Below are positions 1 to 64,000 of a DNA stretch of 64,000 nucleotides, piece after piece. The notes beneath the pieces were generated by a model. The model saw only the letters and a list, made by a program, of their open reading frames with translations, was not told where the DNA came from and ran no database searches. The stretch's first letter is position 1; each line of letters begins with the position of its first letter. The position numbers were made by a program, and so were the translations under genes. Origin of the DNA: Chloroflexota bacterium. GTDB taxonomy: Bacteria > Chloroflexota > Anaerolineae > UBA4142. The DNA is taken from positions 1-64,000 of the forward strand of contig JAMCQI010000015.1 in assembly GCA_023381515.1 (NCBI GenBank). The letters are read 5' to 3'.

Positions 1-113
1 CTCATTGTCCCCTGCCTGCCGGATTGACCTCAAGGTGATTAGGGAATCTCCTTGACCCTACGGGTTCAATGCATCACCTCCTCATGAACCGTTCGGGCTC
101 GACAACTGTATGC

Positions 114-281
114 TTATCCTAGCGCGCTATCCCCGTAGATCAATTGCGCGGCCGCGAGCTTTTGTCCCACTAGGCTTGCGGCTCGATGTTCCATCGTGTC
201 GCGATACACGGCAAAGTGCACGTCGACATCATGAACCTGACCGATGCGCCAGGTGCGTCGCGACGCTTGCATCAAGCAGTA
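114..281 (-). CDS. C-terminal exon of the methyltransferase/helicase gene
   Basis: This is the downstream exon of the helicase gene whose first part ends at 2729. Read on the minus strand it gives a SNF2-type motif VI region (LMQASRRTWRIGQ) followed by about 40 residues and a TAA at 114-116. It has no start codon of its own. Joining 2729 directly to 281 restores one reading frame with the sequence EYSLYCLMQASRRTWRIGQ, the expected arginine-finger region of this helicase group. The exon/intron border can slide by 3 nt because TAC is repeated at 279-284. Its completeness depends on splicing of the group II intron. Confidence 0.8.
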   Translation of the reverse strand, partial: YCLMQASRRTWRIGQVHDVDVHFAVYRDTMEHRAASLVGQKLAAAQLIYGDSALG

Positions 282-338
282 GTAGGGTAGGAAAGGGGCG
301 AGTTACCCTTGCAGGCACTTTTCCCCAGACCCCCCTCC

Positions 339-372
339 GAACCGGACTTGACCCTTTGGCGTCATCCGGCTC
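339..372 (-). ncRNA. Group II intron domain V
   Basis: A 34-nt hairpin. The minus-strand sequence begins GAGCCGGATGAC and ends AAGTCCGGTTC, with complementary arms GAGCCGGA/TCCGGTTC and an inner stem with an AAAG-type loop. The size and end sequences match the catalytic domain V of bacterial group II introns. It lies 3' of the maturase gene and 57 nt from the intron end, leaving room for domain VI. Confidence 0.8.
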
Positions 373-380
373 TCCAGAAC

Positions 381-2201
381 TCACGTGCATTTGTCGGGTA
401 AGGGTTTCCCTGCGTGGATTGCATCGTGGCATGATTTGCACACCACCAGCGTTTTCCTTTGCAGCGCGATCATCCTGACTACCCAGGCGGGTTTGTCTTT
501 CCTGCCGCGCCAACGGTTCTTCAGGTCTGCCATTTTGCGAACGTGGTGCACTTCGCATCTGTCTGTAGAGCCACAGATTTCACACTCGTTCGCTTGCAGC
601 CGCTGAATAAGGTCGGTACGTGAACTGAGCGGAACGTGCCGTCGTCGGATGTCATCGTCAATTGGCTCGCTGCCCGGCTTGACGACTTTCAGAGGGATAC
701 CGCCCCAGTAGATGTAGTGCGTGTCGTCCTTGGTTGGGACTTCTACAACGAGAACTTTGTAGGTCTTGCCATCTACCGTGCGTCTCCCGCCATACTGCCG
801 GTACGCCCAAGGGACGGTGGACTTGAACTTGTCCGCCAGTGTTTTTGTGAGAGCGACTTCCATCACGTATTTGAGCTTACGCAGCGCGCATCGGTCAACG
901 GCATACTTGTAGTACTCGGCGATTCCACGAAACCGTTGCTGGTACACGTTCATGATTTCTGCATCAGAGTATTGCAGCAGATTGGCTTCGTGGATTGGTT
1001 TGCCGTGCCGAAGATAGCGCACTGCCAGCTCATCGACCTTCCCATACGGAACACCTAGCCGTATGCAACCATTGATGCTTCGAGTTTTGGTGCGCGTGCC
1101 TGTTCGGGCAGTCAGTTTGTCGTCTGCATGGTAGACGCTGATGTCATATCCCAAGAAGCGTGCATGTTCCGTGCGGGCGTGCGTGATGAGGGTTTTGGAT
1201 GCGCTCATTTCCAGATGCAGCGTGTCCTTCAGGAATGCACCGATCGACCTTTTGATTTCTTCTGCCTCTGATTTGGGTCCGATGAGACCGAGGATGAAAT
1301 CGTCGGCATAGCGAAGGTAGTGCAGTCGCCTGAAGTCGGGATCTTGCGTATCCTGGGAGGGCAACCAGCGTCGTTGTTGCTGAAGCTCCTTGATCAACGC
1401 CGTGTCGCCATGTCGTTGTGCTTTTTGGATCATCTTTCCCAAGTGTCCATACTCGTAACTCGCTGCACGCTTCTCCCCGCGAGAGTACTGCGGGACAAGT
1501 TGTTCTTCGATATAGGCATCCAGTTCATGCAAGTATATATTGGCGACCAAAGGACTGAGGATACCGCCTTGCGGCGTTCCACTGTACGTGCGGTTGTAGT
1601 GCCAGTCCTCCATATACCCCGCTTCCAGTAACATCCGGATGAGATTCAGCAACCGACCATCTTGGATATCTCGGGAGAGAATCTCCATTAGTACTTGATG
1701 GTCAATGTTGTCGAAGCAGCCTCGGATGTCACCTTCGATGAACCACGCTGCACCCTGAAACCTTCTCTTCAGGTCTGCCAGTGCGGTGTGGCATCCGCGT
1801 CCTGGCCGAAAGCCGTGCGAACTATCGCAAAAGCGGGGTTCGTAGTAGGCTTCGAGCAGCAGGCGGAGTGCCTCTTGCACCAGCTTGTCTGAAAAGTTCG
1901 GGACTCCGAGTGAGCGTGTCCCTCCATTCTTCTTGGGAATCTGTACACGACGGGCAGGATGAAACCGAAAGCGTTCCGTTCGTAGTTGTTCGATGATTCT
2001 TTGGATGCGTCCCAGGTTCATCCCGTCTACCGTGTCGTCTGCTTCCGTTCCTGCCGTGAGCGCACCACGATTACGAGCGATCTTGTCATACGCAGCCAGA
2101 AATAAATCCTCGCTGAATAGACAGCGATACACTCGCGTCAGGGGCGTTCCTTTTTCACCCAACTTGTGCATTGCTTGTAGAATCTGTTCGGCGGTTTGCA
2201 T
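381..2201 (-). CDS. ltrA: Group II intron reverse transcriptase/maturase with HNH endonuclease domain
   Basis: About 606 residues. The reverse-transcriptase palm has the YADD active site (LRYADDFILG) preceded by FxxGDIRGCFDNIDH and the TPQGG.LSP block. A maturase (X) region follows, and the C terminus is an HNH nuclease domain with paired cysteines (CEICG ... HHV ... CKSCH) used for target cleavage in retrohoming. The start was put at 2201 because GGGAGG lies 7 nt upstream; an ATG at 2207 and a longer frame to 2267 are also open. No stop or frameshift is seen, so the protein should be active. It is encoded within domain IV of the surrounding intron. Confidence 0.92.
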   Translation of the reverse strand: MQTAEQILQAMHKLGEKGTPLTRVYRCLFSEDLFLAAYDKIARNRGALTAGTEADDTVDGMNLGRIQRIIEQLRTERFRFHPARRVQIPKKNGGTRSLGVPNFSDKLVQEALRLLLEAYYEPRFCDSSHGFRPGRGCHTALADLKRRFQGAAWFIEGDIRGCFDNIDHQVLMEILSRDIQDGRLLNLIRMLLEAGYMEDWHYNRTYSGTPQGGILSPLVANIYLHELDAYIEEQLVPQYSRGEKRAASYEYGHLGKMIQKAQRHGDTALIKELQQQRRWLPSQDTQDPDFRRLHYLRYADDFILGLIGPKSEAEEIKRSIGAFLKDTLHLEMSASKTLITHARTEHARFLGYDISVYHADDKLTARTGTRTKTRSINGCIRLGVPYGKVDELAVRYLRHGKPIHEANLLQYSDAEIMNVYQQRFRGIAEYYKYAVDRCALRKLKYVMEVALTKTLADKFKSTVPWAYRQYGGRRTVDGKTYKVLVVEVPTKDDTHYIYWGGIPLKVVKPGSEPIDDDIRRRHVPLSSRTDLIQRLQANECEICGSTDRCEVHHVRKMADLKNRWRGRKDKPAWVVRMIALQRKTLVVCKSCHDAIHAGKPLPDKCT

Positions 2202-2728
2202 TCGCATACCTCCCAATCTTGCAAGCCGAGTTCCTAACTCCCTTCGCCCTGTAGTTGGCTTTCCCAACTGCCCTGGGTGGACGTGACCCCACCGACTACT
2301 ATGGAGTTTCCGTCGCCCTGGGACTCGCGTCCTTTAGGCGATCCCGCAGTACAGTCATGAATGACGTGCTAGGATGGGTTAGAGCGTCTTTTCGTGGCTT
2401 GATGGGTCTCACTGACCCTTGTTCCCGACAGGAGGATTTCACATCTCTCAGCCTGTACAAGGTGCTGCTGTCGGGGCTTGACCTCAGCCATTGTGTCAAG
2501 AGAAGAATAGTCTCCAACTCACCACTGGACTTGAAGCAGTGTAGCTTTACCCATACCATCCAGGTCTCGGGGCGGCTTACTCTGGTAAATGGCTTCCCAG
2601 TTCACCCCTTTTCCGGCATGCTATTTTCCCGTTCGGATTTCTCTTTTCGGTAAACCGGATGACCTCGCAGGTGTATCCTCAACCTGCGGCGCGTCACGCG
2701 CAATCATTCATGCCGTCGTGCGGCGCAC

Positions 2729-5571
2729 GAGGGAGTATTCCGACTCGAACCAGACCGTTGTCTGGAAATCCACAAGGTCGAGTCCGACCTCGACGAGTTT
2801 CGGATTCGTAATTAGGACATCGATCATCCCTTTGCCCACGCGCCGTCTCAGCCATTCCTCTCGCACCTGGGTTCCGACGCTTGCTTTGAGAATGTCCACT
2901 CTCAGTCCAGCGCGTCCAAGGAGCCGAGCGAGCCGCTCGGTTATGTCCCGCGTACCCGTTTGTCTGCAGAAGACGAGCACGCGTCTCCCGAGATCGCGTT
3001 CTTTCTTGCAGAGGTTCACTAGCCATTCTTCTTTGGGATAGAGGCGGTTCTCTCCCAGTGCTGGAGCGCTCGCCACGACTTCTCCATCCGTAGCTTCCAC
3101 CACCTCTGCACGGAAGCAGCTGTTCGGATAGGCGAGCAGGCTCTGCAGGTAAGCCGCGAGGAGCGAATGGTTCCGGCGTTCAGTCGGTTCTGCAATTCCT
3201 CCATCAGTTCCTCTTCCAGAGCATCGTAGGCCTCACGCTGGTCCTTCGCCATCGGGATCTCATGCGGGTATTCGCGATAAGCGGGGAGCTGAAATCCAAG
3301 ATCGGTCAGGCTCAAGAAGGCCGAGCTATCGAGCAGGAGTGCGACGAGCTCCGGCGATGCTCCGGGCAACTCTCTCACGTATGTCTGCCGACGTCGCTTG
3401 CCGGAGTAAGTGCCAAAACCGTCGTCTCCTTCCGAGCGCTTCATCACTTTCTCAAGTATACCGAAGCGTTCAGCCCAGCGTTGACCATCGGCCCATGTGA
3501 ACTGCGCGCGTACCACGGGTGACAGCCGATGCAGGAGGAAGAAGAGCGACGTCGCCCGCCCGCCGAAAATAGTTCCCGTAAGCGCGAGCGTTTTGCTGCA
3601 TGCCCTGACAAGCGAGCCGAGCGCATACCCTTGATCGGTGCTCTGTCCCTTCATTTGGTGCACCTCATCGGCGATCAAGAGCTTGAAGATGCCGCGATGC
3701 CGGCGTGCAATGAACTCGGCGATGGGATACCGCGAGGTAGTGGGTCGTGTGTCGGCGTCGAGCAAGCGAGCCTCGTCCGAGACGGTTGCCCCGTTGAGAT
3801 GCATCATTTGGAAGACCGGTTCGCGGCACTGCGAACAGTACCTCTTGCGTTCTTCCAAGTAGGAAAGATCGCGAGCGATGGCGACCTCATGTCCTCCTTC
3901 GGTTTCATAGACGGGATAGCCGCAACGCGGACAGGCGAAGAATTGCTCTTTCTCCACAAGGGTTTCGCCGCTCCGCGTGTTCACCCGCGTGTAGCGATTC
4001 CGGATGATGTAGGCCGGTCGCCAGCCACTCCCGAGCTTTGCCATCTCGCGTGAGAGGACTGCATACGCCGGTGTGCCGGGGGCGAGCCGCTGCACCTGGT
4101 TCACGAATTGCGTCACGTCTGTGAGGCGATACAGCGGCATCGCAAAGGCCATTGGCACAATCTGCTGAATCTCTCTGATCCACTTGTTAACGAGATGAGG
4201 TGGGCACAGGATGAGTGTGGGCCGCGTGTCGCCATCGCAGAGGCGGATGAGTTCGGAAACCGCAGCGGCGATTGTACTCTTGCCCACACCCATCTCTCCT
4301 ACCATGACCGCCGAATTGGATTTCTGCAGTCGCTTCCAGAGAGCGACGGCCACGTGTTTCTGTGCGGCAAAGAGCCCAGTCTCCTTGCGCCCGGGAACGT
4401 GACGGTGTCGGCTCAGGTTGCCGAGCGTGCTCTGTACGATCGGTCCTTCGGCTTCGAGATCGAACTGGTAGAGCGGGATGAAGGTGTCCATCACTTTCTT
4501 GGTCAGCGCATCGCGCCATTTGTCGACGAACTCCGCCAGCGCTGACGGCTCTGCGACCCGTTCGTTGCTACCACTCTTTAGATCGAGCGCAATGATCTCT
4601 GTGACGAAGCGGTCCCGCACGATCTCTTCATCTTCGTCAGCGGATTCGACCTTCTCCTGCACCTTGTACGTCCGTCCTTTGACGAGGAGTTGTTCCGTGC
4701 AATCCTCCGACTCCAGTCGCAGGTTCCGCATCAAGCCGGCGGCGATGAGCATCGCGAGGTGCCCTTTCTTAAGGGGCATCAAGGGATGGAAGGTGGCAAG
4801 GTCACATCGCGGCGTCATCCACTCTTGCCATTCGGGTGTCTTCCAGGCGCCCGCTTCTGTCGCCTCGGCAAGCGCCTCCTGGGGATTGATCTCCGTGCCA
4901 CGGAAGTAGAATTTGGTCTCGAGCGGAGATGGCAGGCGGTATTTCTCTTCCTCACTCATTTCTTCGGGGAGCACAGGTAAGCTACCGCGACACTGTTGAA
5001 GCAATGCGAGCGCACCCTGTTCATCTCGGTGCGGCTCCGCCTTGGCGATGCCAAAGATCGCCGCTTGCCGAAATTGCGCATATTCCGGATCGGGGAAGCG
5101 AAACGCATGGATGGATTCGTATGCGGTCGCGAGATATCCCGCCATGCGAGCATCGATGCGATACTGGGGCACAATGTGCACGATGAGCCCGCCCGGCTGC
5201 AACCACTTGGTCGTATCTCGCAGGAAGGTGTACTCGGTGCGCTTCCCTTCTCCTTCGGCCGCATCGTAGGGTGGATTGAGGTAAAGGACCTGAAAGGCGT
5301 GGTGAGGAGCACGCGCCGAGGCGCAGTCGAGATGAAGCACGCGGTGCAGCCGTCCCGACGCTTCAAGCGCGCGTTCCGCATCGATCTCGATCCCATAGCC
5401 CTCAAGATGCCAGGCCTGCGAGACTGTCTGGGCCGCTATGCCCTCCCCGCAGCAAGGATCAAGTAACCTACCGCCAGAGCTAGTCGGTAGCACACAGCGC
5501 GCTATCCGTTCCGTCACAAGTTCGGGGGTTGGAAAGAACCCGGCTTTGGCTGTTGACGCGAGTCTCGTCAT
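2729..5571 (-). pseudogene. Adenine-methyltransferase (DUF6094-like) / SNF2-family helicase fusion, exon 1, frameshifted
   Basis: The first about 250 residues form a class I methyltransferase with a SAM loop (LLDPCCGEG, 37-45) and NPPYD (99-103), typical of N6-adenine enzymes and of the DUF6094 group. Then comes a helicase with Walker A GEMGVGKS (near 425), a zinc-ribbon-like insert with two CxxC pairs, DEVH (near 625) and the TGT motif. At about 3169-3172 the frame shifts: upstream reads ...LNAGT, and the neighbouring frame continues HSLLAAYLQSLL... through the helicase C-terminal domain to ...FESEYSL at 2729, where the intron begins. Restoring one C in a CC run would repair it, so it may be decay or a sequencing slip. 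The start overlaps the upstream gene (ATGA). Likely role: DNA handling or modification for the mobile element. Confidence 0.75.
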
Positions 5572-6143
5572 TCGGCCGAATCCATCAGAGCCCCGCGCTG
5601 GATGCCTTTCTCAATCAACGCGAGCCACAGATCAGAATCCGAACTCACCCGCCATGCTTCGACGCCCCGCGTCTCTGGCAGTGGTTCGATGAGCTTGTTC
5701 TTCATTCCCTGTTTCCAGAGGTCCGTTCCCCAGGAGACGAGCAGCGGAGCTGCGATAGCACGGTCCAACATGCCGATGAAGCGTTCGATCGGCGGCTCAT
5801 CCGTGCTATTCAAGAGGTAGAAAGCCTTGCCTGCTTCCAACCGGGGGAGTGCGGCCTGGTGATAGAGGAGCACCATGTGGTCAAGACCGCTCTCGGGCAG
5901 CTGAACTGTGCGAGAGACATAAGCTCCGTCCGCCCGGCGCAACACCTGATTCGCGATTTCAATCGCGCGGTTGTCCATCAGCGCCGCCCAGACGCCGCGC
6001 ACGGCGGTACGATAGCCAACCAACGACAGATAGATGGTCCCTTGCGTGTCGGGATCGACCGCATAGCCGAGACCGTGAGCACGCAAGCCGCCAAAGGAAA
6101 CCGAGCCGATCAGCTCGGGACATACACCAATCAGATCGGGCAT
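5568..6143 (-). CDS. Hypothetical protein, co-transcribed with the methyltransferase/helicase
   Basis: 191 residues and no family recognised. Soluble, no signal peptide or membrane segment. The start is supported by CAGGAG 7 nt upstream of the ATG. The stop overlaps the methyltransferase/helicase start by 4 nt (ATGA), which suggests translational coupling and a shared role. It contains a glycine-rich N terminus and a YHQAALPRLEAGKAFYLL segment that might be part of an alpha/beta fold, but no catalytic motif is clear. Confidence 0.7.
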   Translation of the reverse strand: MPDLIGVCPELIGSVSFGGLRAHGLGYAVDPDTQGTIYLSLVGYRTAVRGVWAALMDNRAIEIANQVLRRADGAYVSRTVQLPESGLDHMVLLYHQAALPRLEAGKAFYLLNSTDEPPIERFIGMLDRAIAAPLLVSWGTDLWKQGMKNKLIEPLPETRGVEAWRVSSDSDLWLALIEKGIQRGALMDSAE

Positions 6144-6228
6144 TCATTTCTCCTGTACAGATTGTTGTCTTCCAGCAAAGTAAGAGGGCGGTGCTCGATG
6201 GCACACGCCCTCTTCGACTGCAGTTCTC

Positions 6229-6672
6229 TTAGAATACTTCGTGGATCTCGATCCCATGGATCGCTTGCATCAACTTTTTCTTGATGCAGTACACGCCGGT
6301 CTTCGTGGGATTGGATTTCACATCTTCCACGATCGTTTCTCCGGCGCGTTCATACACAAAGTCGGCGACGTAATTAGCGATGTGGAATCCGTTCACGTCC
6401 AACCGATACTGCTTTTGCCGGGCGAGACCGGAGATGGTGCCGGCTTGCTGCTCCAGTACAAGTTCGGAGTAACGTTCGGCCTCCCGCTCGCTATCGAAGG
6501 TGATCCCATCGACGACCGTCTTTCTGTTGTGCCACTTGCTCAGAGTCATTGCTTCATCTTCCAGCGCTTCCAAGAGTGAGGGACCACCATCGTCGACTGA
6601 TTGCACTGCGGTCCGAATCGCTCTTCTCGCCTCCTGGCTCAAGCCTTTGAGATCGCTCAGCCTCACCGGCAT
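6229..6672 (-). CDS. DUF1064-family predicted nuclease
   Basis: 147 residues. The C-terminal about 105 residues fit the DUF1064 pattern common in phages and mobile elements: KWHNRKT...GITFDSEREAERY, then a strand with YVADFVYE, a VEDVKS block and an IKKKL helix. The spaced E, D and E.K residues (SEREAE, ADF, EDVKS) resemble a PD-(D/E)XK nuclease core of the Holliday-junction-resolvase type. That is an inference from the pattern. The preceding about 45 residues are a helical extension. It lies in the middle of the accessory operon. Confidence 0.75.
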   Translation of the reverse strand: MPVRLSDLKGLSQEARRAIRTAVQSVDDGGPSLLEALEDEAMTLSKWHNRKTVVDGITFDSEREAERYSELVLEQQAGTISGLARQKQYRLDVNGFHIANYVADFVYERAGETIVEDVKSNPTKTGVYCIKKKLMQAIHGIEIHEVF

Positions 6673-6717
6673 ATGCGCCTCAACAACCCGCGGGGTCTCT
6701 GCTCACTAGGTATCTAC

Positions 6718-6978
6718 CTACTGCCCGAGCACCACCGGATTCCATTCTTCGAACGGCAGGTCGAGCATGGCACAGAGGGTATGTGCCTCGGGAAGTTGAA
6801 CGCCATGCTTTTCGGCGATCTCAACGAGCTCGCTGCCGGTCAACCCATCGAGCAAGGACCAGCGGTGGAGAACCGTCTGCCCCGAGGCATCGTGCACCTG
6901 GATGAAATATCCGGAGGTGGAATTGAAACCATAGATCACAGTCTCCCCTTGACCGTTGGGGATCTCGTATTGCGCCAT
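6718..6978 (-). CDS. Small hypothetical protein
   Basis: 86 residues, with an excellent ribosome site (GGGAGG, 6 nt before the ATG). Predicted small alpha/beta protein: MAQYEIPNGQGETVIYGFNS begins like a short beta-meander, followed by a helix (GLTGSELVEIAEKHG). No family recognised. It is part of the run of small genes between the helicase and the toxin-antitoxin pair. Such genes often encode element-specific modulators, but nothing here shows a function. Confidence 0.65.
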   Translation of the reverse strand: MAQYEIPNGQGETVIYGFNSTSGYFIQVHDASGQTVLHRWSLLDGLTGSELVEIAEKHGVQLPEAHTLCAMLDLPFEEWNPVVLGQ

Positions 6979-6989
6979 AACCGCCTCCC

Positions 6990-7295
6990 TCAGCTATCCA
7001 AATGCCACACGGGTCCTCGCCCGACCCAGGCGTAGGATTTGGCAAATTCGCGAGCCGTCGTCTCGTACTCTTCACCATCAATGCCTTCGGTGAGATAGAC
7101 TCCTTTTCCGAGGTAGGTAAACAGGTGGGTCGCCCGCAGCCCTCCATTCAGGACGAGATGAGCTTCGATTATCGCTTTCCGTCGCCGGACCATCTGGAAC
7201 AGCTGGCGGGTGCTCAGGATCAGTTTCTTCGGAACGCCAGATGACCTTGGAGGTACCGGCAATGACTTGTTTGCTTGCTCACCTGTCTTTTTCAC
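6990..7295 (-). CDS. Small hypothetical protein (GTG start, coupled to DUF2958 gene)
   Basis: 101 residues. The GTG start overlaps the stop of the upstream DUF2958 gene (GTGA), so translation is probably coupled. Basic N terminus, then a compact region (GLRATHLFTYLGKGVYLTEGIDGEEYETTAREFAKSY) that could be a small beta/alpha domain. Not recognised. Confidence 0.6.
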   Translation of the reverse strand: MKKTGEQANKSLPVPPRSSGVPKKLILSTRQLFQMVRRRKAIIEAHLVLNGGLRATHLFTYLGKGVYLTEGIDGEEYETTAREFAKSYAWVGRGPVWHLDS

Positions 7296-7594
7296 CTGGC
7301 GTATTCCTTGCGGATCTGCGAGAGAGGTGTGGGCTTGAAGTACAGATCGCGTTCGACCGCGAGTCCGAACGGCCCCCGCAGCTCTTGTAGCTCGGACAGA
7401 CTAAAGTAGCCAAGCTCAAACTCGGCGCCGCTGACAGCACCGAAGAAGGTATCCTCACCGTCGAATTCCGTCGCGAACCAGGTCCAGTTGCTGTCGGGAG
7501 TGAAGAACTTGACGATGGCTGAGGGATCGTCTTCCTTCTCCGTTGCCCCGAGCGCGGGGAGCTTGTCGCGCAGTTCCTGCGTCAAGAGTTGCAT
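7292..7594 (-). CDS. DUF2958 domain protein
   Basis: 100 residues, spanning one whole DUF2958 domain. The characteristic blocks are present in order: LLTQELRDKLP, VKFFTPDSNWTWFATEFDG, DTFFGAVSG.EFELGYFSLSEL, and GLAVERDLYFKP. The family is common on plasmids and integrative elements, often close to replication and antirestriction genes; its activity is unknown. AAGGAAG lies 6 nt before the ATG. It overlaps the upstream gene by 13 nt. Confidence 0.85.
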   Translation of the reverse strand: MQLLTQELRDKLPALGATEKEDDPSAIVKFFTPDSNWTWFATEFDGEDTFFGAVSGAEFELGYFSLSELQELRGPFGLAVERDLYFKPTPLSQIRKEYAR

Positions 7595-7890
7595 CGGCTA
7601 CTTCCTTTCTCAATGGTTGTCGTGAGAGTGTAACCGTCGAGGAGATCTTTCACTCGTGCGGTGGCGCGTCGTAGCTCTTGGGCGACGCTCGCGAATACGA
7701 CCGCCTCCCGCGCATAGATGTGGGCGAGGGCCGGCGCGCCGTTCTGCGAACGGTTCACGTTCTCTTCGCTTGCGGAAACCGCCATCTGGTGCAAGGCTCG
7801 CATCGTCTGCACATATGTCTGCGTGGTAAGTTCGGCATCCTCGCCGAAAAGGGTGCTCAGTTCTCTTTCCAGCGTGTCAGTTGGAATCAT
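7582..7890 (-). CDS. Small helical hypothetical protein
   Basis: 102 residues, almost entirely helical with heptad-like spacing (LERELSTLFGEDAELTTQTYVQTMRALHQMA ... EAVVFASVAQELRRATARVKDLLDG). GAGG precedes the ATG by 4 nt. No known family. Overlaps the DUF2958 gene. Possibly a small dimerising partner protein; this is a guess from composition only. Confidence 0.6.
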   Translation of the reverse strand: MIPTDTLERELSTLFGEDAELTTQTYVQTMRALHQMAVSASEENVNRSQNGAPALAHIYAREAVVFASVAQELRRATARVKDLLDGYTLTTTIEKGSSRCNS

Positions 7891-7953
7891 GTCACCTCAT
7901 CAAGCAGAGAATCGGGATGAGGCAGTTCCTCATCCCGATTCCTTTGAATTTCG

Positions 7954-8451
7954 TCAGCTGGACTTGCCAGAGCTGGCAGGCGGCTCGCCGATTTCCTTGA
8001 GCAGCTCAGCGATCTCTTCCGGAGCACCGGCCAGCCACACCTTTTCGGTGATTTGTTCCTGGATGGCTTTGAGTCGGTCGAGTTCGGCAAAGACCGGCTG
8101 GAGGTCCGACATACCCCGCAGGATGGTGTTGATCCCTTCGACCGCTTTGGCATCGTGGTACAGGCTGCTGTTATCGCGGAGGTAGGCTGGGCGTTCCCAA
8201 CTCGGATATCCAAAGAATTCGATCAAACCTTCGAGAAGCGTGCGATAGGTATCCAGTTTGGCAACGAGATCGTTCTGCTCGAGGTAGATCTGCAAGGCTT
8301 CTTCTCTGTGCGCATTGACCCGAGCCTCCTGCATTCCGATGCAGCGCTGGATGCGATTCTGCAGGATCGATTCATACTTTTCGCGTGCGACGGCACCGAG
8401 CCGATTGGTCATGCCGTTGTGAAGGTTGTTGCTTTCACCGTTTGGATTCAT
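7954..8451 (-). CDS. Hypothetical helical protein
   Basis: About 165 residues, starting MNPNGESNN; a GTG codon directly upstream is an alternative start. Mostly helical, rich in Glu/Gln/Arg (EKYESILQNRIQRCIGMQEARVNAHREEALQIYLEQN), with no membrane segment. Not recognised. It sits in the same operon as its neighbours, 15 nt after the preceding gene's stop. Confidence 0.6.
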   Translation of the reverse strand: MNPNGESNNLHNGMTNRLGAVAREKYESILQNRIQRCIGMQEARVNAHREEALQIYLEQNDLVAKLDTYRTLLEGLIEFFGYPSWERPAYLRDNSSLYHDAKAVEGINTILRGMSDLQPVFAELDRLKAIQEQITEKVWLAGAPEEIAELLKEIGEPPASSGKSS

Positions 8452-8466
8452 CACGATTGGTCCTTC

Positions 8467-8964
8467 TTATTCATCTGTAACAATCGACTCTGCGGGATCG
8501 CGGCTCGCTTTGATTTCGATGCAGCTGGCAAGTTCGCTTATGTGGTCACGCAGGATCTGCACCGCTCGTTCGCTGCCTGACGGCGCACCCGGTTGCCAGC
8601 CGGCATCGGCCAGTATCCGCACGGCTGTTTCTCGGAACTTGAGTACGTGTCCATTCTTGAGGCGGGCATCCTCTCCGAATACATCCTGCGCAATCGGCTG
8701 ATATCTCTGTCGTAGGTGCCATTCCTCGGCGGATGCGACCGAGCTGCCGACGTATTTGACCTCGCGGCTCTCGATGAGGGCATCGAGATCGATGTACACC
8801 CACCCTCGATGAAAGTGCGAGTAGGGAATCGGGGGATCGAGCACGACGATTATGGGGAGCGTTCCACCTGGCTCTCCAATGCATTCGACGTACACGCCGC
8901 CGGGTTTGGGGTATCCGCAACCCCGGCGCATGACCGGTCGGACTTCCACGCCGCTTTCGCTCAT
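8467..8964 (-). CDS. Hypothetical protein of the accessory operon
   Basis: 165 residues, starting in a 4-nt ATGA overlap with the upstream gene. The N-terminal half has many Gly/Pro/Val and paired Cys residues (RRGCGYPKPGGVYVECIGEPGG), looking like a small beta-rich domain. The second half is helical. No family recognised. The stop overlap and conserved spacing argue it is real. Confidence 0.65.
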   Translation of the reverse strand: MSESGVEVRPVMRRGCGYPKPGGVYVECIGEPGGTLPIIVVLDPPIPYSHFHRGWVYIDLDALIESREVKYVGSSVASAEEWHLRQRYQPIAQDVFGEDARLKNGHVLKFRETAVRILADAGWQPGAPSGSERAVQILRDHISELASCIEIKASRDPAESIVTDE

Positions 8965-9524
8965 TCCTCTTCCTCCTCGCTTTCTTTCGACTCAGACGTG
9001 AGAGTCTCGCCCGTTGCGGCAATGATTCCCCGCACCGGTTTCACGCCCTTGCGCGCCAGGTCCTCGGGCGCCTGCTCCTGATCGGGCTTCAAATAGTAGC
9101 TCGTCCCCGTCCAGTAGCAGTAGGCGAAGATACCGGATTGGAAGCTGACACCCAGGCGCTCAAAGATTTCCTGCTTGGCGTCGCTCTCGGGGATTTCCAA
9201 CCACCGCGACGGCGCATGCTCGTACTTGCGGGCGAGCACTTCATCCACCTTCTCGTCATGCAGCGCCTCGAAGGCGGCGCGCAGCTCCTCTTCCGTTCCC
9301 TTTTCGATTATGAGCACGGCTTTGATATGGGCCAATGCAATGCGGGATAAACCCTTCACCATCCCTTCCGGAATGTTGTTGCGCGGGATGCGCACCGACA
9401 GGCCCTGCCGGTGGACCTCGCGGATCACGTCTTCCGGTGTCGGCCAGTACTCGGCGCCGCGAAAGACGAGGATATCTCTCGCCCCTGCTTGATTCGGGAC
9501 TGCCGTTCCGCTGTTGTCATCCAT
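8961..9524 (-). CDS. Hypothetical protein with acidic tail
   Basis: About 187 residues. The ATG at 9524 is preceded by AAAGGAA at 9 nt. A predicted alpha/beta domain contains FRGAEYWPTPEDVIREVHRQG and LARKYEHAPSRWLEIPES, and the protein ends in a run of glutamates (SKESEEEEE). It may be the first gene of the small-gene operon, since about 230 nt separate it from the toxin gene upstream. No family recognised. Confidence 0.65.
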   Translation of the reverse strand: MDDNSGTAVPNQAGARDILVFRGAEYWPTPEDVIREVHRQGLSVRIPRNNIPEGMVKGLSRIALAHIKAVLIIEKGTEEELRAAFEALHDEKVDEVLARKYEHAPSRWLEIPESDAKQEIFERLGVSFQSGIFAYCYWTGTSYYLKPDQEQAPEDLARKGVKPVRGIIAATGETLTSESKESEEEEE

Positions 9525-9752
9525 GTTTGATTTCCTTTCGCCTAGAGAGCCCATTCCGTTTGAGGGCCGCCGGCAGAGGGTCTGTCCGCCCGACGAACTG
9601 CCTCTGCTGCCTTGGCCTCACGCACAAACAAGCACCGGCTGCGCAACGCTTGTTCGCGTTGGCAGCCGGTGCTTGGATGATTAGCACTAGATTCCGGAAT
9701 GACGCATTAGGTTTGATTCATCCCGGTCCTTCCATCGTTGCGATTTGCCTTA

Positions 9753-10184
9753 TTATACTCGTCCACCTAGCCCTCGCACCCATCGCAGTCTGCCGATTGC
9801 GCGTTCTACCAACTTCCGATCGGCAGTCCAAAACTCACAACCTTTTCGCTCAGCGACGGCCAAATAGACCGCATCGTAGACCGTCGGTAGGCCGAGGTCT
9901 TTTGCCAACTCCCATGCCCGTTCTCTGTCTTCGGTCGTCGATTCAAATGCGATCGGAAGGCGGAGGGCGAGATGAAACGCAGCCTCTGCCACGTCAGGAG
10001 CCAATTCCTTGCGGACGACCTTGTTCCGCAGCACGCTGTCGATTTCTGCGGCCGCGTACGCCGGGGCGATCAGGTCAACTCCTTCCGTCTTCCATTGTTG
10101 GAGTTGGGCTTCCACGAGCTCACTATCTGACTCGGGCGAAACGAATTTCACAATGAGCCCAGCATCCACGCAGACGTGAGTCAT
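9753..10184 (-). CDS. vapC: VapC-like PIN-domain toxin (ribonuclease)
   Basis: 143 residues, the usual length of a PIN domain. Conserved acidic residues sit in the expected places: D7 (CVDAGLIVK), the AAAEIDS block, YDAVYLAVAE and WTADRKLV. Such proteins cleave RNA (tRNA or rRNA) and are neutralised by a cognate antitoxin. The start overlaps the small upstream gene by 4 nt, the standard toxin-antitoxin arrangement. It probably serves to stabilise the element. Confidence 0.85.
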   Translation of the reverse strand: MTHVCVDAGLIVKFVSPESDSELVEAQLQQWKTEGVDLIAPAYAAAEIDSVLRNKVVRKELAPDVAEAAFHLALRLPIAFESTTEDRERAWELAKDLGLPTVYDAVYLAVAERKGCEFWTADRKLVERAIGRLRWVRGLGGRV

Positions 10185-10444
10185 CGGCGCGCGCGCTCCT
10201 CGCGCAGCCTATGCAGGAGCGGTGTCGAGTCGCGTCCGACGGGTGCGCGGCTCCGGATCTCGCGTGCCTCTTTGATCCAGTCAAAATCCTCGCGTACGGG
10301 CGAAGGAGTCTCGCGCCCTGCCAACCGAGAGTCGACGATTTCGGTAATGAGATTCCGCAATTCCTCTTGGGTCATGTCGCCGATGCGACGGGGCGCTTGG
10401 CGTCTGGTCGTCCGAGACCGTTTCTTGCTAACCGTGCTCGCCAT
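10181..10444 (-). CDS. vapB: Putative antitoxin of the VapBC pair
   Basis: 87 residues. A very basic N terminus (KKRSRTTRRQAPRR) is followed by a short helical stretch (TQEELRNLITEIVDSRLAG) and a C-terminal segment likely to wrap the toxin. It is called as an antitoxin from size, position just upstream of the PIN toxin and the 4-nt ATGA overlap. The sequence itself does not match a familiar AbrB, RHH or Phd fold by eye. Confidence 0.65.
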   Translation of the reverse strand: MASTVSKKRSRTTRRQAPRRIGDMTQEELRNLITEIVDSRLAGRETPSPVREDFDWIKEAREIRSRAPVGRDSTPLLHRLREERARR

Positions 10445-10573
10445 CTTCCGACCCTCCTCTAGGTGCCTGCTACTCGACTATTATACACGCATTTTGCTGT
10501 GTCAGAAACCGTTGGATGACCAGGCCTTTTCCCAGCGAAAGCGGTACCAGGCACACTCGCGCTTGGACCCGCA

Positions 10574-11563
10574 TTACAGCAACCGTTCTTGAACCACATG
10601 TTCTCGCGGGGCGGCCTCGGCGTCTTGCAGCGCTTTGACAATGTGACTCAGGCGTCGCGCCCAGCCGCGCGCTTGGTCCTCACCCTGTGCGGCGGCGATC
10701 ATGTCGGCAATTAAGGCAGTCAATTCAGACAGGGGATCAGGCGGTGCCTCCGCTGCCGTGACCTCTGTCTTGCTATCCTCCTTCGTAAACAAAGCCGCGT
10801 AGTCACCTTTGGGTGCTTCGCGGTCTTTTTCCTCGACCGTCGCCTTTGCCGATTGCGCCAGCCGAATCACGCGTTGGGTATCCACTCGGCGCTTGATCTC
10901 GCGAGACGATAACGCTTTGCCGTCGGCCTGGTGTGGGGACGCCTCTTCAATGTCGGCCAGCACCGTCGCCTGATCTGGGACCGTCAACTTGGCAAAGCCG
11001 CGAGCGTCCGCGAACGAGAGCCGGCGGGTTTCGATCGCGTGCTGCACGCTCGGATGAAGGTCGAGGAGAGCCAGGTGTTGGTAGACATGAGCGCTCTCCT
11101 GTCCCACGAGCGCTGCGATCTCTTCCACCTCAGCTCCTTCTTCGACGAGTCCGCGGTAGCACCGCGCCCGTGTCAGCGGGTCGAGGTCCGTCCGTTCGAT
11201 GTTCTCGATGAGCCCGATTTCAAGGGCAGCGCGTTCATCCGCTATTTCGCACAAGCGGACCGGCACCATGTCGAGACCGGCTCGCCGAGCCGCTTCCAGA
11301 CGACGGCGACCTGCCAGCAGCCTTCCATCCATCGATACGACGAGAGGCTGAAGCACTCCGTGCTCTCGGATGGAGGCGGTCAGCCCATCGACGTCTGCGA
11401 GTCCTCCGAGCCCATTGGGATGCACTCGAATGGCTTCCACGGACATGAGCGCCACCGGGGGCGGTTCCTCCATCGTCGAGAGCGCGAGGCGATGTGCATC
11501 GCCGGTAGCCGGCGGGGGTGGCTGAAAGAGTTCCTGTGTTTTCCAATCTTGGGCCAGGGTCAT
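10574..11563 (-). CDS. parB: ParB/Spo0J-family partition protein (PRTRC ParB type)
   Basis: 329 residues. The N-terminal ParB/sulfiredoxin-like CTPase domain contains GRLLAGRRRLEAARRAG and the box GLIENIERTDLDPLTRARCY. A KorB-type helix-turn-helix follows (EIAALVGQESAHVYQHLALLDL), then a linker and a helical C terminus (residues about 270-320). GGTGAG precedes the ATG. No ParA is seen in the window. PRTRC systems include a ParB of this type, so it probably belongs with the operon upstream (ThiF, A, B, F, C, E). Likely roles are DNA segregation or regulation of the element. Confidence 0.88.
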   Translation of the reverse strand: MTLAQDWKTQELFQPPPPATGDAHRLALSTMEEPPPVALMSVEAIRVHPNGLGGLADVDGLTASIREHGVLQPLVVSMDGRLLAGRRRLEAARRAGLDMVPVRLCEIADERAALEIGLIENIERTDLDPLTRARCYRGLVEEGAEVEEIAALVGQESAHVYQHLALLDLHPSVQHAIETRRLSFADARGFAKLTVPDQATVLADIEEASPHQADGKALSSREIKRRVDTQRVIRLAQSAKATVEEKDREAPKGDYAALFTKEDSKTEVTAAEAPPDPLSELTALIADMIAAAQGEDQARGWARRLSHIVKALQDAEAAPREHVVQERLL

Positions 11564-11620
11564 ACACTCACCTTTCTATTTCCCACCCGCTGAAGCAAGA
11601 GGATGGCAAAGTGGGATGGA

Positions 11621-12715
11621 TTATGGCCGCCCCAAAAAGCGGGCGCTACTCAGCGTCGGGGTCAGCTTGAGCTCGAGGATCTCCTCAAGGATGGGAACAT
11701 AGATTCCCATCATCCGATCCGTTGTCAACCGCACCTCCCGGTCTGCGGTATAGAGGAGAGCGTGATAGACCCGAGGCCCCCCGTAATCGGCGAGGAGTGC
11801 TCCGATGATCGGCTCGAGCTCCTTCGGCGGTACCCACGCCGCTTCGAGTTCGATGATCTTCTCCTCTCGTCCCATGCAGAGGCCGGGCACATCAACGCGC
11901 CAGGCAGGAGCGAAATCCTCCGGCCGCAGGAAGAACGAGACGATGGCGGGCATCGCGGCGACCGGACTCCCAGGCTCCAGGAGACCCCGACTGGAACCGG
12001 CTGTGAAGGACCGCGTCCCGAGGAGAACCGGCGTTGAGAATCCGGCTTTCTGCTCCGTCCAGCGGTAGACAATCTCGCTGTCTGGAATTCCCAGATGCTC
12101 TTCATCTGGAATCCCAGCCTCCTTCTGGAGGAGATAGGAGAGCAGGCTTTCCCGACTCGATTTTGCGATCGAGACCACGCGGCACTGAGAGTCGCAGGCG
12201 TCGAAGAGATGCGCGTAATCCTCCACGAGTTGCTGCGTGAGGTCTGGCAGTCCTTCGGCGCGTAGCGGATAGAGCTGTGGGAGTCCGCTGTAGAGGGCAC
12301 CATCGAGGAGGAGCATGCCTCCACCCCCGAGCTGCTGGATGTGCTTGGCCGCGAGATGGACCTCCAGCCGTTGCAGGAAGAGGTCGGCAAAGCGGTCAGC
12401 GGTGGCCCGGGGGACGCCTCCTCGGACCACCTCGATATCGACCAACGCTTCATCCACGTCTTCTCCGAGAACGAGAGCTTGAGCGACGAGGAGCAGGCTG
12501 CCATTGGCGAGTTCCAGACGCCGTGAGCCGCCATCCACTGCGAGGGCCATGGGACAGCGCCTGCGTTCGCGCGGCAGCGGGTGCCAGTGTCCTCCTTCTC
12601 GGAACTGGCGGTACAGGCTCTCTTCATCGCCGTGGTACTCGCCGGCGAAGAGGCGGCGCAGTTCGGTCTGCTTCTGCGTCGCCGTCCGTTCGAGGGGAAC
12701 GATGAAGTTGGCCAC
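11621..12715 (-). CDS. NurA-domain nuclease-like protein
   Basis: 364 residues. An AVDGGSRRLELANG motif (the D.S active-site loop of NurA), an internal LLLDGALY block and VVSIAKSSRESLLSYLL fit the NurA fold. NurA enzymes are Mn-dependent 5'-3' nucleases that work with the HerA translocase in DNA end processing. No HerA partner is visible in this window. The ATG lies just downstream of a gene-poor stretch after the small 12799 gene. The family call is made by motif pattern only. Confidence 0.65.
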   Translation of the reverse strand: MANFIVPLERTATQKQTELRRLFAGEYHGDEESLYRQFREGGHWHPLPRERRRCPMALAVDGGSRRLELANGSLLLVAQALVLGEDVDEALVDIEVVRGGVPRATADRFADLFLQRLEVHLAAKHIQQLGGGGMLLLDGALYSGLPQLYPLRAEGLPDLTQQLVEDYAHLFDACDSQCRVVSIAKSSRESLLSYLLQKEAGIPDEEHLGIPDSEIVYRWTEQKAGFSTPVLLGTRSFTAGSSRGLLEPGSPVAAMPAIVSFFLRPEDFAPAWRVDVPGLCMGREEKIIELEAAWVPPKELEPIIGALLADYGGPRVYHALLYTADREVRLTTDRMMGIYVPILEEILELKLTPTLSSARFLGRP

Positions 12716-12798
12716 TGATCAGGAGAGAGCCACAGTGAAGCGGCGAGGGCGAGCCAGGCGAAGTCGCCGGCGAGTTGTGAAGTAAGGGCTGTGCTTGT

Positions 12799-13062
12799 TC
12801 ATGTTCCTCCGCTTTGTCCGAACCCTTCGCCTTTCGGGGAATTGCTTTCGCGCGAGATCTCCACAGCGTAAAACACGGGAATGTAACCACCCGACAGGGC
12901 CGCTTCCAGTTCGCGGGCCGAATCCTCGTCCAGCTGAATGTCGGCCATGAAGACAGTGCCAGAATGGAAATCCCCCATGGAGAGTTCCACCCCTTTTTCC
13001 GTGTGGTAGATCGATTTGCGGTTCTTGCCGCGCCAATCATCGAAGACAAGGGCAATCTGCAT
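12799..13062 (-). CDS. Small hypothetical protein between clamp and NurA genes
   Basis: 87 residues: a short beta-rich domain (MQIALVFDDWRGKNRKSIYHT ... FHSGTVFMADIQLDEDSARELEAAL ... PVFYAVEI). AGGAGC precedes the ATG. It resembles a small phage/plasmid-type protein, but no family is recognised. Same strand and operon as the sliding clamp. Confidence 0.6.
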   Translation of the reverse strand: MQIALVFDDWRGKNRKSIYHTEKGVELSMGDFHSGTVFMADIQLDEDSARELEAALSGGYIPVFYAVEISRESNSPKGEGFGQSGGT

Positions 13063-13125
13063 TTGGCTCCTTTCGCGTGCTTGCGGCGAGGGCTTGAATC
13101 ACCGCACCCCCTTGCGAAGCGTCGT

Positions 13126-14334
13126 TTACTTGGCCGCTTCCTGGATAGGCTCTTTCTCGGCTTCTTCTTTTTTCCCTTTGGAGGCGGCCCGAGTCTCGAC
13201 GAGGGGCATCATCACGTGGAGGAACTCGTCTTCGCCGACCGAGCGCATCACGATGGGGGCGGGATCCGGCTCACGCTTCAAGAATTCAATCGCGAGCTGC
13301 GGAGAGCTGACATGTTCCAGCAGCTGCAAGAGGAAGGGAGCTTGCAGCGAAACATGGAAGCTCTCTCCTTCGACGGCCGCATCCACTTCGCCCACCCCAT
13401 CTCCGCGTTCCGCATGCGCCCCCAGGACGATAACCCGGCCGTGCTTGGCGTCCGCTTCCAGGCGAATGCCGTTGTGCGTGCCGTTCTTGTCGACAAACAC
13501 GCTAATCGTCTTCACCGCACTCATGAGCTCGCCCGTCGTGACAACGGCTCGGGAGGAGTGCTCTGGAGGTAGGATGCGTTCGAAATCGGGGAACCGCCCG
13601 TCAATGAGCGCAGCGGTCACTTCGATATTGGTGAGCGTAAGGCTGACCCGGGTCCGGTTCTCATTCACGCTGATTTCTACCGGCTCGGCCTGATCCCCGA
13701 GCACTCGGGAGACTTCCTGGAGGGCTTTCGCAGGGATGACTGCTTTGAAGGGCTCCACGGCATCGGTGAGAACGGCCTTTTGCAGCGAGAGCCGGAAGCC
13801 ATCGGCCGAGGCGAGCGTGACTTGCTTGCCGTTGAACTCGGCCAGTACACCCATGAGGATAGACCGGGAGTCTTCCGTTGCAGCGGCAAAAGCGGCCCGG
13901 TCCAGGAGTTCCCGCAGTCCCTTCGCCTGGAGGGAGGCTTTGAACATCGGCTTGCCACCGCCCATCGCCGGGAATTCCTGGGCGTCGATTCCTTTCACAT
14001 TGGCATTCTGGTATCCACACTTGAGTCCCAGCGTCTGTGTCTTGTCATTGAGCAGCATCCCAATGCGTTCGGTCGGCAGAGCACTCACAAAGTCAGCGGT
14101 GACTCGGGCCGGGACGGCAATGGCTCCCGGCTCTTCGATGATCGCGGCAATCCAATAGCTGATCCCTACATCCAGATTCGTCGCCGCCAGACGCATTTTG
14201 CCTTCACCCGCTGCCACTTCACGAGCGTCGAGGAGCACATGGGTGAGGATGGGAAGCGAAGATTTCGACGAGACCGCACGGCTCGCCACCGCCAGTCCTT
14301 TGGATAGATTTTCCTGAAGGCACGAGATTCTCAT
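13126..14334 (-). CDS. dnaN: DNA polymerase III beta sliding clamp homologue
   Basis: 402 residues in three repeated clamp domains. It begins MRISCLQENLSKGLAVASRAV, with VSSKSSLPILTHVLLDA and later VIPAKALQEVSRVL, NENRTRVSLTLTNIEVTAALIDGRFPDFERIL. The C terminus is extended by about 30 charged residues beyond the usual MPL... end (MMPLVETRAASKGKKEEAEKE). A ring-shaped processivity factor. A clamp on an accessory element suggests it recruits the replisome for its own replication. It directly follows the ThiF gene (about 18 nt). Confidence 0.93.
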   Translation of the reverse strand: MRISCLQENLSKGLAVASRAVSSKSSLPILTHVLLDAREVAAGEGKMRLAATNLDVGISYWIAAIIEEPGAIAVPARVTADFVSALPTERIGMLLNDKTQTLGLKCGYQNANVKGIDAQEFPAMGGGKPMFKASLQAKGLRELLDRAAFAAATEDSRSILMGVLAEFNGKQVTLASADGFRLSLQKAVLTDAVEPFKAVIPAKALQEVSRVLGDQAEPVEISVNENRTRVSLTLTNIEVTAALIDGRFPDFERILPPEHSSRAVVTTGELMSAVKTISVFVDKNGTHNGIRLEADAKHGRVIVLGAHAERGDGVGEVDAAVEGESFHVSLQAPFLLQLLEHVSSPQLAIEFLKREPDPAPIVMRSVGEDEFLHVMMPLVETRAASKGKKEEAEKEPIQEAAK

Positions 14335-14352
14335 AGACCTCCTAATATTCGT

Positions 14353-15354
14353 TCAATTGGTTGGAGTTCGATGCGCCTGGTTCCCTTTTCGCTTTGGAGA
14401 TGCGCGTGGTTCGAACCAGTCCGCTGTTTTGCCCATGGAATCGGCGACCGCTTCCGGCGTGATGAACCGGGAGCGCACGGTCAGGGCTTCCAGGTTGCAG
14501 TAACTGGCAAAGGTGGTTAGCCCTTTGGGATCGGTGAACATGCGCCACAGATACGTGGCGGCGATATTCGCCACCATCGCATTGATGGATGGAGACTGAT
14601 CGCCCGTGACCAGCATCTGAGCACAGGACGCGGCCGGCTCTGCCTCTTTTGCTTTCACCTCACTCAGACGAGGCTCTAGGAGATCGGGGTGCTGCAGATG
14701 GGGTGCCGGCAACTGAATGCAGAAGGTAGATTTCGGAAAGTGCGGAAACGCGGAGCGGAGCATTTTGACATTGCTCGTCGAACCCAGAAGCACCTGGCCT
14801 GTATTCTCTCCATTGCCGCAATCGAGCCAGAAGAGATGGGGAACCGGCAGCGAGTCGCCGCTCGACCATCCTCCGCTCCACCCATAGGGGCTGTGATCGA
14901 ACGCCTCTGCAATTGACTTGCGAGCAGCGGCATTATCCACACAGCCGATGAGTACTCCGACATCGCCATACGCGAGCCCCACCATCTTTTTGTCGAAGCG
15001 GGCCTTATGGACTCGGATCTCGGTGCCCCAGGCAGGTCCGAGCCTCAGCGCCAGCGTCTCGGCTTTGCTCGCGCCGATCTCGGCGTCAGAGAAGTTCTGT
15101 CGAAATACATTCTTCGGCTCGACCATATCGGGATCGATGAAGGTGACCTGCACATTCATTCGGTTGGCTTCACGCAGAAAACGGGCGAGCCGGACGACGT
15201 GAGGAGCGAGCCAACTCCCTGTTCCTCCCATCCCGATCAGGTACAATCTGAGGAGGTGTATCCCGGGTGCAACGAGCTTGAGCGGGACGGCCTTTAGGTG
15301 CGAGAGATCCATGCGGTTCGATGCAGGTATCAAGTTGCCTTGCACCGCAACCAT
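14353..15354 (-). CDS. PRTRC ThiF-family protein (E1-like adenylating enzyme)
   Basis: 333 residues. A Rossmann nucleotide loop GMGGTG (41-46), FIDPDMVEPKNVFRQNF (73-89, Mg/ATP and arginine-finger residues) and CVDNAAAR (138-145) are the E1/ThiF/MoeB core. A cysteine in AASCAQML (Cys244) is where E1-like enzymes carry the thioester. E1 enzymes adenylate the C terminus of a ubiquitin-like protein; the candidate partner is the gene at 17498. The start overlaps the JAMM gene by 25 nt. An internal ATG at 15312 is also possible. Confidence 0.88.
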   Translation of the reverse strand: MVAVQGNLIPASNRMDLSHLKAVPLKLVAPGIHLLRLYLIGMGGTGSWLAPHVVRLARFLREANRMNVQVTFIDPDMVEPKNVFRQNFSDAEIGASKAETLALRLGPAWGTEIRVHKARFDKKMVGLAYGDVGVLIGCVDNAAARKSIAEAFDHSPYGWSGGWSSGDSLPVPHLFWLDCGNGENTGQVLLGSTSNVKMLRSAFPHFPKSTFCIQLPAPHLQHPDLLEPRLSEVKAKEAEPAASCAQMLVTGDQSPSINAMVANIAATYLWRMFTDPKGLTTFASYCNLEALTVRSRFITPEAVADSMGKTADWFEPRASPKRKGNQAHRTPTN

Positions 15355-15998
15355 CGGAGGTCCGTCGCTTCCTCGATCGCTTTGGCATCGTAGATTTCAT
15401 CGGGGAGGTCGAAAATCTCTCTGGCGGGGATTCCCCAGCGATAACCGTACAGTCCCACACGTACCTTCAGCTTGGGTAACTTCGCTACGTGACCTACGAC
15501 GGCGTAGAGCCGGAAACCCATTTCGTCGTCATCATCGGCCGAGGAAAACTGCGTCTCCAGCTCCGCATGCGAGTGGAGTTCCAGGAGCGCATGCGCGTAC
15601 GAGGATGATAGAGAGTCATCGAGCGGCCGGACACTGGCTGCCCTCTGCATCTGTTGAGGCATCTCCATGTGCCAGTGGCTCATTTCGTCCACCCACAGAT
15701 GAAAGAGGCTCTCTATCAGAAAGCCGTGATGATCGCGTGCCCTCCGCGCTTGCTCAAGACAGCTGAGAAGCACACTCTCAGGCACACGCGGTACCCGCAG
15801 CTCGACGTGCGCTTCCAACGCTACAAGTCCGCGTGCATCGAAGGAGGCAACCGGCAAGAGCACGGATAGCTCACGCCTTTGCGCTCGCACAAAGAGGCCG
15901 TTGCCGGCAAGGATGTATTCGTACAGGCCGGCATCGATCGGGGGGAGAGGAATTCCCTCAGAAGCGATACGGTATTGAACCAGTGGAGCGCTGCTCAT
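15330..15998 (-). CDS. PRTRC protein A, JAMM/JAB-type metallopeptidase
   Basis: 222 residues. A complete JAMM zinc motif is visible: H142-S-H144, seven residues, S152, D155 (HSHAELETQFSSADD). Glu residues upstream (IESLFHLWVDE) could supply the catalytic acid. JAMM peptidases remove ubiquitin-like proteins or trim their C termini. Start overlaps protein B by 4 nt (ATGA), and the end overlaps ThiF. Its expected role is to process or remove the ubiquitin-like protein of this operon. Confidence 0.87.
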   Translation of the reverse strand: MSSAPLVQYRIASEGIPLPPIDAGLYEYILAGNGLFVRAQRRELSVLLPVASFDARGLVALEAHVELRVPRVPESVLLSCLEQARRARDHHGFLIESLFHLWVDEMSHWHMEMPQQMQRAASVRPLDDSLSSSYAHALLELHSHAELETQFSSADDDDEMGFRLYAVVGHVAKLPKLKVRVGLYGYRWGIPAREIFDLPDEIYDAKAIEEATDLRWLRCKAT

Positions 15999-16699
15999 CC
16001 TCGAATCCCCCTCACGATGCCATCGATCATTTGACTCGCCGTCTCACGAAGAGGCACGAGGTCGCGGAGAGGGTAGCGACGTCGATTCGCTTGCGCCATT
16101 GTCTCCAGTTGCTTGCGTACATCCTCCGGGAACGCCTTTGATTTGCCGTTGACCGAGTGGTTGGAGAATGGACTCGCCAGGAAGAGGTTCCATGCTTCGC
16201 CGATCGTCTTCGTCGAAGCTCGCGGGAGAACGTTCGGACCGAAACAGATGGCGCCGTTCCCCTCGATGTTCGGAAGCGGCGCCGCGAAGAGAGGGGAATT
16301 CGCATTCAGCGCGCGGTCGGTGAAAGCCCACAGATAGTGCTTTTGAGAGTATCCAAAGAACGCAAGGGCCGGCATGGCGACCCGCAGAGTGACTGTTTCA
16401 TTCCCCTGATCGGTCGTGAAGGTGAAGGAGTACTGCTTCGGTCGATGCGTCATCAGGAGCCATTCCCCGAGTCGCCCCATTCCCCAGCGGCGCACGTTGC
16501 TAGGAAGCCAACCGGTATCGATCGCTTCGTGAGCGAACGCGGTGCGCACCGCCGCGGGAGAGACGAACTTGTAGGCCGTCGCACCGGCCTGGTCGCGGTA
16601 GCGGAAGAGATACTGATCTCCGGTAATGACCAGCAGGGATGCAGTCTCATCCGGAGACATGGGGGTGAGGCGGGACAGATCAATCGGATGGGAAACCAT
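15995..16699 (-). CDS. PRTRC protein B, E2-like (Prok-E2 family D)
   Basis: 234 residues. The signature LPN.EGNGAICFG (142-154) with Cys152 corresponds to the E2-like active-site block of this family. The rest is a compact alpha/beta domain (FVSPAAVRTAF...GWLPSNVRRWG) and a helical tail. E2-like proteins receive the ubiquitin-like protein from the E1 enzyme on this cysteine. The gene starts one nucleotide after the stop of protein F and overlaps protein A. The family assignment is from motif and gene order. Confidence 0.82.
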   Translation of the reverse strand: MVSHPIDLSRLTPMSPDETASLLVITGDQYLFRYRDQAGATAYKFVSPAAVRTAFAHEAIDTGWLPSNVRRWGMGRLGEWLLMTHRPKQYSFTFTTDQGNETVTLRVAMPALAFFGYSQKHYLWAFTDRALNANSPLFAAPLPNIEGNGAICFGPNVLPRASTKTIGEAWNLFLASPFSNHSVNGKSKAFPEDVRKQLETMAQANRRRYPLRDLVPLRETASQMIDGIVRGIRG

Positions 16700-17491
16700 T
16701 CACACCGTGATCCTTTCGGTCTTGATGCACGCATTCCAAAATCGCACGAGCTGCGCCAGCCAGTAGCGAGGGTGCCGTTCCATTCGCTGGATGAGCACGT
16801 CGAGCTTCTGGATGAACTTCTGAGCCTGCCGCCACTCTTTGGCGAGATACCGGATGTCCTCCTCTCTCCAAGCGAAATCATCAATCTCTATCTCCTGGTC
16901 CGCGTCGAACCACAAGTTGCCGGTATCGTGCGAGACGAAACGGATGAGGAGCGGTAGGTGAGCTTTCAGCCCCCCTGCCTGGCGGCACCCCCTTTCAAAC
17001 TTGCGCCAGTCGAGGGCGCCCCGCCGGGGCCGCAGGTTCGGTGGCAACCATGCTTCCCAATCCGGTGAGGGCTCGTCCATAAAAAGCATCATAGCAGCAC
17101 GGATGGGAAGCTTGAGGGATTCGGCATCCTCATAGTCCACTCCCTGCGGGTAGATCGGAATCATGTTGAAGCGGCCGTCTTCGAAGAAGAGGCCCGGGAG
17201 CGGAAAGAGGTGCCGGTCTACGAGCATCATGAATTCCTGCTCCTTCGCTGAATAGCCGCTCTCCCCATCTCTCGATACCGGGATCTCGGCACTCGCGCTG
17301 GAACGGGAGTATTCGCGCGGAAAGTACTTGCGATAGAGCCGGAGGATCTGTCCTGTGTTGACGAGATTCGCCAGTTGCTCGATCGCTTCGTGAGCGGAGA
17401 GGAAGCGGATACGTTTGAGTTGAGCGAGAGCTGTTGTCGCGGAGGCTGGCTGGTAGTGGCTTGGATTGAGCGGCTTGTTAGCCATCCCCAT
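16700..17491 (-). CDS. Probable PRTRC protein F
   Basis: 263 residues, soluble, rich in Trp, Tyr and Arg. Blocks such as QEFMMLVDRHLFPLPGLFFEDGRFNMIPIYPQG are visible. I do not recognise a fold. The name is proposed from its place between the C (ubiquitin-like) and B (E2-like) genes, the position of protein F in PRTRC operons. The next gene begins immediately after its stop, so it is translationally coupled. Confidence 0.55.
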   Translation of the reverse strand: MGMANKPLNPSHYQPASATTALAQLKRIRFLSAHEAIEQLANLVNTGQILRLYRKYFPREYSRSSASAEIPVSRDGESGYSAKEQEFMMLVDRHLFPLPGLFFEDGRFNMIPIYPQGVDYEDAESLKLPIRAAMMLFMDEPSPDWEAWLPPNLRPRRGALDWRKFERGCRQAGGLKAHLPLLIRFVSHDTGNLWFDADQEIEIDDFAWREEDIRYLAKEWRQAQKFIQKLDVLIQRMERHPRYWLAQLVRFWNACIKTERITV

Positions 17492-17497
17492 GAGCGG

Positions 17498-17926
17498 CTA
17501 AAAGCCGAGAGTGACGAGCGAGGCAGGAACCGGAGCACACTCGGCAAGGTAGGCGAGAGACTTATGGATGGTTTCGATCTCGCGTTCTCCCGCCTGAATG
17601 GCGTTCGCAATCGCAGGCTGCCATTCGATCATGGCTCCCGGATCATCCAACTTCGCCTCTTGCTGCAGCTTCGTCCATAAGTCAATTGCCGGGTTTCTCT
17701 CTTCGAGTGCTGCGATGAGCGCATCCGTCAAACTTCCGGCCGAGCCTTTCGTGTCCGCCCGCTTGATGATGGTGACGACCGTGTTTCCAGCTTCCTCTTT
17801 GCGCTGGATCTGCGCATTCACGATCCAGGGCACAAAGGGCGCGAGGGCCGCCCGCACGAGCTCGTCTTTCGCCCCGATCTCATCGGGGAGTGGGAAATTC
17901 TGTCCGTCGATTACGACCTCTATCAT
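17498..17926 (-). CDS. PRTRC protein C-like ubiquitin-fold protein with C-terminal extension
   Basis: 142 residues. Residues 1-61 read beta-strand (IEVVIDGQNFPLP), helix (KDELVRAALAPFVPWIV), beta-hairpin (QIQRKEEAGNTVVTIIKR) and end in DTKG, the layout of the short ubiquitin-like PRTRC protein C. Family members as I recall them are only about 70 residues long; here an 80-residue helical tail follows the glycine (GSAGSLTDALIAALEERN...). The strong AGGAGG site overlaps the preceding stop. It is the candidate substrate of the operon's E1, E2 and JAMM enzymes; whether the tail is cut off is unknown. Confidence 0.7.
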   Translation of the reverse strand: MIEVVIDGQNFPLPDEIGAKDELVRAALAPFVPWIVNAQIQRKEEAGNTVVTIIKRADTKGSAGSLTDALIAALEERNPAIDLWTKLQQEAKLDDPGAMIEWQPAIANAIQAGEREIETIHKSLAYLAECAPVPASLVTLGF

Positions 17927-17937
17927 TCTCTCTCCTC

Positions 17938-18705
17938 CTAGAACATCGCGAGCTGCTGTTTCTCATCGGCTGCTTGATTCACGGCATTCGCCCTCTGGTT
18001 GGCGGTGAGCACGGTTCTGGCTGGCGCCGCCGCGGCCTGCAGCGTCTTCGGTTTCTCAGGCGTTGCCTGCTTCGCGTGTCCTGGCGGCTTGGCCGTCTTC
18101 AGTCGCCTTTGAAGCGACTCTAGCTTATCTTTTTCGATGCGGTCTTTGGCCGCTTGCTCGCGTGCCGGCAATTCGCTCTTCAGTTGGTCCACCAGGGTGA
18201 TGATCGCCGGTGGCAGCTCACCCAGCTCGCTCAGTCGCAAGACCTGGAGGATCGGCGCGTCCAGATGCGTGCGTACCCCCAGGAGGACCGGGCGCCCCTT
18301 GGCGTCTCCGTCCTCTGGAAGGAGTTGCACCGCAATCTGGACCGTGCATTCCTCAAACTTGTAGGGCTGCTCGGCAATGCCCAAGGGAGCATCAGACGAT
18401 TGGCTGAGTGCGTTCAGAGACGCAGAGGATTCGATACCTGAAGAGAGGTTGTCCGAGACGGCCGTCGACTCCACCTCCTCTGCCTCCTGAATCGACTCCG
18501 TTTCATCCGTACATGTCGTGAGCGAATCCGTCAGCTTGGAATTAATAGCCTCTTCCTCCGGGTGACTCACGGAATCCCCCTCGGGATGTTCGATCCGAGC
18601 TTCCGATGTAAGCTCCTCATCCGTTTTGATTTCCGTCACAGGCTCCTTTTCCTGTTTCAAAGCGCGCTCACTACAGCAGCATTCGGGCGCGCTTCTTTTC
18701 ACCAA
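17938..18705 (-). CDS. PRTRC protein E-like
   Basis: Up to 255 residues. The C-terminal half (from about 130) has the protein E pattern: a beta-rich start (TVQIAVQLLPEDG), PLLGV-type strand, LGELPPAIITLVDQLKSELPAREQAAKDRIEKDK coiled region and a basic tail ending QQLAMF. The N-terminal about 120 residues are Ser/Glu/Thr-rich and disordered. The 18705 start uses TTG; a GTG at 18639 with AAGGAG close upstream may be the true one. First gene of the PRTRC operon. Confidence 0.6.
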   Translation of the reverse strand: MVKRSAPECCCSERALKQEKEPVTEIKTDEELTSEARIEHPEGDSVSHPEEEAINSKLTDSLTTCTDETESIQEAEEVESTAVSDNLSSGIESSASLNALSQSSDAPLGIAEQPYKFEECTVQIAVQLLPEDGDAKGRPVLLGVRTHLDAPILQVLRLSELGELPPAIITLVDQLKSELPAREQAAKDRIEKDKLESLQRRLKTAKPPGHAKQATPEKPKTLQAAAAPARTVLTANQRANAVNQAADEKQQLAMF

Positions 18706-18713
18706 AATGACTA

Positions 18714-18742
18714 TTGAACAATGCTCTTGCTTCCGCTATAAT
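18714..18742 (+). promoter_or_regulatory. Sigma-70-type promoter of the LTD protein gene
   Basis: TTGAAC at 18714-18719 and a perfect TATAAT at 18737-18742 are separated by 17 bp, a textbook housekeeping promoter reading rightward. The ATG of the downstream gene is at 18847, preceded by GAGGAGAAAGG. The upstream side faces the divergent PRTRC operon, whose start region carries an 8-bp inverted repeat (AAGCGCGC/GCGCGCTT). Confidence 0.8.
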
Positions 18743-18846
18743 GAGCGGCGGCGGATCGTTCTGCCATTCAACCATACGGAGGTGATACAGTCACGCTCGC
18801 TCGGTCCTTGTAACAACTCAACACATCGCTCGAGGAGAAAGGAACA

Positions 18847-21435
18847 ATGAAGATGCTCCGCACTCACACCGTTCCCTCCAAGGTCCTCGCCATTCTGGCG
18901 GCAGCCGTCCTGATGCTGGCGCTGTCGCAGGCTTTCCCCTTGGGCACTCAACCATCTGTCGTCCGCGCCGCGGGCACCCTACCGACCGGCCTACAAGACT
19001 ATGAACGCTGGTTCGGTTCGGAGCATGCCCATACCGGCATGGACGGCGATGACGGCGCGACCGGCGCCACGGCGGCGACCGCTTTTGCCTACGCCAAGAA
19101 TTTGCCTCATCTTCAGTATTACATCATCTCCCCGCACGTCCACCAATCCCGCACCGGCATTTCGCTCTACAGTGACACAACCTACAACACGATTCGTTCG
19201 AGCGCGACGAGTGCTACCACCCCGAGCTTCATCGCCATTGCGGGACAGGAAGTGAGCACCATTTCCACAGGCGGTCACTGGAACCTGTTCAACGCCTCGG
19301 CGCCGGTCGGCACCGATCATCCGGATGGCGACTGGAACGATGCCGACGACTATTACGATCACGTCGCGGGTTTGGGCGCGGCCGGCGAGGACATTGCCGC
19401 GCAGTTCAATCATCCGACTACCGGCGATTTCGGCGATCGCTATGCAGCGACTGCGGCTCCGTATTTCGGGACGATCGCAGTGACCACCGGTCCGACCGGT
19501 TCGACCAAGAAGGATTTCTCGGACAACGGAAGCAATCTCGAATACAACACGACCAATCCGTTGGAGAATCTGTGGGCGCACTATTTGGGTCTGGGTTGGA
19601 AACTGTCGCCCGCGGCCGATCAGGACAATCACCAGGCGACCTGGGGCGCCTCCTCTAGCGAGTATACGGTCATCGTACGCGCGAAAGGGACAACGTTGAG
19701 TCAGGCGAACGTTCTGAAGGGCATGCGCGACCATATGACGTACGCGACCGAAGATCCCAACATGCAGATCGGCTTTCTCGCCAACGGCTGGAGCATGGGG
19801 CAGACGATCGGCGGCGCCTCCAACGTCGCGTTCACCGTCTGGTGGAACAATCCCTCGGCCACGATTTGCAACAATAACGTGCCGGTGTGCGTGACCGAGC
19901 CCGCCAATGACGCGATCCAGAACATCTGGATCTACAAGAATTCCTTCGGCACTGTGGGCGATTCGGTGGGAGCGAACGCCGGCAACTTTGTCGCCCACCT
20001 CTCCCCAAACACGGTGAGCGGCACCTGGAATGTCACTCTGCCCGCGGCGGTCGGGGATTGGTTCGTGGTCAAGTTCCAGGACACGTACACCTTCGCGAGC
20101 GACCCAACGACCGGTCGGACGACCTCCAAAGATCTCACGTGGTCCGCGCCCGTGTGGTACGACCCGACACATGCGGATCCGCAGCTCCTCGTGGATAGCG
20201 GCGCAACCGCGACTCCCACTCCGGGTGGACCGACCGCGACGCCGGTTCCAGCGACCGCCACACCTGTCCCGCCGACTGCTACGCTCGTGCCGAGCGGCGG
20301 ATGCACCGTGATCAAGATTAACGAGGTGCTGCCAGCTCCGTCGACGCTGTACACAACCGAATGGGTGGAACTCTATAACCCGACCGCCTCGGCGGTAGAC
20401 CTCAGCGGCTGTATCCTCGACGATCTCGTGAATGGTGGCAGTGCGCCCTATACGATTCCTGCGGGAACGACGATTGCCGCCCACGGTTTCTGGACGCACG
20501 ACTTTACCAACTACTATAACAACAGCGGCGACGACGTGAACTTGATTGCGACTGACGGCGTAACGGTGATCGATCATTATACCTACGGCAGCACCGGCTA
20601 CGATGTGTCCTGGTATCGCTTCCCGGACGGCGGCCCGTGGCAGACGACGACGACCCGCTCGCCGACCAAGGGGAGCTCGAATACATTGAACGGCGGGACC
20701 GCGACCCCGACCAGCGTGCCGCCCACCAACACGCCCACGGCAACCTCGCTGCCGCCGACCAACACACCCACACCAACCCCGTTGCCGCCCACGAACACGC
20801 CGACACCGACGGCGACACGGACCCCCACCCCGACGCCGACGAAGACACCCACCAACACGCCCACGCGGACGCCGGTGCCGCCCACGGCCACGTTCACTCC
20901 CACGCCCAAGCCGCTCCTGAGTCACATCGTCATCAGTGAATTCCGGACGCGGGGCGCGGGGGGCGCAGGCGATGAGTTCATCGAGCTCTACAATCCCACC
21001 GGTGCCGCGGTTGACATCAGCGGCTGGCTGGTCAAGGGATCGAACAGCTCCGGTACAACCAGCACACGCGCGACGATCAATGCCGGCACGGTGCTACAAT
21101 ATGGCCAACATTACTTGCTGGCCTACACGACCTACGGCGGATCGGTGGCTCCCAACCAGACTTACTCGACCGGCATTACCGACGATGGCGGTATCGCCCT
21201 CTTCAAGTCGGACGGAGTGACCATCGTAGATCAAGTGGGGATGAGCACCCGGTCCGCCTACAAGGAAGGCACGGTGCTCGTCCCGCTCACCACCGATGTG
21301 AATCGCAGCTACGAGCGCAAGCTCGGAGGCGCCTCTGGCAGTTGCGTGGACGCGAATAACAACTCGGCGGACTTTTCGTTGATCTCGCCCAGCGCGCCGC
21401 AGAATAAGGCGAGTGCAACAGTGGTCTGCAAGTAG
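18847..21435 (+). CDS. Secreted protein: PHP-like N-terminal domain, two lamin-tail domains, Thr/Pro stalk
   Basis: 862 residues. A signal peptide (residues 1-42, hydrophobic ILAAAVLMLALSQAF) is followed by a domain of about 400 residues starting SEHAHTGMDGDDG, with further His/Asp motifs (HVHQS, GQEVS, QFNHPTTGDF) like a PHP-type metal-dependent hydrolase. Then comes a TPTP linker, a lamin-tail domain (INEVLPAP...EWVELYNPT), a stalk of about 80 residues of PTNTPTPT repeats, and a second lamin-tail domain (ISEFRTRG...EFIELYNPTGAAVDISGW). Probably cell-surface or exported. It is the only exported protein in the PRTRC region and sits on the opposite strand. Confidence 0.8.
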   Translation: MKMLRTHTVPSKVLAILAAAVLMLALSQAFPLGTQPSVVRAAGTLPTGLQDYERWFGSEHAHTGMDGDDGATGATAATAFAYAKNLPHLQYYIISPHVHQSRTGISLYSDTTYNTIRSSATSATTPSFIAIAGQEVSTISTGGHWNLFNASAPVGTDHPDGDWNDADDYYDHVAGLGAAGEDIAAQFNHPTTGDFGDRYAATAAPYFGTIAVTTGPTGSTKKDFSDNGSNLEYNTTNPLENLWAHYLGLGWKLSPAADQDNHQATWGASSSEYTVIVRAKGTTLSQANVLKGMRDHMTYATEDPNMQIGFLANGWSMGQTIGGASNVAFTVWWNNPSATICNNNVPVCVTEPANDAIQNIWIYKNSFGTVGDSVGANAGNFVAHLSPNTVSGTWNVTLPAAVGDWFVVKFQDTYTFASDPTTGRTTSKDLTWSAPVWYDPTHADPQLLVDSGATATPTPGGPTATPVPATATPVPPTATLVPSGGCTVIKINEVLPAPSTLYTTEWVELYNPTASAVDLSGCILDDLVNGGSAPYTIPAGTTIAAHGFWTHDFTNYYNNSGDDVNLIATDGVTVIDHYTYGSTGYDVSWYRFPDGGPWQTTTTRSPTKGSSNTLNGGTATPTSVPPTNTPTATSLPPTNTPTPTPLPPTNTPTPTATRTPTPTPTKTPTNTPTRTPVPPTATFTPTPKPLLSHIVISEFRTRGAGGAGDEFIELYNPTGAAVDISGWLVKGSNSSGTTSTRATINAGTVLQYGQHYLLAYTTYGGSVAPNQTYSTGITDDGGIALFKSDGVTIVDQVGMSTRSAYKEGTVLVPLTTDVNRSYERKLGGASGSCVDANNNSADFSLISPSAPQNKASATVVCK

Positions 21436-21482
21436 ACGCCTGGCGTTGTCCTCGTACTGTGGGTTGAACAAATGGAATGACG

Positions 21483-21514
21483 GTGAGCCGGTGAGGAGGT
21501 CCTCACCGGCTCAC
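21483..21514 (+). terminator. Strong hairpin after the LTD gene
   Basis: Perfect 14-bp arms (21483-21496 and 21501-21514, GTGAGCCGGTGAGG and its complement) around a 4-nt loop. No T-run follows, so intrinsic termination is likely but not certain. It lies 47 nt after the stop of the LTD gene and 9 nt before the next start. Confidence 0.65.
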
Positions 21515-21523
21515 AGATAAAGG

Positions 21524-21979
21524 ATGCACTTGGAAGCCCCGTTCCGTTTTCCGATCAAGCAACTCGCCGATGTCGAGCGAGCCATCCATGCCCTCGCCAC
21601 ATTCCCAGAGGTAGGGCCCGGTTCCGTCCGGCTAGGCGAGGGAGCGGACCTTCTCTCGAAAGAATTGCTCGCTGAACATCGCGACCAGGAGGTCCCGCTT
21701 GTGACCCAAGCGAAGACCGCCGCCGATATCGTCGTGCTCCTGCGGGCACTATGGGACCATCCGCTCACCGAGCAGCGTCCGCGGTTCTTGCGCGTTGAAG
21801 CGGTCCTCGCGACAGACCGCTCCATTCGGCTCTCGCTCCGACTGGATCTACCCACGGTGGCGGCGCGGCCCCGCTGGATTGATATCGATGTCCCCCGTGA
21901 CCCACAAGTTCGCGAACGACAGCTACAGGTCTTGCGGGCCATCGGCCGGGCAGTTCATTTGGATCTACTCGCCGTCTGA
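21524..21979 (+). CDS. Hypothetical protein
   Basis: 151 residues with normal composition (no Arg/Ser skew as in shadow frames). Mixed alpha/beta: LADVERAIHALATFPEVG, EVPLVTQAKTAADIVVLLRALWDHP, RFLRVEAVLATDRSIRLSLRLDLP. Not recognised. It overlaps the 3' end of the convergent primase gene by 25 nt. The ribosome site (AAAGG) abuts the ATG, so the real start may be slightly further in. Confidence 0.55.
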   Translation: MHLEAPFRFPIKQLADVERAIHALATFPEVGPGSVRLGEGADLLSKELLAEHRDQEVPLVTQAKTAADIVVLLRALWDHPLTEQRPRFLRVEAVLATDRSIRLSLRLDLPTVAARPRWIDIDVPRDPQVRERQLQVLRAIGRAVHLDLLAV

Positions 21980-23238
21980 GCGCGACATCTTCTTTGCGTT
22001 TCAAGATGCAGGCGCCATGCGCAAGTCCAGCGCGGTACGCGCCGTGGCGTGCGCAAACAAGGCCGGAATGCGTGAGCCTTTGGCGCGTCTCGCGGCGAGC
22101 ATCGCTTTGATGTTGCCTGGAATGGCGCACATGGCTGGTGACGGTAATCATTGAGGCTTCGCGAAACGTTCAGGGGGGGGACGAACGGCCCGCGGCATGC
22201 CGGTACGAGTCTGACCCGCTCTACTAACTGTGCGAAAACCGCTGGCCCATCGGGCTGTGTCGCAAGCTCGTTCACATCCTTCGCATTTGAAAGCGGAGGA
22301 ACGATGATCGCACGCGCCCCCAAGCTGTCCGCGAGGATCTTGGCCGCGGCGCGTCCCGCGTCGTCCGAATCGGTCATGATGAAGAAACGTTCGGCGAAAG
22401 CGAGTTCCCTCTCCCACTCCGCTTTGAAATGGGAGCCGAGGAGTGCGACCGCGGGGTAACCCCATTGCAGGAGCGTCAGCATATCGAAGGCGCCCTCGGT
22501 GATGAATACTTCTCTGTGCTTCTGCGCGTCTTCTAGCCCGTACAGGGGTTTCGGTACACCCGGCAAGCCGAGATACTTGACCCGCTGATACTCTTGAGTC
22601 TGCCGGCCGATCAGATACACGGCGCTCCCGTTCCTCCATTCGGGGATGATGATCCGTTTGCGGAAGAACTCGCCGCGCTCGCCGATGAGCCCCAGTTCTT
22701 TCCCCAGCTCCGGATCCCATCCGCGGAATCGAAAGTACTTTTCGAGGTTATCGCCGGTCGCATAGCCGAGACGGAAACGCTTGATAATGTCCAGGTTGAT
22801 GCCGCGACCGGTGACATAGCCGAGCATTTTGGGATTCAGCAGGAGCGACGTGTGGTAGACTTCTGCCGCGGCGGTGAGGAGCTGCTTCGCATCTTCATTG
22901 ACGCATCGCGAAGGCGGGGTAGTCGCGTTTGCCACCGTTGCTATTGCTGGCTGAGGCGCTGTAAAGGCTCCGCCCTCTAGCCTCGCCACCGCTTCTCGGA
23001 AGTTCACCTGCTCGACGAGTTGAATGAACTTGAAAACGTCCCCACCGCGATTGCATCCGAAGCAATAGAACGACTGGTTAGCGGTGTAAACCGTGAAACT
23101 GGGGCCGGTGTCCTCATGTCCGGGCAATGGGCATTTCGCCTGGAGCAGTCGGCCGGCAGGACGTAGGTCCGTGTAGGCCGCCACAACTGGCTCAATCGGA
23201 TGGCGTGCCCGGATGCCTTCGATCTCATCGCGGTTCAT
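21955..23238 (-). CDS. DnaG-type primase (CHC2 zinc finger and Toprim)
   Basis: About 427 residues. The N-terminal zinc-binding domain has CPLPGHEDTGPSFTVY...FYCFGCNRGGDVFKF (CHC2). A DnaG core follows (GYVTGRGINLDIIKRFRLGYA) and then a Toprim domain with TEGAFDMLTLLQWG and the metal site FIMTDSDDAGR. It lacks the C-terminal helicase-binding domain of chromosomal DnaG. The last about 60 residues are Arg/Ser-rich and may be read past the natural end. The ATG at 23238 overlaps the UvrD stop by 14 nt, so the two are co-expressed for element replication. Confidence 0.88.
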   Translation of the reverse strand: MNRDEIEGIRARHPIEPVVAAYTDLRPAGRLLQAKCPLPGHEDTGPSFTVYTANQSFYCFGCNRGGDVFKFIQLVEQVNFREAVARLEGGAFTAPQPAIATVANATTPPSRCVNEDAKQLLTAAAEVYHTSLLLNPKMLGYVTGRGINLDIIKRFRLGYATGDNLEKYFRFRGWDPELGKELGLIGERGEFFRKRIIIPEWRNGSAVYLIGRQTQEYQRVKYLGLPGVPKPLYGLEDAQKHREVFITEGAFDMLTLLQWGYPAVALLGSHFKAEWERELAFAERFFIMTDSDDAGRAAAKILADSLGARAIIVPPLSNAKDVNELATQPDGPAVFAQLVERVRLVPACRGPFVPPLNVSRSLNDYRHQPCAPFQATSKRCSPRDAPKAHAFRPCLRTPRRVPRWTCAWRLHLETQRRCRAQTASRSK

Positions 23239-25834
23239 AGTGGTAGCTTCTTTGGATGAGCGGGCTTGTGGCGACGACAAAGGTGACCTCCGTTCGTTTC
23301 TTCCCTGCTTCGAGTTCTTTTTCTCGCTCGTGCTCGGCAATCTCGTCGGCGTACTCCTTCAGCAGGGCATCAAAATCTTGGGGTTCGTCTTCCTCTTCTG
23401 AGGCCTGCTCCTTGGAGGCACCTGCTGCTCGAGCGCGAGCCTCCTCTTCGCGTTCGTAAGCGATTTCGGCCAGAGCCATCTCATAGTCCAGACCCCCTGT
23501 CTGCGCTTCGGCCATGAGTGCTTCCATCTCTTCCGGGATCTCGATTTCACCCTCGGAGAGGAACTCGGCCTCCAGGTCGGTATCATCTCCTTCGAGTTCG
23601 GAGAGTACCCACGCTTCGATCTCTTCCGCTCGTTCCGCCTCACAGTCACCCCACGAGTGCTGACCCTCTGCCAGCCAGCGGTCGAATTCCGTTTCGGTCT
23701 CTGGTCCGGAGTCATCTGCGACCAGAACGTCGCTCTCTATCCTTTCCTCAGCCGCGGTGCTACGAGTCGTCGCGACCTGCTCCACCACCGGCTCTGTGAT
23801 ACGCTCTTCTTCAGCCTCCACCACTATGGGCTCGTCTCTCGCAGGCGCGATCGTCACTTTCGCGGGAAGAGAGGCAGAGACTTTCTCTACAATCTCGCGT
23901 GGGATGGCCGCAAGAAAGCGGCTCGGCGTGCATTCGACGGCGTTCGTTCCAACCTGTCGGGTGCGGGCAAAGGAGAGATAGAGCTTCATCATCGCTCGCG
24001 TCATCCCGACATAAGCGAGCCGCTGTTCCTCTACGATTCCGCCGGCGGTCCTGACTGCCTTCGCATGGGGGAAGATGCCCTCTTCCATCCCGGCGATGAA
24101 CACGACGGGGAATTCCAGCCCCTTCACGGCATGGATGGTGGCTAGCGTCACCCCCCGCGCCTCCAGCGGTACGCCAATGTCCTGATCGCCCATTGTCGCA
24201 ATGTCAGCGAGAAAGGACGCGAGTGCATCGTGCGCACCCACGTAGCGCTGAGAGAGCACACGTAACTGTGCCAGGTTCGCCAGCCGTTGTTTCGCTTCGG
24301 CATCGTTCTTCACCCAGTCGAGATATCCCGTATGCTCCAAGACATAGTCGATGAGGTCGGGCAGCTGTCTTTCGTTTGCAGCGACCGCCAGGTCGTTGAA
24401 CACCAGATCGCAGAAACCGAGTGCTGCCTCCTTGACGCGTTCGGGCAGATCGTCGCGATTGTGAACATCGGTGAGAATATCCGACGTGAGCTCGGCCGCT
24501 CCTCGCTGCAGCTTAGCAAGTGCTGCCTGCCCGAGTCCTCGAGGCGGGCGGTTGATGATCCTCTGCAAGGCGCCGGCATCAAAGCAGTCGTGGAGGAGAC
24601 GCAGGTAGGCGAGCAGGTCTTTGATCTCTTTCCGCTCGAAGAACCGAAAGTCGCCGACAAGCGTGTACGGCAGACCGCGATGCATGAGGACCTGCTCGAA
24701 GAGCCTCCCCTGCGCCCGCGTGCGAAAGAGGATGGCGCAGTCCTCGAACCGATAGTTTGCTTCCTGCACCAGGCGCTGAACCTCTGCCGCGGTGTAGTTG
24801 GCTTCATCCCAGTCGGTGTGCAGAGATGCCAGCGCTATGGGATCCCCTTCCGCATTCTCCGTCGTCAGGTCTTCGCGGTAAGGAAGATCGTGAACGACTT
24901 GCTGCGCCGCATTCAGGATGTTCTTGGTGCACCGGTAGTTCGTATGCAGCACCACCCGCGGTGCTTTCGGAAAGTCCTCCTTAAAGCGCGAGAGCATATT
25001 CGCGATATCGGCGCCCCGCCATGAGTAGATGGCCTGCACGGGCGAGCCGACGCAGCAGAGATTGCGATGTCCCCATACCAAGAGGCGCACCAACTGGTAC
25101 TGACCAAAGCTCGTGTCCTGAAACTCATCCACGAGCACATAGCGGAAAAGCTGCTGGTAGAATGCGAGCTTGTCTTGCTCCTTCTGGAGGACCTGCACGC
25201 TGAGCTGGATGAGATCGCCATAGTCGACCGCATTGTTTTCCTTCAAGAGCTGCTGGTAGCGGTGGTAGACCTTGGCGATCGATTCTTGAAAGAAATCGCC
25301 TTTCACCCGGACGAAGGCTTCGGGCCCATACAGGTTATCCTTGGCGCGCTCGATGATCGTGGCGACGTCTTCCACATCCCAGCGCGTCCCATCCACCCCG
25401 GTTTCCTTCATCGCCCGCTTCAGAAGGCGGCGTGCCTCCGAACCGTCCGAGATGGCGAGTGAATCGGCTTTGAAACCGAGCGCTCCGCTTTCGGCGCACA
25501 GGATCTTGTAGCCGAGGCTATGGAACGTCACGGCGGTAATGTCGGCCGATGCTTTGCCGACCAATTCCTCCAGACGGCGGCGCATCTCCCATGCCGCCTT
25601 CCGTGTGAAGGTAATCGCCAGGATGCCGTGCGGCGACGTGAGCCCCTGATCAAGGATATAAGCAATGCGATAGGTCAGGGTTCGCGTCTTGCCGCTGCCA
25701 GCACCAGCCAGGACGAGGAGCGGTCCGTTCACCCTCTGGACGACCGCCTGTTGTTCGCTATTCAGTTCATTTGGATTGATCACATGCTTGTGGTTCCCTG
25801 TGTTTTTCCCGCCGTTTTCTGACAAATCCGTCAT
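23225..25834 (-). CDS. UvrD/Rep/PcrA-family superfamily 1 helicase with acidic C-terminal extension
   Basis: 869 residues. The helicase motifs are in order: LAGAGSGKT (Walker A), ITFTRKAA, VDEFQDT (motif II), YSWRGAD, HTNYR, VHAVKGLEFPVVFIAG and EEQRLAYVGMTRA (motif VI). The motif III region reads GSPVQAIYSWRGA, where GDxDQSIY is usual. The last about 180 residues are strongly acidic and low-complexity (many Glu/Asp) and end in a short basic tail. Likely a 3'-5' helicase for replication or repair of the element. Operon with the primase downstream. Confidence 0.92.
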   Translation of the reverse strand: MTDLSENGGKNTGNHKHVINPNELNSEQQAVVQRVNGPLLVLAGAGSGKTRTLTYRIAYILDQGLTSPHGILAITFTRKAAWEMRRRLEELVGKASADITAVTFHSLGYKILCAESGALGFKADSLAISDGSEARRLLKRAMKETGVDGTRWDVEDVATIIERAKDNLYGPEAFVRVKGDFFQESIAKVYHRYQQLLKENNAVDYGDLIQLSVQVLQKEQDKLAFYQQLFRYVLVDEFQDTSFGQYQLVRLLVWGHRNLCCVGSPVQAIYSWRGADIANMLSRFKEDFPKAPRVVLHTNYRCTKNILNAAQQVVHDLPYREDLTTENAEGDPIALASLHTDWDEANYTAAEVQRLVQEANYRFEDCAILFRTRAQGRLFEQVLMHRGLPYTLVGDFRFFERKEIKDLLAYLRLLHDCFDAGALQRIINRPPRGLGQAALAKLQRGAAELTSDILTDVHNRDDLPERVKEAALGFCDLVFNDLAVAANERQLPDLIDYVLEHTGYLDWVKNDAEAKQRLANLAQLRVLSQRYVGAHDALASFLADIATMGDQDIGVPLEARGVTLATIHAVKGLEFPVVFIAGMEEGIFPHAKAVRTAGGIVEEQRLAYVGMTRAMMKLYLSFARTRQVGTNAVECTPSRFLAAIPREIVEKVSASLPAKVTIAPARDEPIVVEAEEERITEPVVEQVATTRSTAAEERIESDVLVADDSGPETETEFDRWLAEGQHSWGDCEAERAEEIEAWVLSELEGDDTDLEAEFLSEGEIEIPEEMEALMAEAQTGGLDYEMALAEIAYEREEEARARAAGASKEQASEEEDEPQDFDALLKEYADEIAEHEREKELEAGKKRTEVTFVVATSPLIQRSYHYEPR

Positions 25835-26063
25835 GAAATTCCCTATTTGAGATACTCATGCTATACTCGGAGGAGAGAGTTGCCTGTCGATTCTTGATTG
25901 TCGGTTGCCATCGTAGGATAGAGTCGCACAATACTGCCGACCGTTTGCCGCAGTGCTGTTAGCGTGCAGCGAACGCGCCGTGGATGAACGCAAGTATTCC
26001 GAGACGAGTCGGCCCGAGGCCAGATGTGGATACTCGGCTCGAGTGGTGATGGAGGAAACACGA

Positions 26064-27539
26064 GTGAGTACTGTTATTCAGCTCAAGAGGCGCTGGTTGC
26101 TTGGGTCCCAGATCGGCAAGGGTGGTTTTGGTCGCGTCTTCGAGGCCCTGGATGAGGCCGGCTGTCCTGGTGCTGTCAAGCTCATCCCGAAGGACCTGGG
26201 GGCCAGTCGTGAACTCCTGTTTGAGGACCTGACCGGAGTCCATAATGTGGTACCCATCATCGACTCGGGTGAATTCAATGGTCAATGGGTATTGGCGATG
26301 CCACGCGCGGACATGTCGTTGCGCGCTCACCTCGACCAGCGAAGAACACTGCCTCCTGAAGAGGGCGTGCCAATTCTGATTGATGTCGCGACCGCCCTCG
26401 CGGATTTGCAGGGACGCGTGGTCCATCGCGATGTCAAACCCGCTAACGCCTTGCTTCTTGATGGGCACTGGTGTCTTTGCGATTTCGGGATCGCTCGCTA
26501 CGCCGAGGCGTCAACGTCACCCGACACCCACAAGTATGCCTGGACATCGGCATACAATCCGCCCGAGCGGTGGCACGGTCAGCGCGCAACCGCGGCATCA
26601 GATATTTACTCATTGGGAGTGATGGCTTTCGAAATGCTAATGGGGCATCGGCCATTCCCGGGACCGGATGGCCCGGATTTTCGCAACCAGCATCTCACGG
26701 AGGATCCCCCAGCGCTGACCGGCTGCCCGGTGCTCTTGGCAAGTCTCGTGACCGAGTGCCTTTTGAAGGCTCCGGAGGCGCGCCCGACAGCGGCAAACCT
26801 GCTAGCGCGCCTCAAGCTGGTCCTAAAGCCGACCACTCCTGCAGCTAGTCTGTTGCAGGCAGCTAACCAGGGTCAGGTCCTGCGATTGTCTACTCAAACC
26901 GCACAACAATCGGCGGCTCGTTCAGCTGCCGAACAGCGTCGCGAGCTTTTCACTTCGGCTACCAAGGTGTTGGGTATGATGGCCGAGCAACTCGGTCAAT
27001 CGATTCGAGAGAACGCGCCCGCGGCGGCATGGCAGATGGGACCGCAGGGAAAGTTGCTCGGTTCGTCGGTCACATTAGGTCAGGCGACCTTGAGTTTCGG
27101 CTCGGTGTCCGAGTGCCGTGAGGATGACTGGGCAGGGCGAAAACCGCTAATCGATGTCGTTGCTTACGCGACCATCGGCGTAAAGTTCCCGCCCGACTAC
27201 TACGAATACGAAGGCAGGAGTCACTCCCTCTGGTTCTGCGATGCTCAAGAACAGGGTGTATATGGTTGGTATGAGACTGCCTTTATGGTCTCCGCAGTGA
27301 TCCCCAAGCGAGGGCGTCAGAACCCGTTCGCGCTACCGCCTAGCAAGGAGGCCGGAGGCGCCCTTAGCCGGGCGATAACTCCCTTTGATGTTGCCTGGCC
27401 GTTTACCCCAATCGAACCCGGGAACGACGATGAGTTTCTGGAGCGTTGGATGACATGGTTTGGCCAAGCCGCTCAAGGCAATCTGCGTTATCCTTCGACT
27501 ATGCCGGAACGAAACTCGCAAGGGTCTTGGCGGTTGTGA
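26064..27539 (+). CDS. Hanks-type serine/threonine protein kinase
   Basis: About 491 residues from a GTG with GGAGG 8 nt upstream (an ATG-containing longer frame begins at 25953). The kinase domain has GKGGFGRVFEAL glycine loop, GAVKLIP (ATP lysine), HRDVKPANALLL catalytic loop, DFGIARY, then a W.S.YNPPE activation segment and DIYSLGVMAFEML. No transmembrane helix is seen, so it is cytosolic. The about 220-residue C-terminal region has a WFCDAQEQGVYGWYETAFM block that I do not recognise. Forty-four nt later begins a second gene, likely its partner. Confidence 0.9.
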   Translation: MSTVIQLKRRWLLGSQIGKGGFGRVFEALDEAGCPGAVKLIPKDLGASRELLFEDLTGVHNVVPIIDSGEFNGQWVLAMPRADMSLRAHLDQRRTLPPEEGVPILIDVATALADLQGRVVHRDVKPANALLLDGHWCLCDFGIARYAEASTSPDTHKYAWTSAYNPPERWHGQRATAASDIYSLGVMAFEMLMGHRPFPGPDGPDFRNQHLTEDPPALTGCPVLLASLVTECLLKAPEARPTAANLLARLKLVLKPTTPAASLLQAANQGQVLRLSTQTAQQSAARSAAEQRRELFTSATKVLGMMAEQLGQSIRENAPAAAWQMGPQGKLLGSSVTLGQATLSFGSVSECREDDWAGRKPLIDVVAYATIGVKFPPDYYEYEGRSHSLWFCDAQEQGVYGWYETAFMVSAVIPKRGRQNPFALPPSKEAGGALSRAITPFDVAWPFTPIEPGNDDEFLERWMTWFGQAAQGNLRYPSTMPERNSQGSWRL

Positions 27540-27583
27540 CGCGCTAACCCATCTGGCAAGCACCTGGAAAGGAAGCAACAAGC

Positions 27584-28441
27584 ATGGCCGATGAAGAAAA
27601 ACCGATTGACCCGGAAAAGCCGGAGCAAATGATCGATGACATAGTCTCGCGGCTCGATGGCATGCACGACATCATGGTCGATGGTGCCACTCAGATCGGA
27701 TATACGCGCGATGCTTTTCGCGCAGTGCGTTCAACGTGGGCTAGCCTTGGAAGCGCGAGCACGTCCAGTCCCGAGTCGGAGAATATCTACAATAGCGGCA
27801 TCAAGTTCCTCTCGGCTTTCCGGGACGAGGTGCGCGCAAGAGAACAGCAGTTGCGGCCGATCTCGGGTCTATCGCAGCAATTGTCCGGTTCTGCGAACAG
27901 CTTTGTGACCGCCACAAATTCTACCGCGGGCTTCGTGTTTACGCCCGGTGGCACCAGTCCCTCGTTTGGACCGATCCGGTTAACTTTGCCTGGCAAGCAA
28001 GAATCATATGCGGGGCGTTTTTCAAGATTCGATCCTGCACTGGGCAAAACGTATCAGGAAATCTGGGAAACTCTATATGGTACTCGAGCCGATCCGGAGC
28101 GAGCGGCTCTATACTTGATTCGGCAGGCTTTCGATCAGCTCTTTGAGAAACTTGCACCTGATGACGATGTGCGCTATTCTCCCTACTGGACGCCGACGAC
28201 TGACAAGGGCAAAGAGAATCAGGTTTGGCGTGAAGAGAGAATCAGATATGCGGCCGCAAAGCATGTCAAAGATTCAGTCCGTGCGAATACTCTAGTCGCA
28301 TCCGTAAAGCACATGATCGACGTTTATCAAGGGCTGAACAGGGCACATGTGCGTGGTGAACTAGACCGAGACAAGTCCCGCCAAGCACTTGCTGAAATGC
28401 GCACCATTCTCGAAGACTGGGCCAACGCGCTCGAGATTTAA
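27584..28441 (+). CDS. Kinase-linked protein, possible pPIWI-associated nuclease-like (pP_pnuc) domain
   Basis: 285 residues, start preceded by GGAAG. N-terminal about 100 residues are helical (coiled-coil-like). The C-terminal 140 residues read FDPALGKTYQEIWETL ... IRQAFDQLFEKLAPDDDVRYSPYW, then a charged helix (REERIRYAAAKHV) and a final helix (MRTILEDWANAL). This spacing recalls the domain called predicted pPIWI-associating nuclease, found with defence genes. That is a resemblance by eye, not a firm match. Pairing with a kinase suggests a two-gene sensor/effector unit. Confidence 0.5.
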   Translation: MADEEKPIDPEKPEQMIDDIVSRLDGMHDIMVDGATQIGYTRDAFRAVRSTWASLGSASTSSPESENIYNSGIKFLSAFRDEVRAREQQLRPISGLSQQLSGSANSFVTATNSTAGFVFTPGGTSPSFGPIRLTLPGKQESYAGRFSRFDPALGKTYQEIWETLYGTRADPERAALYLIRQAFDQLFEKLAPDDDVRYSPYWTPTTDKGKENQVWREERIRYAAAKHVKDSVRANTLVASVKHMIDVYQGLNRAHVRGELDRDKSRQALAEMRTILEDWANALEI

Positions 28442-28481
28442 GGACGACCTCACCGCACCAGTTACGTCCGTCATTTCTGGT

Positions 28482-28526
28482 CCGCCCCCTGCCAGAGCCT
28501 TGTGGGCAGACTCCGGCAGGGGGCGG
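28482..28526. terminator. Bidirectional terminator-like hairpin
   Basis: Perfect 12-bp GC-rich arms CCGCCCCCTGCC (28482-28493) and GGCAGGGGGCGG (28515-28526), separated by 21 nt. It lies between two convergent genes (kinase pair to the left, coiled-coil gene to the right), the expected place for a shared terminator. Confidence 0.65.
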
Positions 28527-28543
28527 CGATGATCACACATCCC

Positions 28544-29743
28544 TTACGGATTAGCCGATTCCTCGGCCGTGTTGCGGAACCACCGCGAGTGGCGCACTCG
28601 CGGCGGCAACTCTTTGCGGGCGATTGGATTCCGGGGCGTTTCGGTCACCCAGCCTTCCTGACCTCTCAGCGTGAGTATGCGATCGAGCAACCAGCCGATG
28701 CTATTCCCGTTCCGCGAGACCTCTTTCCAAACCTCGATCCGTCCATCACCCACGACTGGGATGAAACCTTCAGCTGCCAAGTGATCGGCAATGGGCCGCG
28801 CCTGCGCAAAGCGTGCATTGGCCGCATCACGAGCGGCATCCAGTGCCTTGTTCGCAAACGGTGCCACTTGATCCGCCACACCTGCCTGGCGTGCTTCCTC
28901 CATGAGTTGATGTATCCGCCGAACAGCGCCCAATTGGTCGCGATTCGCACTCACCCGGGCAATGAGATCACGCACGAACTTTGACTTGCGCGCCTCCCCA
29001 AGCGCCTGTTCCACCTCGGCGATCCGCGCGGGGTCGGCATTTCCGGCTTTCGCCTGTTCCAACAGCACCTCGGCATTCTGAATCATCCCCTCTTGCAGAG
29101 CCTGGAGCGCGGCAGCAAGTTTTTCCGCCGCGGTCGCCGTGAGACGTACGCTACTTGCCACTTCCGGGGCTACTCCCTCCAATCGTTCCAGTTCCTGTTC
29201 GACCAGCTGCAACTCCAAGGCATCCGTCACAGATGATGCCTCTACCTCGACTCGGGCTTCTGCAGCCGCGATTTCAATCGTCGTCAGCGCCGTCTCCAGC
29301 TCCAGCTGCTTGGCGTTGAAGGCGAGGTGGATCTTTTCGAGTACCGCCTTCAGTTCCTCACCGGCCAGGAAAGCCCTCGCACGCTCTTCCATCTTGGCCC
29401 GTTCGTCGGCCAGTCCCGCGAGCGCCGCCTTCGTCTGGCTCACGCGGTCCTCAATCGCCCCGATGGCGACCTCACGTGCGGTCCGTTCCCGCTCGATCCG
29501 TGCACGCGTGTCTTCGGCCTCTCGGTAGGTCGTCTCGATGCGCTGCCGGGCTGCACCGGTGATAATCGCCTCGATCTCCTCCAGAGTAGGGATCGGAGCG
29601 ACTTGACACGTACTCTGTTCAGTGCTATATTCAGTTGTAGGTGCGATTGTGGCGAAAGCCACCAACGTCCCATGAGCCGCTAACTCTGGGGCGTTTTCTT
29701 TTGCTTCGGCTTCGACCACCACGAACTGTGTCGTCTGTTCCAT
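28544..29743 (-). CDS. Coiled-coil protein
   Basis: About 399 residues from the ATG at 29743 (GGAGG 5 nt upstream). Residues about 75-330 are a long Glu/Ala/Leu-rich coiled coil (TREVAIGAIEDRVSQTKAAL...). The C-terminal 70 residues form a small domain with VVGDGRIEVWKEVSRNG and GWLLDRILTLRGQEGW. No signal peptide. No family recognised; the shape resembles structural or DNA-bridging proteins, but nothing proves it. It lies on the same strand as the small genes to its right. Confidence 0.6.
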   Translation of the reverse strand: MEQTTQFVVVEAEAKENAPELAAHGTLVAFATIAPTTEYSTEQSTCQVAPIPTLEEIEAIITGAARQRIETTYREAEDTRARIERERTAREVAIGAIEDRVSQTKAALAGLADERAKMEERARAFLAGEELKAVLEKIHLAFNAKQLELETALTTIEIAAAEARVEVEASSVTDALELQLVEQELERLEGVAPEVASSVRLTATAAEKLAAALQALQEGMIQNAEVLLEQAKAGNADPARIAEVEQALGEARKSKFVRDLIARVSANRDQLGAVRRIHQLMEEARQAGVADQVAPFANKALDAARDAANARFAQARPIADHLAAEGFIPVVGDGRIEVWKEVSRNGNSIGWLLDRILTLRGQEGWVTETPRNPIARKELPPRVRHSRWFRNTAEESANP

Positions 29744-29768
29744 CATTTCCTCCAGAAATGTGACGTCC

Positions 29769-30050
29769 TCAATCGAGAATGTCGGCGAGCAAGTTGTCGA
29801 GCAGTGTTCGATTGTTGGTTCGCAAGTACCCGAGCGCCATCTGCGCTTGATGGGGGAAAGCCTCCTCGATTCCTCTCCGTGCAAACTCGGCATATGTCGT
29901 GGCTGCACGGACTCCAACCCAACTCATGTTCAAGAGCGCATACAACTGAGTCGCCGCTGCCCGCCTTCGATCGGACTCTCCGAGACAGAATGCGCAGCGA
30001 CAGCCCGGCCTGTGTCCCTTTGATGGCATGGGAACGGGCGATTGTTTCAT
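29769..30050 (-). CDS. Small cysteine-containing hypothetical protein
   Basis: 93 residues. GAGGAG lies 7 nt before the ATG at 30050. The N terminus has HRPGCRCAFCLGESDRRR, a likely CxCxxC metal-binding knuckle, followed by a helical region (YALLNMSWVGVRAATTYAEFARRGIEEAF). It precedes the coiled-coil gene by about 25 nt and is probably co-transcribed. Confidence 0.6.
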   Translation of the reverse strand: MKQSPVPMPSKGHRPGCRCAFCLGESDRRRAAATQLYALLNMSWVGVRAATTYAEFARRGIEEAFPHQAQMALGYLRTNNRTLLDNLLADILD

Positions 30051-30088
30051 CGCGAAACTCCTCTTCTGTTTCAGGCGGTGTGAGAGCA

Positions 30089-30187
30089 TCACCTCAGTGA
30101 CCGGACGACGGCCCACACGACATGTCCGGCAAAGTAAGCAACAGCCGCAACGAGGAAGAGTAGATTCAGTACGTCTTCCTTCTTCAC
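30089..30187 (-). CDS. Possible 32-residue membrane peptide
   Basis: A GTG-started frame inside an AAAGGAGGTG sequence encodes a charged start (KKEDVLN), a single hydrophobic helix (LLFLVAAVAYFAGHVVWAVV) and a basic end (RSLR). The start codon sits directly on the ribosome site, which weakens the case. The protein-like hydrophobic profile and position between two other small genes support it. Low confidence. Confidence 0.3.
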   Translation of the reverse strand: MKKEDVLNLLFLVAAVAYFAGHVVWAVVRSLR

Positions 30188-30220
30188 CTCCTTTCGCTTT
30201 CTTGGATTCTGGAACTCGCT

Positions 30221-30337
30221 CTACCGCGGATGATTCGAGAACGCGGCGAAAAGCGGCTGCAGCGCGAGGAGCATCGCCTGGGCGAACAAGTACGCAAGCA
30301 TGGCGACTGCGCCCAGAAGAGCAATCGTCTGTTTCAT
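30221..30337 (-). CDS. 38-residue single-span membrane peptide
   Basis: Begins MKQTIALLGAVAMLAYLFAQ and continues with further hydrophobic residues to ...FSNHPR. A very strong GGGAGGTGA lies 4 nt before the ATG. One transmembrane helix with a short polar tail. Size and hydrophobicity resemble phage/plasmid holin-like or regulatory microproteins; no family can be named. First in a set of three or four small minus-strand genes. Confidence 0.5.
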   Translation of the reverse strand: MKQTIALLGAVAMLAYLFAQAMLLALQPLFAAFSNHPR

Positions 30338-30356
30338 GACTGTCACCTCCCTTCAA

Positions 30357-31611
30357 GATTGAATTGGGGATGGAAACACAACAACCCCGCGTCGCAGGAT
30401 GGCGACACGAGGTCGTTGTTCATCTGATGATTTGGATTTGGATCGACTCAGTGAAAACGCGAGACGCATCGAACCGCGGCGTGGGAACAGTAGTTCCCAA
30501 ACCAGCAGTCCTCGACGCGCTCAAATGATGGGGAGCAATAGCTCAGGGGAGCACAAAAGCCCGCTCACCGTGACTCGCAGGTAACCGGGCTCTCGCAGAC
30601 GTGAAGAGACAAGCGGAGTAGATGGCTTCGCTTGATCAGTTATGGAGTTGAGCCGCTTTCTGAGTGAGACTCTGATGCATCCGAAGACAGTAGCCTGAGC
30701 TCGTCGAGGGATACATCATTCCGTCCAACCGAGAGACCATGACACCTACGGAAGGACACTCTCGAACGAAAGCGAGATCCGAGAGCAATCGTAAGTACGA
30801 TTGAGACTATATGAACTGTAAGCACAAGCAGTATACGGCAGAGAGAAGAGAGAAGTCAATAGACTGGACCGGGAAAAACGAAAAGTCGAGTAACAAAGAG
30901 AATGCAGATGAAGAGGGTGGCAAGGAACAATCGGGATGCAAGTAGACTAGATAGAATATATTAGATGGTCGCGGCACTTTTTCTCGCAAGTGCCCTTTTT
31001 CAAGGCGATTTCTGCCCTTCGCACGAGTTTGCTTCCACCAAAAGGGGAAACGGTCTCGCACCAAAAGGGGAAATGATCTCGCACCAAAAGGGGAAATCGC
31101 ATCCGAAAGAAGGCGCATCTGGCTCTCGTAGTGTGCTGAAGGTGAGCTCGGAGGACCGAGGTGCCCTTTTCCCAATTTCGGAAGGTTGTGCCATACTGGC
31201 GATGTAAGCTTGATCTCGTCTTTGCCCAGGCAGCTGAAAAGAATTCTTGGCTTGTTAACCACCAGTTCCTCTGGATTGTTGATCAGCAATTGCCCGGGTG
31301 ACGAAGATCGCGAGCTAAGGAATCACGGCGATCCTCGGCACTTGTCAGTTGGCGCGCTCGCGCTAGGGCAAGTGCCTTTTGTTTTCCCACACTTGATCTA
31401 TAAGAGATGGACGAGAGTTGGTTTTTTCGTTTGCGCCTGATTTGCTGGATGCCTGCCTCAAGAGGCAGCTTGTGCGGACAGCTTGTTCATTTCGACCTTT
31501 GCTACCACTCCACATTGTTAGGATCGGGTGCCTTGAGCGAGACCAAGTATCGCATGTGTTGTCCCCGACCCTCCTTTGCAGTATTCAAAATGCCCCGAGG
31601 GGGAATCAACA
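30357..31611. other. Gene-poor region with candidate replication origin
   Basis: About 1.25 kb without a convincing gene. Frames on both strands have poor composition and no ribosome sites. The segment 30900-30965 is comparatively A/T-rich, and it is followed by three 23-bp-spaced direct repeats. The motif GTGCCYTTTT recurs at 30989, 31161 and 31371. This may be an origin or a regulatory region between the element and sbcD, but no initiator gene is nearby. Confidence 0.4.
31036..31096 (+). repeat. Three iteron-like direct repeats
   Basis: CACCAAAAGGGGAAA occurs identically at 31036-31050, 31059-31073 and 31082-31096. The spacing is exactly 23 bp, close to two helical turns, as in plasmid iterons. 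Copies 1 and 2 also share TCTCG just after the repeat. Confidence 0.7.
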
Positions 31612-32751
31612 ATGCGATTCATCCACACGGCCGATTGGCACCTGGGATGCCAACTGCATCACAAGCAGCTCATTGATGACCAGGAATATGTCCTCGAGCA
31701 ATTCGTCGCGTTGGCGAAGGAACGCAAGCCCGATGCGATCGTCCTAGCCGGCGATATCTATGACCGAGCGGTGCCCTCGACGGATGCCGTAGGTCTGCTC
31801 GATGAAACGCTGTATCGCCTCGCCGGTGAATTGGGTATCCCCACTATTCTCATAGCAGGGAACCATGACGGTCCGGAGCGACTGAACTTTGGGTCCCGCC
31901 TGCTTGCCGGACAACAACTCCACGTGTTCGCGACCTTCTCTGTCATCCCCCCTCATCTCGCATTCCATGATCAGTATGGCCATATATGGTTCTATCCCCT
32001 GGCTTATGCCGATCCCCCCGTCGTTCGCCAGCATTTTCCAAGCGCGACCAACCACGATGCCGCTGCTCGTGCCCATCTCCAGCAAGTGAGAAATGTACGC
32101 CCTGAAGGCGTTCGCTCTGTATTGGTTACGCATTCATTTGTCGCGGGTGGTATTATCTGCGACTCGGAGCGAATCATTGCCGTTGGAGGTGCCGGCCTAG
32201 TAGGGGCTGATTGCTTTGATGGGTTCGACTATGTGGCGCCCGGTCATCTTCACCGACCTCAAAGCATTATGGAGAATCAAGTAGAATACCCTGGTTCTCT
32301 GCTCAAGTACTCATTCTCCGAGTCCGATCATTCCAAGTCCGTCAGCGTAGTCGAAATGAACGCAGAAGGACAATGTCACGTAGAGAGGGTCCGACTCTCG
32401 ACGAACCACGATGTTCGCATCATCAAGGGCCGCTTGGAAGAGTTGCTCCGACGCCCCGATGGTCATATGGACCGAGACGACTATGTGCAAGCAATTCTTC
32501 TGGACGAGGGAGCGTTGCTGGATCCCATGGAGAAGTTGAGGCAGGTGTACCCCAACGTTTTGGCTATGGAGAAACCCTCGCTTAGCGTAGGAAATCTACA
32601 GAATCTGGGGACGAACCATCGAACTAGGTCCGAAGACTCCCTGTTCGAAGATTTCTTCTGTCAGGTCACGGGAAGGAACTTGAATGATGAGGAGAAATCG
32701 GAGATGGCGGATGTCTTCGCCGCATTCCGTCGGCAAGAGCGGGAGGCTTAG
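31612..32751 (+). CDS. sbcD: SbcD-type exonuclease subunit (Mre11 family)
   Basis: About 379 residues. The metallophosphoesterase motifs are intact: ADWHLG, AGDIYDR, GNHD, later VTHSF and APGHLHRP. SbcD pairs with SbcC to open DNA hairpins and process ends. GAGGGGGAA precedes the ATG. The stop is followed after 2 nt by sbcC, but that gene is broken, so this subunit is probably an orphan in this locus. Confidence 0.9.
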   Translation: MRFIHTADWHLGCQLHHKQLIDDQEYVLEQFVALAKERKPDAIVLAGDIYDRAVPSTDAVGLLDETLYRLAGELGIPTILIAGNHDGPERLNFGSRLLAGQQLHVFATFSVIPPHLAFHDQYGHIWFYPLAYADPPVVRQHFPSATNHDAAARAHLQQVRNVRPEGVRSVLVTHSFVAGGIICDSERIIAVGGAGLVGADCFDGFDYVAPGHLHRPQSIMENQVEYPGSLLKYSFSESDHSKSVSVVEMNAEGQCHVERVRLSTNHDVRIIKGRLEELLRRPDGHMDRDDYVQAILLDEGALLDPMEKLRQVYPNVLAMEKPSLSVGNLQNLGTNHRTRSEDSLFEDFFCQVTGRNLNDEEKSEMADVFAAFRRQEREA

Positions 32752-32753
32752 CC

Positions 32754-33528
32754 ATGAAACCCCTGAAACTCGAACTAGTCGCCTTCGGCCCGTTCGCCGG
32801 TAAACATGTCGTGGATTTTCCCGAGCTTGGGGATGCGACCTTCTTTCTCATTCATGGCCCGACTGGGGCAGGGAAGACGACTATTCTCGATGCCATCTGT
32901 TTTTCCCTCTATGGTGATGCTTCGGGCGGCGAGCGCGATGGGAACGAGATGCGAAGCCACCATGCCAAGCCGGAAGTTGCCACCGAAGTGACATTTGATT
33001 TCGCGCTAGGGCCCGAAACCTTCAGAATCAAGCGGTCTCCCAAACAAGAACGCCCCAAAGCGCGGGGAGAGGGCACGACGACCGTGCAGGCAAGCGCAAC
33101 GTTATGACGGCGAACCGGGTTTGAGGGAACCGACAACGACGGCGAGGTTGTTGCAACCCAGCCCACCAAGGTAACCCCTGCTGTCGAACAGCTTTTGGGT
33201 TTTAAGAGCGACGAATTCAGACAAGTCGTTATGCTGCCGCAGGGCAAATTCCAAAAGCTCCTAATGGCCAACTCCACAGACCGGGAGGCGATTCTTGAGG
33301 ATATATTCAAGACCAGTCTCTATAGACGAATCGAGGAATTGCTGAAAGAAAGAGCGAACAAGCTGAGTGAGGCGGCCACGAAGAATAGGGAAGACAGAGA
33401 CTCCGTTTTCAGGGATGCGGGCGTCCAATCTCTTGACGACCTTGTCAGCAAAAAAGATAGGCTTGCAGAAACCCTCAGTCAGCAAAGTGTATTTCCCAAA
33501 TCGAATTGGGACAAAACAGCTTTTAATT
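32754..33528 (+). pseudogene. sbcC: sbcC remnant: nonsense codon and 3' loss
   Basis: Starts as a good SbcC ATPase head: Walker A HGPTGAGKTTILDA and the LPQGKFQKLL block typical of SbcC. At 33105-33107 an in-frame TGA interrupts it at ATL-stop-RRTGFEGTDNDGE, where a tryptophan is expected. The frame then continues to 33528. Full-length SbcC proteins have about 1000 residues; only about 250 codons remain. The last about 15 codons no longer look like SbcC. The IS at 33529 shows a clean target duplication, so the 3' part was lost before the IS arrived. Confidence 0.85.
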
Positions 33529-33607
33529 AACTGAGACTTTCGGCTGCTCAAATTGGCTGTGTCACTCCCGCGAATCTGGAGTAGAATGATGAAGCAGGAG
33601 CAGCCCC

Positions 33608-33928
33608 ATGGCAGACAATCGCAACGGCAAGAAAGCCCGGCGGCAAATCCCCGCCGAAACGAAATTTCAAATCCTGAAAGAAGCGCGCAGCACCAACCTG
33701 AGCATCAGCCAAGTCTGCGAGCAGTATGCGATCAGTCCGACGCTCTTTTATCAGTGGGAGCAGATCGCCAACCCCGGGGCCCTGTCCGCGCTGCAAGGCC
33801 AGCCACGTGGCCGCAAAAAAGTGCGGCCCAGCGAAGAAATCTTGTTCGCCGAGGTGCAGCGTCTGCGCGAAGTGATTGCCGAGATCACCAGCGAGAACCT
33901 GCAGCTAAAAAAGGGGCGCTGGCGCTAA
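33608..33928 (+). CDS. IS3-family transposase OrfA
   Basis: 106 residues, a helix-turn-helix DNA-binding protein (AETKFQILKEA...ISQVCEQYAISPTLFYQWEQ) with a short leucine-containing C-terminal helix (LFAEVQRLREVIAEITSENLQLKK). A slippery A6G run at 33907-33913 near its end allows the -1 frameshift that makes the OrfAB transposase. OrfA alone usually represses transposition. Confidence 0.88.
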   Translation: MADNRNGKKARRQIPAETKFQILKEARSTNLSISQVCEQYAISPTLFYQWEQIANPGALSALQGQPRGRKKVRPSEEILFAEVQRLREVIAEITSENLQLKKGRWR

Positions 33929-34836
33929 CGCCCCGCCGGCGCTACAGGGCCGACGAGAAGACCCGCCTCCTGGACACCATTCAGCAAGCGCACGATCGGT
34001 GTCCCGGCTCAAGTCTCGGCGAGATACTCGCGAACTTGGGACTGGGGAGCACGACCTATTACCATTGGCGCCAACGCGCGACACAGGCCTGCCTGACCGA
34101 CCACGTCCGGGTGCCGGAGCGAAGGGCAGTGCCCGCGATACCCAGTGAGGTCTCGACTACCGCCAGCTATGCCCGCCAACATCCGTTGTTAGGGTACAAA
34201 CGCCTGGCCTATGCGTTGATGGCTGAAAATCAGGCCTTTTTGCGGCCCTGGATGGTGCATGACATCCTCACTGAGGCCCAATTGTTGGGCCGGCGCGCTC
34301 CGGAACCGGAGCCGCTGGTGCGGCCGCCTGAAGCGGATCATCCCGACCAACGCTGGCACACCGACCTGCTGATGTGGTGGTTTGATGGCCGGTGGTTCTG
34401 GCTCAGCGATGTCTTGGATGCTTACAGCCGCTACTTGGTCCATTGCGAGCTGCTGCTCACTGCCACCACGGAGGCCGTGGTCCTCGCAGGCCAACGGGCC
34501 CTGGAGACGTTGGGCGATCGCCCGCGACGTCCGGGTGAGCCCGAGATCGTGCATGATGGCGGTGTGCGCACCCATCCCTATCATCCACAATCGAACGGAC
34601 GGGACGAGCGCGTCCATCGCACCCTGCGCGAAGAGATCTCACTCGATGAGAACGCGAATCTGTACCAAGCGCGTGATGTGATCGCAAAGTACCGGACCTA
34701 TTACAATGAACGCCGACCCCATTCGGTCTTGCACTATCTGTGTCCCCGCGATTACTATCGCGGCAATCCGGCCAAGTTGCTGGCCGAAGGGGAAAGCAAG
34801 CTCCGAGCCGCGGCGGAGCGCCGACGACAGTACTAG
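33910..34836 (+). CDS. IS3-family transposase OrfB (DDE integrase domain), possibly internally deleted
   Basis: About 308 codons in the -1 frame from the A6G slip. An HTH_21-like segment (YARQHPLLGYKRLAYAL) precedes the rve integrase core: first Asp in HTDLLMWWFDGRWFWLSDVLDAYSR, second in IVHDGG, and Glu in SNGRDERVHRT. The usual 15-20 residues between the second Asp region and HPQSNG are absent: IVHDGG runs directly into VRTHPYHPQSNG. That may be a small in-frame deletion that disables this copy. Confidence 0.8.
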   Translation, partial: KGALALTPRRRYRADEKTRLLDTIQQAHDRCPGSSLGEILANLGLGSTTYYHWRQRATQACLTDHVRVPERRAVPAIPSEVSTTASYARQHPLLGYKRLAYALMAENQAFLRPWMVHDILTEAQLLGRRAPEPEPLVRPPEADHPDQRWHTDLLMWWFDGRWFWLSDVLDAYSRYLVHCELLLTATTEAVVLAGQRALETLGDRPRRPGEPEIVHDGGVRTHPYHPQSNGRDERVHRTLREEISLDENANLYQARDVIAKYRTYYNERRPHSVLHYLCPRDYYRGNPAKLLAEGESKLRAAAERRRQY

Positions 34837-34917
34837 GAGGAACACCGGCGATGAGGGGCCGAATTTCCTCAGTTAATTATTTGGCATTTTCTCCTATAAC
34901 GATTTGGGCAAGACAAA

Positions 34918-35211
34918 ATGTCCAAAGTGTTGGAGGGGATCCTGCAGATCTACGAGGTTACCAAATACAAGAACAAATACGCATATCTCCTGGATCAATT
35001 GCGTGGAGCGCGATTGATCCACGTAGACTCCAATGGCGCGCCGAGGGTAGCAAACGTAGATACCGAAATCGAGTTGATGTATATCCAACCCAATGAAGAC
35101 CCAGCTGGCAATGCGGTCGGCTTTCTTGAGCTCTCATCCATTTTTGCGGCATCTGGAGATGAGTTCTTGGTGGCTTTTGGCCAACTGCTGGGCAAGTGGG
35201 CAAGAGATTGA
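34918..35211 (+). CDS. Small hypothetical protein
   Basis: 97 residues with ordinary composition (MSKVLEGILQIYEVTKYKNKYAYLLDQLRGARLIHVD...FLELSSIFAASGDEFLVAFGQLLGKW). No strong ribosome site. It lies just right of the IS3 element and could be a fragment of a larger gene, as neighbouring genes are broken. Not recognised. Confidence 0.4.
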   Translation: MSKVLEGILQIYEVTKYKNKYAYLLDQLRGARLIHVDSNGAPRVANVDTEIELMYIQPNEDPAGNAVGFLELSSIFAASGDEFLVAFGQLLGKWARD

Positions 35212-35324
35212 TAATGCCCATGTGCCCTCGGACGTTTCACGTCTCTTGAGACCACGCGGATGTGCGCTCTGCATCTCTTCCTGGCTTACGAAGTAGATGC
35301 CGATTGCCAAGTTTCGCATCCAAA

Positions 35325-36311
35325 ATGACCCAACCAATGTCAACGAGCCCATTTGTACCCTATGAGTCCGACCTGAACAGACGCTATTGGGAGTATCAAC
35401 AGCTAAGGTTCCCAAACTAGCAGAGCTATTTTGAACGCCAGCATGCTCTGGATGGGCGTCCGCCGGTCTTCCTGAAGAATCAGGCCTCGCGAAACGTCAT
35501 CTCTTACGCAAGTGCAACTGAGGACGAAGTTGACCGCCTGATTGCAATCTTACCTGAAGGAGATCGACACAAATGGTTCAGGACCATGAATAGCTCGCAG
35601 GCCCTGGCCCAAAGCTTGTTTGGAAACCTAGCAGTGCATGACTTTCTGCGACTCTTGACAGCAGTAAAGGATGATGATGGCCGCCCACTACTTGGCGAAG
35701 GGCAGGCATCATCCGACAACTTCTCGATGGAGTTCCACGTCAATTATCTTGGAGAACGGCACCCCACACGTCTCGACGTCCACTTCTCTGGAGAATATCA
35801 AGTCGCGTTCGAATGCAGACTCAGGGAACTCGAAGTAGGCCCCTGTTCCCGTCCAGGCCTGAAGCCCTCTGATTCCAACTATACGAGGGATCATTGCAAC
35901 GGAACCTACTCAAAGCAAAGAGCGCGAACAGAACGCTGTTCATTTACCCAACGTGGAGCATTGTATTGGAAGTACGTTCCGCAACTGTTTCGATGGACGA
36001 ACGATCGGGACTGGAACCCATGCCCGCTATGCTACAACTATCAGTTGGTTCGCAACGTCTTGGCGGTGGGGGTGCGACCGGATGGAAGTGTATCGACCAA
36101 TAACGGGCATGCGGTCGTTGTCTACGATGAGCGGAATCCTGCGTTTCAGAAGGGTGGTTCGGGGCTGCAAGCCTATGAGACCACACAACAGGCTCTCCAA
36201 GAGCCGACCATGCTTTGCAAGTGCAGCTGGCAGCGGATCATTGGACACCTGAGAAACAAAAACATCCTATCCTGGCTAACTGAAGAACTTGCTCTCAAGT
36301 ACGGACTGTGA
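35325..36311 (+). pseudogene. PGN_0703-family putative restriction endonuclease, interrupted by TAG
   Basis: The frame from ATG 35325 begins with YESDLNRRYWEYQQLRFPN, then has TAG at 35418-35420, and continues in the same frame to 36311. Conserved blocks of the family follow: NSSQALAQSLFGNLAVHDFL, YQVAFECRLRELEVGPCSRPGLKPSDSNY, GALYWKYVPQLF and CSWQRIIGHLRN. A restart at ATG 35586 could give 241 residues. The family is annotated as putative restriction endonucleases, with E.QVAFE as part of the likely active site. A nonsense mutation or read error are both possible. Confidence 0.75.
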
Positions 36312-36662
36312 TCTCGCGAGAAAACGCGCCGTGAGCGCAAAGCCTCTCATCGTCGGCGCAGAAGAAGGATAACTGTAGCAAAACCCTCGTTCGCGCAAAC
36401 CTTCGACCAGTCCTGGAGTTTTATGATGAGGCAGTACCGGGCAGCCATCATCCTGCGACATCCGTCAATGGAGTAGCCGGTGAGGCTCATGGAGCTGGTC
36501 TACTTGTACAATACTTTCGAGGAAAAGGGGTAGAGGCTAGGATTGTGAATGATATAGTAAAAGCGCGCCATTTGATCGGAAGGCGATAACTGAAAACAGC
36601 GCCACCGAATCCCACAATTCTGGTATCCTGTTCCCAGTCTAGGTTGGGATGCCGGAGGAAGG

Positions 36663-37250
36663 ATGATTCAGGTGGATGACAAAGAAGCTATTCGGCGCGC
36701 GTATCTCCTCGAGAACAAGAGTCAACGTCAGATCGCCCAAGAACTGCATCACTCGCGTCACAGCATCGCGGCGGCCCTGGCTGATCCCGGTGTCGGCCGC
36801 TATCAGCTGCGGGAACCGCGGCCGGCGCCCGTGCTTGCCCCTTACCAACCGATCATCGGGCAGTGGTTGCGCGAGGATCTCACTGCGCCGCCCAAACAAC
36901 GCCGCACGGCCCATCGCATCTTTACGCAATTGGTGGAAGAGCATCAGTTCCCCGGCGCCGAGTCCACCATCCGTCGCTTTGTGCGGCAGCGCCGGGCCGC
37001 ACTCGATCCCTCCGAGGCGTTTCTGCTCCTGGAGTATGGTCCGGGCCAGGACGCGCAATACGACTTCGGCGAAGCGGAGGTGATGCTGGCCGGACAGGCC
37101 GTCACGGCACAGTTCTTCTGTCTGCGGCTCTGCTACTCGAAAGCTGCCTTCGTGTGGGCCTTTCCGCATCAACGCCAGGAAGCCTTCTTCGAAGGACAGC
37201 GGCGCGGCTTTGAGTTCTACGAGGGCACCCCGCATCGTGTTTGGTATGAT
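36663..37250 (+). pseudogene. istA: istA transposase, 5' part
   Basis: An N-terminal helix-turn-helix (EAIRRAYLLENKSQRQIAQELHHSRHSIAAAL) and the start of the DDE domain (QYDFGEAEVMLAGQAV with the first Asp). The frame runs to VWYD, the second catalytic Asp, where the RIT element interrupts it at 37245-37250. The rest of the gene continues at about 40830. About 196 codons of a protein near 500 residues. Confidence 0.85.
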
Positions 37251-37272
37251 TATGTGGCGCGGCACATAATCG

Positions 37273-37299
37273 TACTTATGTGCCCGTCCGGATTATGTG
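37273..37299 (+). repeat. RIT left inverted repeat
   Basis: 27 bp, starting TACTTATGTGCCCG and ending GGATTATGTG; the exact inverse is at 40803-40829. Just outside it, 37251-37272 adds two further TTATGTG/CACATAA motifs facing each other, so this end carries an array of four half-sites, likely recombinase binding sites. Confidence 0.85.
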
Positions 37300-37447
37300 C
37301 CGCTGTTCGATTTAGGGCTTGGGCCAGCGGCCTGCACGCTCAAACTCGGCCACATAATATTCCCTGTGCGTTTCCCTCTTTCCGATTGCCTTTCATTGGT
37401 TCCAGCCGGATAATCTCATCACATCTTGAAAGGAGGAGGTTATCTCG

Positions 37448-38713
37448 ATGCTGGAACGCTATTACGTCCGCCCGGATTCGGTCGATCGCGTTCGCTCCTC
37501 GTGGCTTGGGGTCGCCATTGAAAAGTACGTCGAGTGGCTCACGGGACAGGGCTACGCCGCGCGCACGGTACTCCGACGCACGCCCCTCTTGATGGAATTT
37601 GGTGAATTCGCCCGGCAGCGTGGGGTCACCACGCTCGAACAACTGCCCGCCCAAGTGGACGGGTTCGCTCAACATTGGCTTGGGAAACATGGTCAAGGGT
37701 GCAAGACCGAGCACGCACGCGAGAAAGTGAAGTTGGAAGCCCGGAACCCTGTGGACCAGATGCTGGCATTGGTCATCCCGGGTTATCCAGATCAGGGTCG
37801 GTCGAGAGTGAACAAGCCTTTTCAGGATACGGTTCCAGGTTTCTTGGATTATCTGCGTCAGGAGCGAGGCTTGAGTGAACGGTCGGTCATCCTCTACACG
37901 GCCACTCTGCGGGCCTTCGAGAAGTATGGGCGCGACATCGGCTTGCACGAACTTCACGCCCTGTCGCCCGTGATCCTGAGTGGCTTTGTCACCGAGAGAA
38001 GCCAGGGCTTGTGCCAGACGAGCATCAAAAACCGGTGTGGCATGTTGCGGGTGTTTCTGCGCTATCTCTATCGGGAACACATCGTGGCCCGAGATCTTGG
38101 CCCGACCTTGGATTCCCCTCACATTTATCGCCTCGCCACTATCCCGCGCTCGATCACCTGGGAGGAGGTCCGCCGGATGCTGGACGGGGTCGACCGCCGC
38201 ACGCCGGGAGGCAAACGCGATTATGCCATCCTGCTGTTGTTGGTCACCTATGGCCTGCGCGGTCGGGAGATCGCCGCACTCACCCTCGACGATATTGATT
38301 GGCGCCGCGAACGGCTGCGGGTTCCGGAGCGGAAAGCCGACCATTCGACGGCGTATCCGTTGTCCCCGATTGTGGGCGAGGCCATCCTGGACTATCTGCA
38401 ACATGGCCGCCCCCAAACCGCCGAGCGTTCCGTCTTCTTCCGAGCGGTGGCTCCCTTCAAGCCGATGACCCTCCATGGCGTTTCCTGCCGCGCCTCGCAC
38501 TACCTCCACAAGGCCGGCATCCCGGTCAGCCGGCCGGGATCGCATACCCTGCGCCACACGTGCGTGCAACGGCTGGTGGACGCCGACTTTTCGCTCAAAG
38601 CCATCGGGGACTATATTGGTCATACAAGCCCCGCCTCGACCCAGATCTATGCCAAGGTGGCGGTGGAAGCCCTCCGCGCGGTCGGGTCGTGCCTCGGGGA
38701 GGACGTGCTATGA
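37448..38713 (+). CDS. ritA: RIT element tyrosine recombinase A
   Basis: 421 residues. N-terminal SAM-like/core-binding region, then a catalytic domain with GLRGREIAALTLDDIDW (first Arg), HTLRHTCVQRL (H..R), IGHTSPASTQIYAKV (His and Tyr nucleophile). A strong AGGAGGAGG precedes the ATG. It ends in a 4-nt overlap (ATGA) with the second recombinase, giving translational coupling of the trio. Confidence 0.9.
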   Translation: MLERYYVRPDSVDRVRSSWLGVAIEKYVEWLTGQGYAARTVLRRTPLLMEFGEFARQRGVTTLEQLPAQVDGFAQHWLGKHGQGCKTEHAREKVKLEARNPVDQMLALVIPGYPDQGRSRVNKPFQDTVPGFLDYLRQERGLSERSVILYTATLRAFEKYGRDIGLHELHALSPVILSGFVTERSQGLCQTSIKNRCGMLRVFLRYLYREHIVARDLGPTLDSPHIYRLATIPRSITWEEVRRMLDGVDRRTPGGKRDYAILLLLVTYGLRGREIAALTLDDIDWRRERLRVPERKADHSTAYPLSPIVGEAILDYLQHGRPQTAERSVFFRAVAPFKPMTLHGVSCRASHYLHKAGIPVSRPGSHTLRHTCVQRLVDADFSLKAIGDYIGHTSPASTQIYAKVAVEALRAVGSCLGEDVL

Positions 38714-39702
38714 AACCGAGATGGACCGGCTTCCGCAGTCCGCTCGCGAACGGCATCCAACAATTCCTCGCGCACAAGCGTGCCTTGGGGCAGAGCTTCT
38801 GGACGGAAGAAACAGCGCTCCGGTTGTTGGACGCCTTTCTGGTCCAGCAGCAGGTGCACCGCCTGGACGAGGTCACCGTGGAGCTGATCGATGCGTTCGT
38901 GGCATCCCGTCCGCGCACGCGACCGCGCAGCTACAACCATTTGATCAATGTCCTCGGGCGGCTCTTTCGTTGGTTAGTCGTCAATGACTATCTGCCCAGC
39001 TTCCCTTGGGAGATGCAAACTCGACGAGAAACCTCACCGCGGCGTCCGTACCTCTTCACGCCCGATCAGGCGCGCCAATTGCTGGCGTGCGCCGCCGGCT
39101 TGGAAGACAACCCCAGTGCCCCGCTCCGGGGAGTGACCTATCGGACGATCTTTGCTCTCTTGTATGGTCTAGGCCTGCGGGTGGGCGAAGTCTCCCGCTT
39201 GTGCGTGAAAGACCTGGATTTCGACCGCTCGCTCTTGGTCATTCGCCAAACTAAATTCCTCAAGAGTCGCCTGGTTCCGTTTGGCCCGCACCAAAAAGAA
39301 CTGCTCCGCGAGTATCTTCAGCGCCGGGCTGAGCAGCACGGGCCTCCTCGGGCTGACAGCCCTGTGTTTACTTTTCGCGGGGGTCACGCCATCCACCCCT
39401 GCACCATCAGTCAAACCTTTCATCACCTCGTGCCCCAACTGGGGCTACCCGTCTCGCCGGGCGTGTCGGCTCCCCGCGTGCACGACTTACGCCACTCGTT
39501 TGCGGTGGGCACCCTTCTCCGCTGGTACCAAGCCGGGATCGCCCCGGGCGATCGCCTCCTCCACTTGGCGACGTTCCTGGGTCACGTCAATCCGAACTCC
39601 ACGGCCGTCTACCTGACCATCACCGCGGAACTCTTGCAGGAGGCCAATCAGCGCTTTGAGCGGTTTGCGGCCTCAGCTGTCCAGGGAGGATCGCCGCCAT
39701 GA
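38710..39702 (+). CDS. ritB: RIT element tyrosine recombinase B
   Basis: 330 residues from ATG 38710. Catalytic block LYGLGLRVGEVSRLCVKDLD, then VHDLRHSFAVGTLL, LGHVNPNSTAVYLTI (R, H..R, H, Y all present). It overlaps its neighbours on both sides by 4 nt. Member of the three-protein recombinase complex thought to move RIT elements. Confidence 0.9.
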   Translation: MKPRWTGFRSPLANGIQQFLAHKRALGQSFWTEETALRLLDAFLVQQQVHRLDEVTVELIDAFVASRPRTRPRSYNHLINVLGRLFRWLVVNDYLPSFPWEMQTRRETSPRRPYLFTPDQARQLLACAAGLEDNPSAPLRGVTYRTIFALLYGLGLRVGEVSRLCVKDLDFDRSLLVIRQTKFLKSRLVPFGPHQKELLREYLQRRAEQHGPPRADSPVFTFRGGHAIHPCTISQTFHHLVPQLGLPVSPGVSAPRVHDLRHSFAVGTLLRWYQAGIAPGDRLLHLATFLGHVNPNSTAVYLTITAELLQEANQRFERFAASAVQGGSPP

Positions 39703-40718
39703 GCGCCGAGGACCTGGGGCGTGTCACCTACGCCTTCTTCTTGGACTACCTCCAGGGTCAAAAGGGCCTGCGTCCGGCCTCGATCCGGAGCTATCGCGAT
39801 ACGCTCCGTCTCTTCCTGCAATTCGTCGCGTCGGACGCCCAGCGCAAAATCACCCGCCTGACCCTCGAGGACTTGACCTTTGGACGGGTCAAGGCCTTCC
39901 TGCAGTATCTGGAAGGGGATCGCCAAAACCACATCGCCACCCGCAATCAGCGTCTGGCCGCTCTGCATACCTTCTTCGAGTATGTCGCGCGGAGGGTGCC
40001 CGAGATGCTGCCGGTCTCTGAACAAGTCGCCGCCATTCCCATGAAACGCGTGCATGCCCCGGAAACTACTTTTCTGGAACGCGACGAGATCGCTGCGTTG
40101 CTGGCACAGTTACCCACCGCAGGACGTTCGGCTATTCGGGAGCGGGCGCTCTTCCTGTTTCTGTACAACACGGGGGCTCGCGTGCAGGAGGTGGCCGATG
40201 TCCGGATCGGCGACCTAGACCTGGAGGGCTCCCCACGCGTCCGGCTCCACGGCAAGGGTGACAAGTGGAGGACCTGTCCCTTATGGAAGGAGACGGCGAA
40301 CCTGCTCAAAACGCTCCTGCAGCAAAGACCATTGACCGACGCCACCGGAGGTGCCGTCTTCCTTTCTCAGAACGGCACGCCTTTGACGCGTTTTGGGATC
40401 TACAAGATCGTTCGGCGTCATACCGACGCACTGTGGCAGCGTCGGAAAGTGACAAACCCACGACACCTCAGTCCACATGTCTTCCGACATACCGCGGCCG
40501 TGCATCTGTTGGAGTCGGGGGTGGAGGTGAACGTGATTCGGAATTGGCTGGGACACGTGTGCTTGGAGACCACCAACCGGTATGCGGAGATCACCACCCG
40601 CATGAAAGAAGAGGCGTTGCGGGCGTGCGAACCGAAGGACGATTCTTCGCCGGGATACCCACGAAAACCAGTTTGGCGAGACGATGAAACCCTGTTGTCG
40701 TGGCTCAATTCCCTGTAA
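39699..40718 (+). CDS. ritC: RIT element tyrosine recombinase C
   Basis: 339 residues. Core-binding N terminus (RVTYAFFLDYLQGQKGLRPASIRSYRDTLRLFLQF), then FLYNTGARVQEVADVRIGDLD, SPHVFRHTAAVHLLESG and LGHVCLETTNRYAEI, so the R-H-R-H-Y set is complete. All three proteins look functional, which suggests a recent insertion compared with the decayed neighbours. Confidence 0.9.
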   Translation: MSAEDLGRVTYAFFLDYLQGQKGLRPASIRSYRDTLRLFLQFVASDAQRKITRLTLEDLTFGRVKAFLQYLEGDRQNHIATRNQRLAALHTFFEYVARRVPEMLPVSEQVAAIPMKRVHAPETTFLERDEIAALLAQLPTAGRSAIRERALFLFLYNTGARVQEVADVRIGDLDLEGSPRVRLHGKGDKWRTCPLWKETANLLKTLLQQRPLTDATGGAVFLSQNGTPLTRFGIYKIVRRHTDALWQRRKVTNPRHLSPHVFRHTAAVHLLESGVEVNVIRNWLGHVCLETTNRYAEITTRMKEEALRACEPKDDSSPGYPRKPVWRDDETLLSWLNSL

Positions 40719-40802
40719 CAATTATGTTCCCAGAATCGCGGGACGAGGGATGGAAATCCTGTCCTTCGTCCCGCAGAAAACGAATGATCGGTGCCACCCG
40801 GC

Positions 40803-40829
40803 CACATAATCCGGACGGGCACATAAGTA
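40803..40829 (-). repeat. RIT right inverted repeat
   Basis: Exact 27-bp inverse of 37273-37299. It directly abuts the resumed istA sequence TATGACAACCTC, so this end has only two half-site motifs (CACATAA), unlike the left end with four. Confidence 0.85.
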
Positions 40830-41766
40830 TGACAACCTCAAGACCGCGGTGCTCAAAATCCTGCAGGGACATCGCCGCGAAGAACAACAAGCATTCATCG
40901 CCTTTCGCTCCCACTACCTCTTCGAGAGCCGCTTCTGCACGCCGGGCGAAGGGCACGAGAAAGGGCTGGTCGAGAATCTGGTCGGCTATGCCCGACGAAA
41001 TTTCTTCACACTGGTCCCCCAGGTTGACTCCTGGGAAGCGCTCAATGCCGAACTCCTTGCTCGTTGTGTCGCCGAACGCGACCGCCAACTGCGCGGCGCA
41101 AATCACACCCTCGGTGAGTTGTGGGCGGAAGAAAAGCAGGCGTTGCTTCCGCTGCCACCCCAGGGCTACGAATGCTGTCGCTGGCTACCGGCCCGGGTGA
41201 GTCGCTACAGCCTGATCACCTTCGAGACCAACCGCTATTCGGTGCCCATCGACTATGTCGGACGGCAAGTGTTAGTGAAAGCCTTCGTCGAGCGACTGGA
41301 GGTCGTCTGGGAAGACCGCGTGATTGCGTCCCATCGGCGCTGCTACGAGCGGGAGGAGGATGTGTTGGATCCTCAGCATTTCCTCCGGCTGCTCCGGGAG
41401 CGTCCCGGCGCCTGGGACCATGCCAAAGCCATCCACGCTTGGCAAGCCCGCTGGCCGAAGGTCTATGACCGCTATCTGGCCGTGTTGCGCGCCTACTATC
41501 CCGAACCGCAGTGCATCCGCGAGTTCGTGCGCATCCTGGAACTCCATCCGACCTTCAGCGAAGCCCAGATGACGGCGGCCCTGGAGACACGCTGCTACAC
41601 GTGGGAGGGCGTACGGCAGTGGCTCCAGCAACAGACGGCGACCGCCTCGATTCCCGAAGCGGAACTAATGCTGATTCCGATGGCACCGCCCACGCCGCAT
41701 GTGGCGCTGCCGAATTTGGCTCAGTATCAAGCCCTGGTGCGCTTGGGAGGTCCCGATGGAGATTGA
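40830..41766 (+). pseudogene. istA: istA transposase, 3' part
   Basis: Continues from the interrupted istA: YDNLKTAVLKILQGHRREEQQAFIAFRSHYLFESRFCTPGEGHEKGLVENLVGYARR with the catalytic Glu (GLVEN), then the C-terminal Mu-like region. Reading frame is open from the insertion point to the stop, so precise RIT excision would rebuild an active gene. The stop overlaps istB by 11 nt. Confidence 0.88.
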
Positions 41767-42511
41767 CCTCCTTCTTCAGACCCACTGCAAACGGCTGCGC
41801 TTGCCGACCTTGGCTCACAACTACGCCAAGTTCGCGCCGGAAGCGGCGCAAGCCAATCAGCCCTATCGGCAGTTTCTGCTAGCGCTCCTGGAGCAAGAAG
41901 TGCTCCAGCGGGAAGCCAACCAAGAACGTCGCCGAATTCAAGCCGCCAAGTTTCCCGTGCTCCATACGCTCGACTCTTTCGACTTTTCGATGGTTACCAG
42001 CGTGAACAAAGCCAAAATCCTCGAATTGGCCCGCGGCGAATATCTGACCCAGTGTGAAAATATCCTCTTGGTCGGCGAGATTGGGACGGGCAAGACGCAT
42101 CTCGCCACGGCCTTGGGCGTGGCGGCCTGCCGGCAAGGCAAGCGGGTGCGTTTCCACACGGCGGCTAACCTGGTCCACGAACTCACGGAAGCACAGGATG
42201 AGCGGCGGTTGCTGCGCCTGCAAACACAACTGATGAAGCAAGACTTGATCATCTTGGACGAGGTGGGCTTTGTGCCCTTCAGTACCCAGGGCAGTCAGTT
42301 GCTGTTTCAGTTTTGCAGCGAACGGTATCAGCGGGGATCGATGATTCTGACGACCAATTTGGAATTCCCGCGCTGGACGGAAGTGTTCGGTGATCCGCAG
42401 TTGACGGGCGCGTTGCTCGATCGCATCACCCACCACTGTCACATCATTGAGTGCCATGGCGACAGTTACCGCTTTAAACAGAGCATGAAAAAACGCCACG
42501 CGGTGACTTGA
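41756..42511 (+). CDS. istB: IstB AAA+ ATPase (transposition helper)
   Basis: 251 residues. Walker A GEIGTGKTHLA, Walker B LIILDEVGF, and ILTTNLEFPRWTEVFGDPQLTGALLDRI are all typical. IstB binds target DNA and stimulates the IstA transposase. Start chosen at 41756, overlapping the istA stop. Intact. Confidence 0.92.
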   Translation: MEIDLLLQTHCKRLRLPTLAHNYAKFAPEAAQANQPYRQFLLALLEQEVLQREANQERRRIQAAKFPVLHTLDSFDFSMVTSVNKAKILELARGEYLTQCENILLVGEIGTGKTHLATALGVAACRQGKRVRFHTAANLVHELTEAQDERRLLRLQTQLMKQDLIILDEVGFVPFSTQGSQLLFQFCSERYQRGSMILTTNLEFPRWTEVFGDPQLTGALLDRITHHCHIIECHGDSYRFKQSMKKRHAVT

Positions 42512-42663
42512 ACATTGGGCTAGGTAAGGTCCAAGCTACGGGTCGGTTCCAGTCACGATGGAAAGCCAGCCGGGGGTGCGCCTCAGCGACCCGGCGATTC
42601 GACTACCTGTGGAGATGGCGCGAGAATGAGGCGACCGGTGTATTGCTTTTTCAGAGATGCGAG

Positions 42664-43875
42664 ATGAAATCCTTTACTTTGGTGCTTCCAATCGTTTTGG
42701 TTCTGTTTGTCGCGTGCATACCCGTGCCTACCGGGCGACCGGAGGCACCATTAGCGATTGCGACTCTCCAGGGGGTGACTCCCACCCCCTCAACACCGAC
42801 GGGTATACTGACCGATACGTCAACGCCGGCACGGGCACAATCTTCCGCCCCGAGCCCGATAGGTACATCGGCCGAACCAGCAGACCCGGGGTCTTTCCAA
42901 GTTGGCGACCTCGCCTTTGTCGACGCGTTGCACGGATGGGCCCTCGGTCAGTACGGCAACGCCAATGGCATCGTAACCACCGCCGTGCGGGTGACGGTTG
43001 ACGGAGGTCGATCGTGGCAGGCGACTGGTGCACCACCCACAAGGATGGTTTTGGGCGGACCTGCCGTCTCCAAGATCCGTTTTGCGAACACTAGAGATGG
43101 CTGGACTTTCGACCCCGGCCTGTTTTCCACACACGATGGCGGTCACACGTGGATCGACGAGAGCCCTTCGGGAGATGTGATCGCGGTCGAGCCCGATGGA
43201 GGAACCGTATGGGCCGTTGAACGCACCTGCAAGGACGCGGTAGCCAAGAACGACTGCCGGTTCGCCCTCCTTTTGTCAAACCAGGGCGCACAGGGGTGGC
43301 AGCCTGCTCCGACCCCGCTCCCCGCTACCGTTCTGCGGCACGTGCGCGTGAGCACCGAACAAGCTTGGATCCTGTCGACCGAGGCGGGAAGCCTTGCCGG
43401 CCGGCAGCTGTGGGTCACGCGGGACGGCGGTCAGACCTGGAGCGAACCCAATCCTTCCGCCTCCATTTCTCGTTGCGAACACGTGGCCATGGACGAAACG
43501 CGACAACTCTGGTTACTCTGTGGCGGCGCTACGGCCACGAATATGCAGCAAAAGTGGCTGCTCGTTTCCCAAGACGAGGGCAAGCACTGGACCAAGATCG
43601 GCGATCAAACGCTCCCCTGGCTGGGCGGCATTATGGATCTCGACGTCGTCTCCCACCAGCGTGCCTTTATTGCCCTCGCGCGCTACGCCGTGATCGCCAC
43701 GACCGACGGCGGCGGCACGTGGCAGCCAACGCGCCTGACCGAGGGCGACGTGTTAGGGGGCTACCGACGCGTCCTCTTCGTGGATGAATGGCACGGGTGG
43801 GCTCTTCCCGGCCAGTGGTACGTCGACCGCACAGAGGATGGCGGGATCACCTGGGAGGAGGTGGCGCTCCCATGA
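42664..43875 (+). CDS. Lipoprotein with BNR/Ycf48-like beta-propeller repeats
   Basis: 403 residues from ATG 42664. A signal peptide with a lipobox (VLFVAC, Cys18) is followed by a Thr/Pro/Ser linker and a beta-propeller with repeated sialidase-like turns (TVDGGRSWQ, STHDGGHTWI, TRDGGQTWS, SQDEGKHWT, TTDGGGTWQ). Such proteins are extracytoplasmic; some act as photosystem or secretion assembly factors, but no role can be assigned. Style matches the lipoproteins at 52-62 kb, although it lies between istB and the IS21 terminal repeats. Confidence 0.8.
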   Translation: MKSFTLVLPIVLVLFVACIPVPTGRPEAPLAIATLQGVTPTPSTPTGILTDTSTPARAQSSAPSPIGTSAEPADPGSFQVGDLAFVDALHGWALGQYGNANGIVTTAVRVTVDGGRSWQATGAPPTRMVLGGPAVSKIRFANTRDGWTFDPGLFSTHDGGHTWIDESPSGDVIAVEPDGGTVWAVERTCKDAVAKNDCRFALLLSNQGAQGWQPAPTPLPATVLRHVRVSTEQAWILSTEAGSLAGRQLWVTRDGGQTWSEPNPSASISRCEHVAMDETRQLWLLCGGATATNMQQKWLLVSQDEGKHWTKIGDQTLPWLGGIMDLDVVSHQRAFIALARYAVIATTDGGGTWQPTRLTEGDVLGGYRRVLFVDEWHGWALPGQWYVDRTEDGGITWEEVALP

Positions 43876-44047
43876 TGAATGCCGCAGACATGAGAGATAG
43901 GACTAGCCCGATTATTCGACCCTCGGCAAACCACTACCTGCCGACACGGCACGTTCGACTTCATGGCACTGTTCGTTGGTGGCTGTGACATCGAGACCAT
44001 TCACCTGGCAGCTGCCGAGCGTCTGGCAGCCACTAACCGAGGCAAAA

Positions 44048-44138
44048 GTGGCGCTACTTTCAGCTAGCGCGGTGGTGCTATTTTCGGTTATCGCGTGGAG
44101 TGCTTAGCATAGCAACTGGCGCTCTTTCAGGTTATCGC
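44048..44138 (+). repeat. Three 23-bp terminal repeats of the IS21-like element
   Basis: Copies at 44048-44070, 44072-44094 and 44116-44138 share the pattern TGGYGCTNNTTTCNG followed by TTATCGC (variant in copy 1). Their spacing is 24 and 44 bp. IS21-family ends characteristically carry repeated transposase-binding sites. The inverse of the middle copy is found at 36583-36605. Confidence 0.75.
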
Positions 44139-44242
44139 GCGGCGCGCAATTCACTTGTCAAAAACAAGGATTCCGCATCACGAAGCCCCAAGGCCCTTTC
44201 CAGCGCGCCTCAATATGCAGAGAGAAGAACAGGAGCTCAAAC

Positions 44243-45241
44243 ATGAAGAGATGGCGTCGCGTCCCATGGAAGCGCAATACCCGATTTCTTCCCAAGGCAA
44301 TCCTAGACAAAGTGAAAGGGTTCCCAACGGATTCATGCGTAGTCTCTTGTGTCGTGAAGATCCCATCCGAGCAGATCAAGACCGGTACGTATAAGCACTT
44401 GAAACTCTGCTGGCCGGAAGAAGGGCTGAAATACGAGCCCCGCGTTATGCCATTGCCAGCGATGGGAAAGTACTCTCACATTAATGCATACGGGCTGATT
44501 GTCGTAAGAAAAGATCTGGGATTGAAAGATGATGCTGTGACTTTTGAGGCACCCAACTACGGCGATTGGGATAAAGGCTCTCACACGATGGAATTCTGGT
44601 TCAAGAAATACCAGCGCGACTTTGTTGGACCGAAGCAACTAGAGATTCTGGTAGAACATCTCGGCGAAGATGTCCGATCTGCAGCCCAGGTCTTCAAGTT
44701 TACGGTCGACGAGGTGCTTCAGAGGAACAAGAGCAAATTCAGGGACAGCCTATTTGGTAACGCCAACCTATTGCAGGAGAATGTTGGCAACTATGATGCT
44801 TTCCCTAGCACGGCTTCTACTGAGGAGTATTTGAAAACACTCTACGTTAACTGGGCAATTCTTCCGCCCGGAGAAAGAGAAGACAACTTAAAGAGGATTC
44901 TCTCCAATATTCGAGACGATAATCCCCGAATCAGAGAGAACATAGCGAAACGAAACGATTATCTTGCCGGACTTAAGCCGAAGGACTTCGTGCGGGGGAC
45001 GAACGGCTTTCGCTCTTACTTCGGCGCACGTTTTGCCGACGACTTGGTCGTGTTCGAGAACATTGACTACGGGAACGCAATCTACGTCATGTTCGAGGAT
45101 TGGCAGGAACTTAGCCAGAAAAGCCGTCTAGAACTTCTTTCTGGGACCGGGGCCCGGTTTATCCGTATTCCGCACATTGAGGCATGGAAGCAAAAGCTGA
45201 AAAAGATTGTAGATGAGGGGCTCGCGCAGAAAGCGGCCTAG
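44243..45241 (+). CDS. Hypothetical protein, convergent with a PD-(D/E)XK nuclease gene
   Basis: 332 residues, AGGAG 7 nt before the ATG. Basic start (KRWRRVPWKRNTRF), then a mixed alpha/beta protein with FEAPNYGDWDKGSHTMEFWFKKYQRDF and GNAIYVMFEDWQELSQKSRLELL. No family recognised. Codon use is less GC-rich than the flanking lipoprotein genes, hinting at transfer. The 3' end overlaps the opposite-strand nuclease gene by 4 nt. Confidence 0.6.
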   Translation: MKRWRRVPWKRNTRFLPKAILDKVKGFPTDSCVVSCVVKIPSEQIKTGTYKHLKLCWPEEGLKYEPRVMPLPAMGKYSHINAYGLIVVRKDLGLKDDAVTFEAPNYGDWDKGSHTMEFWFKKYQRDFVGPKQLEILVEHLGEDVRSAAQVFKFTVDEVLQRNKSKFRDSLFGNANLLQENVGNYDAFPSTASTEEYLKTLYVNWAILPPGEREDNLKRILSNIRDDNPRIRENIAKRNDYLAGLKPKDFVRGTNGFRSYFGARFADDLVVFENIDYGNAIYVMFEDWQELSQKSRLELLSGTGARFIRIPHIEAWKQKLKKIVDEGLAQKAA

Positions 45242-46722
45242 TCTTCTGTTGCTCCATATTCGACTGCTCGGCGCTTTTCGCGCAGATAGGCTTCAATCGC
45301 GTGAAAGTCTCTGGCCAGCCGAGCGTCCACAAGCGTCCGCAAGTCGCCATCGTCGAAGAGCAGTATCAGAATATCTTGACGCAACCACCTGTCCGTCAGG
45401 TGGCCAAGCATGTTTTTCCAATCGTCTACCCGTCGACAGAACAACATGCCGAACCTCGAGCTTTTCCTGCCGCGGCGTTGGGCCATCTGGTTAAACTCAT
45501 TGTTTCCCATATCGCTCTTGTAGTTTTTGCATTCGATCGGAACAGAATTCGCGTTCAGTGTTTCACGAATCTCAGCAAAGAAGCCGACCCCTTGATGGTT
45601 GTCGGCAATAATATCAACCCGGCCTCGGCCGCTATTCGTCTCATATTCGACTGCGAAGTTCTCTAGGCACCAGTCAAAGACAAATTGGAGCAATTCGTAG
45701 ACTGCCATGTGGAAACGCCTAGCTTGTGCTTTCCCCGGTCTGATCTTTGTAAGCTCTGCTAAAAGTGCGCGGACAGCCGGGTCGTCCAGACCGGCTTTCC
45801 CCGAGTATTCAGCAGGATCCGTCGGTGCAAAGCGGTCTGTAAGCTCACGTCGGTATTGGTCAATCGCTTCTGGATGCTCGATGATGAATGCTGAAATATA
45901 TTTTTTGGTTAAGGCAAAACGGGGATCCTCACGGATTGACTTTTTCGTCACACGGGCAGAGCCATTCTTTAGTGTCTCGACAAGGGAATCCCGGGCATCA
46001 AGCAGTTCGCGTTGCAGCACATCGAGAACATACTTATCGAAGAATTCTCGATGGTTAATTAGGTCACGATCGCGTCGAATGAATCTCCGCGGCACCAGAA
46101 TATAATCATGTGTGTTTCTCGCCGGAAGATTGAAATAGCCGCCCGTCCACTCGCGTCGCTCAGCATCCCAGAACCCATCAACTGCACAGGGTCTTGCCGT
46201 TATCCGGAAGGCCTGACATGCCTCCTCAGTAAAACTCGATAGCTCCCCCAGGATGATATTGGCAATAAGGTCGGAAACTTTGTCTGGCCCGATGCCCTCA
46301 ATATGCAGCTCTAGTTCTTGGATGGCTTGAACGGCCCCAACTCGGGCGGCTTCTGAGTTGATGAGCGCTTCAACAATCTGGTCTTCTTGTGCCTGGCCAA
46401 TTCCCCGCCCGCCTCTTGCCAGGCGGCTTACTCCGAGATGAATCTCTGTGGGCTCAGCCATGCGTCCGTGAATGAGGCGATGGAGGTGACGATCATCGCG
46501 CTGCCGAATCGGATCTATGAGGGCCTGAAAGTAAGAGGTAATTGCACGATGGCATCTCGCTGCCAACTCAGTTGGGTCCTTCGTGATTGCATAGGGATCG
46601 ATATACAGAGGGGCGTCTGATGCCAAATCAAAATCTACAAAGGGCAACTCGTATTGGGGAAGATCTACTCCGAAATAGCGGCTAAACCACTGGCGTCTGG
46701 TTCTCTTTTGATGTGTTGGCAT
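45238..46722 (-). CDS. Putative restriction-type PD-(D/E)XK nuclease
   Basis: 494 residues. The C-terminal third has a nuclease core: GRGRVDIIADN (Asp), a spacer of about 20 residues and PIECKNYKSDMGNNEFNQMA (E.K). The N-terminal part (FGVDLPQYELPFVDFDLASDAPLYIDPYAI) and the helical middle are unfamiliar. Likely a DNA-cleaving defence or mobility protein; the partner is unknown. Convergent with the gene at 44243, which it overlaps by 4 nt. Confidence 0.6.
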   Translation of the reverse strand: MPTHQKRTRRQWFSRYFGVDLPQYELPFVDFDLASDAPLYIDPYAITKDPTELAARCHRAITSYFQALIDPIRQRDDRHLHRLIHGRMAEPTEIHLGVSRLARGGRGIGQAQEDQIVEALINSEAARVGAVQAIQELELHIEGIGPDKVSDLIANIILGELSSFTEEACQAFRITARPCAVDGFWDAERREWTGGYFNLPARNTHDYILVPRRFIRRDRDLINHREFFDKYVLDVLQRELLDARDSLVETLKNGSARVTKKSIREDPRFALTKKYISAFIIEHPEAIDQYRRELTDRFAPTDPAEYSGKAGLDDPAVRALLAELTKIRPGKAQARRFHMAVYELLQFVFDWCLENFAVEYETNSGRGRVDIIADNHQGVGFFAEIRETLNANSVPIECKNYKSDMGNNEFNQMAQRRGRKSSRFGMLFCRRVDDWKNMLGHLTDRWLRQDILILLFDDGDLRTLVDARLARDFHAIEAYLREKRRAVEYGATED

Positions 46723-47465
46723 TTGGTTTCAGGGCGACAGGTGGGTCTCGTTGTTCCAGACCTCTCAGGAGGCAATTATAAGGCCTGTAGAGTGTAGGGG
46801 CAATTCTTCCCGTGCCATAAGACCAAATGGACTCTCGTGCTATTAGTAAATATTCCATCGTAGGGTCCCGTCCTTCTTTGCCTTGCACTGGAAATTCAGA
46901 CCGTTTCTCTCTTATGAAGACCGGTGTTATGATTTCCATTGTTAGACAGAAACGAAAAACATCCCTCCAAGCGTGAACGGGCTCTGAACCACCGTTCCTC
47001 AGACAGAAAAATTCCACGCTAACGTCGAAAAAAGGACGGTCTTCCAGTGCAAGGGAGAAAAACGGCGGAAGCGATCACCCGCTGCCTTTTCGCTGAGCCT
47101 GAGGAGCGACATTCGATTGCAGCGCAGAACAAATCCGGCGTTAATCGTCGTCGTAAACTGGTTTTCCAGTATGACTCGGAACAGGTCCGACAGACGTTCC
47201 GAACAATCGGAATGGCTAATGGCTTCTACCTTCTCGTAGGTGGAAGCCTTTCTTGTGCCTGGACTCCTTTCTCCACATGGGGAGTCCATTTCATTTTCCG
47301 AGATGGTTCACATGTTCACCCTCGCAGAGGTCGCGGGGTCTGCGACCTACTGGGCTGCTTTTTCCCAGCACCCCTTCTTCATTCCCAGCGTCATTTCTAC
47401 GGAGCGTTCCACCCGCAATTGTCGACCTCCTTCGAGACGCGATGGAGAAGATGAGTTTCAAATGA
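46723..47465. other. No convincing gene
   Basis: About 740 bp with only short frames of poor composition. A perfect 7-bp inverted repeat (AGGTCGC/GCGACCT) lies at about 47326-47346. Likely degraded sequence between the nuclease gene and the TnsA-like remnant. Confidence 0.5.
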
Positions 47466-47640
47466 AGACTACCGGTCGGCAATGCCCGGTTGGTCCATAG
47501 CGACGGCACAAGCATTCGCGGCGTGGTCACGAACAAAGCCGGGCCCTTCGGCCGTCCAGTTCGAATCCTGGCTCGAACGATCTCTCTTGCTGCGTTTGGA
47601 GCGAGACCCCACGGTCAAGGGTTATGGCAGCCAGCCCGAG
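47466..47640 (+). pseudogene. TnsA-like transposon endonuclease remnant
   Basis: Two frames together read TSIRGVVTNKAGPFGRPV and QFESWLERSLLLRLERDPTVKGYGSQPE. This is the conserved start of the TnsA endonuclease domain (FES.LER...L.FDP.V..Y..QP). A one-base shift at about 47560 separates them, and nothing of the C-terminal half remains. TnsA makes the 5' cuts in Tn7-like transposition. It is a small fragment, but the pattern is distinctive. Confidence 0.6.
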
Positions 47641-47859
47641 AAGGCTATGCCGCATCCTGCCAGTTCAGGCAAGAGGATTTTGAATAGGAGCGTGAAAGCC
47701 CGGGGGGGTCTCCAAGTGCCGTATCGTTTTTGTAATCAGCCAGAGAGCTGTCCGAATGAGCTTGAGCAGCAATGGGCTGAGGAGTTCGCCAGAATCTCGC
47801 CCCGGCACTGGGCGTCATCAGACTGCCGCAACCAGTGTCTCCAAACGTGGGTCAAATCC

Positions 47860-48141
47860 TGTGGTCTTGCATAAAGTCGTGCCTGTGAAGGGCATTGCAG
47901 AAAGTCGTGCCCCCGCAAGGCGACAAACACGCGATTCTTGACAAGAATTGCAGAAACTTGCCAACACTGGCCCTTGACATTCGATCTATTGCAGCATATC
48001 CCGCGATAGCCGATGTACTTGAAAGGCAAGATAAGCTCTTGTGGTACCTTGCGGTTCAGGGTTCAGCGGATTGTGCCCATTCCGCAGAGGGGCACGACTT
48101 TTTGCAATGGATGCAGGAGTATGACTTTATGCAAGACAACA
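47860..48141. mobile_element. Miniature Tn7-like transposon (282 bp)
   Basis: Terminal inverted repeats TGTGGTCTTGCATAAAGTC (left, from 47860) and TGTTGTCTTGCATAAAGTC (right, read inward from 48141). A second site at each end (TTGCAGAAAGTCGTGCC left, TTGCAAAAAGTCGTGCC right), and a weaker third at the left (TTGCAGAAACTTGCC), have the look of TnsB-binding sites. The 5 bp AATCC is duplicated at 47855-47859 and 48142-48146, as Tn7-like elements do. No gene inside. Terminal TGT and the repeat array define it. Confidence 0.8.
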
Positions 48142-48155
48142 AATCCTCAGCGCCT

Positions 48156-48186
48156 TAATCGGATTCTAATCTGGGTGTGGTATAAT
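48156..48186 (+). promoter_or_regulatory. TAATC-box promoter of the two-component operon
   Basis: TAATC at 48156-48160 and again at 48167-48171 (11-bp period), then 9 bp, then a perfect TATAAT (48181-48186). The ATG of the response regulator follows 29 bp later. The tandem 11-bp direct repeat next to -10 is the layout used by OmpR/PhoB-type activators, so the operon is probably autoregulated. The mini-transposon's right target duplication ends only 9 bp upstream. Confidence 0.7.
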
Positions 48187-48214
48187 TCAAACGAATCCTT
48201 GTGGAGATTTTTTG

Positions 48215-48892
48215 ATGCGCGTTTTGCTTGTGGAAGATGAAACCCGAATCGCCGCGTTTGTGCGCAAGGGCTTGCAGGAAGAGCAGTACGTCGTGGATGT
48301 CGCGGAGGATGGTGTCGCCGCGCTCGATTTTATCGACGCGACCACCTATGACCTCATCCTCCTCGATGTGATGTTGCCGTGCCGCGATGGGTTTAGTGTG
48401 TGCAAAGAAATTCGGCGGCGCGGAATGAAAACGCCGGTGCTGATGCTGACCGCCCGCGACGCGGTGGACGACCGCGTGCGTGGCTTGGACGCGGGCGCGG
48501 ACGATTACCTCGTCAAGCCCTTTGCGTTCAAAGAACTGTTGGCGCGCTTGCGCGCGCTCGCGCGCCGCCCGCCCGAAACCCAATCCCTGGAACTATGCAT
48601 TGGCGACTTGACGCTGGACACGACGACGCATCAAGCCGCGCGCGCGGACCAAGCCATCGAGTTGAGCGCGCGCGAGTATCGTCTGCTCGCATTTCTGATG
48701 CGGCACGCGGGACAGCCGCTGACGCGCACGCAGATCGCCGAAGGCGTGTGGGGCTATGACTTTGACGCGAACTCGAATGTGGTGGACGTCTACATTCGCT
48801 ATCTGCGTCGTAAGGTGGACGACCCGTTTGAAACCAAGTTGATTCAAACCGTGCGCGGCGTCGGCTATAAAATCGAGGCATCCAATGTTTAA
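48215..48892 (+). CDS. OmpR/PhoB-family response regulator
   Basis: 225 residues. Receiver domain with acidic pair E7-D8, phosphoacceptor D51 (LILLDVMLP), and the conserved Lys in DDYLVKPFAF. A winged-helix C-terminal domain follows (LSAREYRLLAFLMRHAGQPLTRTQIAEGVWG...VVDVYIRYLRRKVD). GGAG lies 8 nt before the ATG; a TTG directly upstream is a less likely start. It overlaps the kinase gene by 8 nt. Candidate regulator of the TAATC-box promoters. Confidence 0.95.
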   Translation: MRVLLVEDETRIAAFVRKGLQEEQYVVDVAEDGVAALDFIDATTYDLILLDVMLPCRDGFSVCKEIRRRGMKTPVLMLTARDAVDDRVRGLDAGADDYLVKPFAFKELLARLRALARRPPETQSLELCIGDLTLDTTTHQAARADQAIELSAREYRLLAFLMRHAGQPLTRTQIAEGVWGYDFDANSNVVDVYIRYLRRKVDDPFETKLIQTVRGVGYKIEASNV

Positions 48893-50315
48893 GACGATTC
48901 GAGCGCGCCTGACCCTATGGTACATCGCGCTCCTCGCGCTGATCCTGATCGCGTTCAGCGCGGCGCTCTATTTCACCCTGGCGCGTTCGCTATACCAACA
49001 GGTGGACAACACGCTGCGCCTGAACGCGGAGCAACTTGCCGGCGCAGTGAACATCGAACAGGGACAAGTCAACTTTCAGAATAGCGAAGGCGATACGTCC
49101 GACGCGGCGAGCCTGCGCGAATCGGGCTATCTGGTGCGCTTGGTGGACGCGGGCGGACATATCGTGGATACGAATGCGCGCTTTGCCGCGCTGCCGGTCG
49201 CGCAAAGCGCGCTCGACGCCGCGCGGGGCGGGCAAGCGCCGCTGGAAACCGCCGCGGTCAACGGACGCCCGTACCGCATCTACACGCGCCCGATCAGCGA
49301 GAATGGAAGTTTTTACGGCGCGCTGCAAATCGCCCAGCCACTCGACGAGGTGGAAAGCGCGCTGCGGCAGTTGCTCGTGCTGCTCTTCGCGATCGTCCCG
49401 CTCACGCTCGCGCTGGCGTCGGGCGGCGGCTACTGGTTCGCCCAGCGCGCACTCGCGCCGATGGAACGCATCACGCGCGCGGCGCGGCGCATCAGCGCGC
49501 AAGATTTGAGTCAGCGTCTGAATATGAACTTGCCCGACGATGAAGTGGGACGGCTCGCGCGCACGTTCGACGGAATGTTGGCGCGGCTCGACGACGCGTT
49601 TCGCCGTGAGCGCGAATTCACCGCGAACGCGTCGCACGAATTGCGGACGCCGCTGACGGTGATGCGCGGCGAGATCGACGTTGCGCTGAATCGTCCGCGC
49701 TCCAAAGACGAGTACGCGCGCGTCTTGCGCGGAATCGGCGAAGACGTGGATCGCTTGACGGAAATGGCAAACGATTTACTGATCCTCGCGCGCGCGGACG
49801 CGAGCAAACTGCCGCTCCAATTCGACGCGGTGAGTGCGGCGCGTTTCCTTCAAGCCGTCGCTGACGAAATGCGCCCGCTCGCGGAAGAACGCGCCATCGC
49901 GCTCGTCGAACACGCGGACGAACCGCTGACCATTTGGGCGGATGAAGACAAACTGCTCCACGTTATGTTCAACCTGGTCGAGAACGCTTTGAAATTCACG
50001 CCGCGCGGCGGAACGATTACCTTGTCTGCCGCCCGCGAAAATCAACACGCGCTTGTAACGGTCACCGATACGGGCGCGGGGATTGCGCCCGACCATTTGC
50101 CGCACATCTTTGAGCGGTTCTATCGCGCCGACGAAGCGCACGCTTCGCACACGGGCGGCGCGGGGCTGGGCCTCGCCATCGCGCACGCGCTCGTCGCCGC
50201 GCAAGGCGGCGCGCTGGAAGCGCGCAGCGTCCAGGGACACGGCGCGACGTTTACGATTCGGATGGCGATGCAAAAACCTTCCAGGTCTTCAACACCTGGA
50301 AGGTTTGGAGGATGA
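48885..50315 (+). CDS. Sensor histidine kinase
   Basis: 476 residues. Transmembrane helix about 11-33, a periplasmic/extracellular domain of about 130 residues, a second helix (LLVLLFAIVPLTLALASGGGYW), HAMP, then HisKA (ANASHELRTPLTVMRGEID) and HATPase domains (N-box LVENALKFTPRGG, DTGAGIAPDHLPHIFERFYR, GGAGLGLAIAHALV). Phosphorylates the adjacent response regulator. Its last about 13 codons lie in a palindromic repeat, so the tail has been altered by a repeat insertion. Confidence 0.95.
   Translation: MFKTIRARLTLWYIALLALILIAFSAALYFTLARSLYQQVDNTLRLNAEQLAGAVNIEQGQVNFQNSEGDTSDAASLRESGYLVRLVDAGGHIVDTNARFAALPVAQSALDAARGGQAPLETAAVNGRPYRIYTRPISENGSFYGALQIAQPLDEVESALRQLLVLLFAIVPLTLALASGGGYWFAQRALAPMERITRAARRISAQDLSQRLNMNLPDDEVGRLARTFDGMLARLDDAFRREREFTANASHELRTPLTVMRGEIDVALNRPRSKDEYARVLRGIGEDVDRLTEMANDLLILARADASKLPLQFDAVSAARFLQAVADEMRPLAEERAIALVEHADEPLTIWADEDKLLHVMFNLVENALKFTPRGGTITLSAARENQHALVTVTDTGAGIAPDHLPHIFERFYRADEAHASHTGGAGLGLAIAHALVAAQGGALEARSVQGHGATFTIRMAMQKPSRSSTPGRFGG
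50274..50306 (+). repeat. Palindromic dispersed repeat (AACCTGGAAGGT type)
   Basis: 13-bp perfect arms (50274-50286 and 50294-50306) around a 7-nt loop, containing ACCTGGAAGG. A relative with the same core is at 51195-51213. Such short palindromes recur in Chloroflexota genomes. This one lies in the 3' coding end of the kinase. Confidence 0.7.
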
Positions 50316-50660
50316 ATGACCTGGGATTGGCATTTATTTCTCGCCATCAATCAGCTCGCGGGACAATCGCAACTTTTAGATGCCGCGGGCAGGTTTTTTG
50401 TCGAAGATGCCTTTATGGTTTTTCCGCTGTTGCTGATCGCGCTGTGGTTTGTGCTGGGACGCGCCCGCTGGCTCTGGGTCGCATTGGGCGCTCTCATCGG
50501 CGTTGCGCGCGTGTTCGTCGGCGTGCATTATCCCATCGACGTGTTGGACGGCGCGGCGCTCGGCGCAACCTGGGGCTTGCTCGCGCTGGCGTTCGCGCCA
50601 TCGCTCGCACTCATCGAAACGCCGCTTCTCGAACGACTGGCGCGCTGGCGGTTGGCGTAG
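50316..50660 (+). CDS. Truncated PAP2-family phosphatase-like membrane protein
   Basis: 114 residues with three hydrophobic segments. The N terminus (DWHLFLAINQLAGQSQLLDA) and the C-terminal catalytic motif (RVFVGVHYPIDVLDGAALG, with the R, H and D of PAP2 motif C3) fit a membrane phosphatase such as undecaprenyl-diphosphatase. Motifs C1 and C2 (K...RP and PSGH) are missing, apparently by deletion, so activity is doubtful. The ATG directly follows the kinase stop with GGAGG upstream. Confidence 0.7.
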   Translation: MTWDWHLFLAINQLAGQSQLLDAAGRFFVEDAFMVFPLLLIALWFVLGRARWLWVALGALIGVARVFVGVHYPIDVLDGAALGATWGLLALAFAPSLALIETPLLERLARWRLA

Positions 50661-50754
50661 CGATCCATCGAACATTCAACTCGTCTCGCAAGAGGCGAGT
50701 GTTTTTATTGGCGCGGACGATAACACAACTGTAATCTTTTTGCCGCACTCGTTT

Positions 50755-50774
50755 TAATCTGCGCCGTTTATACT
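50755..50774 (+). promoter_or_regulatory. TAATC-box promoter
   Basis: TAATC (50755-50759), 9 bp, TATACT (50769-50774). An additional TAATC lies 23 bp upstream. The surrounding 50 bp are nearly the same as at 57410-57460 (for example CTCGTTTTAATC). Drives the small secreted protein gene 70 bp downstream. Confidence 0.65.
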
Positions 50775-50843
50775 GACGCTAGTTTCGCAGACGATCCTTC
50801 GACTCCGCTCAGGAGGCTGACGAATCAACTATAGGAGGTTACG

Positions 50844-51176
50844 ATGAAACGAAATTTGCTGGCGCTTGCCGCCGTGATGGCGTTCGCGTTCCTCGCGCTC
50901 GGCGCAGTGGGACACGCCTCGGCGCAAGGACCGACGGGCACACCGCCCCCAACGTCGAGCGCGGTTGCGCCGAGTGTGGACAATGAGCCGCAATCGGCGG
51001 TGGACACCGACACTACGCAAGACCAGGTCGGCGCGCAAGTCGAAGACCGCACGCCCGATGGCGCCGAACTCCAATCGAATGCGCCTGACACGGACACCAT
51101 CCAAGATGGTTCGCAATCAGGCAATCAGATCAAAGATGGCTTGCCTGAAACGACCACTCCCGAAACGGGCGGCTAG
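50844..51176 (+). CDS. Small secreted acidic protein
   Basis: 110 residues. Signal peptide (KRNLLALAAVMAFAFLALGAVGHASAQ) followed by an unstructured Thr/Pro/Asp/Gln-rich chain (PTGTPPPTSS, DTDTTQDQVG, DTIQDGSQSGNQIKDG). AGGAGG before the ATG. A relative, with the same AQGP.T.PP junction, is at 59119. Function unknown; probably released or wall-associated. Confidence 0.7.
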   Translation: MKRNLLALAAVMAFAFLALGAVGHASAQGPTGTPPPTSSAVAPSVDNEPQSAVDTDTTQDQVGAQVEDRTPDGAELQSNAPDTDTIQDGSQSGNQIKDGLPETTTPETGG

Positions 51177-51194
51177 TCGGCACGTAGAGACCCT

Positions 51195-51213
51195 CCAGGT
51201 TTCCAAAACCTGG
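51195..51213 (+). repeat. Palindromic dispersed repeat
   Basis: CCAGGTTT and AAACCTGG arms around a 3-nt loop, in the AACCTGGAAGGT family also seen at 50274. It lies in the 64-bp gap between two genes and may act as an mRNA hairpin. Confidence 0.6.
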
Positions 51214-51240
51214 AAGGTCTTCAAAGGTCTGGTCACGACG

Positions 51241-52356
51241 ATGAAAACTCTAACCTTCCGATTCATTCAAATCGAATTGATGCTGGTCGCGCTGATGCTC
51301 ATAGGCATCACGAGCGCGTTCCTGATTTCGCCGAACGCGCTGACCCAGGTCGTGGACGGCGTGCGCGGAATCGTCGGACCCGAACCGATCGCGCTTGCTG
51401 AAACTGTCTATTACGGCGCGACGGACACGCTCCAACAAAACACGAGCACGGCGAGCACGCCTCGCTTTTGGTCGCCGCCCGCGCCATCCCAGGTCGCGCC
51501 CGCAAACATATTTTCGCCGCGCACCGTGCCGCCGCTCTATCCCGCGCTCGCCGCGCCAGGCGAAGGCACGTGGACGCCGATTCCAAATTCATTCAATCCG
51601 AGCGCCGCGCCGCTGATGTATAAAACCTTTTTGCATCCCGACGCCACGCGCCTCTACGCCCAGGTCGCCATCGTCGCGCTCGATGCCACGCGCCTGCGTC
51701 TGCGCGCCGTCGCGGGCACCAAGGAGCCAGTCTCGACCGCGAGCGTCCCGCGCCCAGGGTTGATTCCTAGTTCCGATGTGGCGTCGCTCGTCGCCGCGTT
51801 CAACGGCGGATTCAGAGCGATCCACGGTCATTACGGGATGATGGTCAAGGGGCAAGCGCTTTTGCCGCCGTTGCTCAATGCGAACACGATTGCGCTCTAC
51901 CGCGATGGCAGTATGCGGATCGCGCCCTGGTCGTTCATATCGGACACGCTGCCGTTGATGGGATCGTTTCGCCAGACGCCCGCTTATTTGGCGCTCGACG
52001 GTCAGACCAATCCTGATTTGCAGAATGAACAATTTTCTCCCTGGGGCAAAAGTGTCAACGGCAAAATCGCGATTTCCCGTTCCGCGCTCGGCATTAGCGC
52101 GGATGGACGCACGCTGTATTACGCCGCGGGCGAGTCGCTCACCACGCAACATCTCGCCGAAGCATTGGTCGCCGCGGGCGCGAGCAATGTCGCCGAGTTG
52201 GACGTGAACTGGTCGTATCAACATCTTCTGACGTATGCGCCGCGCGCGGGCAATCCGACGGAACAGGTATTGCTCGACGCGATGGTTTACCAACCTGGGA
52301 TGTACGTGACGCGTCCATCGCCACGCGACTTTTTCTACCTGACGCTCGTCAAATAA
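51241..52356 (+). CDS. Phosphodiester-glycosidase-like (NAGPA/DUF2233) exported protein
   Basis: 371 residues. An N-terminal membrane anchor (LMLVALMLIGITSAFLI) precedes a linker and a C-terminal domain with LVAAFNGGFRAIHGHYGMMVKGQ, ALGISADGRTLYYAAGES and ASNVAELDVNWS. The family cleaves phosphodiester-linked sugars, usually with an NLDGGGS motif. Here that is ELDVNWS, so substrate or activity may differ. A close paralogue is at 57556 with the same order of blocks. Likely acts on cell-envelope glycopolymers. Confidence 0.75.
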   Translation: MKTLTFRFIQIELMLVALMLIGITSAFLISPNALTQVVDGVRGIVGPEPIALAETVYYGATDTLQQNTSTASTPRFWSPPAPSQVAPANIFSPRTVPPLYPALAAPGEGTWTPIPNSFNPSAAPLMYKTFLHPDATRLYAQVAIVALDATRLRLRAVAGTKEPVSTASVPRPGLIPSSDVASLVAAFNGGFRAIHGHYGMMVKGQALLPPLLNANTIALYRDGSMRIAPWSFISDTLPLMGSFRQTPAYLALDGQTNPDLQNEQFSPWGKSVNGKIAISRSALGISADGRTLYYAAGESLTTQHLAEALVAAGASNVAELDVNWSYQHLLTYAPRAGNPTEQVLLDAMVYQPGMYVTRPSPRDFFYLTLVK

Positions 52357-52401
52357 TCTGTGCAGAACCTAGTCACCGCGATGAGGAGCAGGAATCTGCC
52401 T

Positions 52402-52432
52402 TAATCGGGTTTTCATCTGGCGGTAGTAGACT
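52402..52432 (+). promoter_or_regulatory. TAATC-box promoter
   Basis: TAATC (52402-52406) and TCATC (52413-52417) at 11-bp period, then 9 bp and TAGACT (52427-52432). The upstream part CCTTAATCGG is identical to that of the response-regulator promoter. ATG of the lipoprotein follows 43 bp later. Confidence 0.65.
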
Positions 52433-52475
52433 GAGAATAATCCCACATCTGCGGCGCGTGCGACGAGGGCAATTT

Positions 52476-53429
52476 ATGCTCAACAGCAAAATTTTCCCGC
52501 TGCTCGCTTTCATCGCGCTCGTTCTGGTCGTCGCGTGCAGCCGTCCTGCGGTATCCCAAGCGGAAACAAAGCCGATCGAGGCTGAGACTCACGCGGCGCT
52601 GAATTCGCCTGCGCAACCGGTGGCTCCCCGGAATCCGACTGTCGCGCAAGATAATCTGCCGGGCGTTCAACCAGTCAAATCGCTTGATCGACATCGCGAG
52701 GCCAACACTGGCGATAACAAGATCAAGTCAATTGACAAACACGTCGACGACCGAACGAGTAGGTTCCCGCGCGCGCGAAAGACCCATGCGGCAACACCAA
52801 CTCCGGTGGTCGCGCGTGGGGATATCGTCGCCCAAACGCTGGAGGGCGGCTACGTCTTGATCAAACCCGACGGGACCGTTCAGCCGATCGATGAGCGGAC
52901 TTTCGCGGCGCACTGGCGTGACCCCGCGCTGGCCCCCGATGGCACGTTTCGTCTCGTCGTCGCCGGTTGGGATGTACTCCATCAATCGACGGATGGGCGC
53001 TCAGCCCCAGGGACGGTAGCGAAGACAGGCGAAGGGCACGCGTTCGATCAGGGACTGGTAGCGGTGGACAGTCTCGGTCTGTTCGGTGCCGTCGTCCAAA
53101 ACCATCGCGATATCTTCCTCTTCGAAGCGCAAAACGCGCATCACCAGGGAGTGATTTTCACTGTTCCAGGATCAGTGGCGGCGATCGAAAAACTTGTCTG
53201 GGGCATTGGACAACATGCAGACGATCTATTGCTCCTCCTGCGCGATAGAAATGGCGCGGGTGGAGCCTTTTTGGCTTCACCCGGCAGCGCAGCATCTGCC
53301 GCCCCAACACGTTCGCGCGGCTTGTTCCAGTGCCCTCCATCGCTTGACCGATTGCATGATGAGACACAACCGGAAAATGGAGAAACAACTCGTGCTTATA
53401 CGCGACCATGTTCTGGATGCCTCGGTCGT
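52476..53429 (+). CDS. Lipoprotein, possibly fused to or cut by the next gene
   Basis: Signal peptide with lipobox (LVVAC, Cys21), a disordered linker (TEIKS/DKHVDDRTSR-type), and a beta-propeller-like region (TLEGGYVLIKPDGTVQPIDERTF, DGTFRLVVAGWDVLHQSTDG, FLFEAQNAHHQGVIFT). No stop is seen before the frame enters the membrane protein starting at 53430, so the end is uncertain. The last 50 residues before 53430 look disordered. Confidence 0.55.
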
Positions 53430-54736
53430 ATGGTGAAGTGGATACGGCTGACCCGCGTGCCTTATCCCGCCAGTTGGGTGATCGTGGCGGTTTCTCTAAT
53501 TGCCGTCGCCGCGCTGACGAAAACCGAACCAAAATCTTGGAACGACCAGTCGCACATTGCCGCGATCGAGTCGTTCGTCGAGCGCGGGACCTGGGCGATC
53601 GATGGTTCGGCTTGGGTGGGTCAGACCGGCGACAAGGTCTTTCTTCAGGGTCGGTTCTATTCCGACAAGATGCCGCTGCTGTCGCTCGTGGGCGCAGGGG
53701 TCTACGCGATTTTGCACTATGGCTTCGGCGGGTCACTTGCGTCTAACTGTCACCTGGCGGGCAAGTTCTGCGCTTACTACTGGTTGACCTTGGGACTCGT
53801 TGGCTTACCCGCCGCGCTGATGCTCTGGCTCTTTTATGATTTCGCACGCCGCAGTGGGCGGCGCTGATCGGGACCTTTGCGTTTGGACTTGGCACGATGG
53901 TGTTTCCCTATGCGCTCGTCTTCAATCACCATCTGCCCGCTGCGGTCAGTCTGTTTCCAAGTTTCTACCTCCTGACGGCGCACGCGGCGAGCAGTCGCTG
54001 GGGGATGCTGGCAGCCGGTTTCCTCGCTACCCTGGCGCTCTCGTTCGACGCGTTGGCTGGGGTGATGGCAGTCAGCCTGTTCGCCATCGCGCTCGCATGC
54101 GACCGTTCCCAGGCACGCTACCTGATCGTGGGCGCGGCAATTCCGCTCGCGCTCACGGCACTGCTCGATTACCAGATCACCCAGACGGTTTTTCCGCCCT
54201 ACCTGATTCCCAATGGGTTTGCCTACCCCGGCTCTGCCTTGCCGGCAACCATCGGAGGCAACGCCGCGCCCGATGATTATGCGGTTTACGTATTCCCAAT
54301 GTTTGTCGGAGGGAAGGGGTTGTTCCCGTACAACCCGCTGCTCTTGTTCGCGCTCGCTGGCGCGATTGGCGTCGTGCGCCACCGAAAGCACGCCCTGAGG
54401 GTGGAAGCGGTTTGCGTCCTGTTCGGTTTCATACTGCAGAGTCTTCATCTCGCAACGAACACCCGTGATCTCGGCGGCACAGGGTACGGCGAACGCTGGT
54501 TCGTTTCTGCGCTCCCACTACTGTTTGCGTTCATCTTTTTCGCGCCGCCTTTGAATTTGGCGATTGGGAAAAGCGCCGCGTGGATTCTTTTCATCCCGCT
54601 GCTTGGACTTTCCGTATTCTCATCGCTCCAGGGCGCGCAAGCTCCGTGGCACGAATGGCTGCCGCCGGCGCAGATGATCCGCTTTCGCGAAGCTCCGAAT
54701 ATCATCGGAATCCGGTGGAACGTGAAATTTCCATGA
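53430..54736 (+). pseudogene. Polytopic membrane protein (GT-C-like), frameshifted
   Basis: First frame 53430-53867: VIVAVSLIAVAALT helix, SHIAAIESFVERGTWAIDG and GRFYSDKMPLLSLVGAGVYAIL (an extracytoplasmic acidic loop like GT-C enzymes), LWLFYD. The second frame begins FRTPQWAALIGTFAFGLGTMVFPYALVFNHH and runs to 54736 with six or more helices. The join lies at the T-run at 53839-53842; one added T restores a single gene. Probably a polyprenyl-sugar glycosyltransferase, or its relict. Sequencing error is possible. Confidence 0.65.
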
Positions 54737-54752
54737 GCCATCGGGTAGAACC

Positions 54753-55703
54753 ATGATACGCATAACTCTTTCGCCACTCAGCTGGGTGGGACTCGCCGCG
54801 CTATTCGTCGCCTGCGCGCCGCTCTCCTCTCCGCAAACGCAAAATACGCCCACGGCGATTCTCCGCGCGACGCGAACCCTCGCGCCGATCGAGACCGCAG
54901 GCGCCGTCGCGCACATCGTCCCATCCACTCAACCGATAGCGGAGCCGACCGGCACGCCTCTCCCGGCGGCAAGCGCGGCGAAGCCAACGCCGCTCGCCGT
55001 TCAGCCCTGCCGCGAAACGCAGGGGGGATTATCCGTTGCGGATTTCGACAGCGCAACGCTCGGACGCCGCATCGCCTACTCGCTTTACCTCCCGCCGTGC
55101 TACGACGCAGACCCGCAGCGCCTCTATCCCGTGCTCTATCTTCTTCACGGCGTCAACGCCGATCACACCCAATGGCCCGATCTGAACGTCGCGCCGGAAG
55201 CAGACGCGTTGATCGCCCAGCGCGCGATCGCGCCGCTCGTCATCGTGATGCCGGATGGAGACTATCGCGCCAGTGAAGATTATGCCGCGTTCGTGTTGCG
55301 CGACTTAATGCCGCACGTCGAGCAAACCACGCGCGTCTCGCGCGAGCGCGCCGATCGCGCGATTGGCGGTCTCTCGCGCGGCGGCTATTGGGCGCTCTAC
55401 CTCGCCCTGCTGCATCCTGATCTTTTCAGCGCGGTTGGCGGTCACAGTCCGGTCATCAACCCCGCGCTGACCGAAGCGCTGGCGCTGCCTGCAGGCGCGG
55501 CTGAGCGCAGCACGCTGCGGATTTACCTGGATGTCGGGCGCAATGATCCGCTTGCGCCAAGCGTGGCATCGTTCGCGGCTGCGGCGCAAGCTCATCACTT
55601 GAATTCGGTTTTTCACCTTTACGACGGAGCAAACAATCGCGACTATTGGTGCGCTCACACCGCCGAGTATCTGGTCCGTTACGCCGCCGATTGGCGAAGA
55701 TAA
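54753..55703 (+). CDS. Esterase-family lipoprotein (alpha/beta hydrolase)
   Basis: 316 residues. Lipobox FVAC at the end of a signal peptide, linker, then an esterase-D/antigen-85-type fold: PVLYLLHG, VIVMPDGDYR, the nucleophile elbow GGLSRGGYWAL and YLDVGRNDPLAPS (acid). In the usual catalytic His position (GGHxWxxW) the protein has GANNRDYW, so the triad may be incomplete. Exported; acts outside the membrane. Confidence 0.75.
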   Translation: MIRITLSPLSWVGLAALFVACAPLSSPQTQNTPTAILRATRTLAPIETAGAVAHIVPSTQPIAEPTGTPLPAASAAKPTPLAVQPCRETQGGLSVADFDSATLGRRIAYSLYLPPCYDADPQRLYPVLYLLHGVNADHTQWPDLNVAPEADALIAQRAIAPLVIVMPDGDYRASEDYAAFVLRDLMPHVEQTTRVSRERADRAIGGLSRGGYWALYLALLHPDLFSAVGGHSPVINPALTEALALPAGAAERSTLRIYLDVGRNDPLAPSVASFAAAAQAHHLNSVFHLYDGANNRDYWCAHTAEYLVRYAADWRR

Positions 55704-55734
55704 CCTCTGGCTTGCCGGATTTCCAAGAATTAGC

Positions 55735-57273
55735 ATGGAGCTTAATTTGTCGCGATTCACCGCGCGCCTTCACAACTCGGAACGCCTGTCCGAGCTCCTC
55801 GCTCAACTTGATCTTCGCAGCCCATTTCTTCACCTGGGTGTTCTCGGCGCCTTCACCTGGCTTTTCTATCTCCACATGACGATGACGTATCCATTGCCGG
55901 GCGTCGTCGCGCGATTCCCCCTCACGGATTTTGGACGGGCGAACAATTACAGCCCGGCGGCGCTCGAGGATTTCTTGATTTCTATCTTCATCCCGTTTGG
56001 ACTGTACCTGATGGCCTGGCAAGTTCTCCGCCGCGTTTCTTCCGATCACCGCTTGCTTGCGCTGGTGGTCGGCTTTGCGATTTTGTTCACGCTCACGCTG
56101 TTGATCATGTACCCCATCGGCGCGACCGACCTGTTTGACTATGTGTTCTATGCGCGTATCCTGGTGCGCTACGGGCAGAATCCGTTGAGCGTGCCGCCCA
56201 TGGTATTTCGCAGCGACCCTTTCATCAAGACGGTTGTCTGGTACAAGACGCCCGCGCCTTATGGTCCGTTGTGGGTGCTGCTGACGGCGCCGGGTTCCTA
56301 TCTTGCCGGCGACAACCTCACGCTCAATCTCTTCGCGATGAATGTGCTACCGGCAGTGTTCTTTTTGGGATGCGTGTTGGTCATCCCATCCATCCTGAAA
56401 CATCTCGGTCCCGGTCATCGTCTGGTGGGCACGCTGCTTTTCGCGTGGAATCCGCTCGTCTTGTTCGAAGCGCCCGGCAATGCGCATAACGGGATCATCA
56501 TGATGTTCTTCCTCCTCCTCGCGGTCTATTTCCTCGTCCGCCGCGCGTGGATTTGGGTGATGCCCGCGCTGGCGGCGTCCGTTTTGATCCAGTACGCTTC
56601 GGCGCTTCTGGTCCTGCCCTTCTTCCTCTATTGTTTGCGCGCGCAAGCCGGCTCAAAGAATCGATTCCGCGACCTGGTCATTTCGGGGGTGATCTCGTCT
56701 GTTCTGGTCGCCGTCGTCATTGCGCCATTCTTCGCGATTCCCACCGGCTTGCTTGAGGAAGCGCATTGGTTCAGTCTCCTCGCCGTTCCAACGCTACTGT
56801 ATCATTATCTGAAGGGCTTTATAGGCGACTCGAACGCCGGGTTCTGGACGATGCTGGGGACCCATTTGACTTTCCTGGTTGTGTATGGCTTTGGCTTGCG
56901 GCGGATGAACAGCATTGAGCATCCACGTGGACTGGTCCATCTCAGCACCTGGCTTATCCTCGCTTATCTGGCGATGGCGTCCGTGTCCTTTCAGCCCTGG
57001 TTCATCTTGTCGCCGATCGCGTTGGGCATTTGGATCGATCACCGTCTCGTGCGACGCGTCATTCTCGTATCCACGGCGTCGGGGCAGTTGTCGTACGCCG
57101 TCGCGTTTTTCTGGGTTTGGAATTGGACGCTCTGGCAAAGGATCCAGACGAATGCGATCGTCGTCGGAGTGATCTTTGGGCCCCCGCTCGTTGCCGGTGT
57201 CTTGACGGTGGCGCGCGATCAGTGGGTTCGCTATGGACGAACCTCAATCGACTCTGTGGCAGTGCGACCCTGA
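55735..57273 (+). CDS. GT-C-like polytopic membrane glycosyltransferase
   Basis: 512 residues with about 12 predicted membrane helices. The loop after the second helix pair reads YPIGATDLFDYVFYARILVRYGQNPLSVPP, with an acidic residue pair typical of polyprenyl-phosphate-mannose/arabinose transferases (GT87/MptB-like). FAWNPLVLFEAPGNAHNG is another block of that group. Probably adds sugars to envelope polymers. Starts 29 bp after the esterase gene. Confidence 0.7.
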   Translation: MELNLSRFTARLHNSERLSELLAQLDLRSPFLHLGVLGAFTWLFYLHMTMTYPLPGVVARFPLTDFGRANNYSPAALEDFLISIFIPFGLYLMAWQVLRRVSSDHRLLALVVGFAILFTLTLLIMYPIGATDLFDYVFYARILVRYGQNPLSVPPMVFRSDPFIKTVVWYKTPAPYGPLWVLLTAPGSYLAGDNLTLNLFAMNVLPAVFFLGCVLVIPSILKHLGPGHRLVGTLLFAWNPLVLFEAPGNAHNGIIMMFFLLLAVYFLVRRAWIWVMPALAASVLIQYASALLVLPFFLYCLRAQAGSKNRFRDLVISGVISSVLVAVVIAPFFAIPTGLLEEAHWFSLLAVPTLLYHYLKGFIGDSNAGFWTMLGTHLTFLVVYGFGLRRMNSIEHPRGLVHLSTWLILAYLAMASVSFQPWFILSPIALGIWIDHRLVRRVILVSTASGQLSYAVAFFWVWNWTLWQRIQTNAIVVGVIFGPPLVAGVLTVARDQWVRYGRTSIDSVAVRP

Positions 57274-57437
57274 AAGCAGCCAGTGCCTGCGCCGCACGCA
57301 ACAACGGCAACCCGTGCAACGCAAAAATGTCTCACCGAAACTCGTCCCCCCGGGGACGAGTTTCTTGTTGTGCGGCGCGCAAACGACCGAAACCCTCTTC
57401 AAATTAGAACACTGTAACCTCTACGCCGCGCTCGTTT

Positions 57438-57457
57438 TAATCCGCGCCAGTTATACT
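57438..57457 (+). promoter_or_regulatory. TAATC-box promoter
   Basis: TAATC (57438-57442), 9 bp, TATACT (57452-57457). The whole stretch from 57410 to 57460 is close to the promoter at 50755, including CTCGTTTTAATC and a TAACC 23 bp upstream. ATG of the paralogous glycosidase-like gene is 99 bp downstream. Confidence 0.65.
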
Positions 57458-57555
57458 GAAGGCAGATTCGCCGCACGCGACGGCGAAGCAAGTCGCGCGA
57501 ACGGCGAGAACGCAGGATCGTCCTGTGTCCCCGCCGAGCCGTGGAGGGTTTTGCA

Positions 57556-58761
57556 ATGAGACTCTGGTTTCTGGAAGCAATCGTCATTCCCCTGGCGCTG
57601 ATTCTGGCGATGGCTTTTGCATTTCTCGCGATCCATCCAACGGCGATCCCATCGCTCGTGGACCAGACGCGCACACTCGTCGGTCCTGAACCGATTGCGG
57701 CGGCGGAGAATGTGTTCTATGGCGTTTCGGACGCGTATCGAAAGATGACTTGCGGCGACTGCACGACGCCCGGCTATTGGACGCCGGCGACGCCGGCTCA
57801 GTCTGCCGCGCAGATAGCAACACAGCGGACGGCGGCTCCGTCCGTTGCTATTTCTGCTTCACAGACCACAACTGTGGCAACACAACCACCGGCGCCACCC
57901 ATTCGTTTTCAGCCGCGCGACCTCGCGCCGCTCTATCCCGCTCTCGCCGCGCCGGGCGAAGGAGTGTGGACGACATTGCCCAATTCGTTCGATCCGAGCG
58001 CCGCGCCGCTGACGTACAAAACGTTTCTGCACTCCGATCCCGCGCGTCCATACGCGCGCGTCGCCATCGTCGCCATCGATGCGACGCGCCTGCGTCTGCA
58101 CGCAGTTGCCGGAACCCTCGAGCCAGTTTCTGCCGCGCGCGTCGCGCGCTCGGGATTGATTCCGCGCACCGACCTGGCGGCGCTCGTCGCCGCGTTCAAC
58201 GGCGGCTTTAAGGCGATTCACGGCCACTATGGGATGATGGTGGACGGTCAAACGATTCTCCCGCCGCAGCCCAACGCGGATACAATCGCGATCTATCGTG
58301 ATGGGCGCGTGCGCATCGCGCCATGGTCGATCATCTCGGACACCCTGCCATCGATGCAGTCGTTTCGGCAGACGCCGGCATTTCTGGCGTACCACGATCA
58401 GGTCAATTCCGCGTTGGCCGACGAACAACTCTTTTCTTGGGGCAAGAGTGTCAGTGGCAAGACCGTGATCTGGCGCTCGGCGCTCGGCATCAGCGCGGAT
58501 GGGCGCACGCTGTACTACGCCGCCGGCGAATCGCTCACCGCGCGACGCTTGGCGGAAGCGCTCGTTGCCGTGGGCGCGAGCAACGCGGCGGAGTTGGACG
58601 TGAACTGGTCGTTCGAGCGCTTTCTCACGTACGCGCCGCCCAGCGGCAAGTTGACCGAGCAGGTTCTGCTCGATCGGTTGCACTATCAGCCGGGGATGTA
58701 CGTCGTGTATCCGTCGGCGCGCGACTATTTCTACCTGACGCTCGCGAAGGCAACCAAATGA
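57556..58761 (+). CDS. Phosphodiester-glycosidase-like exported protein, paralogue 2
   Basis: 401 residues from ATG 57556 (GGAGG 8 nt upstream). Membrane anchor (IVIPLALILAMAFAFLAI), VGPEPIAAAE block, Cys-pair segment (TCGDCTTPGYW), linker, then LVAAFNGGFKAIHGHYGMMVDGQ, LGISADGRTLYYAAGES and ASNAAELDVNWS as in the 51241 protein. Both have the same DVNWS change in place of the usual DGGGS. A recent tandem-type duplication of the module. Confidence 0.75.
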   Translation: MRLWFLEAIVIPLALILAMAFAFLAIHPTAIPSLVDQTRTLVGPEPIAAAENVFYGVSDAYRKMTCGDCTTPGYWTPATPAQSAAQIATQRTAAPSVAISASQTTTVATQPPAPPIRFQPRDLAPLYPALAAPGEGVWTTLPNSFDPSAAPLTYKTFLHSDPARPYARVAIVAIDATRLRLHAVAGTLEPVSAARVARSGLIPRTDLAALVAAFNGGFKAIHGHYGMMVDGQTILPPQPNADTIAIYRDGRVRIAPWSIISDTLPSMQSFRQTPAFLAYHDQVNSALADEQLFSWGKSVSGKTVIWRSALGISADGRTLYYAAGESLTARRLAEALVAVGASNAAELDVNWSFERFLTYAPPSGKLTEQVLLDRLHYQPGMYVVYPSARDYFYLTLAKATK

Positions 58762-58805
58762 TGAATGCAAATCGCCGTCGATCCGGCGCAACGAAGGAGC
58801 ACACC

Positions 58806-59018
58806 GTGAACAAAGACGCACGTCACCCCACCGCATTGCTCGCGCAGGTCGAGGCGGCTCGCGCCGCGCGCGATTGGCTGGCCCTGCATGACTTGGGGTT
58901 CGCGCGATTCAAACCCAATAGCCAGGGCGGCGAGTCGTATTGGTTCCGTCAGGATGCCTACAACCGACTCCAGCGCGCGGCGGCGAGGCGCAATGGCGCA
59001 AGCGCAGACGACGAATAA
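58806..59018 (+). CDS. Small hypothetical protein
   Basis: 70 residues from GTG 58806 with AAGGAG 6 nt upstream (ATG 58758 is also in frame). Basic helical protein: LLAQVEAARAARDWLALHDLGFARFKPNSQGGESYWFRQDAYNRLQRAAARRN. No signal peptide. It lies between exported-protein genes. Not recognised. Confidence 0.55.
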   Translation: MNKDARHPTALLAQVEAARAARDWLALHDLGFARFKPNSQGGESYWFRQDAYNRLQRAAARRNGASADDE

Positions 59019-59056
59019 GAAATGAGAGAATTCAAATTTCAACCCTTGCCAGTCTC

Positions 59057-59076
59057 TAATCCTGGACGAGTAGAAT
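59057..59076 (+). promoter_or_regulatory. TAATC-box promoter
   Basis: TAATC (59057-59061), 9 bp, TAGAAT (59071-59076), with the small secreted-protein ATG 43 bp downstream. Same spacing as the other five copies, but without a second box 11 bp upstream. Confidence 0.55.
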
Positions 59077-59118
59077 GTTGGTGTAAGTGAAAATCCAAAA
59101 AGAAGGGAGGTGAGAACA

Positions 59119-59379
59119 ATGTTGGCAAACCTGAAACGCAAGGTGCTGGTTGGCTCGGTCACGGGCTTGATCCTCTTCGGAGGCGCGCTCCCACTGTTCG
59201 TCAGTCAGGCGGACGCGCAAGGTCCGGTGACGACCCCACCCGCGGTGGAGACGGTCGAGTCTCCTGAGATGCTTGGCGAGTCTGCGGAAGCGAAAGGCGC
59301 CGACCTGGACGCGATCCAAGCCGGTCCCGGTCAGCAACTCGAGCAGCAGGGCGGCAGCACCCTGGACGGCAACTTCTAG
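59119..59379 (+). CDS. Small secreted protein, relative of the 50844 gene
   Basis: 86 residues. GGGAGG upstream of ATG 59119. Signal peptide (GSVTGLILFGGALPLFVSQADAQ), then an unstructured region (GPVTTPPAVETVES...LDAIQAGPGQQLEQQGGSTLDGNF). Shares the AQGP/PP junction and a D.IQ.G motif with the 50844 protein, and both sit behind TAATC-box promoters next to a glycosidase-like gene. Confidence 0.7.
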   Translation: MLANLKRKVLVGSVTGLILFGGALPLFVSQADAQGPVTTPPAVETVESPEMLGESAEAKGADLDAIQAGPGQQLEQQGGSTLDGNF

Positions 59380-59483
59380 TCTTCGTGGGGGGACGACGTT
59401 ATGCCGCCCCCTCACGAATATTCATCGCACTCGTCAGAGCGTTATATCATCCCAAAGATTCACCCAAGAAGAGTCCCAAAGTT

Positions 59484-59514
59484 TAATCGGCTTGTAATTC
59501 AGCTATCGTACGAT
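59484..59514 (+). promoter_or_regulatory. TAATC-box promoter
   Basis: TAATC (59484-59488) and TAATT (59495-59499) at 11-bp period, 9 bp, TACGAT (59509-59514). The stretch TTAATCGG at the first box is shared with the two-component promoter. Lipoprotein ATG follows 45 bp later. Confidence 0.65.
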
Positions 59515-59558
59515 CAAGACAACAAGACTTGGACTTCACAGTATGAAAGGATTTTGAA

Positions 59559-60311
59559 ATGCAAAACAAAACGTTTTCCATGCGATTGATGCTTGCCGCG
59601 TTCGCGCTGCTTGCGCTCGTCGCGCTCGTCGCGTGCGGCAGCCCGGCGGCGTCCGACCCAACATCCCCCAGTAGTTCCGCGCCGGTGGTCGTCCCAAGCA
59701 ACCCGCCGGCGGCGCAACCGACCACGCCTGCCGGCGAAGCCACGAAACCCGGCGGTGAGGGCGCAAGCAAACCGGAAGCTGGGTCTTCCCTTCCCAGCAT
59801 GACCGATCCGGGCGGACTGCCGCCGTCAGTAGCGCAGACGAACTCACAAACGGGTCAAGAGAAGATGGTCGTCTACCGTGATCCACAAAATCGCTACCAG
59901 GTTCTCTTCGTCAGCGGCTGGACGACCGGCGCGGGTAGCGCACCCGGCAGCATCAAGTCTGCTTTTCATGATCACAGCGCGCAGACCGCCATCGTGAGCA
60001 GCGGCGGCAAGAACGCGCTCGCCTTTGCGACGGCAGATGAGGCGAATGTCAAGTCGGCACCGGGCTATCAGCTGCTTGCGCTCAAACCTGGACAGATTCC
60101 GTACGGTCCGGTCGTGAGTCTGATCTATCGCTATCAGGCGGGGCAGAATCCAGTCACCCGCAAGCCGCTGGAGCACATCGCGGCGCGCGTCTACGTGCCG
60201 CGCCCGGGATCGAACGATCTCGCGATCATCACAGTCACAGCGCCCGCGACGAGCTACGGCGACCTGACCCAAATCTTCGACCAGATCGTCGCCAGTTTCA
60301 AATGGATGTAG
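59559..60311 (+). CDS. Lipoprotein, tandem paralogue 1
   Basis: 250 residues. Lipobox LVAC (Cys27), then a Pro/Thr-rich linker and a domain of about 140 residues: MVVYRDPQNRYQVLFVSGWTTGAG...LIYRYQAGQNPVTRKPLEHIAARVYVPRPGSNDLAIITVTAP...IFDQIVASFKWM. The pattern recalls PsbP-like outer-face lipoproteins, but that is a weak match. The neighbour at 61441 is a clear duplicate. Confidence 0.7.
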   Translation: MQNKTFSMRLMLAAFALLALVALVACGSPAASDPTSPSSSAPVVVPSNPPAAQPTTPAGEATKPGGEGASKPEAGSSLPSMTDPGGLPPSVAQTNSQTGQEKMVVYRDPQNRYQVLFVSGWTTGAGSAPGSIKSAFHDHSAQTAIVSSGGKNALAFATADEANVKSAPGYQLLALKPGQIPYGPVVSLIYRYQAGQNPVTRKPLEHIAARVYVPRPGSNDLAIITVTAPATSYGDLTQIFDQIVASFKWM

Positions 60312-60385
60312 TTGGATGGTTCGGTGGATGGACGACCAAGACTAGGCAACGATCCGACCATCAAACTAACGCGACGAGTTTGGCG

Positions 60386-61402
60386 ATGCGACGAAACCTT
60401 TTCTTTCCGCGATTCACACTGATAGCTTTCGGTTTGACCGCCGCGCTCGCGCTGGCAGCGTGCGGTGCGTCCACCGCCGCGCCGAGTGCAGCTATTCAGC
60501 CACTGATGGTATCGAACGTGTCGGCGCAAGCCAATCCGTCTGATACGCCGGCGGCTGCTCCAGCAGCGCACACCGCGACGCCGGTCCGTCCGACCGCAAC
60601 TGCGATTCAGGCGCGCCTCGCGACGGCGACACCGACGTTCACGCCGACCGCGCTGCCAACGCTCACGCAAGCCGCGCCCTCGCCGATAAGCCAGCAGTCG
60701 CTCAACGGGCAGATTTTGTTCCTCTCCAACCGCGTGCCGCCGTGGGGTCCGCCGATCTGGAGATTCGACCCGGCGACGGGGCAAGTCGCGCAGTGCGATT
60801 CGTCATCGGTGCTAAGTGTCCCCAACGCAGTTGAGCCGATACCTACTCAGGCAATCACGGGGACGACGTCCGCGGGTCTTCCGATCGGCGAGTTTCTCGC
60901 GCAGTGGGGCTTGCCGTGCCAACAGGTCTACCTTCAGGCGTTGCAAGACCAAACTTTTTCGCCCAACCGGGTGTACGAGGCGTTCGTCGGAAATGATCCG
61001 AACGGCGGGCAGCCGCAGATTTTTGTGCTCGATCACTCTGACGGCGCGCCCGTGATGGTGACGCGCTTTGGCTCTGGCATCGCGTATGGACCCGCCTTCG
61101 CGCCAGACGGCTATCACATCGCCTTCATCTGGCAAGAGAATGGACAGGACAATCTCTACACGATTACCCGCGACGGTACCGATCTGAAACAATTGACGCG
61201 CTTGCCGAGCCAGGATTGGTCAACCTGGGAATGGATCAAGCAGCCGACCTGGTCGCCGGATGGGAAGCAGATCGCTTTCTGGTCGAACAAAGCAACGGGG
61301 ACGCGCCAGATCTGGCTACTCAACGTGGATGGATCGAACCTGCATAGCATTTCAAGCGCGCCGCGTCCATTTGAGGATTGGGATGCGGTCTGGATCCGTT
61401 AG
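60386..61402 (+). CDS. TolB-like beta-propeller lipoprotein
   Basis: 338 residues from ATG 60386. Lipobox LAAC, a Thr/Pro linker (PTATAIQARLATATPTFTPT), then WD40/TolB-type repeats (FLSNRVPPWGPPIWRFDPATGQ, APDGYHIAFIWQENGQDNLYTITRDGTDLKQLT, SPDGKQIAFWSNKATGTRQIWLLNVDGSNL). Exported; may present or bind other envelope proteins. Lies between the two paralogous lipoproteins. Confidence 0.75.
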   Translation: MRRNLFFPRFTLIAFGLTAALALAACGASTAAPSAAIQPLMVSNVSAQANPSDTPAAAPAAHTATPVRPTATAIQARLATATPTFTPTALPTLTQAAPSPISQQSLNGQILFLSNRVPPWGPPIWRFDPATGQVAQCDSSSVLSVPNAVEPIPTQAITGTTSAGLPIGEFLAQWGLPCQQVYLQALQDQTFSPNRVYEAFVGNDPNGGQPQIFVLDHSDGAPVMVTRFGSGIAYGPAFAPDGYHIAFIWQENGQDNLYTITRDGTDLKQLTRLPSQDWSTWEWIKQPTWSPDGKQIAFWSNKATGTRQIWLLNVDGSNLHSISSAPRPFEDWDAVWIR

Positions 61403-61440
61403 CCGATCAAACTCAACCGCACATTTGAAAGGATTTCGAA

Positions 61441-62337
61441 ATGCAACTCAGAATGTCTTTTCCGCGATTGCTGCTAGCCGCGCTCGCGCTTCTCGCGCTT
61501 GTCGCGCTCGCCGCGTGCGGCAGCCCGACAGCGCCGAAAGCGCCAGCCCAGCCGGTCACGCGCGGCACTGCCGCGCCGGCGAATTCGTCCGCGCCGGCAG
61601 TCGTCCCGACGAATCCACCCGCAGCGCCGAACAATCCGCCCGCCGCGCAGCCGACCGCGCCTGCCAGCACGTCCGGCGAACGCGTGAAACCCGGCGGCGA
61701 AGGCGCGCCCGGCACGGAAGGCAGCAGCCCCGAAGGCGGACCCTCCATTCCGAGCGTCACCAATCCCGGCGGTTTGCCCCCGTCAACGCAGGGGGGCAAC
61801 ATGAATACCGGCGAAGAGAAGATGGTGGTCTATCGCGATGCGCCGAATCGCTATCAGATTCTTTTCGTCAATGGCTGGACCACGGGAGCAGGCAACGCCG
61901 CCGGCAGCATCAAGTCGACGTTCCAGGACCGTCGCATTGAGATCGCGGTCGTCAACAGCGGCGGACAGTCTGCGCTTGCCTTCGCAACGACGGACGAGCC
62001 GAACGTCAAGTCGGCGGTGCCGGGCTATCAACGGCTTGCGCTCAAACCCGGGCAGATTCCTTCCGGTCCGGTCGTGAGTCTGATCTACCGGTACCAAGCC
62101 GGGCAGAACCCGGTCACCGGCAAGGCGCTGGATTTCATCGCCGCGCGCGTCTATGCGCCGCGCCCCGGATCGAACGATCTAGCGATCATCACCGTGACAA
62201 GTCCTGCCTCGGTCTACAGCGATCTCAGCGATCTCTTCGACCGCATCGCCAGCAGTTTCAAATGGCTGCAAAAGGAGACGCAATGTTCGGCACTCAAACC
62301 ATTCATCGTCCCATCGAAACGGACGGCGCGCTCTTGA
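61441..62337 (+). CDS. Lipoprotein, tandem paralogue 2
   Basis: 298 residues. Lipobox LAAC, a long Pro/Ala/Asn linker, and the same C-terminal domain as 59559 (MVVYRDAPNRYQILFVNGWTTGAG, LIYRYQAGQNPVTGKALDFIAARVYAPRPGSNDLAIITVTSP). The tail beyond SSFKW extends into the next gene by 55 bp, so its natural stop may have been lost. Very likely arisen from 59559 by duplication. Confidence 0.7.
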   Translation: MQLRMSFPRLLLAALALLALVALAACGSPTAPKAPAQPVTRGTAAPANSSAPAVVPTNPPAAPNNPPAAQPTAPASTSGERVKPGGEGAPGTEGSSPEGGPSIPSVTNPGGLPPSTQGGNMNTGEEKMVVYRDAPNRYQILFVNGWTTGAGNAAGSIKSTFQDRRIEIAVVNSGGQSALAFATTDEPNVKSAVPGYQRLALKPGQIPSGPVVSLIYRYQAGQNPVTGKALDFIAARVYAPRPGSNDLAIITVTSPASVYSDLSDLFDRIASSFKWLQKETQCSALKPFIVPSKRTARS

Positions 62338-62999
62338 TGGCGCACGATGTGTTCAAGATTTACAAGACGAACGATTTGGAGACGGTCGTCTTGCGCGGCG
62401 CGCACCTCCGTGTGCCGCCGGGCGAATTCGTCGCCATCCTCGGGCGCTCCGGCGCGGGCAAGACGACGCTGCTCAATCTGATCGGCGGGATCGATACGCC
62501 CACCGCCGGTCAACTGGTGATTCGCAATAACGACATTAGCAAGTTTGACGAAACCGACCGCGCCGCGTTTCGCCGCCAGCACATCGGCATCGTCTTTCAA
62601 ACCGGCAACCTGCTGCCGTTCCTCACCGCGCTCGAAAACGTGATGTTGCCGATGCAGTGGGCGAGCGTGCCTCCAGGGCAAGCCCGCACGCGCGCAACCG
62701 ACTTGCTCACGCGGCTGGGACTGGGCAACCGGCTGAACCACAAGGCAAGCCAGCTTTCCGGCGGCGAGGCGCAGCGCGTCGGCATCGCCATCGCGCTCGC
62801 GAACAGCCCCGACCTGATCCTCGCTGACGAACTGACCGGCGAACTGGACACCGAGACCGCCGACCAGGTGATGGGATTGCTGGAAGCCCTGCACCGCAAG
62901 CGCGGCACGACGCTCGTCGTCGTCACGCACAACGCGCGCGTCGCCGCGCGCGCCGGGCGCATCGTCCATCTGCGCGGCGGATTTTTGGAAGAAGGATGA
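62283..62999 (+). CDS. ABC transporter ATP-binding protein
   Basis: 238 residues from ATG 62283 (AAGGAG). Walker A GRSGAGKT, Q-loop FQTGNLLPF, signature LSGGE, Walker B LILADELTGELD, H-loop VTHN. Subfamily as in LolD/MacB exporters. Pairs with the second ATPase at 63078 and the permease at 63848. Likely extracts or exports envelope components. Confidence 0.93.
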   Translation: MFGTQTIHRPIETDGALLMAHDVFKIYKTNDLETVVLRGAHLRVPPGEFVAILGRSGAGKTTLLNLIGGIDTPTAGQLVIRNNDISKFDETDRAAFRRQHIGIVFQTGNLLPFLTALENVMLPMQWASVPPGQARTRATDLLTRLGLGNRLNHKASQLSGGEAQRVGIAIALANSPDLILADELTGELDTETADQVMGLLEALHRKRGTTLVVVTHNARVAARAGRIVHLRGGFLEEG

Positions 63000-63016
63000 A
63001 ATGTTGCGAGCGTGGG

Positions 63017-63053
63017 GCAAATTTCCAATTTGCCGGTCAAGTTTGGAAACTTG
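63017..63053 (+). repeat. Two small tandem palindromes
   Basis: GCAAATTTCCAATTTGC (63017-63033) and CAAGTTTGGAAACTTG (63038-63053), each a perfect palindrome around 2-3 nt. They lie just before the second ATPase gene. Same dispersed-repeat style as the ones at 50274 and 51195. Confidence 0.6.
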
Positions 63054-63077
63054 CTCTACGTTTTCATGGGAGAACAA

Positions 63078-63761
63078 ATGTCGGATTCAATTATCACCGC
63101 GAACGGATTGGAAAAATCCTATCGTATCAATGGTAGCGCCATCGGCGCGCTACGCGGCGTGAGTCTCGAGATCGCGCGCGGCGCATTTGTTTCGATTGTC
63201 GGTCCCAGCGGCTGCGGCAAAAGCACGCTGCTCAATTTGCTCGGCGGGCTGACCGCGCCGACCCAGGGGCGCATCCTGATCGACGGGAACGACCTCGCGC
63301 GACTCCCCGCCGACCGCGTCGCCGATCTGCGCCGCCGCACGCTAGGTTTTGTGTTCCAATCGTTCAACCTCTCGCCGGTGCTGACCGCGCAGGAGAACGT
63401 CGAATTTCCAATGTTGCTCGCTGGTGTCGCGGCGCCGCAACGCGCCGCACGCGCGAGCGAACTGCTGGGCGCGGTCGGACTCGACAATCAGCTGGATTAT
63501 CTGCCCGGAGAAATGTCGGGCGGACAAAAACAGCGCGTCGCGATTGCGCGCGCGCTGGCGAATCGTCCTCTCGTCTTGCTCGCGGACGAACCGACCGGCA
63601 ACCTAGACACCGCGACCGCGCGCGAGGTGATGGACTTGCTCATCCAGATTCATCGCGAACATCAATCCGCGCTCGTGATGGTCACGCACGATCCCGACGA
63701 CGCCGCGCGCGCCGACCGCATCGTGCGAATGCGCGATGGAACACTCGAACCTCTCTCCTAA
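63078..63761 (+). CDS. ABC transporter ATP-binding protein (MacB/LolD type)
   Basis: 227 residues from ATG 63078 (GGGAGA). Walker [10 protein letters not shown]-loop [10 protein letters not shown], signature MSGGQKQR, Walker [14 protein letters not shown]-loop VTHD. A close match to the MacB/FtsE-type family. Having two distinct ATPases in one operon suggests two exporters or a hetero-dimer with one permease set. Confidence 0.93.
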
Positions 63762-63767
63762 CCCCTG

Positions 63768-63814
63768 CCCCTTCCCCCTCTCCTGACTGAACTACTCAGG
63801 AGAGGGGGAAGGGG
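63768..63814 (+). repeat. Long palindromic repeat
   Basis: Perfect 19-bp arms (63768-63786 and 63796-63814) around a 9-nt loop; the left arm is pyrimidine-rich (CCCCTTCCCCCTC...). It separates the ATPase and permease genes. Probably a dispersed repeat or an mRNA hairpin that tunes expression of the permease. Confidence 0.7.
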
Positions 63815-63847
63815 TTGGGGGATGAGGGGGAGGTCAGGAGAATCTCA

Positions 63848-64000
63848 ATGGCATACCTTTCCTACGCTCTGCAACTCATCGCGCGCAACCCGCGCCGCAC
63901 GTTCACCTACCTGTTCGGCGTGGTGCTAGCGGTGGGACTGTTCGCCGGCATCCTCTTCTTCGTCGATGCGTCGAGTCGGCGGATGACCCAAGCCGCGGTG
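63848..64000 (+). CDS. FtsX/MacB-type ABC permease, 5' part
   Basis: The window ends within the gene. It begins MAYLSYALQLIARNPRRTFTYLFGVVLAVGLFAG, an N-terminal helix and first membrane segment typical of FtsX-like permeases (RNPRRT..T..G). AGGAGA lies upstream of the ATG. Forms the membrane part of the transporter with the ATPases before it. Confidence 0.8.
   Translation, partial: MAYLSYALQLIARNPRRTFTYLFGVVLAVGLFAGILFFVDASSRRMTQAAV

Follow-up and report, generated by a model that had tools for sequence, protein, structure and literature searches.

The window analysed here, a 64,000-nucleotide stretch from a Chloroflexota bacterium, carries a regulator-kinase operon and, downstream of it, genes for several predicted exported proteins and lipoproteins (Table 1). 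The protein encoded at 48215 contains a receiver (110.2 bits, cutoff 30.2) and a winged-helix Trans_reg_C domain (100.4 bits, cutoff 26.2), which places it in the OmpR/PhoB family, as had been proposed from its letters alone. Its best-scoring NCBIfam subfamily is that of the CopR/CusR/SilR heavy-metal regulators (TIGR01387), whose cutoff it narrowly misses, as does the kinase with TIGR01386 (291.6 versus 292.55 bits); the PmrA/BasR model NF007928 gives 206 bits against a cutoff of 330. A heavy-metal role was set aside: the scan of 17 proteins turned up no metal-resistance family, and the sensor stretch of the kinase, as read from the translation, holds no Cys or Met. The CopR/AgrR-type dyad ATKACA-N4-TGTMAT was also rejected as the operator, its frequency in the window being consistent with chance: 37 matches versus 31.6 expected at up to three mismatches, and 1 versus 0.16 at up to one, a count reached in 15 of 100 shuffles. 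A near match to this dyad lies at 50720-50735, 19 bp before the box at 50755, and a two-mismatch version is present in the duplicate of that promoter. The 3' part of the reading frame at 52476 resembles a different membrane protein.

Table 1. Features of the regulator locus and its neighbourhood, in window coordinates.
Feature	Position	Strand	Basis
Full operator (putative) TTAATC-N5-CTAATC, response-regulator promoter	48155..48171	+	Sequence; foreign-matrix rank 1
-10 TATAAT, TGG before, N9 from operator; no -35	48181..48186	+	Sequence
OmpR-family response regulator	48215..48892	+	Pfam Response_reg and Trans_reg_C; TIGR01387 276 versus cutoff 279.2 bits
Sensor histidine kinase, overlapping regulator gene	48885..50315	+	HisKA, HATPase_c, HAMP, 2CSK_N
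PAP2-family phosphatase gene, short (114 aa; L001 counterpart 190 aa)	50316..50660	+	Profile match
Terminator-like stem and T run, between regulator operon and 50755 promoter	50679..50700	+	Weak: 21 such sites per 13 kb versus 15.5 in shuffles
Half-site TAATC-N9-TATACT	50755..50774	+	Sequence; foreign-matrix rank 15
Small exported protein (predicted)	50844..51176	+	N terminus
Membrane-anchored phosphodiester-glycosidase-like protein	51211..52356	+	NAGPA E 6.4e-5, 23.7 bits, below cutoff 25
Full operator (putative) TTAATC-N5-TTCATC	52401..52417	+	Sequence; foreign-matrix rank 2
-10 TAGACT at N9	52427..52432	+	Sequence
Lipoprotein reading frame, lipobox VVAC	52476..53867	+	N terminus
Half-site TAATC-N9-TATACT, apparent duplicate of 50755 promoter	57438..57457	+	Sequence; foreign-matrix rank 24
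NAGPA-family paralogue, 61% identical to 51211	57556..58761	+	30.2 bits versus cutoff 25
Half-site TAATC-N9-TAGAAT	59057..59076	+	Sequence; foreign-matrix rank 11
Small exported protein (predicted)	59119..59379	+	N terminus by eye; under hydropathy threshold
Full operator (putative) TTAATC-N5-GTAATT	59483..59499	+	Sequence; foreign-matrix rank 3
-10 TACGAT at N9	59509..59514	+	Sequence
Lipoprotein, lipobox LVAC	59559..60311	+	N terminus

The sequence-only reading had described six boxes and three upstream copies at this locus, and all nine lie where it placed them: TAATC at 48167, 50755, 57438 and 59057, TCATC at 52413 and TAATT at 59495. Exactly 9 bp after each box stands a -10-like hexamer that fits TANNNT (TATAAT, TATACT, TATACT and TAGAAT behind the four TAATC boxes in that order, TAGACT behind 52413 and TACGAT behind 59495). 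Three of the boxes have a second TAATC 11 bp further upstream (48156, 52402 and 59484), completing full 11-bp direct repeats in the regulator promoter (48155-48186) and in two lipoprotein promoters (52401-52432 and 59483-59514), and the remaining three boxes, at 50755, 57438 and 59057, are half-sites. None of the three full sites has a hexamer matching TTGACA at more than 3 of 6 positions 15-19 bp before the -10. An ordinary sigma-70 scan of 47000-60000 returned 3 sites, none at a promoter described here, versus 3.1 in shuffles. The lipoprotein paralogue at 61441 has no TAATC-type box of this kind upstream, which counts against the proposed regulon.

The 9-bp spacing proved to be above chance. 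TAATC-N9-TANNNT occurs four times on both strands of the 64 kb versus 0.15 expected from 60 second-order Markov simulations (maximum 1), all four matches being boxes already reported, and the degenerate full box occurs three times versus 0 expected in the same simulations; both patterns were derived from the window itself, which makes this test post hoc. As an independent test, a matrix trained on 11 foreign regulator promoters was used to score the window at 127,940 positions, where the sites at 48156, 52402 and 59484 ranked first, second and third (33.4, 32.1 and 17.6 bits; best other site, 11.6). The half-sites scored low, ranking 11 (59046), 15 (50744) and 24 (57427).

The same layout recurs at related regulators, a set of 24 genes (E <= 1e-80) in 23 of the 298 class genomes. 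Within 160 bp upstream, 11 of these 24 genes carry the repeat with an N6 gap between pentamers and N9 to TANNNT, against a mean of 0.031 and a maximum of 1 in shuffled controls. When repeat gaps of N3-N9 and -10 gaps of N4-N14 were swept under a stricter pattern, all matches had the N6 gap, ten of them with N9 to the -10, one with N6, one with N11 and two with N14. L001, the closest relative among named genomes, whose regulator is 85% identical, has TTAATC-N5-TTAATC-N9-TATGCT and the gene order regulator, kinase, PAP2, NAGPA. The nearest relatives of the regulator overall are proteins 88-93% identical to it. A search of 396 genomes with the -10 left out of the pattern yielded four regulator promoters, each with TANNNT at N9; three of them also belong to the matches of the class scan that included the -10. 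The box was not found within 160 bp upstream of the other 13 related regulators; one of these, a 75% relative, has a perfect repeat about 310 bp upstream, with GAAAAT in place of the -10. The closest genome, of 4.3 Mb, has a single exact N9 box, at its regulator; with up to two mismatches allowed the count is 18, versus 4 in the control.

Across 396 class genomes, 66 of the 150 matches listed fall at N9, the class-wide peak. TGN, absent from the search pattern, precedes the -10 at 29 of 71 N9 sites versus 2 of 26 at other spacings, and 50 of 71 N9 sites versus 11 of 31 others have the start of an ORF of 100 codons or more within 230 nt. A point on the other side is that N9 sites fall more often within same-strand ORFs of 150 codons or more (20/71 versus 3/31), possibly through over-long ORF starts. 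OmpR-family regulators make up 12 of the 71 ORFs downstream of N9 sites, and the box also precedes ABC ATPases and cytochrome-biogenesis genes; by eye, heat-shock genes lie behind it as well. Because other OmpR-family, ABC ATPase, cytochrome-biogenesis and heat-shock genes lie behind the box, it is probably a target of several paralogous regulators.

The three full sites share a class II direct-repeat layout, with tandem half-sites about 11 bp apart, a fixed distance to the -10 and no -35 hexamer; the repeat and its distance to the -10 recur in the relatives and class genomes. Since this repeat layout is shared between the window and the promoters of related regulators, the 48215 protein likely switches on its own gene and these nearby envelope genes, and class II activation of the CiaR/PhoB kind, with positive autoregulation, is the reading we hold to be likely. 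The autoregulation suggested earlier thus gains support from the same layout on related regulators. Full boxes of the approximate form TTMATC-N5-TTMATC-N9-TANNNT would likely serve as operators to which the 48215 regulator binds as a head-to-tail dimer. Where the -35 is missing, the bound dimer is predicted to supply the contact and bring in RNA polymerase; the regulator-kinase operon would in this way activate its own transcription and, at a minimum, that of the lipoprotein genes 52476 and 59559. We infer binding by the 48215 protein, activation, phospho-dependence and the start sites. The fixed distance to the -10 would also suit a promoter element read by a sigma factor instead of an activator, but neither copy, at 9 or 20 bp before the -10, fits the usual -35 spacing of about 16-18; with two copies of period 11 that recur before response-regulator genes, such an element is very improbable.

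Among known systems, streptococcal CiaR is a close parallel to the proposed class II activation. Its repeat TTTAAG-N5-TTTAAG is essential for CiaR-mediated regulation, and a distance of ten to TATAAT was used in the published promoter search (PMC3091779). The N5 gap and a fixed -10 distance are shared, both systems placing the TTAA core 11 bp before the -10, and the recognition helices are similar (VVEVYVSKVRKKL versus VVDVYIRYLRRKV). However, CiaR belongs to a different phylum, and its half-site TTTAAG, with an important final G (PMC3091779), differs from the TTMATC or near variants of the window and foreign sites. PmrA/BasR shares the arrangement, PmrA binding the head-to-tail half-sites CTTAAT and CCTAAG, whereas the letters differ (PMC3973317). 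AgrR is a proposed type II activator with positive autoregulation, as is proposed here, but its core site is an inverted repeat, ATKACA-N4-TGTMAT (PMC7380067), and the full window boxes are direct repeats. Among the matches listed from the open-access literature, no operator is described for Chloroflexota OmpR-type regulators.

In Anaerolineae, one grammar, TTMATC-N5-TTMATC-N9-(TGN)TANNNT, may be read by a self-activating OmpR-type family, with the choice of TAATC or TCATC set by a recognition-helix residue, a proposal to which we give close to an even chance. In our alignment, this residue corresponds to PmrA Asn196 and PhoB Arg201. IRY accompanies 6 of 6 TA-type promoters of the clade, and IRN or VRN accompanies six TC-type and no TA-type promoters; IRY also occurs in two regulators whose boxes are TC-type. 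A TAATC box precedes the distant regulator L176, whose helix reads IRNLR, contrary to the covariation, which is only a lead, its counts being uncorrected for relatedness. The box might instead be a real class-wide operator at which other OmpR-family paralogues bind the lipoprotein promoters, leaving 48215 in control of its own gene only. Elsewhere the box does precede diverse other genes and OmpR-family regulators only 36-44% identical to 48215, but the six sites of the window cluster beside 48215 within 11.4 kb, and their TAATC half-sites fit the TA-type promoters that are paired in the clade with an IRYLRRK helix (6/6), making control by paralogues unlikely. A 32-base promoter grammar recognisable by sequence alone would open regulon prediction in mostly uncultured bacteria, and it would bring direct-repeat control to a regulator that has a dyad user, AgrR, among its nearest named relatives.

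The half-sites at 50755, 57438 and 59057, which keep the same phase, may be weaker targets of the 48215 protein, reached via one good half-site. That they are chance or inherited promoter sequence, so that only three of the six boxes belong, is a real possibility, if somewhat short of even, and is compatible with class II activation at the full sites. The promoters at 50755 and 57438 are similar and apparently duplicated, with 61%-identical glycosidase-like proteins downstream, and therefore count as one event; the box at 59057 has its own -35-like TTGCCA (5 of 6 to TTGACA) 19 bp before the -10, and none of the other five boxes exceeds 3 of 6 at 15-19 bp. In the two closest genomes, G001 and G252, YTAATC-N9-TANNNT shows no enrichment against a reversed-pattern control (14 versus 20 and 19 versus 19), and the low foreign-matrix scores point the same way. 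Against chance stand the four matches versus 0.15 expected, of which one belongs to the regulator and the others precede three exported genes, and the stretches TTTTAATC and TTATACTGA, which are unchanged between the duplicates. The OmpR/PhoB-type reading is supported for the 11-bp direct repeat over the -35 zone, and the membership of the three half-site promoters is unsecured.

An envelope regulon, as first proposed, fits the locus, where five of five local targets look exported from their N termini, but does not extend to class-wide enrichment: N-terminal hydrophobic segments are no more frequent in genes behind the class-wide box than in the background (21/52 versus 23/68). No homologues of the lipoprotein at 59559 were found in seven genomes, an empty result that carries no weight. 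NAGPA homologues occur in 35 of the 396 genomes.

The positions of the six boxes and three upstream copies proposed in the sequence-only reading match the sequence exactly. Scanning both strands, we found four instances of TAATC-N9-TANNNT in the 64-kb window against 0.15 expected from 60 second-order Markov simulations. A degenerate form of the full box, two half-sites in direct repeat with an 11-bp period, occurred three times (48156, 52402 and 59484) versus zero in the simulations; all boxes lie on the + strand, from 48155 to 59514. The three full sites lack a -35 hexamer (at most 3/6 match). That absence, together with tandem half-sites at an 11-bp spacing, the downstream copy falling within the -35 zone, and a constant distance of 9 bp to the -10, is the arrangement of class II activation of the PhoB/CiaR type. 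On sequence grounds, we consider it quite probable that the OmpR-family regulator at 48215 activates its own promoter (positive autoregulation) and at least two lipoprotein genes. According to excerpts of PMC3091779, the CiaR repeat TTTAAG-N5-TTTAAG is reported to be essential and CiaR promoters were found using a distance of ten to TATAAT; a TTAA core, 11 bp from the -10, is common to CiaR and the window boxes. AgrR, among the regulator's nearest named relatives, uses a dyad (excerpts of PMC7380067), which is not enriched in the window. Searches of open-access literature for the half-site, or for response-regulator operators in the phylum, turned up nothing relevant, excerpts of PMC4395418 included.

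The same layout recurs upstream of related regulators. The closest one found in the named genomes, 85% identical (locus L001; gene order regulator, kinase, PAP2, glycosidase), has TTAATC-N5-TTAATC-N9-TATGCT within its own promoter. Among 24 related regulator genes, present in 23 of 298 genomes of the L001 class, 11 carried a box with both spacings within 160 bp upstream, against a shuffled mean of 0.03. When 396 genomes were searched without naming the -10, TANNNT stood at N9 in all four regulator promoters found, three of which are also among the matches of the class-wide search with the -10 named. A 75%-identical relative has a perfect repeat about 310 bp upstream, but without TANNNT there. 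In a MAG titled Patescibacteria (regulator 57% identical), L008:1904-1931 holds three consecutive TTAATC at 11 bp, then, after a 6-bp gap, TACAAT.

Class-wide, TTMATC-N5-TTMATC followed by TANNNT 3 to 15 bp on was matched at least 150 times, in 125 of 396 genomes, versus 28 matches (hand count) for the reversed pattern in all 396; N9 accounted for 66 of the 150 matches listed (runner-up, 13), a few places being counted twice with two hexamers each. The 23 regulator-bearing genomes gave 22 pattern and 3 control matches; varying their repeat-copy gap from N1 to N10 gave 35 matches, 11 at N5, the others being mostly simple 7-bp tandem repeats. We then compared 71 distinct N9 sites (identical duplicates removed, part of them from genomes selected for having the regulator) with other spacings. 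TGN directly ahead of the -10, an extended -10 outside the search pattern's demands, occurred in 29/71 versus 2/26. A same-strand ORF started close downstream in 50/71 versus 11/31, and 1/71 versus 10/31 fell inside an opposite-strand ORF; 20/71 versus 3/31 lay inside a same-strand ORF, which counts against promoter placement. OmpR-family regulators made up 12 of the 71 downstream ORFs. The 18 proteins scanned behind class-wide sites and near matches include ABC ATPases, a sugar transferase, NapC-type and cytochrome-assembly proteins, a thioredoxin-like protein, proteases and a binding protein. One type of ABC-transporter ATPase gene, perhaps a conserved target, follows a box or near match in L115, L138, L139, L194, L195 and L277 (Pfam scans covered three of these six).

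A matrix trained on only 11 foreign regulator sites, picked with a relaxed pattern already requiring the spacing, placed 48156, 52402 and 59484 at ranks 1, 2 and 3 of 127,940 window positions (at least 17.6 bits versus 11.6 for the best other site) and the half-sites at 11, 15 and 24. A second matrix, from the 71 class-wide sites, also gave these three the highest scores and ranked the half-sites 8, 9 and 26. Single half-sites showed no enrichment in the two closest genomes, so the case for 50755, 57438 and 59057 comes from how they cluster locally and from their phase; the first two represent one duplication. Since TTGCCA lies 19 bp ahead of its own -10, 59057 may be an ordinary promoter, which weakens its case and leaves the autoregulation and lipoprotein reading unaffected. 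Terminator-like stem-loops (50679-50700, 57337-57364) directly precede the duplicated promoters and would set them apart from upstream genes. A dyad-like ATAACA-N4-TGTAAT at 50720-50735, one mismatch from the AgrR box, lies 19 bp before the half-site and is partly retained at 57403-57418.

Genes of the regulator operon and behind box-bearing promoters
Feature	Position	Remark
OmpR-family regulator	48215-48892	
Kinase, partner of the regulator	48885-50315	
Short PAP2 gene, 114 aa	50316-50660	after kinase gene
Small exported protein	50844	box-bearing promoter shared with 51211
Phosphodiester-glycosidase-like protein	51211	box-bearing promoter shared with 50844
Lipoprotein	52476	behind box-bearing promoter
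Glycosidase-like paralogue of 51211	57556	61% identical; behind box-bearing promoter
Small exported protein	59119	behind box-bearing promoter
Lipoprotein	59559-60311	behind box-bearing promoter

The proposal of an envelope regulon with exported targets fits the local genes: by their N termini, four of five targets pass the script threshold, and 59119, below it, was assigned by eye. It did not extend class-wide, where exported proteins were not enriched behind the box (21/52 versus 23/68). Two one-mismatch near matches in the closest genome, upstream of a trypsin-like protease and a small protein, both with an N-terminal hydrophobic segment, suit an envelope role, with n = 2 only. Regulator (276 versus 279.2) and kinase (291.6 versus 292.55) score just below the NCBIfam heavy-metal CopR/CopS cutoffs. 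The PAP2 protein has 114 aa versus 190 in L001 and is probably inactive, because it lacks the middle stretch that bears the RPF and PSDH segments in L001. The open frame 52458-53867 has a lipoprotein start and an end resembling another membrane protein, which suggests a frameshift or fusion. Lipoproteins 59559-60311 and 61441-62337 share 70% identity across 199 aligned residues, and only the former has a box.
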